Assembly: GCF_008831285.2 (NCBI RefSeq)
Contig: NC_045145.1
Coordinates: 16,570,040 to 16,634,039, forward strand
DNA from: Nymphaea colorata
Lineage: Eukaryota; Streptophyta; Magnoliopsida; Nymphaeales; Nymphaeaceae
Direction of reading: 5' to 3'
Length of the DNA stretch: 64,000 nt
Numbering within the stretch: position 1 is the first letter of the stretch; each line of letters opens with the position of its first letter. Below are positions 1-64,000 of this stretch, piece after piece. The notes beneath the pieces are model-generated. The model was not told where the DNA came from, ran no database searches, and saw only the letters and a list, made by a program, of their open reading frames with translations. Both the position numbers and the translations under genes were made by a program.

Positions 1-1680
1 CATGGCAGACCTCTTGGTGTAAATGTGCGTCCAGTATTTCTGAGCCATTTTCCCACGATGAATAGCATTTTGAAATGTTTGGAGACAAGTGACTGTAAGG
101 AAGCTTATGCTCACTCTTAAGTTTTCAAATCCATTTGATCTAGCTCGACTATCCTTTTAGCCAATAAGCAAGTAGACACACATTACAGACTCATGCTGGT
201 GCAAATAGACACATTTCCTTAGGTTCTCTATAAGCGCAGAAGGATAATAGTTGTCAATGCCTATTCATGTATTCATGAGCGTATGCACACACACATATAC
301 ATATACGTACATACTTCATCTGCAAGTAAACACTCGAATTTATTTGTTTAAGACTGTGGTTGAGAATTAAATTGTACTACTCGTTTCACTTTACTAAGTT
401 GCACAACTACAGATGCCTTTCTTTTGATTGTCAGTAGATCCTCATCGATAGACACTTTCCCAATTTGTGCAATGCCAGGGAAAATAAATTAGATGCAGCG
501 GTCTTTATGATTGAGGAAAATAAAGTATGGACATTGGTTCTTTTTTTGTTTTTTGGTGTCAAAATGAAATAAGCCATTGATGGTTGTGCAGGTGATAGCC
601 CTCAGCTGGTGAAGGCGAGATTGAAGCAATGGGCGCAGGTGGTTGCGTGTTCTGTGAGGCACTGTCGCTAGCGATCAATGAAGCATTTCGTTGTGCCGTT
701 GCAGGGGAGCCTTTCGTCATCCGAGCTATATATTTACCTGGCACCATTCCCTCTCCTCTCTTTCCTTCCTCTTCCAAGCTATGCATGTTTGAGTGACCAT
801 CTCTCATCACAGGTCTGATATATGCGGAGGAAATGACCGAAAACTATGAAGTTAAAAAACATATATATAATGTTAATAGATTTTGAAGAGTTAATCGTGG
901 TCTTTCCGTTCTACATCCTCTTTTGAATTCTCCCTTATTTTGGATTTTTGAAGAATCGCCGTCGGTTTGTGCTGTCCTGCAGAGTGTTAGCTAATGTTGT
1001 AAAAATCGGAAGACGTTGCATATTGGAAGCCTAAACTATACTGTGTATCGGCCAATCATTTTTTATTTACTTTCTTTTACTAAATTCATTGAAAATTTTA
1101 AGGAGACCGCTATATATATATATATATATGTAGTATCTTGGTGAGAGAGAGTGAGAGAGCGTGCCTGTTGCTTATTTCTTGGCCAAAGAGGGATGGGGTA
1201 ATCTTACTCATCTTAAAGAGATAACGACGAAGCTTCGTAACTTCCCTCGGTTTTCTGTCAAGTTCACCTTCGGACAGACTGACATTTTCAGAAATGAAGT
1301 GTTGTAACGGTGAATGTCTCGTGTTTGTAGTTGTGGGATTGTTGGCGCTGGTACTGGAACACAAGCACACGCGGGACCGATTGTGCGATCAACGTAAAAG
1401 AAGCTGAAAATAGAAAACATGTTGATGGGAGGGGAGCATTGAACCGGTGTCATGTGATGTTTGGAAGTCTCCATGGACTCAAAAGCGCCCAAACTGCCAA
1501 TTCGGCGAATGAATAATCTCAATTGGTTTTAAATCAATTGAAAAACATTAGAAATTTAGATAAAGTAATCAAGATTATAAATTGGTCATAAACCGATCGG
1601 TTACCCGCCCATTCTCATAACATTGGCAACAGGCATGCCTTCTTTGCATACACTCTCCACCATTTCTAACAATAATTAAT
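1..1680. other. intergenic, no gene recognised
   Basis: AT-rich spacer. I find no coding exon with a recognisable family signature on either strand. It contains a short TA run near 1112-1130 and GA-rich runs near 1143-1160. Several open frames of 60-100 codons are present, but none shows domain-like composition or plausible splice partners. Confidence 0.6.
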
Positions 1681-1683
1681 CAC

Positions 1684-1995
1684 TAGGTCTGCGCGAGTGG
1701 ATTATTTGAGACTCGACTCAAAAAACTCAAGCTTTATAAACACGCTCAAGCTCTTCACTTAACTCATTTTTATCTATCTCGATCATTTTTACTCGTTTAA
1801 CTCATTTAACTAATTCAATTATGAAGAACCGATCTTACATAGTTGAGCCAAGCAGATTAGTACCTACAACTTGAGTTTGACTCGTTTGACATTTAGTTCC
1901 TACAAATCTAACTCGACTCGTTTAACATTTTGAGTATAGATTCAAACTTGAGCTCCATTCGAGTAAATTTTTTTTTTTAACGAAATTTGAGTCGA
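1684..1995. mobile_element. CTCGAG/CTCAAG-rich MITE-like element, copy 1
   Basis: The stretch is dense in short words such as GACTCGACTC, CTCAAGCT, AACTCATTT and GAGTCGAGCCC. The same vocabulary recurs at 11729-12050 and 30596-30965. The pattern resembles non-autonomous plant transposons whose subterminal regions are repeats of CTCGAGCT-like words. The ends are approximate and I could not define a target-site duplication. Confidence 0.45.
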
Positions 1996-2007
1996 GCCCA
2001 GGTTGAA

Positions 2008-3060
2008 TTAAGGTTGGGCATCGGGCTGGCCCGGGTCAGCCCAACCCGATAAAAACGTATATTTTAAGTCCGATTACTTTATCGAGCCAGCCCGATACCC
2101 GGCCCGTTAATAATCGGGCCGGGCCTATAGATATTCTGGCCTCAGGCTTAATCTTATGCTCGAGGCCTAGCCCGACCCGATTATTAACTGGCCGGCCGGG
2201 CCGGGCTTCTTTTGGACAGACTTCTCTTACATGGTAATATTTCTTATGAACAACCTGAGCCCTGTTGCATTCGAAGTTCTAACTTGCTACATAAACACAA
2301 ATGCATGTCATACGTGGATAAACATTCTTCGTAGAACTTCTGTGAACAGTCTGCCTTATTAAATTAAGGAAACAACTAATATCCAAGAAACAATTAGAAT
2401 ATCATATTGATTCATTGAACATCTTGTGTGCAAAAAGATTGTTCAACAGATAAAAATAATGTTATGAAGGTGGTTTAATTCAATGCTCTAATTATTTGAC
2501 CATTTCTAGCAGAAAATGAAGAAGCATAAGAAGGGAGAACTGGGAGAAAAACGTTTCCTCTCCCGCGGGACAAGAGGCAGCCGATCGGCGACAGGGATGA
2601 CCAGAGGAAACAACCAAATTGCTGATGGGTGACAGCCGACAGGGAGGACCAGAGGAAGCGGTTGATAGGCGATGGGGAGGACCGGAGGAGGCAGCGTCGT
2701 TGGTCTTGCTTGCAGAGCCGCAGAGGAGTGGAGGACTAGAGGAGAACGACAAATAACTAGAGAATGAAAGTATCGAGTATGTAATGAAAACCCTCACTTA
2801 AGCTTATTTTTCTGAAAAAATAATATATATTTTTCTGACTTAAGCTTATTTTTCTGAAAAAATAATATATATTTTTTTAAAATTGTTGTCGAGCTTCTCG
2901 GGCCCCCGACGAACATAGTCGAGGGCCCGAGCCTGACCCTTTAATTATCGGGCCAGGCCGGGCTCGATAAAGTGAACCCGTTTAGCAGTTTTTCAAGACT
3001 CGGGCCCAAGCCCGAGTCAGGCCGGGTACCGGGTACCCAGCACTGGCCCGGCCCGGTGGC
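2008..3060. mobile_element. GC-rich non-autonomous DNA transposon (hAT-like?)
   Basis: Both ends are unusually GC-rich and full of GGCCCGG, CGGGCC and GCCCGAT words in both orientations. The left part spans 2008-2215 and the right part 2885-3060, and they flank an AT-rich core. The left end reads as a diverged inverted counterpart of the right end (GGGCATCGGG against GGGTACCCAGC). The core has a minisatellite of about three GACAGGGAGGACCAGAGGA-like units (about 2585-2690) and a 42-bp tandem duplication (about 2796-2880). A 101-codon minus-strand frame over the minisatellite is a by-product of the repeat. The hAT assignment is inference from subterminal repeat style; no transposase is present. 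Confidence 0.5.
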
Positions 3061-3630
3061 TTACGTTGAATGAACCCATTGTAATAAGCCCAACTATGCG
3101 AGTTGGTACCTACTACATAATTTACATGTTGGGTTGGGAGGATGATGTGAAAGAGTCTTCCGCCACTCCCCGGACTCCCAATGGACCCATTATCAAAGCC
3201 TCACCCCATTATCGCCCTTCGAATATATGAACTATTTTGCTACTAATTGAGTTTATTATTTTGAACTTTAAATTGAATTGAGTATCGTATGGCATTTTTC
3301 TTCTCGCTACGAGCTTAGTTAATGTGTAAGTGATTATAAAAGGAAAGACTTTCAGCTTGAGGAAGACTCTTTAGAACAATTTTATTTTTAGTTTTTTACA
3401 ATTTTTGGATTCGATAACAAATTTGATGTGACTAACTGACGTTAACTAGCATCCTCAAAATGCTCGAGTATTTATAAATCTTAAAAAATGTATTTCAACT
3501 TTTGTTAAAATTGTGAAACTATAGTTGAAGAAAAATTTACGAGCTCAACCGTTGGCTAAGTGTGACAAAACGTAGGTGTTACGAGAAACTTTGGGGACGT
3601 ACGCGAAGATATCCTCTTCCATGGCGGAGA

Positions 3631-3637
3631 AATATCT
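3631..3637 (+). promoter_or_regulatory. evening-element-like site
   Basis: AATATCT, preceded by GA, matches eight of nine bases of the evening element AAAATATCT. That element is bound by CCA1/LHY-type MYB factors and gives evening and cold responsiveness to Arabidopsis COR27/COR28. It lies about 310 bp before the start codon. One short match could occur by chance. Confidence 0.4.
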
Positions 3638-3683
3638 TGTGGAAGCAAAGCGAAGGTGATGTGGCAGCTGCTGACAGAGACGA

Positions 3684-3689
3684 CACGTG
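3684..3689. promoter_or_regulatory. G-box CACGTG
   Basis: A palindromic CACGTG core in the context GACACGTGTA, about 260 bp upstream of the COR27-like start codon. G-boxes are bound by bZIP (HY5, ABF) and bHLH (PIF) factors. Confidence 0.45.
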
Positions 3690-3945
3690 TAAAGAGAGTG
3701 CCAGCGCGGGTTCTTTTCCCCTGCTTTTTCTTTTTTCAACTCTTTTTTAATGATCGCCTTCTTGCCGAGGGTACGAATGGTTGGCTCTCGCTCTCCCTCT
3801 TGTTCTTCCTGGTGACCAAAAATCAATGTTCTCGAGGCGGAACGACGGATTTTGAGCTGAGATTGGAGGCGTATCGGTTGCGGAAGGTGGTGGTACTATC
3901 GGGCAGCAAGCGGGGCGACCTCTTTGTGACAGTGATTCGGAGGGG

Positions 3946-6900
3946 ATGGGAAAGGGTCGGACGGATTCGTCGTCGGAGGCAGCGAAGGATCTTGGGGGAG
4001 AGCCACCACCCAGATCTGGAGTACGACCAACCATGGTATATGCGGGTGTTTCGTTTCTTCAATTTTTTTTCTTAAGTTTCTATGGCCTTTGAAATTGAGA
4101 AATTGGAGCTTTTTACCGTTGTAGATGTTTCTTTTCTATAGGTTTTTGATGTTTATGCGATGGGGTTCTGAAGAAATGTTTGGCCAAGTTGGTTTTTTAG
4201 GATTTGATTTTTGTCTTTTTTTGTTTGTTCTCTTTGATGGGAAAATGGGATGGGTAGATACGAATGTGTGCATAATAACATAGAAGTTCGTTTCCTTTTT
4301 CCTCGATACTCTTTTGTGGTTGACAAAAAAAGTTCACGTTTCTTTTACTTCATATTTCAAACGGACGTTGAAGCAAACCAATGTTTATCTTCGTAATTCG
4401 CCCTTTTGTTGTGGATAGTTTAGGATGAAGATGGTGGACTGTTGAACCAAATGAAATGATATTATTCTGACCCAATATTGGAGATTCTTTCAGGACTCTG
4501 ATTGCTCCTCTCTGGATTTTGAACACGTAGATAAACTCTCTCTCTCTCTCAGCCTCTTTTGCTAATCATGAAATGTAATAATCGTGATGGTGGTAATAAT
4601 GTGAACGCAGACAGAAGATTCCTTGGTGACTGATTGGACAGATGAGAAACACCGGTTATATATCAATTCCATGGAAGCTTCTTTTGTCAGCCAACTGCAT
4701 AGCCAGAAGCATTTTTCTTCAAGCTTGTTAAGTTGGCTCCAGAAAAAGAGAAAGCTGCAGAATCAGCGCCCTGAACTTATGTCGACTAGTACTTCAGGCT
4801 CCACTGGGCAGGTTGAAATTTTAACCTGCGCAATCAAAGTTGTTGGACTGCTAATTTTATTCTTGCTGATGCTTGTTCCTTTTATTCCAGTTTGAGGTTT
4901 TGCAGGAGGGTTCGTGGAAGAGGCTTAATTTCGATGATACTGAATTTCAAGCAGATGTCCTAGGCAGTCAACAAGACCTCTTGGTTAATCCTTGGATCAG
5001 GCATTTCAAATCTGGTTCGTCTAGCAAAGGACGGAGAGTAACATCAGCGAAATTGCAGGGGGAATATGATGGTCATATAGGAGAACTCCGTGAAGTGGTT
5101 CCACATTCGTCAAAGTCCCACTTCACACAAACATCCAATCATCTTTCTCACATGTCTGTGCAGAAATATTTTGGCAACAATTCTGGTACAACTTTTTCTC
5201 ATTCAATCTAAAAAATCTATATCAAAATATTAATAACCTACTTTTTTTTTTGGGGGTCATTTATCGTGTATGTGGACCATTCTGTTACAGAAAGCGAGAC
5301 ATCCTTTTCAGCTGAAATGGGTATGCTGCTTTCTGTTTACGAATTTTGTTATTCTTTACGAAGTTGATATGCCAAATCGAGGTGAGTTTTATTCCTAGCC
5401 ATGTTGTGGTGGTGAACCTCAAGTTTGAAAATGTTTGTGAGCAACTTGACGTACATGATTCAGACAAAGGCAAACAGTGATCCTTAATAGGTTCTTACTA
5501 ATGCCAAACCAGCAACATCTTAGCTCGGTTGTTGTGTTTTCATCTGGTGGCAGTTTCTTGTTTTATGCTCATTCTCTTGTCGTACTTCTTTTGCTTTTCT
5601 GTTCTCTCCAGATCGTGATTTCCAGTGCGTGGATCATTCTTGCTTGTATGCATCCCTTGCCTTATCAACTAGGTCCTTATTAAGCTTCAAGTAATCTTTT
5701 TACCAGTGACAAACCAGGTTACACAGACATGGCGACATAATGTGTAAAAGTTCAATTGATCAACTGAACTTTTAAAGTAAGCTACCATTGCAGTGCTGAA
5801 GCCAGAAACTTAAACCACATGGGCACCAGTGATCAGCTGAAGTGACATCATAGGGCCAGATGGGGTGTTGGTATAGCATAATATTTTCTGGTTTTTGTTT
5901 TCCACAACTGCTTCAGGGAGTTGGAATCAATTCATGGGGAAGCAAAAATCAGTTGGGGTTTGGGTTTATAAACACACCAGAACAATCCGTTATGGCACAC
6001 TACGTGGCTTTGTTACCGATAGCATATTTTTCACATGCTATGTCTTATGGCAGCTTTACCAAGTAGTTCTACTGCATTATTAAGCTATTAAGAAATGTGA
6101 ATATGCTATTGCATACTAGAGCTTGTCACTATAAGAGTTAGGCATATTGAAGGACATTATGGGCGCCCGCGCCCACTGATTTACAATCCTGCTATGGGAA
6201 TTTTTGTTGCTCCTGGAAAATGTTCAAGCATGTGGAAAAGCTGCACAAAGGCCGTCAATTAGCTATCCTCTATCGCTATTCTCTAACTTTTTGTGCCTTG
6301 CCGTAGATCATTCATCTCCATGCTTTTAGTGTGCCTTCATGAGAAGATATGATATAGCATCTTTTTCCTGTTTGTCAGATGGCCATGTATAACCATCTTT
6401 ATGTTCAGTAATTCTGGATTTTCTTGTTTGCAAGACTGTTGTGCTTTATGGAATCTAAAACATGCATCTGCTATTATGCATCTTCGTGTTTATAGACAAA
6501 CAATTTAATTTTAAACAGCAGCTCAGTTGACAGTATTTTTGTTTTATTTCTATATGAAAGCTTCCAATCACCGATTTCTGTTATTGATGGCTCAATTTCA
6601 GTGAACTAACATACCCATACAACGTCTGGAAAATTTGCATGTGAGACATAAAATGAGGTTTCATTGTTTTTCTAAAGGCTGGTTCATTTTATTGCTTTCA
6701 TGTACTGTTTCCAGTTGTCATGAAAGAGACTCATGATTTTGTAGTAAAGGACTTTCTTACTGGCCATCTGACATCAGTCTTTTTTTTTATGGTGATTAAT
6801 CAGAGGCTTCGGATCAAAATTTTTCAGAAGAAGAAGGTGAAGAAAATAATTTTGTCAAGGGGATTCAGATGGAAGAGCCTGAGAGCAGGAATAATGAAGC

Positions 6901-7409
6901 TTCAGCCTTTGACCAAGTAATGGGTTCCAAAGTGTTCAATACTTTTTTGTGTCGTGTCATGTGAACATCTGTATTGTGTTGGCGCCAGGATACATGTTGC
7001 ATTGCAACAGTTTTGCATAGTCTTGTGCTTGTATGAGCTGCATGCATTGTGCAGAAAAGAAACGTAATCGTACCTTGGATCATAAACTGTGGTGCTTGAT
7101 TCATGTCATGAAACCACACAAGGCTCTCCCTCCATGACAGGCTTGCGCTGAAAAATGATTTCTCAAAGCTCGTAAAAACTTGGCCTTACTGGTTATGCAA
7201 TTTGGCAGTGGCAGTAGAGAGCACATGTTCATGCTGCCATGGACATTCTTAAAATTGCCTATGGGTCCTCCTCGCTTGCAGACACGGTCTTAAGGCTAAC
7301 TTGCGGTTCTGTTTTGCAGGTTGTTCCTTTCAACTGGTTGCAGAATTCTGGCAAAGGCGATGAATCTGTGGCGGCAAAAGATGGGCACACTGTTGATGCA
7401 GATTCCTGA
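3946..7409 (+). CDS. COR27: COR27/COR28-like cold-regulated protein
   Basis: Nuclear regulator of the COR27/COR28 family, night- and cold-induced proteins that act in the clock, freezing tolerance and light signalling. Six coding exons join in phase: 3946-4035, 4611-4811, 4891-5185, 5291-5320, 6804-6916 and 7320-7409, giving 272 aa. The diagnostic block TDEKHRLYINSMEASFV is at residues 40-56. A second conserved block has a tryptophan-rich lead (EVLQEGSWK, 99-107) and NPWIRHF (130-136). The acidic SDQNFSEEE block is at 208-216 and the tail reads DQVVPFNW (242-249). There is no enzyme domain, membrane segment or signal peptide, as expected. The length is slightly above the roughly 235-250 aa I recall for the Arabidopsis pair. 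The start is the first in-frame ATG after an upstream stop. Exon 4 (30 nt) is a microexon, so its borders are the least certain part. COR27 versus COR28 orthology is not resolved. Confidence 0.88.
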
Positions 7410-7583
7410 AATTGAATCATATGTTTTGCGCAACCAGGCACTAAAAACTTTAGATCTGAAGGATCCGGAGTTTGAAATGTAGAGAAAATGTAAACTGACA
7501 GCAGGTTTTACCTGTGGAAGTTTTTATGTATATCAGAAAATTTTCCAACGGATAATTGTAGGGTAACCACTGTGACAGTCATC

Positions 7584-7589
7584 AATAAA
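7584..7589 (+). terminator. polyadenylation signal of COR27-like gene
   Basis: AATAAA lies about 175 nt after the stop codon, in a T-rich 3' UTR context. Confidence 0.5.
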
Positions 7590-7699
7590 TTCGTATGCCA
7601 GTGTCTGGGGATTACCAGTGGAGAACAGGAACTAAATGTTAAATCTTGTACATATATGAGCGGTTTGGCCCGCCAATGGACGTGTTTGACAGTGTTTTC

Positions 7700-8643
7700 A
7701 ATTTTATTGTACTAAGTAGCTTGTAAGTGTTACACACCTCTAATTTATTGAAAAATTTACAAGAAGGCGTCTACCAAGTATGGATGTAACAGAAGAACGT
7801 TCAAGTTTTGGGGAACAACATTGTGTTTACCTGTCTTTGTTATGTATAATTCCACTTTATGTTTCACGGCACATCTCAATCTAGCTTATTGAGTTGGGCC
7901 ATATGAGTTTTAGGTTTTAACTTTTTGCTAAACCATATTTAGTGTGTATCATAGAAGGGATTCCGTTTCACCTTACTAAATTGCGTAACCGCAAGAATTT
8001 TCTATGGGGTACTTAATTTTCATAAAACCACATTCATGACACAAGATCTTGGATGACACGTCTGTATTCAACTCTTATAAAAATTAGCTATATGTTTCAA
8101 GTTGTTTGATGATACAAGTAGGTGGTGATATGTGATCTCAAATTTGTTTAACAGTTTTCAAAAAGTCTTTCTCTGTACATTATTATTTTTAAAATGCGCT
8201 GATTATTTGAAAAGATCGCAGCAATTTTAAGGCTTCTTTTGTAACAGTAGTAATAAAAATAACAACAAAATAATAATAACAACCACAACAACAACAATAA
8301 TAATCATAGTGAATAATTTGCAATTAAGAATGGTTGGCAGCCTGCAAAATAGGTAGGATCTTTATGTCATCCTATTGCACACATTTCTTGTCATTTATCA
8401 CTAGAGAAAGTACTTTTTCTTCCACAAATTGGACGGGACCCATTTCGAAGAAAAAAAGGAGGGGCAACTGACGCCAAAATTCTCCTCCTGTGGCAGATCT
8501 GGATCAAGCATGGATATCTTAGTCGGAAGCAACACTGTGGTTTGATCCCAAAAATTCAATGCAAGGTTAATGTTGCGTCTCTTTCAAAAACTAAATAATA
8601 CTACCAATTCTAACAACTCTTTCTACAATAATAGTAGTAGTAA

Positions 8644-8674
<31 letters not shown>

Positions 8675-8867
8675 GTTAATAATAATAAGAAACCGACTAT
8701 CCATGCCACAAAGGAGTCGAGTTCGCAACTTGGTACATATTTATCATTTTTATTCGAAAAAAATTAACATAATCAATCACATAAACATAAAAGTAAGCAA
8801 TCACTTGCAACACTTGCCTTGTTCCTTCTTATAAGCTAGGCAAATAAAGATTTGTGCACTTCAGACC
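7700..8867. other. intergenic with trinucleotide repeats
   Basis: No gene recognised. The stretch carries an imperfect AAC/AAT-type trinucleotide run at about 8255-8306 and an ATT run at about 8640-8690. Short open frames here are products of the trinucleotide repeats. Confidence 0.55.
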
Positions 8868-8872
8868 TTAAT

Positions 8873-8979
8873 GGGTGTTTGGTAATAGAGACAGTGTTTT
8901 AGAATTTTATAAAGTTGTCCCAAAGATTTGAGGAATATTTCGTGAAACAATGTTTATGGGACAGATTCATGAAACACCC
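8873..8979. mobile_element. short MITE-like element with GGGTGTTT ends
   Basis: GGGTGTTT at 8873-8880 is matched by its reverse complement AAACACCC at 8972-8979, bounding about 107 bp of AT-rich DNA. The inner right part (a GACAGATTCATGAAAC-like word) resembles 50160-50210. Related AAACACCCTT words occur near 9190-9210. Small hAT-type MITEs commonly have such GGG(T/C)GTTTG ends; no target-site duplication is evident. Confidence 0.4.
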
Positions 8980-11340
8980 GACATACTTTTTTCCTTATTT
9001 TAGATGCTTAAGACTTGAGATCCATGAATTTAAGATCAGGCTCGCCCACTTTCACATTATACAATATATTCTATCAATATGAAAAAACAAGAACGAAAAA
9101 CTCCCGTAATATAAATGTCAAGCCTGATAGAAGGCCTTTAATCTAATGAACAACTGATTTCAGTATAGATTTTTCCTTTATAACACCCGTAAAAGCAATC
9201 AAACACCCTTAGGTTATGTTTGATAATCTCGGCCCCGAGATCCAGGGCAAATATAAAACCTATAAGTGGCATCTGATAGTCTTGGATCCGACATCCCCAG
9301 GATTTGAGAACCATAGATTTAAGATCAGATTCTCCCCACTCCGATTTTAAATTGGCCTTTTATCAATATAAAGAAATAAAATGAAAATATTAAGTGTGAA
9401 TCTTAGGTCTGCCTTAAGATCCATAGTTTGGTAAACCATGAATTTTAGCATAGATCTTTTGCCGCATTGGCAAAAAGCATGTCACGTTAGATTCACATCA
9501 GTTCCATGGATTTCAAACAACAGATCTCAGCACTGTGGGTCTCAATTTGATCTGAGGCCCGACCAGAGGACATCTTCCGTTAAGAATGAGGTCAAGAGTT
9601 CAATATCCAATCGAATCAGAAGAATGAGAAAAGCTTTTCATACTTAAAAAGACAACAAGAAAGAAGGAGGTTAGGTTTTAAAGCTAACTTCTCTAAGACG
9701 ATGAAGAAAGTTGGAGCACTCGGCGATGACTTTTAACAATCGGTGACATTTTTTCCAAGTTGAAAATTGAAAAAGTCCACAATCTTATGAACTGCATTCG
9801 TTTATTTCTTCAAACTTTCCTACCAATATGGTCGGCTTCCAACTTCTTCTTCCTTTTCGCCATTATTCTAAGCAGCATGAGCCTTCTTATTATTGACCCG
9901 CAAACTCCAAGAGGAAGAAGAAGAAGAATCGGTTTGCTTTTCTTTAGCTATGGACAAAGAGATCTCTTCTTGCATCACTTAGTAGTTTATAAATTGTCAA
10001 AAAGAAAGAAGGTCATCGTGGTAGTCATTGCAAATTGCAGATTTCATTTATTATTTTATATAAACCTCATGAAATTGGGTGCATCCGAGGATTTTGATGG
10101 CCGTGTTTAACGGTGGGCACACCTAAGAGCATGAACATTGTGTTTTTGGAATTCATGTTCATAAAATACATGATTCAGGGGGAGTTTGACGGCCTTGAGT
10201 TTTGATTTTTATAGTTAAAAGTTTAGAAACAAAATTCTATCTCAATTTGGAACCGTAATGAGAACTCAAATTCTAATTTCACTTTGTATTTGGTAGTATA
10301 GAATTTTGATATAGAATTGAAAATGATGTGTTTGATAAAAGAAATTAAACTTTTAGAATTGATGAAATAAAAAAAAAAATCTAAAATTTTGGAATCATAA
10401 TTCCACTTCCTAATGAGCCTATAATATCAGAATCAAAATTCTTTGTTTGATAACACAATTTTAATTTTTACAATTTCGCAGTTTTGGCTTCATAAAAAAT
10501 CCTCCCCCCTCCTTATATGATTCTACATATTATCTACAGACCCAACAATCAAATGCAAAAATGTAATAATATAATGTTTCTTGGAACAAGAATATATGTG
10601 TTTCCAAAACAAATGATATAGAAACATGTATTCTAAGAACACTATCCTCCTACCAAACAATCTTCAATTTTCAAGCTGATGCCTACCAAAAAGTTTTCTT
10701 TTTGACATAATTTGCCGAGGCAAAGAAATCTTTCGTTCTTTTTTTTTTTTTCTCTTTTCAAGTTCAGTTCAGGTCGGGGCCCTTTTGCAGAAAAAGGCAT
10801 CATTATTGCATTATCTTCGCTGCAAAAGACAGGAAAGCAAGCACCCGAAGCTTCCATGGTGTTCCACTTTGAACTTTGAAGTCAATCCAGCAAACAAGTG
10901 GTTGATGAATAAACAAGTAACGAAATGGACTCTATAATTGCATCTACTTTGCAACAAATAGAATCCATTCCCCAAAAACTTACAAACCCACTTCCTACTG
11001 AAAAGGCCTTCTCTAAAATATTATATTTATATTCTTATCTAAGTAGATGCCCATGATCAACGGGCCAGGCGCTAGCAACTTTCTCCTCTGGTTTACTACA
11101 CCAAAAATATGGCTGGACTAACCTGCACTAGTATGAAATGGCTAACGCATTGGTTCTCCTAACTCAACTTTCTTGCCGTATTATTGGACCAGCCGGGCCA
11201 CTAGGCGCTTGGCGAGGGCCCTTGACTCGCGATCGGACCAAGGACGACTATGCTTAGCCTGCTCCGACTGACCAAGTCAAGTTTGGAAGTTAACATCCAC
11301 ATCACATAGGTATAGGATATTCCAGGACATAAACAACTAT
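8980..11340. other. intergenic, degenerate repeats, no gene
   Basis: AT-rich spacer. Two related stretches (about 9110-9320 and 10170-10500) are rich in words such as TTTGATAA, GAATTTTGAT and AGAATCAAAATTC. The same words occur at 53000-53370, suggesting old non-autonomous DNA transposons. The sub-stretch 10641-10860 is slightly more complex but gave no recognisable protein. Confidence 0.45.
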
Positions 11341-11374
11341 ACCCAAATTGTAATATAATGAGGCCCTTCAGTTT

Positions 11375-11646
11375 AGGAGCGGAACTAGAAATTTTTCATG
11401 AGGGGGGAGCCTAATTAAAGTTTTTAAATTTTGACAGGGTCGAAATATAATTTTTCAAATTTTTTATATCATGAGGGGGGAGCCTAATTAAAGTTTTTAA
11501 ATTTTGACAGGGTCGAAATATAATTTTTCAAATTTTTTATATAGGGCATGTAAAAATTTTTTGAATTTCACATGTAATTTTTTTTTTTTTAATTTTTTTT
11601 GGAGAGGGGACTAGGGCCATGTAGGCTCCCCTTGGCTCCGCCCCTG
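11375..11646. mobile_element. non-autonomous repeat with GGCGGAG/CTCCGCCC ends, copy 1
   Basis: The left edge reads AGGAGCGGAACTAG and the right edge GGCTCCGCCCCTG, so the ends are diverged inverted repeats. A 73-bp internal unit is tandemly duplicated at 11397-11469 and 11470-11542, nearly identical. Similar sequences with gggcggaggtagg starts and tccgcccttc- or ttcccct-like ends occur at about 30180-30375 and 31140-31345. Confidence 0.5.
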
Positions 11647-11728
11647 CTTCAGTTTTTTCCATTAATGGGTATATTTACATTCATTGCTTAAAATTAGTTT
11701 AGCAAAGAAGGGTTGCACAACTAGCTTG

Positions 11729-12050
11729 ACCATAGAGCTCAGCTCGAGTCACCAATTGATTGGCTCAAGCTCAACTCGTTTAAGCTCATATTACTTGATT
11801 CATACATTTTTTTTTCTTTAAATGAAAACCAAAAGCACAAAAAATGGTATTAAAAAATAGTTACTACAATACCATACCTTTGAAGATGAACAAACAGCAA
11901 AGGCACAACTCAACTAGAGTTTGTTTAACTCTACCTCGACTAGTTTATAACTCAAATTTTAAATTGCACTCGAGTCATTTATTAAATGAGTCAAGTTCAA
12001 GCCAAGCTTATAGAGAAAGTTTGGAGTCAAGCTTGAGTTAGATCCACTAG
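11729..12050. mobile_element. CTCGAG/CTCAAG-rich MITE-like element, copy 2
   Basis: It has the same word content as 1684-1995 (GAGCTCAGCTCGAGTC, GGCTCAAGCTCAACTCG, GTCAAGCTTGAG), with inverted arrangement between the left and right halves. The ends are approximate. Confidence 0.45.
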
Positions 12051-15000
12051 TTGTACATTTGTAACTAGAAGCGTGTTATTTTAAAGTCTATAAGGTGCTA
12101 TAGAAACATTGCGAAATTAATGCATCGGAAATACAACGTCGTGTATGAAAATTGTGTGCATGTGTATTAAATGGAAGAAAATTGCCAACAAATAGTCAAT
12201 AAACTCATAAATTATGAAAATTATTCATTTCATTGTGGTAATTATTCATCAATTAAAGAAACACATTAGTGCATTAAATTGAATGATGCTCTCCATTGTT
12301 CACAACTACATACACATTCACGGAGCAAAAGTTGAAGCCAAAAAGAAGTCGTGTAATAAAGAACATTTACACTGCTAAAGCTTCAACGACCAAGAAAAAA
12401 AAAATTATATTCTCTCAACAAATCATTCAAAATGGCCTTAAAAATAAAGATTACATTCACTTTCGGGGAAAGTTATACTTGGTCATACGTGAAAAAATTA
12501 GATATGAAAAAAAAATTAATATCCGATTAAGAAATCAGATTCGAATTTAGATATATCAGACCAAACATGGCTTGAGTACAAACAACAACTATATATGTAA
12601 ATTATTACTACTAATGTCATAATCCGATCTTCGGATCTAAACATGCTTGATTCAGATTGTGTGTGTGCCAGGATGCTCTATCGTACATTATCAAAGGTGA
12701 AATTAGGCGAAGGCACATAAAAGAAAAGGTCAATAAACGCAGCAATCTTCCAGTGCAGAACAAAAGTAAGGCTTCCTTTTTTTTCCGTTGTCCTTAAGGT
12801 CTATGAGTGCGTTGGCTTAAGCAAATAGTTGATGCCCATGAAAATCGAACCATGGACTAACCACGAGAGTGGATGCCCATGAAAATCGAACCAAGGACTG
12901 ACCTTATACTAGTCACGGGTCGGCATGATATTCAAAGCCCTGTGGACAATAAATGGGACAAAAGTTTAAAGTGAGGGATGACAAGAGTTGCACAAAGATA
13001 GATGAGACTTAAATGGAATCGAATTCGGTGACAAGACTATCATACCAGACTGAGGCGAGCTAGAACCCTAAAAAGAGACTACTAATTCATCAATCAAATG
13101 AGAGAGGCTATGAAGGGGAGAGGAGAAGAAAGGGCTTAGATTAGAGTTGCTTTTCGCTTTCATTATTTGTCTAAACTTGCGGTGGAGGGGAAGTTGGCGT
13201 GGATTAGCCGCAAAGGGCGCCCTCAGCATTGCCCCCCACGCTTTTGTGCGTGTGCGTGTGCGCGCACGCGCCAGCTACGAAAATGGACCAACAACGATAA
13301 ACTTCTCATCTTACACGTAAAAGGAATGGTTCAACAAATTCGGTTCTTCTTCTTCCCCCACCATTTTGCACTTTCTTTTCATTTTTCTTTTTTAAGTTTT
13401 TTCCAAACAATTTCCAACTTTTCTCTTTCTCTCTTCTCTCTCTTGCTCGAAATATTTCTGGAGATTCGTATTTTACTAGAGTTTTGAAAAAATTAAATAG
13501 TTTTAGACCCTGAGGTTATGTATTTTCAAAAAATACAATGTTGCCTTTCAACAGACATCGCCAAGTTTAATTTCATAAGCTGGAACTTTTGATGAGGAAA
13601 ATAACGTTTTGATGTTTAGAGATGTCAGATGAGATAGATTGCCATTTTAGATGCTCAAAGGGAAACAAGTCAACAACTATAAAGGAACAAATTATTTGTT
13701 GGTAAAATGACATTCTTTAAGGTGTCACACCTTAAAGGTAGTAAAAAAACACTTGTAAGTGTTCCATGAATATGTTTTAAAGATTAAGTTAGTTTATAAA
13801 TACAATAGTTTTAGTGTTCTATGAGTTTATTTAAATCTTTAGGGTTAGATTCATAGGATACTCACAAAGTGTTTCTGCTGCGAAATGACTCATAAAAAGC
13901 AAATTATATCTTTCGGTTTGGGATGTTAATCAAAATTCAACCAAAGACACTTCTTTCTTTTTTTTCTTCTCGTTCTTATCATGCCGATCAAGAAGGTTTT
14001 GAAGGGCCATACATCTAAACCAAATATCCGTATCTACATTTCTGCTAAACTGCGCGTTTCTAAACAAACCATTATTCTTTGTTTCATCTTCTCCAAATTC
14101 CCGTTTATGTGGAAGGGCAGGAAATTGGTTCTAAGATGTTCAGGTTGGAGGAGAGGTTGAGAGCTCAATATCTAACTAAAGGTCTGCCTAACCCAATTTC
14201 TTTGCAAGAAGAATATTCATTCACCAAAAAAGTTACATTTCCCCTTAGAAAATACAACCCTCAAAAGAATAATGTTATGGGCAAGATAGACTTTCAAGAA
14301 AGAAAGAAAGGAGTCATAACTCATTGCTTCCAGTTTACTTTACTTCTTTTGTTAGGTCTTGACTTCTCCACTATCACTCTCCTACTAACACTGGAAACAT
14401 ACAAAGGAAAAAAAAAAAAGAAAAAAAATGACTGAAAAAGGTGCAACTAGTTTGCTGGAATGCAAAAATAAAAGATGTGACGGATTCATGTCGAGATTTT
14501 TTGTCCCCTAATTATTGGGGTGAACCTCGAAATTGTGCATCTTTGGGATCTTTAGTCATCGGAAATCCAGTGGAATTTTATTCCCAAGACTATGAATAAG
14601 TTTCCTTTAAAGTTCATTGTCTTAACAAAATTTAACCATATGTAACACAAACATAACAATCCACATGATTTAAGTGGGTGTAGAAGCCTCATTTTTCGAG
14701 CTTGAGTGGTGTTTGTGTTTTTTACAACATAAACAAGATATTCCAGTAAGGTCGAGCTGCGTTGAAACTTATGTGAACTTATGGTTACTTCTAAGAACAG
14801 CTTGAATAGTGCTCACAATTGACAACTAAGCTCCCACCAACCCACCAAGTCTCAGTTTCAATTTAGATTCAATGGGCAATTTATGAATAAAAGCAACAAA
14901 AGAAATTTGTGAGTGGAAGTTTGAAAAAACTTTTAGCACATTTAGCGCATGGCCCATTTTGACAATTTCTAATAAATAATGTCGCGTTCATGCCAATTAA

Positions 15001-15240
15001 TTAAGTGGGGTGCGTCGGACGTTTTCTTTACGCAAAAAGGCAAAGAGAAATCGAAAGTAAAGAAAAAGCCGGTCCACCTAAACCACCACATGGATTGCAG
15101 TGAAATTTCAACCAAGACTTGTTCACACGAGCAAACACGACGAGGACTGAGTGTTTCCGGTATATTCCAATTTAACCGGCCACTTTAATCGCCGTGAGGT
15201 TTAACTTGTCCTGGAAGAATCTTCCCTTCCGCATCCCGCA
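12051..15240. other. intergenic, no gene recognised
   Basis: Spacer before HSFB1. It includes a 41-bp tandem duplication at about 12831-12912 and a 27-nt alternating purine-pyrimidine tract at 13245-13271. An open frame of about 118 codons near 14079-14435 ends in a poly-A/lysine tail. None resembles a known family. Confidence 0.5.
13245..13271. repeat. alternating GT/GC tract, Z-DNA-prone
   Basis: There are 27 consecutive alternating pyrimidine-purine bases (TG/CG/CA steps), the left part mostly TGTGCG and the right part CGCGCACGCGC. Such tracts favour left-handed Z-DNA under supercoiling. Confidence 0.6.
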
Positions 15241-15779
15241 AGAGGTTGGAGTGGGAGTAATATCATATCCTGGTGGCCGCCGACTTCACCGTCGATGGAC
15301 CCAGCCGCCCCTTCTCCCGGAAAAGTAAAGGCAGGTTAGCACCGGACCAGCGCTCTCTCTATGGACAACTAAGTAATTTTGGCGATGAAGTTGGGGAGTT
15401 AAAGGGGCGGGGGGAGAAGAAGACGATCACCGAGGCGGGGTCAAAATTTCCGGCTCTGTCTGTCTTCTTCCAGACGTTTCCACCAACTGTCGCTTTCTTT
15501 CTCCAACCGTCCCGCCGGAGTCCGACGAGTCGACGGCCGGGAGGCTCCCCCAGTTGTTAGGTGAGCGTTGGAACCGAGAGAAGAAAATATCGGACGTGAA
15601 TCGGTAGATCTGAAAAAAGGACGAGTTCTCCTCTGGAAGTTGGCCAGGATCGCGCCACGTGGAGCGCTGGGGAACCGTTGGATTGACGCTGGCGCCGGGG
15701 AGAAGCTTCCACGGTTCGGGGGAAAAGTGATGCGGGAAAGGATTTCCCACCTTTCTGCCCGTTTTGTTCCATGGTTCGC

Positions 15780-15797
15780 TTCTGGAAGTTTCTGGAA
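15780..15797. promoter_or_regulatory. perfect four-unit heat-shock element
   Basis: The sequence reads TTCtgGAAgtTTCtgGAA: four alternating 5-bp HSE units with exact spacing. The canonical binding site for trimeric heat-shock factors needs three. It lies about 900 bp before the HSFB1 start codon and just upstream of the presumed start of the long leader. Confidence 0.85.
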
Positions 15798-15845
15798 CTG
15801 CTCTCCCTCTCCGCTTTCTAGAGTCATCTTTTTGCCCTTTCCTCT

Positions 15846-15858
15846 TTCCGGAAAATTC
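15846..15858. promoter_or_regulatory. perfect three-unit heat-shock element
   Basis: TTCcgGAAaaTTC is a complete minimal HSE, 49 bp beyond the four-unit HSE. Their proximity suggests cooperative binding of class A factors, and possibly autorepression by the class B protein. Confidence 0.85.
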
Positions 15859-16382
15859 TTCGTCGAGAGCCTTTTTTTTTTTTTTTTCTCATCCTTCGAG
15901 GCTCATCCGTCCCTTGGGCCCACCTTAATTTTTTGTTTTTCGGAAATTAACATTAAAAAGCCGAATATAGCTGGGGCTCGGGGGAGGAGGAGGAGGAGCA
16001 AAAAGCATCCGTAGGTCAAATCAGGGCTGTTCATTGGGTCGGTCTTCGGGAGCATAAAGCCGTGCATCTTCTTCTTCCATCGAGAGGATTTTTTGGGAAG
16101 GCTGGAGGAGAGGGCGAACGGCCGGAGAGGGAGAGATCTCTGAGGAATTTTGGCGCGTTTCCTCGAAGGAGGAGATCGTGCTAGTTGTTTTGGGGAATTT
16201 GCAGATCCCTGGAAATTCCTTTAAGTCTTGTTCTGTTCTGATTTTTTTTTTTCTTGGGTTGGATTGAATTCATAGCCTTCTTCGGTTTCTTTATCCTTTT
16301 TTTCTGCCTGGATTTTAGATTCGACTGTGAATATCCCGAGATCGAACGCCTCGTTCGGTTGATTTTCTTTGCCTTGTGGAGT

Positions 16383-16448
16383 ATGAGTTTGGGGCGTGGA
16401 GGTAGTTGGGGCGTGATCTTGGGGGGGAAGAGGAAGGGATTTTCTTGA
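16383..16448 (+). CDS. HSFB1 leader uORF1 (21 aa)
   Basis: This is the first ATG I find in the presumed HSFB1 leader; none occurs between about 15900 and 16382. It encodes 21 residues, basic and glycine-rich (ends GGKRKGFS), and stops at TGA 16446-16448. The next uORF begins at the very next base. The same frame is open upstream without an ATG back to a TGA at 16239 and is phenylalanine-rich. Arabidopsis HSFB1/TBF1 also carries two leader uORFs that hold down translation until immune elicitation or starvation. The peptide itself is not one I recognise. Confidence 0.6.
   Translation: MSLGRGGSWGVILGGKRKGFS
16421..16440 (+). promoter_or_regulatory. purine tract in HSFB1 leader (R-motif-like)
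   Basis: An uninterrupted G/A run (GGGGGGGAAGAGGAAGGGA) lies inside uORF1, just before uORF2. Purine-rich R-motifs in 5' leaders are known, from TBF1 and similar immune mRNAs, to promote elicitor-induced translation through poly(A)-binding protein. Function here is inferred from composition and position only. Confidence 0.4.
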
Positions 16449-16589
16449 ATGGAGGAGGGAGCGTCTCGCTCAGCGATACAAGGGGATTGCCGGGATCTCA
16501 TGAATTGCGGCAGGGTCGCCGGTTTCTATTGCTGGGGTTGGGAATTCCTTACGGCTCTTCTCCTCTTTAGTTGTTCCTTCTCCAACTAG
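16449..16589 (+). CDS. HSFB1 leader uORF2, probable conserved-peptide uORF (46 aa)
   Basis: The ATG directly abuts the uORF1 stop (TGAATG). The 46-codon frame ends at TAG 16587-16589, 107 nt before the main ATG. The peptide has an unremarkable N-terminal half and a hydrophobic, aromatic C-terminal half (GFYCWGWEFLTALLLFSC at residues 25-42). Its composition and position match my memory of the conserved uORF peptide of plant HSFB1 leaders, where the encoded peptide represses the main frame. It contains one in-frame internal Met (residue 18). Homology is from memory and unaligned, so confidence is moderate. Confidence 0.7.
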   Translation: MEEGASRSAIQGDCRDLMNCGRVAGFYCWGWEFLTALLLFSCSFSN

Positions 16590-16594
16590 AATAA

Positions 16595-16596
<2 letters not shown>

Positions 16597-16639
<43 letters not shown>
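16597..16639 (+). repeat. (CT)n tract in HSFB1 leader
   Basis: About 21 CT units lie between uORF2 and the main start codon, on the sense strand. A second (CT)n tract (about 16953-16982) begins seven bases after the first splice donor. Confidence 0.9.
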
Positions 16640-16642
<3 letters not shown>

Positions 16643-16696
16643 CTTCCTTTTTTCGCTTTTTTTGTCATTTGGTGGTTGAGCGGAGGAGCGAAAGGA

Positions 16697-16949
16697 ATGG
16701 CTCCTTCCTGTAAGCAGACGGCGAGGGAGTGCGGTGGTGGGGAGGCGCAGAGGTCGGCGCCCGCGCCCTTCTTGACGAAGACGTACCAGTTGGTCGAAGA
16801 CCCGGAGACGGACGACGTCATCTCTTGGGGGGAAAGCGGTGCCACCTTCGTGGTGTGGAAGCCCGCGGAGTTTGCCAGGGACCTACTTCCCAACTACTTC
16901 AAGCACAATAATTTCTCTAGCTTTGTTCGGCAGCTTAACACTTACGTAT

Positions 16950-16985
<36 letters not shown>

Positions 16986-17996
16986 GCTTCTTCTCATTCA
17001 TGGAGAAAGACTTAGAGATGCCATTGGTTCCTTTTGTTTTCTCAAAACTCCATTGAATTTTCCAATCATGCTAGCTTTTGAGGATGGGGATAGATCTCGA
17101 ATTACTGGGGTTGATTTTCGTTTCTCAATCGTGGAGTCTAGTCGACTATGCGATTTCTCTATGATCGATGATCTTATTTAACGGTTTATATACAAAAAAA
17201 AAATGATAGCGCAAATTGTGTCATCCTTCTATTTCCTTCTCTTTTTTTTGCGGGATGAAGAATCATAGAGGTCTTTTCTTATTTATTGCCGGAAAAGAGA
17301 TATCTAACTCTTTCTTTGGAACCCGTCGTACAGGGCTTCCGGAAGATTGTTCCTGATAGGTGGGAATTCACCAACGACAATTTCCGACGAGGAGAGAAAG
17401 CTCTCCTGGCGGAAATCCACCGGAGGAAGGCGCCCTCCGTTCAGAGCCCCGCAGCTGTTTGCGGGACACTCACCCAGCCATCGTCCTCGCCAACAAATTC
17501 CGGCGAGGACCATACTTCCTCGTCCACGTCCTCTTCTGATCCCTCTCGTAGGCAGCAGCAATTATCCGGCGAGGCGTCCCGATTCTCCAACCTCTCGGAT
17601 GAGAACGTGAAGCTGAAGAAGGAGAATCAGTTGCTCAGCTCAGAGCTCGCGCAGACTAGGAAGCAATGCGAGGAGCTCCTCAATGTCCTCTCGGGCTACA
17701 TCAACGTCTCGCCGGAGCACATCAACAAGATAATGCAGGGGGAGGGCATCAGCAAGGTTCAGCCTCTCGCCAGTGAAACAAGCCCAAAAAGGATGGAAGA
17801 AAAGAAGGAAGAAGAAGAAGGGGAGAGTGTGAAGCTTTTCGGTGTCGAGGTGAAGGTGGCCGGAGAAGGGAAAAAAAGGTTCCGGGTGGATGATGTCTTG
17901 GTTCACAAGAGCCAGCCGTTCAAGGAGATGAAAATGGATCTCCAACCCCCATGGATGAAGATATCCTCCCCGAGAGGTAGCAAAGTTTGCAACTAA
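16697..17996 (+). CDS. HSFB1: heat stress transcription factor B-1
   Basis: Class B heat-shock factor, a nuclear DNA-binding repressor/coactivator; the Arabidopsis orthologue is also called TBF1. Exons 16697-16945 and 17334-17996 join in phase 0 and give 303 aa. The DNA-binding domain covers residues 22-115. The intron sits after the recognition-helix motif [11 protein letters not shown], the position conserved across plant HSFs. A serine-rich linker (131-165) precedes the HR-A/B coiled coil (about 172-206), which lacks the class A insertion. The repression motif LFGV is at 251-254, followed by a basic NLS (KKRFR, 263-267). The C terminus SKVCN is the ending I recall for Arabidopsis HSFB1, which favours B1 over B2 or B4. 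The start is the ATG at 16697; an in-frame extension upstream has no ATG. Two heat-shock elements and two uORFs indicate both transcriptional and translational control. Confidence 0.95.
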
Positions 17997-20930
17997 AACA
18001 GAGAGAATAAAGGAAACCGAAAAACGAAAGAAACAGAGATATTAGAGGTTAAAAACAAAATGGAGTTTCATGTAGCAGAACAAATGAACGCCTTCTGCTT
18101 TTCTCAATCCTCCGAAAAGAAGAAAGAAACATGAAAGGATGGCCTTGGAACGCAAGTTGGTTCTGTGGCCCCTGGATGAAAAGTGTCCGTGTTTGTATTC
18201 GAAGATGTTATGTTCATAAGATATCTAAGATCCCATTTGTAAATTTAACTCTGCTTCAAGGTACTTTGAGCTCTCCCTTTACCCGTGGTGTGGTCTATCC
18301 ATCTTCCCTTAGGATAGTTGGTACGTGGTTGCAGTCTGTCGGACAGAACTTGTCTTCAATTCTACCATTGCTGTTGTTAAAAGCTCCACAGCCACGGAGA
18401 AGGTTACTGTGTTTTTAATATCATTTTCGTAGCGCAGCGCTTCTGCGGCGGAGCAGGACGGGCAATGGGTATTTATTGCTCCGCCTCGCCCCAATCGGCG
18501 GCCGGCTCCTGTCAATTTCGTCTTCTTGCTTCAAACGTCCCACTCGGTGTTAGCCTGCGAAGATTCTTCACTTGAATATGGAAGTAGTCAAAACTGAATT
18601 GAGTTCAATTGGAAAGCTTAAATGTTATAGTAAGCGAGTGGCATGTGAATATGTGTGCATGTGCATGTACTGAGCTGTCGGGTGCAAGCCCACTTATCCT
18701 CTTCCATGCATATCTTGGTGAGATAACTATCACGCCAAGCAAACTGTGCAAGTCCACATAGTGGGACCGAGCCAACTGCATCCAACATGAACCAGTGTCA
18801 GGGGGTGGTCCATATTCATGGGCTTGGGTAACCTTCACAAGAAGCGCCTATCAGTGAGGTTCATGAGAGAGAGCAGATCAGGTCATATTGTATATAATCA
18901 AACAGTTGTCATGATGAATCTCAACTACCCATTCCGGCAAGCACATGTACTTGTCGGAGCATAATAAAAAACAATTCGATATGTTCTTCACGGTGGAAAG
19001 TCGGCCGGTCAAGTTTTCTGGCGTAGATCGTTCGACCATTCCCTTGGATTTTCTAGGTCCTAGTGAATTTATGAATTATGATCATCTCTGTTAGTTGCGT
19101 CCAAATCATCCGGTCTGTAATTCGTCAACCTTTTCACGTTCAGTATGTGCTTCTTGTTTGTGGAATCTTTAGAGAACAACATTTAACACTCCTCACAAAT
19201 GCTATAAGAATAAGATGTCAAATTAACGCGTTTACAAATTCAAATTGGGATGCTATGTGAGATATATATAGCCATATAATCTTCATTCTAAAAGGTTTTA
19301 TGTGACCCTTCATCTTTTTTAATACGCTTCCTAATTTCTGCAAGAAGATTATTGTGCCTTGGTTGATTTAAAAATAACGTAAATTTGATGGCAACTTCAT
19401 CGTCTTTAGTTGGTCACTGATCTCGTTAATTTCCAAATGGGTCGATTTACTTAGAAAACAGGAAACCAAAGAAACTGACGTTCAACAAGACGCGTCCACC
19501 TTAATAGGGAATTGGATTTAAGACCTTCAAATTGAAGCAGGTAAGATTTTGTTCTTTGACTGCAATTTATTTTTTGTCTTATAGTCTGTTCTAGTATGCA
19601 GCTTGGTCCCAGATTCACCATCAACGAAGGGGAAATCAAAACCCTCCAAAATATAAGTCTTCGTAGAGTTGGTCTTCTATCTTAGAGCTAGAGACCTGAA
19701 TGTTGATTTTAGATCAAGGCCCTTGGCTGCATGGGCAACATATATAATTTCCAAATGTGTCACCTTTTGGGATGGAGAGTAAAGATCCAACTAAGCTCCG
19801 ATGATTTGAGAAAATTATTCTCATTTCTGCCTTCTGGCAGAAGTGATCTCTTTTCTTGTTGATTTCGACTTTTGTGTTTCTTTTGATACTCTTGTTTTAC
19901 TTTCACTAAACAATTAAACTAGACCTACCACTGAGGTCTAAAATAGTGATGATGCTGAAAAGCCAGGTTTCTGATATCGCCTTATACAATCCAAAAAGGT
20001 TGTTCTAAGGAATTCCCTTCTGCCAACAAGAACTTCGGCTGCCTGCCTGGCTAGGAAGCTGGACATTAAAAACTCAAACTGAACAAGTTCAGCAGGTGTA
20101 GCTCTCTTGGCGTAAACCGCTAGCGGACTGCCTAACCTCAACTTATTAATCTTATTAAAATTATAAACGAACAAACTTTTGGAGAACATTCGACCTTCAT
20201 AGCACGCTAATTATTACTCAAATAATTTATGAAAAGTTTGTTGTTTGATTAGGAGAGATTGTGGTTGAGCAGCTCGGAGGTCAAGCATTACAGGCTTGCT
20301 TCCATTATCTTTTTAAAAAACGTCCATTTCAATCTTATATTAGGTATCCATGTCTTTCTTCCCTTGGATTAGTCGACGCATGACGGCACCTTGTAACGTA
20401 TACGTCTAATTTAACATATTATTAGTGGTAGTTGCTTAGACCTAATCCTTATTGATTAAAATTTTTCCAAGTACTTTACCCTGCACACCGCAATCATTCT
20501 AATGCCTACAAGCGAACAATCAACAGAGACAGTCATCCACACACACACGCACACACACACATAAGCAAATAACATAAGAGGGTAGATCCTTTTCATAATG
20601 GATTGCAGCTTAATCCAGTTCAGAACAACATGGTTGAACATGGAGATGTCGCGCAGTGACCACACGTGAGGTGACGGTAGGTGAAGAAAGTCAAGAGAGA
20701 AAAAATTGGACGGAAGAAGAAGAAGGCGGGTGATGGAAAGTTTGAACTAACCAGTCCTGTGAAGAGAAAATCATTAGATGCTAAAGATGATGATCTCTAA
20801 AGGGAATATACATTTATCGGGAGAGGGAACTAAAAATTTTATATGGGTATGTAGATTTTGTAAGCATGTAATAGTCAGGGATGATTAAATGGCAAACACT
20901 ATACACAACTACTCAAAATAAATAAATATA
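17997..20930. other. HSFB1 3' UTR then intergenic
   Basis: The 3' UTR probably runs a few hundred bases past 17996; its end cannot be fixed. Beyond that the DNA is AT-rich with no recognisable gene. A short CA-type run (ACACACACGCACACACACAC) is at about 20540-20560. Confidence 0.5.
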
Positions 20931-20959
20931 TATATGTATGTTCACATCATCTCTGTTCA

Positions 20960-21250
20960 AAAACATGAATATTGAGTTTCTAAGGTGGCAGATCCTATCC
21001 TGCCAGAAAGTTGCTTCCATTGCACGTTTAAAAGAAGCCAGGGTTCAGGACGCTTGGACGATTGGTGGCCGGAAGCGTCTTGTGGTGGGCGGGCCGCTGA
21101 ACGTTCTCTTCAACTCGCGGGCCCTCGCAGACGTGGGAGGAGAAAGTGGAGGCGCCCCCTCACCAATCTCTTTTGTCTTCATCTCACAAATCCGCTTCTC
21201 TCAGCAGTCCTCCGCGGATTTTCTATGTCTCAATGAGCAACCGGGGCCCT
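20960..21250. other. GC-rich island without a recognised gene
   Basis: The base composition jumps to GC-rich for about 250 bp between AT-rich flanks, in the style of the promoter/first-exon segments of the other genes here. Open frames of 83 and 104 codons overlap it in two plus-strand frames, but neither has a recognisable domain or splice continuation. It could be a promoter or leader of an unrecognised RNA, or a gene relic. Confidence 0.35.
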
Positions 21251-21867
21251 GACTCAGGTCCTTATCACAACGGATCGATTAGTTGAAGGCCAGATGGATG
21301 TGGACTTGGAATTTGCAGCTGCATACAAGATAAGGGTCCATGGAAAATTAAATGATCTCCTTATCACCAATATCCTTTTGAGCTCTCGACCTGTGCATTG
21401 TCTCCATCAAATAAAATAATGTTGATAGGAAGAGTTGTCAAATGATTAAATCTAAATATCCAGTTAGGTTTATTATAAATACAGAAGATATCCGATAGTT
21501 GCAATGGAGGTTTCCCAAAAGAATCTCAGGAGGTGGCACAGTTGGGGAGGTAGGTGGCCTGTAGACGGCTGTTGATGGAGTTTGAACTTTGCCTGGGCCA
21601 AAGATTTTGGGAGTTCAATTAAGCTCAGCGAGGTCTCCCAAGCTAAGAGTGTGGTTTATCTGCTGCTACAAAAAATAAGAGAGAGAAAACTTTTAAGCCC
21701 ATAAGCACACGTATCTTTTGTTGGGCAGATGTAATTTGGAGGTTAATTTGAAGAAAATCAACCATGGTGAACCTTTGTGTGCATTTCTAGTCGCTTGAAG
21801 CAATCTACAGTCATCGTTTTTTGCATTGCTAAGACCTCAAGGAAATGAAGAAGGGTATTGTCTCTCT

Positions 21868-21908
<41 letters not shown>

Positions 21909-23330
21909 AATCATCAAACCAGAAACTTGGTTGTTAATTGCCAAATTGTTCAGTGTTGAAGATTGGTATTGCAGATGACAGCTGATGCTCCTGGAAAACC
22001 ATGAATTTATCTTGTCAACCATGGGATTCACTTCCAAGCAGTCTAGATCTGTTTAAAATTAAGCATTCTAGTTAATTTGTTACATAAATATCAAGTAAAT
22101 TTGATTCTGCAAATGGGCTTATCATGTTCAATTTCCTAAGGCTAGTATGCCTTTGATCAATCTATCTTTTCTTTTGTTTTTTCAGAACAAAAAAACCATG
22201 GTTTTTCATTTTAAAATTTTAAAGCAATCTACTCTTTCCAATAACAGAAACGTCCTGAATACAGAACCGAGGTTCCAATATTCTGAACAGTTATATGTTG
22301 AATATGCATCCTTATGATGCGGTTCAATCGAAATGAAAATGTATGTGGAACTTACTGTTATGAGGGCAGAGGATGCGGGTGTCCTTTCCGAGTACAGTCG
22401 CCTGAATTTCAGGCATATATATATATAATATGCATTCGAAGTCAATGGGGATGCTATTTTCCAGCAGTTCATTAAGAGCAAGACATGTGCAAAGCTTGAA
22501 CTCATGTTTGTTTGATACTCCAACTAGAAGTGAGTTCTAAAATAGTCGTGTCATTCCATGATCTTGTTCTGTTCTTGCGCCCTCTGAAACAGACTAACCA
22601 GAAGGAGGCTCTTGTTTGTCTCGCTTCATACTAAATTCTTCTTCAAGCCATGCAGCATGAAATTTTTCAACCTTCCTTATCAACATTCGTGTATCAGGAA
22701 AATAGTTTCTGATTAAAAGCCCTTGTCACACGCCCAGCAGGTTATATCTTTCGGCGCCACACGTGTTCAGGGCCTGCAAAGGAATGCTGTGTCTAGCAAT
22801 AGGAATCCTGTGTTCCTTGGAACGCAGCGTTCCTCCAATCACCAAGTTGGACCTAATTGGGTTTTGCTTTATTTGGATTCAGGCTTTAACTTCGTGTCTT
22901 GAATCTCGATCTTGATTGCATCGGATCCGATTTTTTCTATTTTAGGATCTTAATGTTTACTAAGGTGAAACAGTTTTTGATATAAAATTCATAAGGCAAT
23001 ACCTTCATACTTTTCAAGGTTCTGGCTTTCTTCATTCAGAGTATGAGTGCACCTATGGTATATCATTCAACTTGAACGTCAAGCTTGCCACTGTTTTAAA
23101 GCTTAAACAAATAACACACCATAGCGTAACAGCCATCACATGTATTTTTTGGATCTTAAGGGTTCATGATAAGTAAAATATCTCAATAATTCAAGGCAGC
23201 TTTTAGCATCTACCAACTACTAAGTTGGTTCTTGCAAGGTTTTACCAGCTTCCAAGCCATAAGGATTCAAAACATGGGACGAATGGCCAATATTTGGATA
23301 TTTTCAGTTAAGATCTAATCTATTCTAAGT
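21251..23330. other. intergenic with (TC)n(GA)n microsatellite
   Basis: No gene recognised. At 21861-21906 a short TC run is followed directly by about 18 GA units, giving a hairpin-capable junction. A TA run lies near 22415-22430. Confidence 0.55.
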
Positions 23331-23610
23331 CACACGGGTGCGCCGACTATAGTGGCGTGGCGCACCTGCATCCGCATCGGTGCAGGTGTAGGTGCTGCCC
23401 GACACGACATCAAATGAGTTAGTTTTCACTGTTTTGGAAAATGTTTTTGATTGATATATCGATTCAAGGTACCTTTGATAAAAAAAATTAAAAATATAAA
23501 CAAATAAAATTACTTATATAACAAATAACATATATACCTACATTTAATTTTTTTTTTTAATTTGCTGTATTCCGCTCCGGCACCTCTGCACCTCTGGCAC
23601 TCATGTGACA
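23330..23610. mobile_element. MITE-like element with GGTGCG/CACCTGCA ends
   Basis: The left end is GC-rich with ACGGGTGCGCCG, GGCGCACCTGCATCCGCA and GGTGCAGGTGTAGGTG words. The right end has CGGCACCTCTGCACCTCTGG. Between them lies an AT-rich core with poly-T. Inverted GGTGC/GCACC words at the two ends suggest a small DNA transposon. Confidence 0.4.
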
Positions 23611-23667
23611 TAGGATCTAATCTAGCAAATAGTGCAAAGTCCCGTGCGGTGGTGGACTCATGAAGCG

Positions 23668-23767
23668 TGCTTTACGGAATCCAACTTGGTGAAATCTAGA
23701 GTCGGTTCCACTTCACATGCTTTACGGAATCCAACTTGGTGAAATCTAGAGTCGGTTCCACATCAAA
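23668..23767. repeat. 50-bp tandem duplication
   Basis: Two adjacent 50-bp units (23668-23717 and 23718-23767) differ at only two positions, both near the 3' end of the unit. No coding function is apparent. Confidence 0.85.
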
Positions 23768-24580
23768 TCATGAGCCAAATCTGAGCCGTGACATTTGCAA
23801 GACAGATTAAGGCTTCTCGAGCATTTTTCATCAAGAATCTGGAACGGAAGGAATCCATCGTCTGCAACTTTTAAATATCAAGGTCATGCATCAACTAGAG
23901 AAAAGGGAGTTTGGTTTCTCCTATCATTCATTCCTAGAAACGAACACAGGCCTGGAGCCATCGACTACTTCAGAGTTTATCATTATATAGTTGGACCAGA
24001 ATAAATGCTCATTAAAATTGGATCTTTAAGTGGACCTAGAATAAGTGGACATTAATATTGGTGCTTTTCTCATGATCAAGAAGGCAAATCAATTGAGAAA
24101 ACCTGGACTCATATGGATAACAAACCATTTATCCTTCATGGGATTGGTGCAATGGCTAGAACAGGGGCTGGTAAATGCATAATTGGTAAATCTGGGAACT
24201 GAATTCAGATCGGTACAACCGGGTCAGTAGATCAACTAGTTTACTTGGCGACCATGTCAGGTCAAGCCATGAAATTTTATGGTGTATTTTCACTGTAATT
24301 TGTTGTCTTCTCACTCAGTATAGAGCAACATGATCTTGGTTGTATTTATCTCTCTCTCTCTCTCTGTGCATCTATGGATGTTTAAAGGTTGATGGTGAAA
24401 ATATATTTGCAAATCATTGAGCTAGTATTCCTTTCATGACCCTAACAAAAGCTTTCATGAAAGAGAAAAAAAAACAAGCAAAAAATGATTCAGAACTTAA
24501 GAATCAAGATGCATTTTTACATCTTAAAATAGTTAGAGCCAAACTCCAGCAATCGATTCTGACGAAAGAGAATGAAGCCA
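23768..24580. other. intergenic before nitrite reductase
   Basis: AT-rich spacer with a short TC run near 24350-24365. I see no gene. Confidence 0.5.
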
Positions 24581-24581
24581 C

Positions 24582-24606
24582 ACCCCTTGGTGTTCACGAA
24601 GGGTCG
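24582..24606 (-). promoter_or_regulatory. nitrate-responsive element-like palindrome (NRE)
   Basis: On the minus strand the sequence reads GACCCTT, ten bases, then AAGGGGT. The consensus NRE of plant nitrite reductase promoters, bound by NLP factors, is tGACcCTT-N10-AAGagtcc. The left half-site is exact (plus strand AAGGGTC, 24599-24605). The spacing is exactly ten, and the AAG of the second half is present (plus CTT, 24586-24588). It lies about 645 bp before the nitrite reductase ATG, in a locally GC-richer segment. Confidence 0.6.
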
Positions 24607-25175
24607 CCTCCGCCTTTCCGTCTCCATCTTTTATTCACCTTCCCTCGGTGAGCAGCCAAAGGTCAGCCTTACTCAAACGTCAAGGGGCCCAACGCTGACA
24701 TTCTACCGAATATGTACTCCCAACCCTTCACTAATTGCCAACCTGCCCTTCCTTATTTTCTATTTTATTTTCCTAATTATTTTAAAGTAGTTAAGATAAC
24801 TTTTAAATTCATAAAATAAAAATCCCATAGCAATATATGTCAGCCGATTTTTATATGCCAACATCAGTGAGGAAGCATATCAAAATCAATATAGGCTTTG
24901 GTACCAAAAAGAAAACAAGCCATGCAATGGGATTTTCGATATTTTATCGGCAATCAGGTGCGAACATAACATCCTCAGCCATCAAAGGGACGGGTCGACC
25001 CAGAGCACAAAATGGAAGGGCCTGTAAGAAAGACTTGTGGCCGTTGGATTAAATCGGACGACTGATAGTTAACGTTAATGGCGTCCATAGGAGGGTGGGA
25101 AGAGAAAGCGTCCCTTTGGCTTCCCAGGAGGCCTCATCAGCAACCGTTGCCCGTCTCGAATTCTTGGTGTTCTCT

Positions 25176-25182
25176 ACTATAC
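25176..25182 (+). promoter_or_regulatory. possible TATA box of nitrite reductase
   Basis: A TATACAA-like motif lies about 70 bp before the start codon, inside an otherwise GC/C-rich leader. It is weak on its own but at a plausible distance for a short 5' UTR. Confidence 0.35.
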
Positions 25183-25248
25183 AATGTACCGGACGCCCGT
25201 CCCCCTCATCCACACGACACCCATCCCATCACTTGATTCCGGCCGAAC

Positions 25249-27950
25249 ATGCTGTCCGTGCGCCTCCTCGGTGCCTCCAGACCGGCTCTCCAGCCCCGCG
25301 CCGCGCAGATTCCGGCCGCCGAGACGGCCGTGGAGGCGTCGAGGTTGGAGGCCAGAGTGGAGGAGAAGGATGGGTACTGGGTTCTGAAGGAGAAGTTCAG
25401 AGCAGGAATCAATCCCCAAGAGAAGGTAAGCAAATGCGGCCGTTTCAACAGAGACTTTGTTTAGATCGGTTCGATCGGGTATGCTGCTGAAACCATTTTA
25501 ATGAATCGTTACCAAAGACAGAAGGCAAAATGGTGTTCAGAGAATTGAATGGTTTTGTGAAGTACTGCATTAGACAGATGGAATCGTGGAATTTGAAAAT
25601 TCTCTGTGAAACAGGAAAAGCGGATTGTGAAAAGGAAATTGAAGGGGTTCTTTTCTTCCTGCTAACTAATTCTGTTGCTTGCAGGCGAAGCTGGAGAAGG
25701 AGCCAATGAAGCTGCTGATGGAGCGCGGGATCGACGAGCTGGCGGCGATGTCCATGGACGAGGTCGAGGCGTCGAAACTCACCAAGGACGACATAGACAT
25801 GAGGCTCAAGTGGCTCGGCTTCTTCCACAGAAGGAAGCACCAATGTCAGCTCTCTCTCTCTCTCTCTCTCTTATATGGGTTGATGTTACTTGGGCATGTT
25901 CCTATCTTCCATTCTCGTTTCCATGGAATGTTTGTTCTTTGTGATGGAACACAAATCACGATGAGATGAGAACGCAGACGTTCCAGAGACATGAACAGCT
26001 CACCGCGTTCTGGCGCCGTAATCAAACAATTGATAAGAGTATAGCAATGCGTGAAAGTCTAATTTTGAGGCCGGAAATTGCAGATGGCCGATTCATGGTG
26101 AGGCTGAAGCTGCCGAACGGGGTCACGACCAGTGCCCAGACGCGCTACCTCGCCGGCGTCGTGGCCGGCTACGGTTCCGAAGGCTGCGCCGATGTGACGA
26201 CCCGGCAGAATTGGCAGATCCGGGGCGTGACGCTTCAAGACGCTCCGGCCATCCTGGCGGGCCTGGAGGAGGTGGGCCTCAACAGCCTGCAGAGCGGCAT
26301 GGATAACGTCCGGAACCCGGTCGGTAACCCGCTAGCGGGCATCGACCCGCACGAGGTAGTCGACACCAGGGCCTACACCAACCTGCTCTCTCAATTCATA
26401 ACCGCTAACGGGAAGGGCAACCCTTCCGTAACAAACTTGTAGGTCCTCTGCCACTGTTCATTCGTTTACGTTGTGTTGAGTGGATAGACTGAGGTGCTCA
26501 AGGGTTGATTGGACACAGGCCGAGGAAATGGAACGTGTGCGTGGTGGGCTCCCATGACCTCTACGAGCATCCCCACATAAACGACCTCGCCTACGTTCCG
26601 GCCGTGAAGGACGGCCGCTTCGGCTTCAATCTCCTCGTGGGAGGCTTCTTCAGCCCCAAGCGCTGCGCCGAGGCGGTGCCGCTAGATGCTTGGGTCGCCG
26701 GAGACGACGTCATCCCGGCCTGCAGAGCTGTGCTCGAGGCATACAGGGATCTTGGCAGCAGGGGGAACCGCCAAAAAACGCGGATGATGTGGCTTATAGA
26801 CGAGCTCGTAAGTTGTCGCTCAAATTTCCTCTAATTGCAGAAGAAAAATCCTTGCTGGCTTGCCAAGCATGGTTAGTGGAAAACTGTTCATGATTTGCCG
26901 TGAAATTTTCAATCTCATGACAATGAGCAACGCAACTGATCTGAAACTTTCTCGTCTTCTTCTTTTGTTACCCATTTTAGTGTTTGTAGCGGTATCGCTT
27001 TTTACGGGTTTTCTTTGTCAAGAAACTGAAAATTTTATGCACCTCTCGGTCATTGTCATTTTGAATTGAGACCGCATCACTTTGCCTCGTGAAACAGGCA
27101 GAAAACGCCTCTGTGATCTTCAAGTGAATTTCTATTAATCGCTTGATGATTTGTGCTGGCAATGCGCTGAAACTTTGATGTGAATTAGGGAGTTGAAGGA
27201 TTCAGAGCAGAGGTTGAAAAGAGAATGCCTGCCGGGGAGTTGTTAGCGAGGGCAGCCGAGGAAGACATGGTCGACAAGAACTGGGTTAGAAGAGAGTACC
27301 TGGGCGTTCACCCTCAGAAGCAAAAAGGACTGAACTTTGTTGGTCTCCATGTGCCGGTGGGCCGCCTCCAGGCCGACGACATGTTCGAGCTGGCACGCCT
27401 GGCAGACACCTACGGGACAGGGGAGCTCAGGCTCACAGTGGAGCAGAACATCATACTTCCCAATGTCAAGGACTCTGATCTTGATTCTCTGTTGCAAGAG
27501 AGGCTCTTGAAAGAGAGGCTATCACCATTCCCTGGTTCGCTGATGCGGACGTTGGTGGCATGCACCGGAAGTCAATTCTGCGGCCAAGCCATAATCGAGA
27601 CGAAGGCGCGGGCATTGAAGGTAACAGAGGAGCTGGAGAAGAGGGTAACTGTAACCCGGCCTGTGCGGATGCACTGGACCGGGTGTCCCAACAGCTGCGG
27701 ACAGGTGCAAGTGGCTGACATTGGGTTCATGGGCTGCATGACAAGGGATGAAAATGGCAAGGTGTGTGAAGGTGTGGATGTCTACTTGGGTGGTAGGATA
27801 GGCTCCAATTCTCACCTTGGGGATCTTATCATGAAAGGGGTACCCTGCAAAGATTTGGTTCCCTTGGTTGAGGAAATTTTGGTGGAGCACTTGGGTGCAA
27901 TCCGCAAGAAACCAGATGAAGAAGATGATATGGAGGAAGGGGAAGAATGA
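25249..27950 (+). CDS. NIR: ferredoxin-nitrite reductase, chloroplastic
   Basis: Reduces nitrite to ammonium with six electrons from ferredoxin in the plastid stroma, the second step of nitrate assimilation. Exons 25249-25425, 25685-25844, 26084-26438, 26519-26807 and 27189-27950 join in phase and give 580 aa, close to the usual length of about 590. Residues 1 to about 30 are Ala/Arg/Ser-rich with no acidic residue before Glu25, consistent with a short plastid transit peptide. The mature part starts near the conserved EEKDGYWVLKEKF. Two ferredoxin-like half-domains and siroheme/4Fe-4S repeats follow, including the invariant TRQNWQIRG and NPVGNPLAGIDP. Cluster and siroheme ligands are C452, C458, C493 and C497, in CX5C and CX3C arrangement (CTGSQFC, CPNSC). 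The plastid type is favoured over sulfite reductase by the near-identity of conserved blocks to plant NiR. Coding GC is much higher than in the flanks. An NRE-like site upstream fits nitrate induction. Confidence 0.97.
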
Positions 27951-30170
27951 TCGCGGCAAACTGATCACTTTATAAGCCTTCTGAATACGTTCATTTTTAG
28001 CCAAATCAGAGAGTTTTGTGCAGCACATTGCGGTAATCGCTGGTTGTGTTGGTGGTGTAACACACCAAAGTGGGTCAAAAGGAGAAGTTTCTTGTGCTAA
28101 AGAAAGTGAGTTGATGTTGTTCAGGGCTTCAGGAATCTATCTGCGCAACATCGTGGATGTCACTGCTTGTGTAAGTATGGGCCTAGTATTCCATTAACTT
28201 GGAAAAGGTGCAGGGTTTGCTTTAAGATGACGAGTTGTTGGCTCTTGTTGCTGTGGTTCATATTCCCTCTTGTAAGATCGGTTCAGTAACCAAAATAATG
28301 TTTTATCAAGTTTCATCCTTCACCTTCTCTGATGCAATGGCTGAGAAACGCACCTGGCTCCTGCAAGTTCTGCAAACTTCTTTTCAAACGTTTTACCCTG
28401 AATCTTATTTTTCTTTACAGCGTGAAGAGCTCTTACGATTCGATGGTTATACCAGTTCACTTGCGGAAACAATTAAGTTGATTTCTGTCATCACCCAGTA
28501 GCTGCTTCCATGAGTAAACACCTCCTGTTTTGTCTCCAATAATTCATCCACCATCTTGCAAAATGAAGACCAGGGGGCAAGAAGAAGTTGCCAAAATCAC
28601 CAAGAAAGAAAGTGATGAACGAAAGAGCGAAGCAAATAAATGACGATCCATTCTTTGGGAAAAATAATATTTTCAAATTAAGCTGTCAATTTAAAAGCCT
28701 GATGTACCGTTACAGGTGATGTGCAGGTGGTAAGGGGGAAACCTGAAGGGTGTCAATCTTGATTAAGTTTTTTGTATACATGTTATATATACATAATCAA
28801 GATTTTGATATTGAAGGTTGTATCTACAACAAGTTGACATCAATCTTAAGATAAGGAATATATTATCTTCTTAAAAAATTGGAACAACAAAAGAATTGCT
28901 ATCGTACTTGTCATTAATTTAAACAGGGCACAACAAAAGAATAGAAGTCGTAAATGGCTTAGGAGTGACCATAATTTAGATATGCACAGCAATCTCTTCC
29001 TATCAACGCTGCAATCTAACTGGTGATTACTAAACAGATGTTGCAGCAGAAGGCGGACATCATCTGGTAGGTGCTTTCCTATTACCAGCTATGCCAGGTC
29101 ACGCTTCACAATAGGGCTGTGGCTGGCAATTGGCCACATAAGCCCAACGTAAATTACTATCTCATAAGTATTTTGGGTGCCCTCAAGATCCAAGCCCAAC
29201 GTATATCTCATAAATTACTTATTTATATATTGCTATCTCATAAGATTTAGATGCTTAAACTGTAAATATGTGTATAATTCATAAATTGTATGGATTAATT
29301 GAACGTAGAAACTATGTAAACTGATTTGTGAGTTGACTAACGGTTAACAATGTGTTGTACATAAAGTTGTCTTTTATATTAAAGCACAAGTAGTAGTTAA
29401 TATTTTTTGGAAAAGTAATTTTACCTGTTGCACCTTATAACTAACCATCAATTAAGTTGATGATGCGATTAATAATTGGTCCGTATGGTTATTATATTTT
29501 TCTGTTTGTCAATTAGCTCGTGACTCCGTGTATCTGTACCAACTTTGACTTCTTAGTTTGTTAATTCTCTCTTTTTTTTTTCTTTTTCTAGATAGATTAA
29601 GAAGATACATTGTTAGGATTACATAGAAATTATATCCATTGAGTTAGTATTCTTTTCTTTCTTCTCATCGATATGTCAGAGATAGGCAAATGCAAGTGAG
29701 ATTATACCGAAAAAGGCATCTCTTAAAATACCTTTTATGATTCTAAAAAATAACGTCGTCAGCCAAGCATTATAAGAACAACGCTACCGGAATGCTTGAC
29801 ATGAGGTCTTCAACTTGAAACCGTTTTCATTTCCCGGATCCTTCGTTTGTCTGTGTAGATCCATGTCAACGGGATCTGATTTAGGGTTGGAAATCTAACT
29901 GAAATTGCATTAAAAGAATTGGATATGTAAGAAAAATCAACGTTTCATTAAAAGAACGGATTGGATTCATATTTTAAGAAATGATATCCGATCAAATTTG
30001 GATTCTGTTTTAAGTAAATATCTGATTGGATTCATGACGAAAGTCAGCCATAAATCAATGAGATGAAAGTAGAATTCTGACTGTAAATTTTATGTTTAGT
30101 TAGAGGAACAAGTCCCCAAAGCCATAATACCCTTATGACTTTTAAGGTTTGGTTTCTTTTTGGGTGCGGG
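27951..30170. other. NiR 3' UTR then intergenic
   Basis: The 3' UTR follows the stop for an undetermined distance; no strong AATAAA was seen close by. Beyond about 28700 the DNA is AT-rich without recognisable genes. Confidence 0.5.
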
Positions 30171-30174
30171 TGGA

Positions 30175-30375
30175 TAGGAGCAAGGGCGGAGGTAGGGGTG
30201 GGCCCGCCTAGGCCATGACCCCACCCTAACTAACTTTAAAAAAAAAATTACATTAGAAAAGTAAAAAATTGTTAATTGTGCAATGTATTTTTTTTATTTA
30301 GGTTCAATTTGGCCCTATTCAGATCCGAGGTTAAGCTATTTGGCCTGCCCGGAGCAAAATCTTGGCTCTTCCCCT
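30175..30375. mobile_element. non-autonomous repeat with GGCGGAG/CTCCGCCC ends, copy 2
   Basis: It begins AAGGGCGGAGGTAGGGGTGGGCC and ends with a GCCCGGAGCAAAATCTTGGCTCTTCCCCT-like stretch, around an AT-rich core. The layout matches the element at 11375-11646 and the one at about 31140-31345. The ends are approximate. Confidence 0.45.
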
Positions 30376-30595
30376 AAATAGGAGACTTCTATATATTTTT
30401 CAACTCAAGTGTCAGGCTGGCTACTTTTTTCAGCCCAAAGAGGTAATGCACTAAAGCATGACAGCGACTACGAGATTAAAAATGTTGATCCATTTGATGT
30501 TAACCACTTTACTGCATGATTGCACTATCCCTTGAGGTAAAAAAGATTTCAATTGTAAATTTAAAAATTGAATTCTTAAATAGAAGTTCGTGTAG

Positions 30596-30965
30596 GAATG
30601 TTCAATGAATCGAGCCTGGCTCGACTCGAAATTATTAGTCAAGTTTGAGCTTAACTCGAGTTTGTAAAGTTGGATGAAGTCAACTCGATTAAGCTCGATT
30701 AGGCTAGTTTAACACTAATACTTATTTTTTGTAATTTCGAAAACTTAAAATGGCTTAAATAAAAACATGAAATTTGTAAATAAAAAAATATAAGAGACAC
30801 GAGCTTAAACGAGTCGAGCTCGAACTCGGACTCGGTTAAGCGAGTTGAGATTGAACTCAAACTTGGTTAAGCGAGTCGACCTCGAGCTTATATGTGAGTC
30901 GAGTCGAGTTCGAGCTGCTTGAGCTCGAGCTCGAGCTCGAGCTCGGCTCCCTCGTCTATCAGTAC
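30596..30965. mobile_element. CTCGAG-rich MITE-like element, copy 3
   Basis: This is the strongest copy of the family. The left part has GAGCCTGGCTCGACTCG and the right part ends in an uninterrupted series of GAGCTC/CTCGAG hexamers (about 30915-30950). It has the same word content as 1684-1995 and 11729-12050. Confidence 0.5.
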
Positions 30966-31139
30966 ACGTCCAATTCAAATACGATCCGTCAAAATACGTA
31001 TTAGTTTCTTTAGCTTCCTCAAATAACTTTCATAACCATGGTAGCCAGGTCCCAAATGAGGTGGATTCACCTTGTAAGCTTTTCACAGTTTCTTATTGAG
31101 TTGCATCTAAGTTGTCTTGAACCACATTCGCCACCCCAT

Positions 31140-31345
31140 CATCAAGGGTGGAGGTAGGTGAGGTCCCTTTGGGTTGTATGTTCACAAAGCCCAGTCTTTG
31201 AAACATTAAATTTAGTGTGGAAACTTGGTGAAATTAGGTCTATTTGTATAGGGTAGCCCCACGAGAGCTCAATGATCAATTGAAAATTTGTTAATCATAT
31301 TTTTGGTTGTTCAAGAAAAAAAAATCTGACTCCGCCCTTCTCGGT
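31140..31345. mobile_element. non-autonomous repeat with GGCGGAG/CTCCGCCC ends, copy 3
   Basis: It starts AAGGGTGGAGGTAGGTGAGGTCCC and ends AAAATCTGACTCCGCCCTTCTC, flanking about 150 bp of AT-rich DNA. It is the third member of the family in this window. Confidence 0.45.
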
Positions 31346-34180
31346 CACCAATCTCGGTTGGGCATTCAGAATGCTTGAGGTCCTTCTGGCACCTTCGGTC
31401 TCGCCAATCGCCAATAAAAAAAGAGGCACCATGTCCCAACCAGATCGCAGTCAACTAGCATATGTAGACAAGGGATTCCAGTTTCAGTCGGCACATGACA
31501 AGATCCTGTCATACCAAATCTCCAGATATATTTCTCCTATCCCTGCACCCAGATGACTAGAGGGCCTCTGCTATTCAGGCCATACAATTCCTGTCACCTT
31601 TTCCTTCTTCTACCTAAAGGACAAAAAAGATAAATCTAGGGCAAAATCAGTAGGTCCTGCCCCACAATGGCGAATCAAAGTGTGGTTGGATCTGTTCACA
31701 CAACAAAAAAGACAGCTCAATTGGATAACTACAGGGCACATGCATGGATCACACAGTATTGCATAATTTTGATTGTTGATGTCAAAGATGTTGATCATTG
31801 AAAAGCAGCTGCCAGAAAGACCCAAGAGCTAGATGCATGAGCAGTGATAATCAAAGTTGTCGTTTCATATGTTGGGTAGCGTTATAAACAGTTCAAATGC
31901 GGGTTGGACGCATCATTTACAGAATTCGACCTAATTCGATGCTTTGTAATAGGATTTGCGTTCAGACTCAAATTCAGAGACCTATTTTTTTATACCAATT
32001 AATTCAATCTGACTAGAATAAGATCCGTCATCAATATGTAACTGGGTCAGATCTCTATCGTATCCATGGCAGACTAGGACCTAACAACTGATTAGAAATC
32101 AAACACAGATTCGTTAACAGCATCCAACTAATTGGATTTGAACTTGGATGCATTTTTCATTACTGATTTTGGGGTTGGAGTGGTAAATGTAACAAGGGAC
32201 TGGACTGCTACCTCTAAGGCGTTTCTGGTCCTATACATTTCTCTTGATGAGGTTAAAAGTTTGATGCTTCGAGAACATACCCAAGTTGGCGGCATTTAGC
32301 TGAAGCAACTTGTACATATCAACAAGCTGAATCCATGTGTTGTCCATCCAATTAATATTGCTGCTACCAATCATGCAACCATTGTGATGGACTATCCCAA
32401 TAAACAAAAATTGGATGCAGATTTCTTTCATCAATGTGTGTGTGTGTGTGTGTGTTGAGAGAGAGAGAGAGAGAAAAAGAGAGAGAGAGAGAGGTTAGAA
32501 AATAGGCCTCACATGCAAAAGAAAGAGCCAGCGCTATGCAATTGTATAGGTTTCTGTACCGGAAAATCTGAATAATTAGGACAATTCATTAAAGAAACCT
32601 GCTGCAAAAACATCTAGCTTCAGGCAATCATGTTTTGAATGAGGCAGTAAGGTTCAGAAAAAGATAACTTCTGCGTCACATCCGAAGGGATAGAGTAAAG
32701 AAAAGCTCCCCTTTGGTGCGAATATGGCCACGCTACAAAGATACGGATATGAACTGACTAGTGATCGGGAGCTTGACACTTGACACAGCAGTTGATATTT
32801 CTCTTTTTCTGCAAATAAATAAAAATAACATTTTCGAGGTCATAAGATGTAAAGATTCTCTTTCCCGAGACGCCACCAAGAAAATTAAAGTGACAATGTC
32901 TATACATGTGAGGTTCTTGTCAATCTACCTGACTCCAAATGGCGTGTCACTGTAACATGATTCAGTACATACAAAAGGTAATCCTCCGTAGTTTGTTAAT
33001 ATATAAAAAGCCAATAAAATCTGCCCCTTTAATTAAAGCTAAGCAAAACTGGCCACAGAAGCATATTCCAATAGTAAGGGAGCTACTATATTTGAGACAA
33101 GACTGAATGCATGATTTCTGTCGATCCAGGTGCAGATCTCCTCAGCCTTTCATGGTGGCATAACTAATGCATGCCAACATAAGCACGAGAATGAGAAAGA
33201 CATGCATATGAAGTCATCACTGTAAGGCCCACTCGATCTTTTATAATGGTCAACAGCTTGATGAGTCTAAAGGCTTGTTGTCAGGACGGTAGAATCCAAG
33301 CCCATGCATGTCTTGGGGGAAATAATTGAACCACTTTTGAGAGCCACTCAGTCTGTCTCTCTCAACTCCACATGCAATATGCATTGCATAAGTCCATTTG
33401 AATCACAAGTTTAGCAGTATCAATCCATGCTCCCCATCAGAAAGTTACGGTTTCAGCTATTCATTTCATTCACAAATTGTATTTTCTTCTGATGAGCAAG
33501 CATTTCTTTTCTGCAGACAGCGATAATAAACTTCGAAGAAGAGTCGATAAGTTCTGTAATATGTCATATGCATTTCTTTGGTCGATTTGATTTGTTTGAA
33601 GATATTAGTTCCCAATGTTGCATGCATCTTTCAACCAACTGAATGCAGACAAAGTCATCTGCTATATATTTTGATCTGATCGATGCACTGCGCTCGAAAT
33701 ATTTGCAGAAGTTAGAGGAGTTGGGTCGTGAAGTACTTTGGTTAATTGCATGAATGGTAGTCCATCAATTCATGCTGAAGCGAACACCAACATCAAAATA
33801 CAGAGACTGCAAAAAGTTTGATTTTGGGTGGATGAAACTTGTGCAGAATTAGTTTTACCTACTGCATTAGAGCCTATGTACCATCTTTTATGGAATTTGG
33901 TCACCTAAAAATGAATTTGGATTTGATTTAGCAGAAGATTCCATATTTATGCGTGACCACAGCAGACATTTATTGAACATCAATTGGATTTTCCGACTCG
34001 AATTCAGGTAATCAGAAACTGATTAGTAATTGAATCCTAGTTTCATTAACCAAATTGATTCAAAATCTAATGGATTTGGTAATCAGATGTGCCTGATAAG
34101 CTTACATTGATATCAAGTGATCATAACAATTTAGAGAGAGACGCACTACTCAGGTCCTCCATCGAAGTATATTATTACTT
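31346..34180. other. intergenic, no gene recognised
   Basis: Spacer with a compound (TG)n(GA)n microsatellite at about 32435-32493. I scanned for common plant microRNA sequences by eye and saw none. No exon of a recognisable family was found. Confidence 0.5.
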
Positions 34181-34211
34181 GAGGGGGTGGGTCTCACCAG
34201 AACTTAAAAGG

Positions 34212-34326
34212 GTGCGTCTCATCAGCAGTAAACCACTAGTGGAGCCCAAAAACACTGTCCTTTTGTCAGGGAAGAGTGCGTCTCATCAGCAGTAAACCAA
34301 AAACACTGTCCTTTTGTCAGGGAAGA
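34212..34326. repeat. 64-bp tandem duplication with internal deletion
   Basis: A unit starting GTGCGTCTCATCAGCAGT at 34212 is repeated from 34276. The second copy lacks an internal stretch of about 13 bp. The repeat is followed by a long (CT)n run at about 34352-34399. Confidence 0.75.
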
Positions 34327-34348
34327 GTACAAGGCGTACTCAACCGGA

Positions 34349-34398
<50 letters not shown>

Positions 34399-34835
34399 GG
34401 AAAAGTTATAGAAATTAAGTTTGCAATAAACATTTACCTATCATTTTTTTTCTTCTCTATAGTAAAAAATGCAAAGGTTTGTCATAAAGACAACCTAACT
34501 CAGTTTGTAACTAGGCTTTCTTCATGACCAGGTTTTGTCTTGTGGCATGAAAATGAATCCAATCTTTACAAGGAGTACTTGAGTGGAAGCTCCAATATGA
34601 ATCTGAAGGGCACCCAATCTCTAACCAAATTTAAAAGATAATTGTGTCTATGTACTTCTCATACAAGGCCAGCTTAAGACCGGCCTGCTGTTGATCAAAT
34701 GGATCAAATTCTGTTCCTGGGTTCAACTTGGATATTGTAACAACAGAATATGTACTTAATCCCAGTGCTAATTAAATCTATGATACCATCTGCCTCGTCC
34801 TGCAGAGAGTATATGAGTATACCGGTTTTGGAGTT

Positions 34836-34838
<3 letters not shown>

Positions 34839-34867
<29 letters not shown>
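34839..34867. repeat. (TA)n microsatellite
   Basis: About 14 TA units with no interruption. A second, longer (TA)n followed by (GA)n lies at about 36872-36919. Confidence 0.9.
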
Positions 34868-34869
<2 letters not shown>

Positions 34870-35672
34870 CTCCTGCACTGTCTGTTGCGCCAACCCTTTT
34901 AGCGATGAAGTTTTTGTATGTTTAAGTTTATTTTGCACAGCAGCGTGGATCTAAAATCATCTCAAATATCTTCTGATTAGTTGTTTTGTTGGAAGGACGG
35001 TATACTCCTGACTCACTTTTCGAAAAAAAAAAAAGGACGAACAAACAGACATAAAATTGAGAAAAGTAAAAATAAGACAGCTTCCTTTCACGAAAATGTG
35101 AGATCTATGGAGTCCACGAAGATCTGGTAGCTTCTTCTCATTCCGGATATTCTTCTCACGTGAAATGGACAGGAAAGCGAAACTCTTCAACTACACGAAA
35201 TTATCTTCCAGTTCCATGTTAGCTTACAAGCAGCTGCGCTCTTTCTATTTCACCATTAAGTGGACTGAGTTTCCCTTCACAATTTTGACTCTCTTTTTTT
35301 TTCGTATCTGTTTCTTCTCATCTCTGAAAACAGGTGTTCCAAAATAATCCACAAAGATCATTTTCCAAGTGGTTTCACCCTTACTTCCAAATTCTTCAGG
35401 TCATGATATTTTCTTCTAACCCAGTAAAGAAAATGACGATATCCAAATTGAATTTGGAAAAGTCAGACCAATTATTAATAATGCAGTATGTAATTTATCT
35501 TGTGCATATATAATTCCTTACCAAAAACTATGCACCAAAGTCCAAGGTGACCTGATTTATCAGAAGGGCATGCAAATCTCCTTAAACATGTTCTTAAGAA
35601 GTGAGATAGTGGGTCATAGAAAAGAATGATGGTTAACGGCATACACATATGATAAGGATGCCAGCATCATGA

Positions 35673-35765
35673 TAAGGATCATTTGGAAAGGATCATGGCA
35701 AAAATCAAGACTATGGTAAGGACCGTTTGGAAATGATCATGGCAAAAATCAAGACAATGATTATG
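35673..35765. repeat. imperfect 44-bp tandem duplication
   Basis: Two units share TTTGGAAA, GATCATGGCAAAAATCAAGAC and TATGGT/AATGAT words at an offset of 44 bp. Confidence 0.65.
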
Positions 35766-36184
35766 GAAATAGTTACAACAAAAATTAAGGAACGGTTTTG
35801 TTGATAATGAATATCTTGTAACAGCTCTTTAAAATAAAGAGTCATCTCAGCTGTAATGCGTATATAAGAGATTGACATACTTTGTCAATTTTAAGGCCAA
35901 TGTCGGTAAAGAAAATATGCTCCACGTTAATCTCCTAAGCTTTTTTTTGTTATTGCTTTAGGTTTTTCAACAGGTCACTTGTATAAATTCTTAATAAGAG
36001 CTATCGTAGATTAAGGTATCAATATAGACCGAACCATGTTAAAATATTTCTTTTTTTCCTCTGCTTTCTTTTACTAACTTGTCAAAATCAAATTACACGT
36101 TGATTGAGTTAACCATGTGCTAAACAAGAAAAGCGTACCCCAAAAGAAAGAAAAGTAAAACAGAGTCTTGTCAAATTATCTAAC

Positions 36185-36268
36185 AAAAATCCACCTCGTG
36201 AAATAAATAACTAAGAGCCAATTTGTTAAAAATCCACCTCGTGAAATAAATAACTAAGAGCCAATTTG
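36185..36268. repeat. tandem duplication of about 42 bp
   Basis: The unit beginning AAAAATCCACCTCGTGAAAT and ending GAGCCAATTTG occurs twice in succession with essentially no mismatches, implying a recent origin. Confidence 0.8.
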
Positions 36269-36868
36269 GTACCATGGAAGAAGAAAAGGGAAGGCCCAGA
36301 CCATGTAAAAAGTAAAATTAGATATCCCCATTAATTTGATCCATCTTCAGTCTTGATCATGGCTAGGAATGGTATGGCCTGCCATGTGTTGGATGAGAGT
36401 GGAGCCTAATCCCAATTTAACAAGCTTTGTTTGCAAAATTTTGTGGTGGAGATAATATTTTAATTGTTTGCAGTTGCGGCGTTGCCCTGGACAGCTGTTT
36501 CTGAAGAAGGCTAGCATCTCTTGCGTTTGTCTTTGTTCAAAGTGGCGAATGTTGATTAATGTGACTGTAGAAGACCGTCCATCTTTTCAAACCACATAAA
36601 TTCTTGTGTGCATGTTTGTGTATTTTATTTTTTTTGACTTCTTTTCCATCTTGAGAGAACGAGAGAACATTGTAATTAACCCTATTCACTTCAACGATCG
36701 TAGAGGTTACACATGTATCCAAAGTACGAACAATATGGATGTTTGTTGTCCTAACCATTCTTAGTAGTCCCTATCTTGATAAGAAGAAGGTCATTTTTCT
36801 ACTTGTATAAGTTTGGGTGCAATACGACAATGCAGGTACGTACAACAGTTTTAGAAAATGAGTATGGG

Positions 36869-36919
<51 letters not shown>

Positions 36920-37389
36920 TGAGAGGGAGAAGAGAAAGAGAGCATGTAAGGGCTAGGCACTTAATTGCTAGATGAATAAGAATAATCTCAGTCTTTGATT
37001 TTTTTTTTTAGATCAATAATTAAGATAAAAATAAGGAGAAAAAGAAGATTAGGCATTTTTGTTGTATAGTAGTGGTTCACACTTCTTTTTCTTTTTTTTT
37101 TCTTCTCAATCGTTAATTTGAAAAAGATTAAGGGTGGAGATTGTTTCTTAGTCATTTAGCATGTAAGTGTCTAACATGTATACACACATTGTACATTTTT
37201 TAAAAAAGAAAAAAGGATTTAATGCATCTTAAATAGCGTCCAATATATATATACTCAAATCCCAGTATCGGTGTCAAAACATGTCCTAATGTGTCCCAAT
37301 ATTGTGTAGCCATGTCGGCATGTCAACACAGATTCTCTGGACCAATCCACAATGTCCATATGACAGTTCTTAATACTATGCTACTAGAG

Positions 37390-37503
37390 TTACAAACATA
37401 TATTTTTGAAAATATTGGAAAAATGCTTTATAATATTTTTGTGAGTTACAAACATATATTTAGAAAATATTGGAGAAAATAAATGCTTTATAATATTTTT
37501 GTG
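37390..37503. repeat. tandem duplication of about 55-60 bp
   Basis: Two units begin GAGTTACAAACATATATTT and end CTTTATAATATTTTTGTGA. The second unit has a few inserted bases. Confidence 0.75.
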
Positions 37504-39300
37504 ACGTAGGAGACCCCGACAGTCTATGAAGATCTGGCAGCTTCCCCAAATCCTGATCTTATGAAAGCATGGAGCCTCAAGGTCTACCAACATCTCGTCG
37601 CTTCTTCCTCTTCCTGTTCATGCATTCACTGTAGACCTCATTCTCTATAAAGATTGACAACGAACGATTTCCCTGAGCCCTCCCCATACAAGCAAACAAA
37701 CTCGCTTTCCCTTTTTTCTTGAAATGACACTATAAATTCTCTTAATAGATTGACCTGTCTAGTTAAAGCATAATTTGAACAAGTAATCACTAACTCATTC
37801 CGGTCAGTAGCCTTCCTTCCATCTCTTAGAGTTGATGACTGCTTTTGGTGCTTTGGGGTTGTGGCCTTTTTAAGTTTCAACTTGCACATCAGTGTCTTAT
37901 TTTGCAACACGAGAATTGACGTCACGAAAGTTTAAAATGAGATTTAACCACCTACTAGCCTCTATCCTGATCGTAGCAACGACCTCCTTAGGGATGCGAT
38001 CACTAACTCGTTAATCAAACTTTGTCGAAAGGAAAGAATATAACATTCTGCATACTTGGAGAACAAGAACTAGCACCCTCTTATTGTGGAGGAGGTCAAA
38101 AGCTCATCACCCAGCTCCCACTAACATAATTCATGCAAAACTGTTGGCATAGAATACTTGTTCCTAGAAATTGCCCAATTAAAAGGACGATGAAGAATAG
38201 TGTTTTCACGAAATATGAAACCCATAAAACCAAGCAGCAGTTTGACTATCAAGACACTAGGCCCTTTTCAACCATGAATAGCAACTAACTTGGGACTGGT
38301 GCAATATGACCTAATTTCTTTTGCTATAATTCTGCAAAGTTTTCAATTTAATCAAGTTGGCACCTGTAAAATTTCCAGTCCACTAAAAGAAATGACAACG
38401 CAACTGATATATACTTTTATTAAATATGGGGATTTATGTTATTATTTCCACATAGATCAAGTCACTATATGTGTGTGAGGCGGACAGCTTGGATCATGCA
38501 TCTGGTCTGCCAAGTACACTTGTAAGCATCCAGTGATTTCAAGATTGCATGTTTCTTGGATTTTTTTGAATTAGACTCTATAACGGTATTGTTTGCTCGA
38601 TAGGTGTTTGCTTTTGAATTATTCAATTAGAATATGTGAGTATGGATATCACTTACAACGTGGAGTGGAGGAAATGTTCTCTGGAGTTTTTATCCTCACA
38701 CCAGTTTCCTTCAAACTCGTATCGAAGGAAAAGCGGATCGACCGTCCAACCAAAATACATCAAGCTTTTGTTTCTTGTCAATTACAAAAGAGACACATTG
38801 AAAATGCAAGTGATGTTAGATTTGGATATGGCGCTTTCTAGGAGTTGACAAAGCAACAGCCCTTTGTACGATATGAATGGATACCGCCCCGAGATGATCC
38901 AAGACTTCCTAAAAGTTTGTGAAAATCCAGCAGCTTCTTCCAATTCTTTTTGAAGTTCATGTATCTTTTCACTACCAAGTGCAAGCTTTTCATCTTTATC
39001 GAGCACCGAAATGTTCAATCACTTTCAACTTGGGAGAACTGGAGCCGACACTTTTCGTTTTATCAATTATATTGTTCCTTTATCTGATTATTATACATTA
39101 TGTTATACAAGAAATGCACTATTGTTAGCTCGACTAAACACATGACATCCACTAACGCATATGTATTTTCTAGCACTTGTGAAGACTTCAGTGCTGGTGA
39201 GGCCTTGTCATTGGGATTAGAAACAACAAAACAAAAGAGATTAAAGAACTTAGATTTCAGAAGAGATGGAAGATTAAGTGCTTTTACCAACTTAATAAAA
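37504..39300. other. intergenic with diverged coding-like repeats
   Basis: Segments at about 37525-37625 and 38895-38975, together with 35110-35165, share GAAGATCTGGCAGCTTCTTCC-like words. On the minus strand they translate into short charged helices (for example KIHELQKELEEAAGF). They look like remnants of one dispersed element; I cannot name it. No intact gene is present. Confidence 0.35.
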
Positions 39301-39491
39301 GAACTGATCTAAGTGATTTGCCAGATCATCGCAAAGCGGTGATCGACGCGTATCGCGAAAGACAAATCCGAGTGGACAAATTTCCTGCGCGGTGGAAGGC
39401 AAGGATTGAGCCGCGTGGACGATGGCAGCTGTGATTTGGCAAATCGCGGACATCGCCATCGAAGCGTCCATTTTAACCTTTGGATGCTCAA

Positions 39492-39902
39492 CACGTGGCA
39501 CACTAACATGCTATTTTTCGCATGAACGAAAATTACCCAATGGCAAGGATTTGCCAAACCAACCATAGAGCTCAAAGTTTACAGCTGGCCGATATTGCAC
39601 GTCATCAGTTAGCTGTTTCGCGAGACGGAACGCTTACACGTGTCCGCAAAGGCTGACGTGAGGTGAGGTCAGTCGGTTCTTGTGGACCCGGGGCACTCAA
39701 AGTCTCTGATGCTTTCAGATCCACATACCGGGCCCGGACCCGGTGCTGGGTCCCACTATCTCTGATGACGTGGACACAGAGTGCGCTGGAATCCACGCGC
39801 TGTGGGGACCACTCAAAATCTTTTTTGAGTCACGTGAGGCCCAGGTCCTCTCGCTCGCCCCGTTTATGGAAACGTTCCTGCCAGCAAGAGCGACCGACGT
39901 GG
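39492..39902. promoter_or_regulatory. cluster of six ACGTG (ABRE/G-box) motifs upstream of CYP707A
   Basis: ACGTG cores occur at 39493, 39638, 39656, 39768, 39832 and 39897. Those at 39492, 39637 and 39831 form full CACGTG G-boxes. The first (ACGTGGC) and second (ACGTGTC) match the strict ABRE consensus. The cluster sits in a GC-rich 400-bp island about 0.9-1.35 kb before the transcription start implied by the TATA box. ABA 8'-hydroxylases are known to be induced by ABA, so a feedback role is plausible. Confidence 0.6.
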
Positions 39903-40819
39903 TCCCCACCATCCGCCCAGTTACCACAATGCCCTCCAAACTTTTGGATGTTCACCATTTTGGTCGTTTCACTTATGTCCCCCCGTAAAGTTTGGAAAAC
40001 GAGGGTCTATGCACTTGTGAGGCAAGTTTTTTGGTTTTGGAAGACGGATCTCAATCCGGTTGGCCCGGTTCAAAACCATGAACGACATTTCAACCTCTAC
40101 TTATCAATATCAACTCGTCTCTCAATCTTATCTTCAAAAGGTACACGACCAAGATTAGCTAATAACTAATGGAAAATTTGTTGGTATTGTTTCATGTATC
40201 TGTCTCAAATATTAGAACATGTAATACTACAACACAAACACAGCGCTCCAAATGGTTTCCAAAAGACCAATCGTCATCCAAAGGAATGGTGTTTATGTTC
40301 CTCAATGTTTCGCTAACGAATCATGGCTTTTGAGTCCTCAAATGCGCACAACAAGATCATTGTTAAGAGTTCTTAGCACCATAAGCCACAATGTTCAGTT
40401 AGGTATTGGGTATGGCTTCAAATTCAGATCGAAGGCTAAGTCTAGTCATAACTCTCAGGCGCCTTGGCCGTATCCAATTACTGGATCATGGACCCACGCA
40501 AATCTTATCCGACCCTATTTTCGACTTGGTTGCAACCTAATGAAGCCAAACCGCACCTTGTGCCCTCGAGAATTGAGCCTATGCATGCCTGGGGATCGCC
40601 AACTCCACCCTTTTTACTTCAATCATGGAGGTGGATTTTGCCCATTAGGTATGACTTTGCCCACTGCGTAAAAAAGCGGTTCGACCCAATCCCTTTGAAT
40701 GTAAACATATGAGTCATCCTCCTAAGATCACCAACTGACAAATTCAGGTCACTTTTATTCTGTCTCCCCACAAACTATTTGTTAACGCACTAACTAAAAC
40801 TAAAACCCCCTCCAGCCGC

Positions 40820-40826
40820 TATATAA
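40820..40826 (+). promoter_or_regulatory. TATA box of CYP707A
   Basis: TATATAA in the context GCTATATAAGCA lies 108 bp before the start codon, in a C-rich surround. This is a canonical plant core promoter and implies a 5' UTR of about 80 nt. Confidence 0.75.
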
Positions 40827-40933
40827 GCATCACTCTGGTCAGACTTCTCTATGCAATTAGGATCTCTTTCACCATTTCCCCTTGTTTCTGCTTCTCTTTC
40901 AAACCCTGGAGGCTTGAGTAAGGGGAGGGAAAC

Positions 40934-46634
<5,701 letters not shown>

Positions 46635-47719
46635 AAGCCTAACAGCATGCTTCGATCTGTTTATGCGGAAGTGCCTTCTTCTCTCCTTTTGTGGTGTTAA
46701 AAACAGCTCAAAAGTCGATGGAGCTGAAAATCATTCTCAATTGAATTGAAATTATGTTGCTATTATGTATGGTAGTCTTCTTAATTATAAGGACGTCTAT
46801 ATATTTGCATATATAGATATAAGAAAAAAATCAAGAACCACATGTTGTGTACAAAAAAGAGCAATCGGATAACGACGGACCTCGTAAAGAAAAATAACCA
46901 GATTCTTCCATCGGTAGCTTAAAGCCAGCCACAGACATGCTGCCAACACAAGTCATGATGATTAATGAACAACGAAGCCTCGACTTGAATTAGCTTTCCT
47001 TCTATGAGCTACCACCTCTGCAGGTTAAAGAAAGTTGAGTGTTTGGCTTCCACGGATTTAGTGATTCAGTGAACGGCGCCGATAAGCAATAATCTTACGA
47101 GATTCTGACTACGACCTTGTGAGTGGCAAAACTCTGGATCAGATGTGATCATCGGTTTGCCACATCTCCTCAACTTCTTGTTTACGGACTAGTCAGCGAA
47201 ATACAACCCGTACATAGAACATTCGGTTATCATTGCGGACTAGAAGACAAGTATAGGCTATAACTGATTGTTACGATGGAAGGATACTAGTACCAATTCC
47301 GATAAAATTAAACATGTAAGCCGTCACACAGTTTAACGAAAATGAAAAGAAAATCCAGATACTAAGTTCGTATGTGAACCACCTCTCAAGCCATGAAAAT
47401 ATCATTATGCAACACCTTAACGGCCGCAGAAACTACAACAACCAAAAGTTCAACCTCCAAGAGGACTTGTTACAGATGTTCTCCATCATAATTTTGAAAG
47501 GAAATGTTATTCACGCTTCTACCATCTGTTCCAAATTCAACTCTCTCTGACAAATGAAGATCACTGTAGAGTCTGTGGCATCTGTTTGGCACCATCCAAT
47601 GCTATCAATTTCACCATTATGAAAATTATGGGAAATAGTACAAATTTTACACACTCAATGAACTCCTGGAAACATTTAATAAGCTTGAACAGCATACATT
47701 GACACGCAGAAAATCTGCT
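46635..47719. other. convergent intergenic region
   Basis: This holds the 3' UTR of CYP707A on the left and the 3' end region of the thioredoxin-like gene (minus strand) on the right. Nothing else was recognised. Confidence 0.55.
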
Positions 47720-47725
47720 TTTATT
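47720..47725 (-). terminator. polyadenylation signal of thioredoxin-like 4 gene
   Basis: AATAAA on the minus strand, 135 nt past the stop codon at 47860. Confidence 0.5.
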
Positions 47726-47859
47726 TTAACAGCTGACCCTCCAAAAGACTCTGAACCCAGATTTCTACAGCCCAAGCTCTTAATTTGCTTACCAAGCCCA
47801 ACAGATCCAGTCCCTGGTAAGCAGATTAGACGTGTCATACCTCCCCCACATGGGAAAAT

Positions 47860-50800
47860 TTAATCTTCATCCAGATGTGATGTTGATGTATATTTATAGA
47901 TTGTAGCTAAAATTCTCTCCTTGTCCCTTGTTGGAAATGCTTCCACCAAGTTGCCACCCTTGTAGAAGTGAAACAGAGGAACTGCCTGGACATGCAAAAC
48001 TTATGATGAAATTTGTAGCAATAGCAGGTCCATATGCTACAAGATCAAAGTTTCTTGCAACCAATTACAGCAAAAGAAAGAAACAGATGACCTGATAGGA
48101 GCCTTTCTTTTCAAGTTATTAAAACTAGCATATTCTTTTAATTAAACAACAGCAAAGGATCATGAATGAAGATATGTTCTGTTAAAAACATCAAATTTGT
48201 AAGCCACATTAATAGCTGCACAAACTTTCTCTTACGAGTTAGGACTAGTCCCAAGCTCACTGGATCCAACTTTGCTTATCTGATAAACATGGTCTCATAA
48301 CCAATTCCTTCAACAACAACAAGGACTAACCAATCAGAACTTCATTATGTACTCTACAAGGTTAATAAGCTTGAAAAGATTGTAGAAAACCTTGACCAAA
48401 TTAGAATAGCTTTTGCTAACCTTTCTATTGTTCAGCAAGGATGTGAACGGCATATTTTAGTGAAAGTGATGCAACCATTTTGAGTGGCTTTGTGTTGTTG
48501 GTAGTGACATCTAGCAAGATGAGATTCACAAACCAAATGACAAAGACAAATAACATGAAGAAGGAACAGGAAAGGATGGTTAATCAGTTAGGAGCAAAGG
48601 AAAATACTTCGACCAAACTTAATTGATCCATGAAAGGTACATCCTCATTACATAATATTGAAAGCATTTCAAGGTCAGAAACAATATTGGATCATATATT
48701 TGAAGTGTGAAACATCCTTCAAAGAACTGAAAAACCTACTTTAAGGTTTAATTGTTTCAGTCAGACAATCCAACATGAAATAAAAAGCTATCAGCACAAC
48801 GTATTTCTTCCATTTCATCCACATCGTCACAAAAACTGCAACTTGGTGAATGACATCCTTCGCTAGCTTGGAAAAAAGGAAAATTGTATTTAAGAAAAGA
48901 GGGACTGAGAACAAGTTTCTTAGCTAGGAGGAAATAAAATGAAATGTGGGATCATGAAAAAGGATGGGAAAAAGAAAGAAAAGAAAGAAGGTAATACAAT
49001 TTTCTATTGGCGTTATAAGTAGGCAGACTTAATATTCTTTTCCTTCTTCAGAAGTTCCATGTTCTTGTGTAATTATGAACGTCCCTGAAGTCACATGCAT
49101 AGCAGCAGCAGGGTGATTCCTGTTGACTAAGCTGTCAGAGTATCATTACCAAATATATCATGTTTATAACAGAATCCCATTAGTTGGTGTTCTACATAAA
49201 GTCGTAGTGGTCTCTTACTATGTTCTGCAAGTGGAAGTCAATTACTCCTGATTCATAGCAAAATCAGCAAAATTAATTCACACACTCCCAGACAAAAATA
49301 AGCTTGTTTGAATAGATTCCTGTTTTCTGTTTCCAAAAGAACAGGACAGAATATCAGCACAGGTTAATGTGCAATTATCTGGACACCAGTCTTGGTCAGT
49401 TGCAGGGTAAACTGAGGAGGGAGAAGAAAAAGATACAAAAGAAAGACAGTTTAAAAAGTAATCAGTTGCAAAAATTACAGTGAAGGAACTAGGACAAGTG
49501 AAAATAAAAGTGTATGCAACTAACAGGGAAACCATTGCTACTATAGGTATCACATGCCAGTACCAAAATGCCTGACATCTTTAATCAAGAATTTGTTTTC
49601 TAAGAGACTAAGACAACATACCCTGATCTTAAGTCGTTCAGCAACCTCTGATTCCTCATCATACTCATCAATAACCTGCATGAATTTACGAAAGCAAAAA
49701 CTTCTTATTCCCTTCAAACGAGTGCCGAGTGCCGTAAAAACTTGTAATTTGTAATATGGACAGGGTTTTCTGGAAATGTACTAAGCTCAGGATGGTTGCT
49801 AACCTAGCAATGTTACTCATATCCTCTACACAGAATGGATGTAGACCAAGTTTTGAGGAGGTTCAACTACAGATTGATATAAAAAGTAACTCAAAATCTA
49901 GAAAATCCAACTTAACTATACTGAGACCATCTAACTTCATTAATCTGGACAAAAGATATCAAAGAAGGCAAATGACAGCATGTTCTGCCTGTAAGTAAGG
50001 ACAAAATTTCGACTTGGGCATATACATGAACTACAGGAGTGAGGGTCCCTTTAACCAAATCATGCAACTTATGTCATTTCTTATGACAAATTTGACACTT
50101 CAGAATATTTATAAGGTCACTCTAATTCCTATTCGTATGCAAGCATTTGGAAGATATGCACGGTTCCATGAACCTGCCCCAAATAATGGGCCAGATTCAT
50201 GGAACACTAGATCGTTCTATTAGCCAAACAACCCCAAAAGTTTACTAGATCCAAAAGGCTTGCTGTTACAGGGCGAAGGAAAGAAAACTTGAGATAAGAG
50301 AGCCAAATATGGTTCAGATGAATAAGAATAGGCCATTACATTCTATATGTTTATAAATATACATGGCCCAGGCGGGGCATCACATAGAATGTAAAAGTTT
50401 GTCTAACAGCCCCTTGGACATCACTTACATTATGCTTCAAAAAGATAACTGAATCATCTCTGCCTCCAGACCCTTTACATAGTTTTGAGAACCCCTGTTC
50501 TATGTACTTGCAGCTTCCGCATGATGTTCGGTAGAAATCAACAACAACAAGAGAATCAGTAGCTTTTGCCTTCTCTAATATTCTAGAAAACTCTGCATCT
50601 GTCTTGAATTCTCTCACACATTCAACAGGGCAAATACTATCATCTTCATCTACTTCACATGGTTCCATTTTATTTAAATCTTTCAGTCCTTCATAACCTC
50701 CACCATGGAATGAACAATTGCTTAGCATTTTCAGTTTCTTGCTATCTCTGAGAGGGAAAACAGTGGATGTGCTTAACAATAAAATTTTAGTTCGTCTCCT

Positions 50801-50917
50801 GCTTCCTTCATCAAGCCAACAAGTTCTTGCATGACTGAACCTTGAATAGTGCAATTGAACAGAAGCCTTTGCAAAGGCAAATGGCTCTTGAGAATAAACC
50901 AGACCTTGCCTTTGCAT
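47860..50917 (-). CDS. thioredoxin-like 4, chloroplastic
   Basis: Plastid thioredoxin-fold protein. Three coding exons on the minus strand, in phase: 50917-50429, 49675-49622 and 47985-47860, giving 222 aa. Residues 1 to about 60 are basic, Ser/Arg-rich and poor in acid, like a transit peptide. The conserved block before the fold is CPVECVREF (96-104). The fold begins with SLVVVDFYRTSCGSCKYIEQ. The redox site is C133-G-S-C136, with the usual Trp of WCGPC replaced by Ser. The cis-proline is P184 in AVPLFHFYK. The EAFPTRDKERI tail is as in Arabidopsis At1g07700-type proteins, by recall. Upstream Met codons in other frames (51005, 50973) do not continue into the fold. At least one 5' UTR exon probably lies further upstream, possibly near 52.5-52.6 kb. 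Reductive activity is inferred from the intact CxxC. Confidence 0.9.
50160..50215. mobile_element. MITE-like fragment in thioredoxin-like intron
   Basis: Contains CGGTTCCATGAACCTGCCCC and GGGCCAGATTCATGGAACAC words arranged as a rough inverted repeat. It is similar to the element at 8873-8979. It sits in the first coding-region intron of the minus-strand gene. Confidence 0.3.
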
Positions 50918-52270
50918 CTTTCAATGCCGATCCAGAAAATGTCAAAGAAAAGGGTGTTAATTTTGTAAAACATGTAGCTGCTGTCAAAGAAGGAAAAAGA
51001 TGCAATTAATTAATGCCTCTTTTCAGAAGAAAAATACCCACTTGCCAATGAGAGGGAATGCCCTTCGGTTTCATTCCCACATTGTGTTATTTAGTTTTTC
51101 CTGCTAATGTAAGACATCATCTAATCACCCTCGTATGAAATACATAGATAAGTATATAGATAACAAGAAGATCACGAAAGGAAGAATCCCTACATGGGAA
51201 GAATCTAGAAATGTCTAGGTGCTAAATGGTGGAATTGTCTGCAGATTATAATCTAGAGAAGTAAAGGGCCTAAAAGATTTATGAGCCCATAAGGTTCAAA
51301 TAACTGAAACTAAGATGATGAAAATATAACAATTTCAAGTATCCATATGTTTAGAAGGTGCATTAAAGTGTAAAGTCCCGCAACAAAATAAATAGCATCT
51401 CACACGTCCATGCAATTAATTTATTCATACACCTCCTGTTGTCAAACTGACTGCCCTCATCTCTCATATGGTGACACCCAGCACAAAAATGTATTTCTTA
51501 TGTCCTATTCATCTAAAATGTTGTTTGCACATGTTCATCTCCAAGTTTAAATTAGAATGAAAAGAGAATTATGTGTATAATCCTATTTACTTGCGTCTTT
51601 CATGCTGTCTTCATTTTAGAAGTTTTGAATGCATTGTCTGTCCGACATTTTTTCTGCTCGTTGATGAGGATTTATCATACTACTACTAAGTGTAGGATCA
51701 TATGCGTTACTACAAAGTCATTAAGTCTATCGAAGTTAAAAAAGATGCCATTAGTTAAACGTGATGTTGGTTTTTGGTTCGTAAGCATTCTCAATCTACC
51801 ACCGTTTTGTAAAATGCATTGTTACACTTAATTCTAGGCCCCAACAGATTTCTTGCTCTTGACGGAATTTGATGGTGGAACTCCCAGTCAAATAAAGAAA
51901 AGGCTATTAATTTACATGCCATTGAATCTATTAAGCTAGTCCTTATTCCTAAGTAGTACGCTTATATCGTTGATCACAGAATTCTGGATCATCCTCCGCT
52001 TGTCAAAACTTCAAGACACATTTATTCCCATCAAATTGTTGGACCAGCTAACTAAGGCTTGATCTGTTATTGCTGAAACTATAGAAAATTGGGGTACCTC
52101 TTTGATTCCACTCACCAATATCCACTCTTAAAAGGACACTTAAAGTCTTAAACCAAAGACTAAAAGAAACTTAGAACAGGGGAGAATGAAAAACCTTCCT
52201 TTCTTATATCTTCTTTCATCTTCAGTTCACCATTCATATAAACACATCCAGAATTTGACATACACACACT

Positions 52271-52309
<39 letters not shown>

Positions 52310-52620
52310 CCCTGCTTAAAAATATAAAAAAAAAACAGAAAGGTAGACTAATCTCCTGCCCATTCTCGAATAAGCAAATTCTAAAACATGTATATAGAAA
52401 GTTGCAGTCAACAACAACACAAAACTTCATAGGAGATGAATAGGTATATAAGCTTCTGAGTAGTAAATCAACGGTAGCATGCAGAGAGAGAGAGAGAGAG
52501 AGAGAGATTCGGGAAAGAATAGAGGCTGAGAAGAATGAGAAATCGCTGAAGCAAAAGAAGGTACCAGGTACCAGAAGCTCATTCACCTCCTCACATTCGA
52601 GTCACAGAAGGCGCGGACGT
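50918..52620 (-). other. probable 5' UTR/leader intron of thioredoxin-like 4
   Basis: No other gene is seen here. GA runs at about 52274-52308 and 52483-52507 are CT runs on the sense (minus) strand of the thioredoxin-like gene, like the CT leaders of HSFB1 and LOH2. GC rises near 52560-52640. This suggests a leader exon and promoter around 52.5-52.7 kb, with a long intron to the coding exon. A TTTGACAG acceptor-like site lies at about 50980 on the minus strand. All of this is inference. Confidence 0.35.
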
Positions 52621-53638
52621 GGCCATCGCTGGTCGCCTATGATTTTCTTGAGGATAATTGTAGCAGTCAAGTGAAGTGCATCCTCTCGAAAGCAGAACAA
52701 AAAGGCGGCAAAAGAAAGAGGCACAAATACAGGTAAGACGGGAAAATCAAGCCCCTACTTAGATATGCCGCCAATGCCACAAAAACGGCCCCATTATGTT
52801 AACTGTGTGAACGTGGAAGCAAACGATTGGCGAATTTGTTTTCTTCAGACAAGAAACGTTCTGCGGCTGTTGCCGTTGGTTCGGTGGTCAAACACTTTTT
52901 CTTGTAATCCAAAATAAAGCAAACAACAGATCACTATTAACTGAAGATTTCAAAGCCACGGGAGGGCTCAAAATTTATGGATTAAAGATCGGACCACCTT
53001 GGCGTCAAACGCAACCTTAAATTTTCACTTTAAGTTGAAATCGGAACGAAAATTTCAGTTTTAGTTTTCCTTTGATAATATAGAGTTTTGATTCAAAAAT
53101 TAAAAATAAAGAGAATTAAAATTTTAGATTTCATGAATTGAAGTTGTCATCTCTTGTGCCCCAAAGAGAGATGAAAAGGGTCCAGAATTATGGAATGACA
53201 ATTCCGCCACCGTAGATGGCATCATGATTCTAGAATTTTGATTCTGGAATGACTCCATAATTCTAGAATCATAATTTCTTTGTTTGATAATGTAATTCTC
53301 ATTTTTAGATAATGAGAACCATGATTCTAGAATTTTATTGATTCTAAGTGAATCAAACGCCCTTTAAGACTATCTTTTAGCTTTGGGGAAAACTGTTTTG
53401 TTTATAAAATTTCATTAGCTTCTTTCAATTATTTGTGAAAAGATCAACCAGATGCACTTTTACATAAACTCCTCTCATTCTGCTCCGGTCCAACCAACCA
53501 TTTAGCTATTTTCTTTATAAGTCTCATAAGATTCTTCACAATTTGCTATATATTATTATACCTTAGGTCATTACAATCTATTTTCTTTAAGACACACTCA
53601 TTAGTGTATGTAGCACTCTAAGTTCGAATGTTAAATCA

Positions 53639-53650
53639 GCTCTGATACCA
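53639..53650 (-). mobile_element. retroelement primer-binding site (copy 1)
   Basis: On the minus strand it reads TGGTATCAGAGC, the standard LTR-retrotransposon primer-binding site complementary to the 3' end of plant initiator tRNA-Met. No gag, pol or intact LTR was seen nearby, so this is a remnant. Confidence 0.6.
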
Positions 53651-54096
53651 CTCTAACAACCTAATCTATTTTCACTCCAAGTTCAGCACCCCACCCCCCA
53701 AAGTCTAGTGAATTTTTCAAAAAAAATAAAAACCAGAATAATCAATAATGTAATTCTCATTTTTAAATAATGAGAACCATGATTCTAGAATTTTATTGAT
53801 TCAAAGTGAATCAAACGCCCTTTAAGACTATCTTTTAGCTTTGGGGAAAACTGTTTTATTTATAAAATTTCATTAGCTTCCTTCAATTATTTGTGAAAAG
53901 ATCAACCAGATGCACTTTCACATAAACTCCTCTCATCCTGCTCCGGTCCAACCAACCATTTAGCTATTTTCTTTATAAGTCTCATAAGATTCTTCACAAT
54001 TTGCTATATATTATTATACCTTAGGTCATTACAATCTATTTTCTTTAAGACACACTCATTAGTGTATGTAGCACTCTAAGTTCGAATGTTAAATCA

Positions 54097-54108
54097 GCTC
54101 TGATACCA
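54097..54108 (-). mobile_element. retroelement primer-binding site (copy 2)
   Basis: The same 12-base TGGTATCAGAGC word, in the second 458-bp unit. Confidence 0.6.
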
Positions 54109-54202
54109 CTCTAACAACCTAATCTATTTTCACTCCAAGTTCAGCACCCCACCCCCCAAAGTCTAGTGAATTTTCCAAAAAAAATAAAAACCAGAATAAT
54201 CA

Positions 54203-55560
54203 ATCATTTAACAATCAGTTGTTTAAAACTATTTTTAAACATGAGACTAAACATTTATAAGATATTACATCAACACATTTTAAGTTTTAAAAGGTTCAAA
54301 TTGCAGCTCTCATGGTAGAATCTCGAATCATACAGGCTGGCATTTAATAAATTAATAATAATGATGATATTGACCACGAATAGGAAAACGATGATGATAG
54401 CAATGAATGTTGACGTTGGATGGTAAAAATCGAACTGGCCTACAGATAATGTGACCAAAATACATTACAAATGTTGTTTTTTTTTGGAAAGCTGCTAATT
54501 TTACAGCAATTTTAAAGTACCTGGTAGTTTTGCCATAGTGTTGTTAATATTGGCTGCTATGGGTCGATGCGCTTTGCCCATAAGATCAATGTTCAATATG
54601 GTTTTATATTTTTATTTTTTAATCAATTTAAAATATTTTAAATTATGTTTACTGGAAAAACAAAAGATACGACGATCTAAGCTAATACATCATATCATTT
54701 GATGATCAAACCGATGCAACTGTGATACTGATATTAACAAAATTTGTTTTTGCACTTCAAATTAGTGATATTCTTGAAACATGCACCAACAAATGTTGGA
54801 TGAACATCCAAAATATTGGTGAGCGTTAAAGTCATAACCGATTTAAGGTCGGACATTTCTTCCTTTTGATCTTCAATCCAAACTTTTCTCATTGCAAAAT
54901 AAGTAAAATAAGGATCACCATGAATCTTTTGTAATATCAGTAAAAATGCATACCACATCAAATCCACATCGGATCATAGATTTCAAATTATTAACAAAGA
55001 TCTCAGTTTCATTACTTCAAAGACGCATAAACTAGAATTTGAACTTGTAACTCTGGGATCTTTAAAAATCTCAATTAATCCTCTTCTTGTGCAAGTAGCG
55101 GTGAATAGATTTGGGGGATAATGAAATTTTTTAATTCATTCCGTGTGCTCCATGATAAATGTTCAAAACATCAAATTTAAAATATAAGATGATCAAACAC
55201 ACCTTTTAACTGGTGGTATCCATGTTCCCCAGTTTGTCTATTGAAAGGGAAAAAGAAAATCAACGGGCGGCCAAATGTAATTATCGAAACTTTAGTCCTC
55301 CTTTGTAGATAATGAGTCTTTCTGTAACTCTTGTATGCGAGAGTGATGGAAGACCGAAATTCATTAGTGAAGGAAGTTGGGTAGACGTTAGCACAAGGAG
55401 GCGTCTGGGCAGACGGCTTCTTCCCCATTAAATTCCGACGCCTTTTCCCAGAACTCGGAAGTGGAGTCCCGGACGAAAGGGAAATATTAGCTAGGACGAA
55501 AGATTCGGAACGTCGAGAATCCGGTGAATTTTCGGGGAAAAAGGTGTGTTTCGGTGGAGA
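54203..55560. other. intergenic and SCP2 promoter
   Basis: AT-rich to about 55200, then GC-richer toward the SCP2 start codon, as expected for a promoter and leader. No other gene and no strong TATA box were noticed. Confidence 0.5.
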
Positions 55561-57491
55561 ATGGGGAAGTCGGATCTGAAATCGGCGTTTCTCATGGAGC
55601 AGATGAAGCAGCACTTCGGTACAGACGAGGGTAAATCACTATGCAAGAAGATCGGGCTCGTTTACCAGCTCAACATCGCCCCGAAGGTGAGCTTTGTCCT
55701 GCTTTTCTACTGTTTTTTTGTTCCCTTTGGTGTTCTAAGGTGTTGTTGGCGTTTAGTGTAGTTGGGTCTCGATGGATATATCGATGGGTTCATCTGGTAT
55801 TGTAGGCTTTCTCTTGAAGTAGATTTACGCAATCATTAGAATATTTCATGTGATCTTAGCCCAACTTCTGATGGGTTCCATTTTCTCTAACTCTTAGTGG
55901 AGCAAATTGCTGCGAGATGGGATTCAAAATCTATCCAATTAATCTAATTCAGCATTCTCCGTAGTTTCACCTAGTTGGGAAATTTTGGGGTTAGCTTTTC
56001 ATTTCGAATTTTTAGCACTATAATGAGTATCTTCGCATGCGGAGTGGGTTTACTTTCTTTTCTTGCTTGTTTCTCTGGGTGGCCATTGGACGTCCTGACT
56101 GAAAAAAAAAAAATAGATTCTAGACTTTTCTTTCTTTGGGTGTATGCACGACAGGGTGATGATGCCACAAGAGAGTGGACGAGTTTGTTAGCGTGCAAAA
56201 ACTCTTCACTTTGTTGTGTATATTGTTCTGTTGTTTGTCCATTATAAGATTATTTAAAATAAATCCTTATCAAGTGAAAACTCAAGTATCAGTCGATCTG
56301 CATTCTGGAACATGTTCCTCTACTTGTTACAATCTCAAATTTTTTGTAGCAATGTCAGGATCTTGGGCTTCTTCTTTTCCTCTGTATGAAGTTGTTACAA
56401 TACAGTTCCGGGTGAAATCTCGGATACAATATGATAGTTGGAGACTACCTAGTGCCTGAGATCTTGCAGTATCTCTTCTCGTGCATCACATGAAAAATTT
56501 TCTGCATAATTGGGTTATAGCTGCATGTGACCTGGAATCATCTGCCTGATCTATTTCATGTTTAAATGTTTTATTTTTTGTTGTTGCAGAAAATTGGCGT
56601 TGACGAAGAAATTTATGTTGTGGATCTTAAAAAGGGAGAAGTGAAAAAGGGTGAGTGGTCTCATTCTTAATATGTCTCAGGTGTGTCATCCGTATAGGGG
56701 CTCAGGGATCAGGTGCTCATAAACCAGTTCAGCTCAAAACCGAATACTTTTAATAGATTGTCGGATTTGGAAAATTGAACTTTCTTTTGTTCAAAGGCTT
56801 TTGAGCAGATAAGAAAAATATGTATAAGAAAACTTTAGCAGGTTTCTATGGGCTGACTGTTTGGCCCTTCACTCAAGAGTTGAATATGAGAATATCCTGC
56901 CCCAAGATTGATTGTTTTCCTCATGGTCTCGTTTGAATATCTGATTCTGGAAGCTCTTCCATAGTGTTGCTTACTTATTAGCATGTTTAGTGCTAACTAG
57001 CCATCCTGGTAATCAAGAATTGAGGTATATGGATAGATTGACTCAGGAAATTTTAGGCTACAGTTTTTCCAGGAGCTGAAGAAATTGTAAGTGATGCCTT
57101 CTTAATGATCATCATCTTTTGTTTTACTTTGGTTATTCAGGACCATATGAAGGCAAACCTGATGTGACATTTTCCTTCAATGACAATGATTTTATGGGCA
57201 TAGCCACTGGAAAGTTGAATCCGCAAATTGCATTTATAAGGTATTCTCCAAGTGAGATTGGTCACTTAAAATTTCATACAAGACAAATCACTTGTTGTTG
57301 TTCTTACAGCATGCATAGGCTTGTTGCAGGCAGTGATGTAGAGTACCTGATTTAGATTTTTGTTCCTGTTGAAATACAAAATTTTAAGAGTCATTCTCTT
57401 GTATTGCAGGGGTGCAATGAAGATCAAAGGCAGCTTGAGTGCTGCACAGAAATTTACACCGGATATATTTCCAAAACCCTCGAAGCTTTGA
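55561..57491 (+). CDS. SCP2: sterol carrier protein 2 (peroxisomal)
   Basis: Small lipid-transfer protein of the peroxisome that binds sterols, phospholipids and acyl-CoAs. Four exons in phase, 55561-55686, 56590-56650, 57141-57240 and 57410-57491, give 122 aa, the full length of the single-domain plant SCP2. The whole protein is one SCP2 fold: N-terminal helix (LKSAFLMEQMKQHF), beta-sheet core with KKIGLVYQLNI and VDLKKGEV, then FSFNDNDFMGIATGKLNPQ and GAMKIKGSLSAAQKF. It ends in SKL, a canonical type 1 peroxisomal signal. Unlike animal SCP-x it has no thiolase fusion. Arabidopsis SCP2 has the same architecture. Introns split codons 63 and 96 and fall after codon 42. Confidence 0.96.
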
Positions 57492-57525
57492 ACAGTATTA
57501 TATTTAAGAAATTTATATGGTTTTT

Positions 57526-57531
57526 AATAAA
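57526..57531 (+). terminator. polyadenylation signal of SCP2
   Basis: AATAAA 35 nt after the stop codon, followed by a T/G-rich stretch. Confidence 0.5.
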
Positions 57532-60340
57532 GTGTACTTGCAGTTACTTTATTCATACGCTTCCTGCTGAGACCTGCATCTAATTTGTGAGGCATATAAA
57601 ATATCCAAGGAAAAGGCATATTAGCAGATGTAGGCTTGGCCTTACCATTTGATGTTGCTTGAAAATCAATGGAATGCAAAGATATTCATCATCTATAATG
57701 ATCTTGTTTTGATGTAATTTTTTCAACAGTTGGCAAATAGACTAAACATATAAACATATCTCAAATTCACCAGGTCTGATGAATGCCAAACAGTTTAGTA
57801 CTTTAGTGGGGATCCATTCCTTTGTGGATCCATATAAAGAGAGGAGTCCAAACGTGTGAACGCAAGTTATAACCCTTCTTTTATATCTCGGATGATGTTG
57901 TAGTCTGTCAAGACCGCCTTGATATCTTTCTGTTTCATTTCCTGTGATGATTTTTTCATGGATTTTTCTTTCTGTGGCCTGAAACCAGGCACTTCATGAA
58001 GTCTTTTCTTTCACTCCTGTTTTTACTTGAAATCTTGGCTAGTAACTAGTAAGCTACCACAGAGCCACAGATGGATGGTTTACATTCATTTCCCCTGCTG
58101 TGTCCGTAGTACGGTGCCATGTGGTTCCTTTTTTCATGTGGCAACTTGGCTTTTCTTGCCTCTTTCTACTCAGTGTGCTTATGGGAGCAACTAAAAAGCT
58201 GCCATCGTCTGGCGTCACAGTTAGTTAATCTCTTACTCTGGCTTAGTGGGTGCAAGTTTGAAATCTGTTTCTTTGGTGTTTATCTATTCTCTCTGGTTGA
58301 ATCATGCCAACAAAACCTGGAGGCTGATCCTGCTCAAGTGATATATATTATTAAACTGACAACAACTTATTAGCTCCTCAATTTGGTGCTGGGGAGGACC
58401 TCAGGGAATCATGACGGCCATGGCTTGCAAACAAAGATACTCCCCTTTTCTTCCTAGTGCAGGTAGCATCCGTTCCTCTATCACCGCACCACATGCATGT
58501 TTCCTTGGAGCCATTTTTAAGGGCTGCTAGCATGCTTTTCTAGTTACGAACTATTCATGAGGCATGAGATCATGCATCATATGTGAAGAAACTGGGAGCA
58601 TGCCCTTGTATAGCGATAAATTCCTATGGTAACTTGTATAGAGGTTTTCTCTCTGTTTACCAAGCTCCTTGTTGCTAGGCTTGTTTGGCATTTGCCAAGC
58701 ACCTTGTTGCTAGGCTTGTCAAAATGGTACATTTTAATTGGTATCTTCATGCATCGAGCATGAATGGCCGACTATGAAATGGCACATTTTCATAGGTCGG
58801 ACTGCACGCACATGCAGACACCAACTAGAAATTGTCGGGTTTACCACCCTATTGTGCCAGCGTCGGAGAAATGACTCGGACTTGAGGTTTTATCTTTCCA
58901 CAAGCTAATCTCCCTCAAAGGGCTCATCTGCTCTCTTTCTTTCTCCGGAAGCCATCGCGAACTGGATCAGATTCAGGTCAACCCTCTGATTAAGCCAAAT
59001 CTGTTTACTCAAATTTGTTAGTCTAAAGTATGAGATAAGTCGTTGTAAATCTCCGTCAGCCATTGCATTCAAATCGAATCTGAATGTTCATGAATGTGCA
59101 TCATTTTTCCACTAGCCATGTCTGGATTTTGGTTGTGGACAATCTGATCTTATTCCTAAATGTAATTCAAAGTTTAATGAAACTAGATTCAATTTGGTTT
59201 GCTTGCTAATGATTAAAGTGAACCCGTTTAAATTCGTGCGGTTTTTGGGCATGGATCTTCGCCCTGGGCGATTGACATACGACACTATTTATTTCTGCAC
59301 TGAGAAGAGGTACTTAGAAGCCTACAAATTTGATCTTTGAGTTGATAAGAATAATGTCTCCAAATTCGTAGACCGTATTTGCTTCCCCTATTTTGCCATG
59401 AAAATAGACTGTTTCACTAGGACAACAGCGATCTTTTTGGCTGAGTGAAACAAACATCAAAAAGTCTATTTTGTACTTTTTATAGGCCCGATAACGTGCT
59501 CATAATCTTTCCTGCCACTTCATCTTCTTGGCAAAATTAGTGTCACACTTTTACCTACCATTAGACTTTAGTGGCAGGCTTCTCCATTTTCCACAACTCT
59601 CTTCCTTTCATCCAAATATTTTTCTCCTTCATCAAAACAGATGAACCCTAGTTGCTGACAGCTAATCTTTTAGTCTTCAACTTTGAAAGACTCTTCACCG
59701 CTTTTTAAAATTTTCAAATAATTAAAATTATAAATTCAGTCAACAGAAGTTAATTTGTTATGACATTTTAATTGCGACAGTCACTACTTGTTAAATACAA
59801 AACTTAGAGTAAAAATTAAACCGAATTAAATGATAAACTTAGATGAGAATAAGCGGATTGTGTTACGTGAAGTCCTTCATTTGGCAATCCAGACAGTGGA
59901 TCTCTGTCGGATAATTGAAAAAGTGTGACCTCTTTGAGGTTAAAACAAGGATTATAAAGAAATGAAAATTCTCTGTTCATTGATAGGATTATGGTTTTTT
60001 TTTTTTTTTTGCTTTGATTTACTTGGGTCCCATTGAATCCAGCAATCTTTCTCTGTTAAATGCCAAACCCTCCAATTTTTCGTTTATTTCCTCCTCGACC
60101 CTCTGCGCCATCTCTCGTATTAAAGCACCCCCTCGTTGTCGTGGCAAATGGCGTCCCTTCCTTCCCCCAACATCTGGGTACGGTACGGAGTTCCAGCGCT
60201 CCCCGTTCAGGAAGACGACATATCGCTGTCGGAGCTTCTAAACGGCGGCCAACCTTTTCCATTCCCTCGTATTGCCTTCACCATTCACGCTTCGCACTCC
60301 AACGGGCCACCGGATCCTTCAGTTGCAGAACATTGAGCGA
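57532..60340. other. intergenic and LOH2 promoter
   Basis: Mostly AT-rich without a gene. A 35-bp imperfect duplication (CCAAGC...CCTTGTTGCTAGGCTTGT) is at about 58660-58725. GC rises from about 60060, ending in a CT-rich leader immediately before the ceramide synthase start. Confidence 0.5.
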
Positions 60341-60345
60341 TTCTT

Positions 60346-60379
60346 TCTCTCTCTCTCTCTCTCTCTCGCTCTCTCTCGC
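60346..60379 (+). repeat. (CT)n leader tract of LOH2
   Basis: A CT run, lightly interrupted by CG, lies 29-62 bases before the start codon on the sense strand. Confidence 0.8.
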
Positions 60380-60407
60380 TTGCTGATGCGTTTCTCCGCT
60401 CATCGCG

Positions 60408-63400
60408 ATGGATTCAGTGTGGATGGATTTCAAAATGGCAATTTGCTTTGCCTTCGCCATCCTCGTGACGAGGTTCGTTCTCCACGTCTTCGTCTACCAG
60501 GTGAAGTTCCGCATCTTGGGTCTCCTGTTTGTCGAAATTTTGCTATAGATGCAATTGTCTACTATCTTTCTTCTAATCGTGTACCTGGGTCGTAAAGACA
60601 TCCCGCGAGGAGATGTTATTCCGGGTGCAAGATTTTGTTTTAGGATTCGGAATTTTTTCTGCATTTTTCTTTTTAAACCTTTTTGGGATGGGATTGATTC
60701 TCAGTTTTACTGATGTGGGGTTCGTTTAGTAATTTGAGTTTCTTGCTTGGTGGGGGACGATTAAGTGTGGATCTTGGTGCCTTTTATTTTTCCGTGGTCA
60801 TTTGTACGCAATGGCGGTATCCAAGCTTCAATGGATGGTGCTTTTGATTGATGTAGAAAGTAGAAACACGTTGGGAAGAAATGTTGCTTGATATTTATTG
60901 GAGGCCCCTTCACAGCTTCAATCTTTATTCTCTGATTTCAGTTTTTGTACGAAGGGAAATATGTATGTATCCATGTAGTTTGGGTTGTATTCAGAATATA
61001 GTCATATACTCTTTCATTCCATAATTCAAAATTTGTTTATGATCATGCCGACTATGGATTACTTCTGTTTTCCAACGTTCGATGTTCATTTTATGACGGA
61101 GATTCCTCTTGTTTTTTTTTTTTCAGAAGCTTGCAAACTGGTTGTTGGATGGTGGCACTGCATTGTCCTTAAAGCTAACTGAAGCTAAACAGGTCAAGAT
61201 CGCAAAATGCTGCGAGTCCATGTGGAAATTTACATACTATGCTACTGTTCAGGCTTGTGTTATTTGCATAACCTACCATGAACCGTGGTTTCGCGACAAG
61301 AAAGAATTTTTCAAAGGATGGCCAAAGCAAGATCTCAAGTAAGATGTCTCTTTCTTTGGCATCTTGATACGTGATTAACATCGCATGGATAGGTGATTAT
61401 AAGTTTCTGTTCGTGTTGTTGTCACTACTTTCAACTTTGTTGTTATCGCTAGAATATTTATTGCATGTTGAACATGGTTGGGTATGGTGTAGTTGACAAG
61501 AAAAAGATAGTTATCTTCCTATTCACTGTTATTCAACTAACCGCTAACTGCTAAAGCAAAGCCTTTATTCATCCTTATGTTGTAATTAGGTGATTCATCA
61601 TAGAAATCATGAAACGTTGCTTCCGTTCTGAAACTTGAGAGGCATTTCTCTTCTAATGTGTAGCTTCTTTGATCCTTCGATCCTGCCAAATTAGACAAGT
61701 TCGTGTCTAAGGTGATAATGATATACATTGCATTTGTTTGAAACTTGATAAATTTCATCAACTCCCTTTGCTCCTCAAAATTTTGAAAATATTCTAGGAG
61801 GTGTCTTTTACTATGGAGCATTGCCGAGGTAAGGCTGTTGCAATAGAATAAGGACAAGCAATGGAGACTGTTTGAGTTATACCATGTAATTTGAAAATCT
61901 AAAATAGACTATGGGGAAAAATAAAAAAAGGGCCAAGTATGTTTTCCTGGAAGGCCAAACGAGCTGATGCACATGTTCACGGCCACAGAGTCATTGTTTC
62001 CCTAGCCAAGGACCTGTGTCAAGAGACTCTTCTTTGATCTTAGTTCTTAAATTTACGGTGCCAACTTTTGAAGCAGAAATGAGTTTATGGATATGAAGTT
62101 GTTTTGTTTTGATTACAATCTTATAAAGCAGCTTTTGCATTCTAAGATAATAATATTTCATTCAAGTGCATATTTAGTTATTTACTAACTCTCGGCTTTG
62201 GTTCGTTCTCTTAATTAAGTCCCTTTACCTGGATGAAACTTTAGTTACTTGATTTTGTCTGATAACATCGTAAATGTTTTTTTCTGCCTATTTCTATCTG
62301 TTGTGTTAGCTGTTATTTTGCATTTTCATTTAGTGCATTGTGCTGGTTTATTTCAATATTTCTCCCTAAACTTTGACTATTTGTGTTCTTAGGCCTTCTC
62401 TGGGACTTCTTTACATGTGCCAATGCGGATTCTACATCTACAGCATTGCTGCCCTCCTCACATGGGAAACTCGAAGGAAAGATTTTAGCATAATGATGTC
62501 ACATCATATAGTTACGGTTGTCCTAATTGGGTTCTCTTATGTTACAAGGTATTGTATTCTCTGAAAATCTGTTTATGAACCTCCAGTTCACTGCTACATC
62601 TTGTGCCCCTGTTTCTAACTGTGTATACTGTGATATTGTAATGTGCATACATAAATCTAATGATTAGTTATTTCGCTCCTTTGATCAAGTTCAGATGTTT
62701 TTTCATTGAAGGCTTCTCTTTGTCTGACATTATCTTGCTAAACTACACATATACACTCAACATGATTTTTTTTTTACTTAAATTGGTTAAGGTAAAAGGA
62801 TGATTAACTGAATGCTGCTATGACAGTTGCCACATGTCACTGCCCATGATTTCAAGCTGTTTAAGATGTACAAAGGGTTCATGTAAATAAGACTTTTAGT
62901 GAGCACGAGGATTGGTGTTTAATGTTATTGTGCATAGGTATGTTCAGGCAATCGTACCTGTAGATGCCTGCTTTCAAGGTCATGTCATAATTTCACAATT
63001 TCCTCCTATATGTTTTCTTTGTTTTTTTTAATTTTCTGTTTGATTGTTTTAGGTGTTCTTCTTTGTGTGGTTCCAGCTATCATTTTCTGATCTGTATCTT
63101 CAACTTCTGAATATTTAATGACCAAGGAGTAACTGAATCAATTTTTTGTCTCTCTTCGTGCTTGTACGATTATTTCAAAGCAAAATACTGCCTCATCTGC
63201 TTCTACAGCATGAAACACTTTCTTTTCATATCATGATGCTGCATCTGCACATATGCTTATATTGACCAAAAAATTACAGGGTTTATGGATTTAATGGAGC
63301 TTCCTGAGGAAAGAAATAAGATTTTGTCCTTTGTTTGATAATCAATTCCATTGGTCACCGTCATCCCAATGTGGATTCGTGTAACTTTAGGGAGTTCTGT

Positions 63401-64000
63401 AATTTATATTATGCTGAACATGCATGATTCACAAACTGACCTTTTTCTTGATACCTCAAGCATATGCACAGCCTCCCTATCTGTGCAGGTGCGTCATAAA
63501 ATTGATCGGTTCCTCCTTTTTTGCTGTATGATGCTCTTTTCCTTTTTCTGCACCTCCTTCTTCACTTGGCTGATGTATCTGTCCAACTAGAGCTGTGTTC
63601 TACTAAAATTTTAAGTAATAATCTCCCAATTGCAGGTTTTTCCGTATTGGATCCATCATACTAGCTTTGCATGATGCCAGCGATGTATTTATGGAAGCTG
63701 CTAAGCTCTTCAAATACTGTGAAAAGGAGCTTGCAGCCAGTGTCTTTTTTGGATGTTTTGCTATTTCATGGCTTATCTTGAGGCTGATCATCTTCCCTTT
63801 TTGGGTAATCTGGAGCTCTAGGTAAGAATGTCATGGGCATTTTGACTTTCAGGATCCTCAACATGGTTGCTGTTATTGTAGCTAACAGTTAGTGCTGCTG
63901 CCATTGTTTTTTTTCATTGGCTGCTGCAGCTATGATTCTGTTCAATATCTGCCACTTAACGAGGTTTATGTCCGTGCACTCTACTACCTATTCAACACAA
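60408..64000 (+). CDS. LOH2: ceramide synthase, LOH2-type (partial, runs off window)
   Basis: ER membrane sphingoid-base N-acyltransferase of the LAG1/TLC family. Exons seen: 60408-60500, 61127-61338, 62393-62548, 63636-63821, and 63930 to the window end, all in phase, about 239 codons; the 3' part lies beyond 64000. A first transmembrane helix (about residues 10-29) precedes the TLC domain. The catalytic double histidine is H139-H140 in MMSHHIVTV, and the second motif LALHDASDVF has H166 and D170. The blocks YHEPWFRD, KGWPKQDLK, LYMCQCGFYIY and WETRRKDF match LOH2 rather than LOH1/LOH3 as I recall them. LOH2-type enzymes prefer C16 acyl-CoA and dihydroxy bases. No homeobox-like domain is present, as in plants generally. 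The ATG used is the first in frame after the CT-rich leader. Confidence 0.93.

What the first reader, a model, noticed from the sequence alone, without database searches (positions are those of the whole stretch)
16383..16589. Two back-to-back uORFs (TGA|ATG junction) in the HSFB1 leader
The first two ATG-initiated frames in the leader are a 21-codon uORF whose TGA abuts, with no spacing, the ATG of a 46-codon uORF. The second encodes an aromatic/hydrophobic C-terminal half (GFYCWGWEFLTALLLFSC) that looks like the conserved HSFB1 uORF peptide. The zero-base junction favours termination-coupled reinitiation or strict scanning choice. Arabidopsis TBF1/HSFB1 is the textbook immune gene controlled by two uORFs, so the arrangement appears ancient, with a possibly lineage-specific junction.
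Basis: partly seen in the sequence, partly recalled or inferred. Interest (0 to 1): 0.75.

Follow-up and report, generated by a model that had tools for sequence, protein, structure and literature searches.

The report
Conserved uORF pair before HSFB1
The start of this plant heat-shock-factor gene carries two tiny reading frames back to back; the second looks like an already known conserved control peptide, and the back-to-back join is probably a local accident.

Summary
uORF1 is 16383-16448 (21 aa, TGA) and uORF2 is 16449-16589 (46 aa, TAG); they abut with no spacing. The main ORF (16697-16946 joined to 17335-17996, 303 aa) has an HSF DNA-binding domain (PF00447, E 3.2e-31). The uORF2 C-terminal half aligns 17/20 with the Arabidopsis TBF1/HSFB1 uORF2 peptide, which I recalled and did not retrieve. 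In the 408 Mb own genome that recalled peptide hits here (E 1.2e-6) and next at chance level (E 9.5). uORF2 is therefore most likely a member of the known conserved-peptide uORF family HG18 (paper passages). uORF1 shows no similarity to the recalled Arabidopsis uORF1 and has 1 Phe against 4 reported. The zero-base junction is not remarkable by itself: 52 of 2076 short frames in this window do the same. Its conservation could not be tested. The genome is probably Nymphaea colorata (inference). Verdict: new member of a known kind, modest interest.

The parts
15780..15797 (.). four-unit heat-shock element TTCnnGAAnnTTCnnGAA, the only four-unit match in the window
   Evidence: pattern scan; sequence; function not tested
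15966..15971 (+). TATA-like motif (first of two; the other is at 16053)
   Evidence: pattern scan; weak
16053..16058 (+). TATA-like motif CATAAA
   Evidence: pattern scan; weak
16383..16448 (+). uORF1, 21 aa, stop TGA at 16446-16448
   Evidence: no similarity to recalled Arabidopsis uORF1
16421..16439 (+). 19-nt purine run inside uORF1, R-motif-like
   Evidence: 15 runs of at least 19 nt on the + strand of the window, so weak
16449..16589 (+). uORF2, 46 aa, stop TAG; HG18-type conserved-peptide uORF
16500..16589 (+). internal in-frame ATG of uORF2; a 29-aa frame that keeps the whole conserved core
16521..16574 (+). conserved core GFYCWGWEFLTALLLFSC
   Evidence: 17 of 18 identical to the recalled Arabidopsis core
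16597..16638 (+). (CT)21 run between uORF2 and the main ATG
   Evidence: 12 such runs of at least 16 nt in the window
16697..16946 (+). HSFB1 main ORF, exon 1
17335..17996 (+). HSFB1 main ORF, exon 2, ending SKVCN

Best explanation
This is the 5' leader of an HSFB1 (TBF1) orthologue, and uORF2 is its HG18 conserved-peptide uORF. Most likely some scanning ribosomes pass uAUG1 and initiate at uAUG2, or at the in-frame AUG at 16500. They make the hydrophobic peptide, which acts on the ribosome that makes it and holds down translation of the main ORF. Stress (heat, immune signalling, eIF2alpha phosphorylation) lowers this block and lets HSFB1 be made. uORF1 probably only sets how many ribosomes reach uAUG2: a ribosome that ends at 16448 is too late for the abutting AUG and can at best restart at 16500 (51 nt on) or at the main AUG (248 nt on). 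Shown here: the anatomy, the main-ORF family and the peptide match to a recalled sequence. Taken from Arabidopsis literature: repression by uORF2 and its release. Inferred: that the same holds in this plant, action through the nascent peptide, and the role of uORF1.
For: Main ORF with PF00447, E 3.2e-31. uORF2 residues 23-42 align 17/20 with the recalled Arabidopsis peptide; genome-wide that peptide gives E 1.2e-6 here and 9.47 next. The window's own 29-aa C-terminal peptide occurs once in the genome. HG18 is described for At4g36990 and rice (passages), as the second of two uORFs with a 22-aa conserved segment (passages), and among CPuORFs with sequence-dependent control (passage). Repression and release in Arabidopsis: passages. 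uORF2 has 4 Phe, as reported for Arabidopsis (sequence).
Against: The Arabidopsis comparator is recalled, not retrieved; no other plant leader was compared and no Ka/Ks computed. No transcript or ribosome data for this gene. uORF2 has four residues after the core and a diverged N-terminal half, so the stop is not where it is in the recalled Arabidopsis peptide. The structure downstream of uAUG2 is not beyond shuffles (z -1.13; 15 of 103 leader windows as stable). uORF1 does not match its Arabidopsis counterpart.
Confidence: 0.8

Rival explanations
1. One reading: termination at the uORF1 TGA feeds ribosomes directly into the abutting uAUG2 (termination-coupled reinitiation), so the junction itself is the device.
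For: The two codons abut and share a frame by necessity; uORF1 is short, which is compatible with 40S retention (recalled).
Against: The junction type has a base rate of 2.5% in the window (52 of 2076), and another HSF gene of this genome has such a junction upstream (L038). Zero spacing is unfavourable for ordinary reinitiation (recalled). No conservation of the junction is shown.
Confidence: 0.08
2. The main transcripts start downstream of the uORFs (for example near the CT run at 16597-16638), so the pair is rarely in the mRNA.
For: CT-rich stretches occur near plant start sites (recalled). Start-site switches that drop uORFs occur in plant immunity (passages).
Against: Heat-shock element at 15780, TATA-like motifs at 15966 and 16053 and the long ATG-free stretch fit a start upstream of 16383. 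CT/GA runs are frequent in this window (12 of at least 16 nt). A core so close to the recalled Arabidopsis one would not be expected to survive if untranslated.
Confidence: 0.06
3. The core is kept as RNA (sequence or structure), not as peptide.
For: A hairpin downstream of uAUG2 is reported to matter in Arabidopsis TBF1 (passages); the 100 nt after uAUG2 are the most stable of those after the three leader ATGs.
Against: The match is at the peptide level and ends with the frame. The 100 nt from 16500, which hold the core, fold no better than shuffles (z 0.98).
Confidence: 0.05
4. Chance: the ORFs are random and the peptide resemblance is accidental.
For: ORF length (P 0.62) and junction (2.5%) alone are compatible with chance.
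Against: Peptide match E 1.2e-6 for the whole genome, in the leader of the expected gene.
Confidence: 0.01

Closest known systems
HG18 conserved-peptide uORF of HSFB1/TBF1 (At4g36990; rice LOC_Os09g28354)
   Same: Second of two leader uORFs of an HSFB1 gene; core peptide 17 of 18 identical to the recalled Arabidopsis core; 4 Phe
   Different: 46 aa against 36 (recalled), diverged first half, four residues after the core, an internal in-frame ATG at 16500 absent from the recalled Arabidopsis peptide
Arabidopsis TBF1 two-uORF cassette
   Same: Two uORFs in the same order before the same kind of gene
   Different: uORF1 is not Phe-rich (1 of 21) and not similar to the recalled uORF1; the spacing of the Arabidopsis pair was not found in the passages read
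GCN4-type serial uORF reinitiation
   Same: Several short uORFs before a stress transcription factor; TBF1 release depends on GCN2 (passages)
   Different: None of the GCN4 uORFs is conserved (passage), here the uORF2 peptide is; reinitiation was not tested here

Membership tests
HSFB1 (class-B heat stress transcription factor) | HSF-type DNA-binding domain | tested here: met
   PF00447, E 3.2e-31, residues 25-114
HSFB1 (class-B heat stress transcription factor) | LFGV repressor motif near the C-terminus and HSFB1-like end | tested here: met
   KLFGV and SKVCN read in the translation; the motifs as class marks are recalled; no tree was built
HG18 CPuORF | Closed uORF in the leader of an HSFB1 gene, separate from the main ORF | tested here: met
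   Stop at 16589, 107 nt before the main ATG
HG18 CPuORF | Conserved C-terminal peptide segment | tested here: met
   17/20 with the recalled Arabidopsis peptide, genome-wide E 1.2e-6; comparator recalled
HG18 CPuORF | Purifying selection on the peptide (low Ka/Ks) across orders | not testable with these tools
   No other plant leaders available; the C10 pseudogene does not align in the leader
HG18 CPuORF | Sequence-dependent repression of the main ORF | not testable with these tools
   Needs reporters; reported for HG18 (passage)
TBF1-type uORF pair | Four Phe in each uORF | tested here: not met
   uORF2 has 4, uORF1 has 1 (sequence); criterion
TBF1-type uORF pair | Stable structure downstream of uAUG2 | tested here: inconclusive
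   -34.7 kcal/mol per 100 nt, z -1.13; 15 of 103 leader windows as stable
TBF1-type uORF pair | Purine-rich R-motif overlapping or downstream of the uORFs | tested here: inconclusive
   19-nt purine run in uORF1, but 15 such runs on the + strand of the window

The most novel reading that the evidence does not exclude
In this lineage the abutting uORF1 has become a bypass switch. Ribosomes that translate uORF1 cannot use uAUG2, so core peptide made from uAUG2 (46 aa) and from the AUG at 16500 (29 aa) reports two different scanning histories, and the supply of eIF2 decides among uAUG2, the AUG at 16500 and the main AUG, giving a graded HSFB1 switch in an early-diverging angiosperm.
Probability: 0.08. 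Interest if true: 0.55.

Novelty: new member of a known kind. Interest (0 to 1): 0.25.

Why it matters
If the genome is Nymphaea colorata, as inferred, the HG18 peptide was already attached to HSFB1 before the Nymphaeales split from most other flowering plants, while uORF1 is not recognisably shared with Arabidopsis. That would separate the conserved part of this heat and immune switch (the uORF2 peptide) from the changeable part (uORF1 and the spacing), and offer a distant natural variant for testing which residues and which spacing matter.

Tried and rejected
Rejected: uORF2 length as evidence (P 0.62 in shuffled leaders). The hairpin at 16340-16360 before uAUG1 is ordinary: one hairpin of at least 9 bp observed in 16085-16696, 2.1 expected in 200 mononucleotide shuffles. 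A leader intron is not clearly supported: one donor-like site at 15559 and four acceptor-like sites. Rfam gave no match at gathering score in the window. The sigma-70-type promoter scan gave none and is not suited to plants.

Led nowhere: a text search for the peptide letters and CPuORF49 found 0 papers. Scans of viral and of prokaryote contigs for the back-translated core gave 0 hits each, as expected for a plant element. The HSFB1 pseudogene on contig C10 aligns by DNA only inside the coding region and intron (68% over 1121 columns, window 16738-17810), so it gives no leader to compare. A search of the own genome with PF00447 did not complete.

Species: the collection gives no name. 407.8 Mb, contigs C1-C14 of 12.6-44.0 Mb, then C15 of 7.3 Mb, C16 of 1.3 Mb and three further sampled contigs under 40 kb (C17, C20, C50), and my own sorting of HSF genes by eye into one intact B1, two B2-like and three B4-like fit Nymphaea colorata (409 Mb, 2n=28, passage; HSF row, whose column order I inferred because the header was not shown). 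C15 and C16, and 783 contigs against 804 scaffolds in the paper, are not explained by this.

Full report
What is there. On the + strand the window holds a gene whose coding sequence is 16697-16946 joined to 17335-17996 (303 aa, in-frame join at a GTATGT donor and a CAG acceptor). It has an HSF DNA-binding domain (PF00447, E 3.2e-31), relatives among solved HSF domains (18 distinct sequences at E up to 0.001), a KLFGV motif and a C-terminal SKVCN; the last two I know from memory as class-B and HSFB1 marks, and no tree was built. Three ATGs lie in 15991-16696: 16383, 16449 and 16500. The first opens a 21-aa frame ending with TGA at 16446-16448. The second follows with no spacing and opens a 46-aa frame ending with TAG at 16587-16589. 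A zero gap means that uORF1 and uORF2 share a frame by necessity; it is not the main frame.

Chance. The ATG-to-ATG gap before uORF1 is 612 nt, the longest in the window on either strand; for 15990-16382 zero ATGs occurred in 0.4% of 2000 dinucleotide shuffles, for 16085-16382 in 1.35%, while over 15990-16696 with its three ATGs the depletion is weak (7.0 expected, P 0.055). A 46-aa ORF occurs by chance in 62% of shuffled leaders, and 52 of 2076 frames of 5-100 codons in the window have an ATG right after their stop, nested starts counted apart. Neither the length nor the junction is special by itself. The peptide is. My recalled Arabidopsis TBF1 uORF2 peptide aligns 17/20 with residues 23-42 of uORF2. 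In six-frame translation of the window the recalled 18-aa core scores 104 here and 25 at the next places. In the whole 408 Mb genome the recalled peptide gives E 1.2e-6 here and 9.47 at the next place. The recalled sequence agrees with the published statement that each Arabidopsis uORF contains four Phe (passages), but it was not retrieved from any source; a text search for its letters found no paper.

What it is. HSFB1 uORF2 is a known conserved-peptide uORF, homology group 18. Hayden and Jorgensen 2007 (PMC2075485, passages) list At4g36990 and rice LOC_Os09g28350/28354. Jorgensen and Dorantes-Acosta 2012 (PMC3426882, passages) call it the second of two uORFs, with a highly conserved 22-aa segment. 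ESUCA 2020 (PMC7106846, passage) counts HG18 among CPuORFs with sequence-dependent control. A 2016 HSF review (PMC4746267, passage) reports repression of AtHSFB1 by uORF2, not uORF1, released by heat, and repression of TBF1 by both with uORF2 epistatic; HSFB1 and TBF1 are one gene, so these two statements do not fully agree. Release on infection depends on GCN2 (PMC6687712, passages). PMC10499604 (passages) reports that ribosome occupancy on TBF1 uORF2 falls on elf18 and that a structure downstream of uAUG2 promotes its use. A review (PMC11062462, passages) adds R-motifs as internal entry sites and galactinol as an effector of the peptide. The window element is, on this evidence, a further member of the group.

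What differs. uORF1 here has one Phe in 21 residues and no alignment to my recalled Arabidopsis uORF1, so 'two Phe-rich uORFs' is not met. uORF2 is longer (46 against 36 aa, recalled), with a diverged N-terminal half and four residues (SFSN) after the core. The 100 nt from uAUG2 are the most stable of those from the three leader ATGs (-34.7 against -25.1 and -21.1 kcal/mol) but not beyond shuffles (z -1.13), and 15 of 103 leader windows are as stable. A 19-nt purine run lies in uORF1, but 15 such runs occur on the + strand of the window. Start contexts, read: uAUG1 -3 A/+4 A, uAUG2 -3 T/+4 G, AUG 16500 -3 C/+4 A; main AUG -3 G/+4 G.

How it probably works. Shown: anatomy, gene family, peptide match. 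Reported for Arabidopsis: uORF2 lowers HSFB1 output and stress lifts this. Inferred: ribosomes that leak past uAUG1 start at uAUG2 or at 16500 and make the core, which hinders translation of the main ORF. By general knowledge of reinitiation (recalled) the junction would keep ribosomes that have just finished uORF1 from using uAUG2; the next AUGs are 51 and 248 nt away. That makes uORF1 more likely a modest modulator or shield than a feeder.

Transcript start. No transcript data were available. A four-unit heat-shock element at 15780, the only four-unit match in 64 kb, TATA-like motifs at 15966 and 16053, and the ATG-free stretch point to a start near 15995-16085 and hence a leader of roughly 610-700 nt holding all three ATGs. 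This is inference; an alternative start downstream of the uORFs is not excluded, and such switches occur in plant immunity (PMC9252474, passages).

Relatives in the same genome. The 29-aa C-terminal uORF peptide occurs once. The main protein gave 51 matches in the genome (58 candidates scored). On contig C10 there is a degraded HSFB1 copy with in-frame stops (68% over 1121 alignment columns, window 16738-17810) whose leader does not align. I looked at the 700 nt before six other HSF genes (L035-L040; their transcript starts are unknown). One of the six, L038, has a short frame (15 or 14 aa, two nested starts) whose stop is followed directly by an ATG, so the junction type is not peculiar to HSFB1 in this genome.

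Species and age. Size, 14 large contigs plus two smaller ones and HSF class counts as I sorted them by eye fit Nymphaea colorata (409 Mb, 2n=28, passage; HSF row with column order inferred). I take this as likely, not proven. If so, HG18 is older than the split of Nymphaeales from most other angiosperms. ESUCA sorted its hits into 13 plant categories (passage), so this range may already be in its supplement, which I could not read; I claim no priority.

Verdict.

Noticed in passing
L034 4675-5755 (G000:C10 about 16,261.2-16,262.3 kb): Degraded second copy of HSFB1 with in-frame stops and a retained intron region; its leader no longer aligns to the window.
   Followed up: partly
L038, about 104 to 56 nt upstream of the putative HSF start: Another HSF gene has a 14/15-aa upstream frame whose stop is followed directly by an ATG (7-aa frame), the same zero-gap type of junction.
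   Followed up: no
15780-15797: Perfect four-unit heat-shock element upstream of HSFB1, the only one in 64 kb, with a three-unit element at 15846; suggests heat-inducible, possibly self-regulated transcription.
   Followed up: no
25945-27947, 41859-43704, 50354-50920 (-): Neighbouring genes: nitrite/sulfite reductase exons, a cytochrome P450 (CYP707A-like by memory) and a thioredoxin-like gene (Pfam). From memory, rice HSFB1 also lies near a CYP707A gene; not tested.
   Followed up: no
G000 contigs C281, C767, C370, C536, C71, C120, C386, C524, C464: Nine small contigs carry weak HSF-domain matches (28-43% identity, eight of nine with stops inside). They could be foreign DNA in the assembly or divergent pseudogenes.
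   Followed up: no
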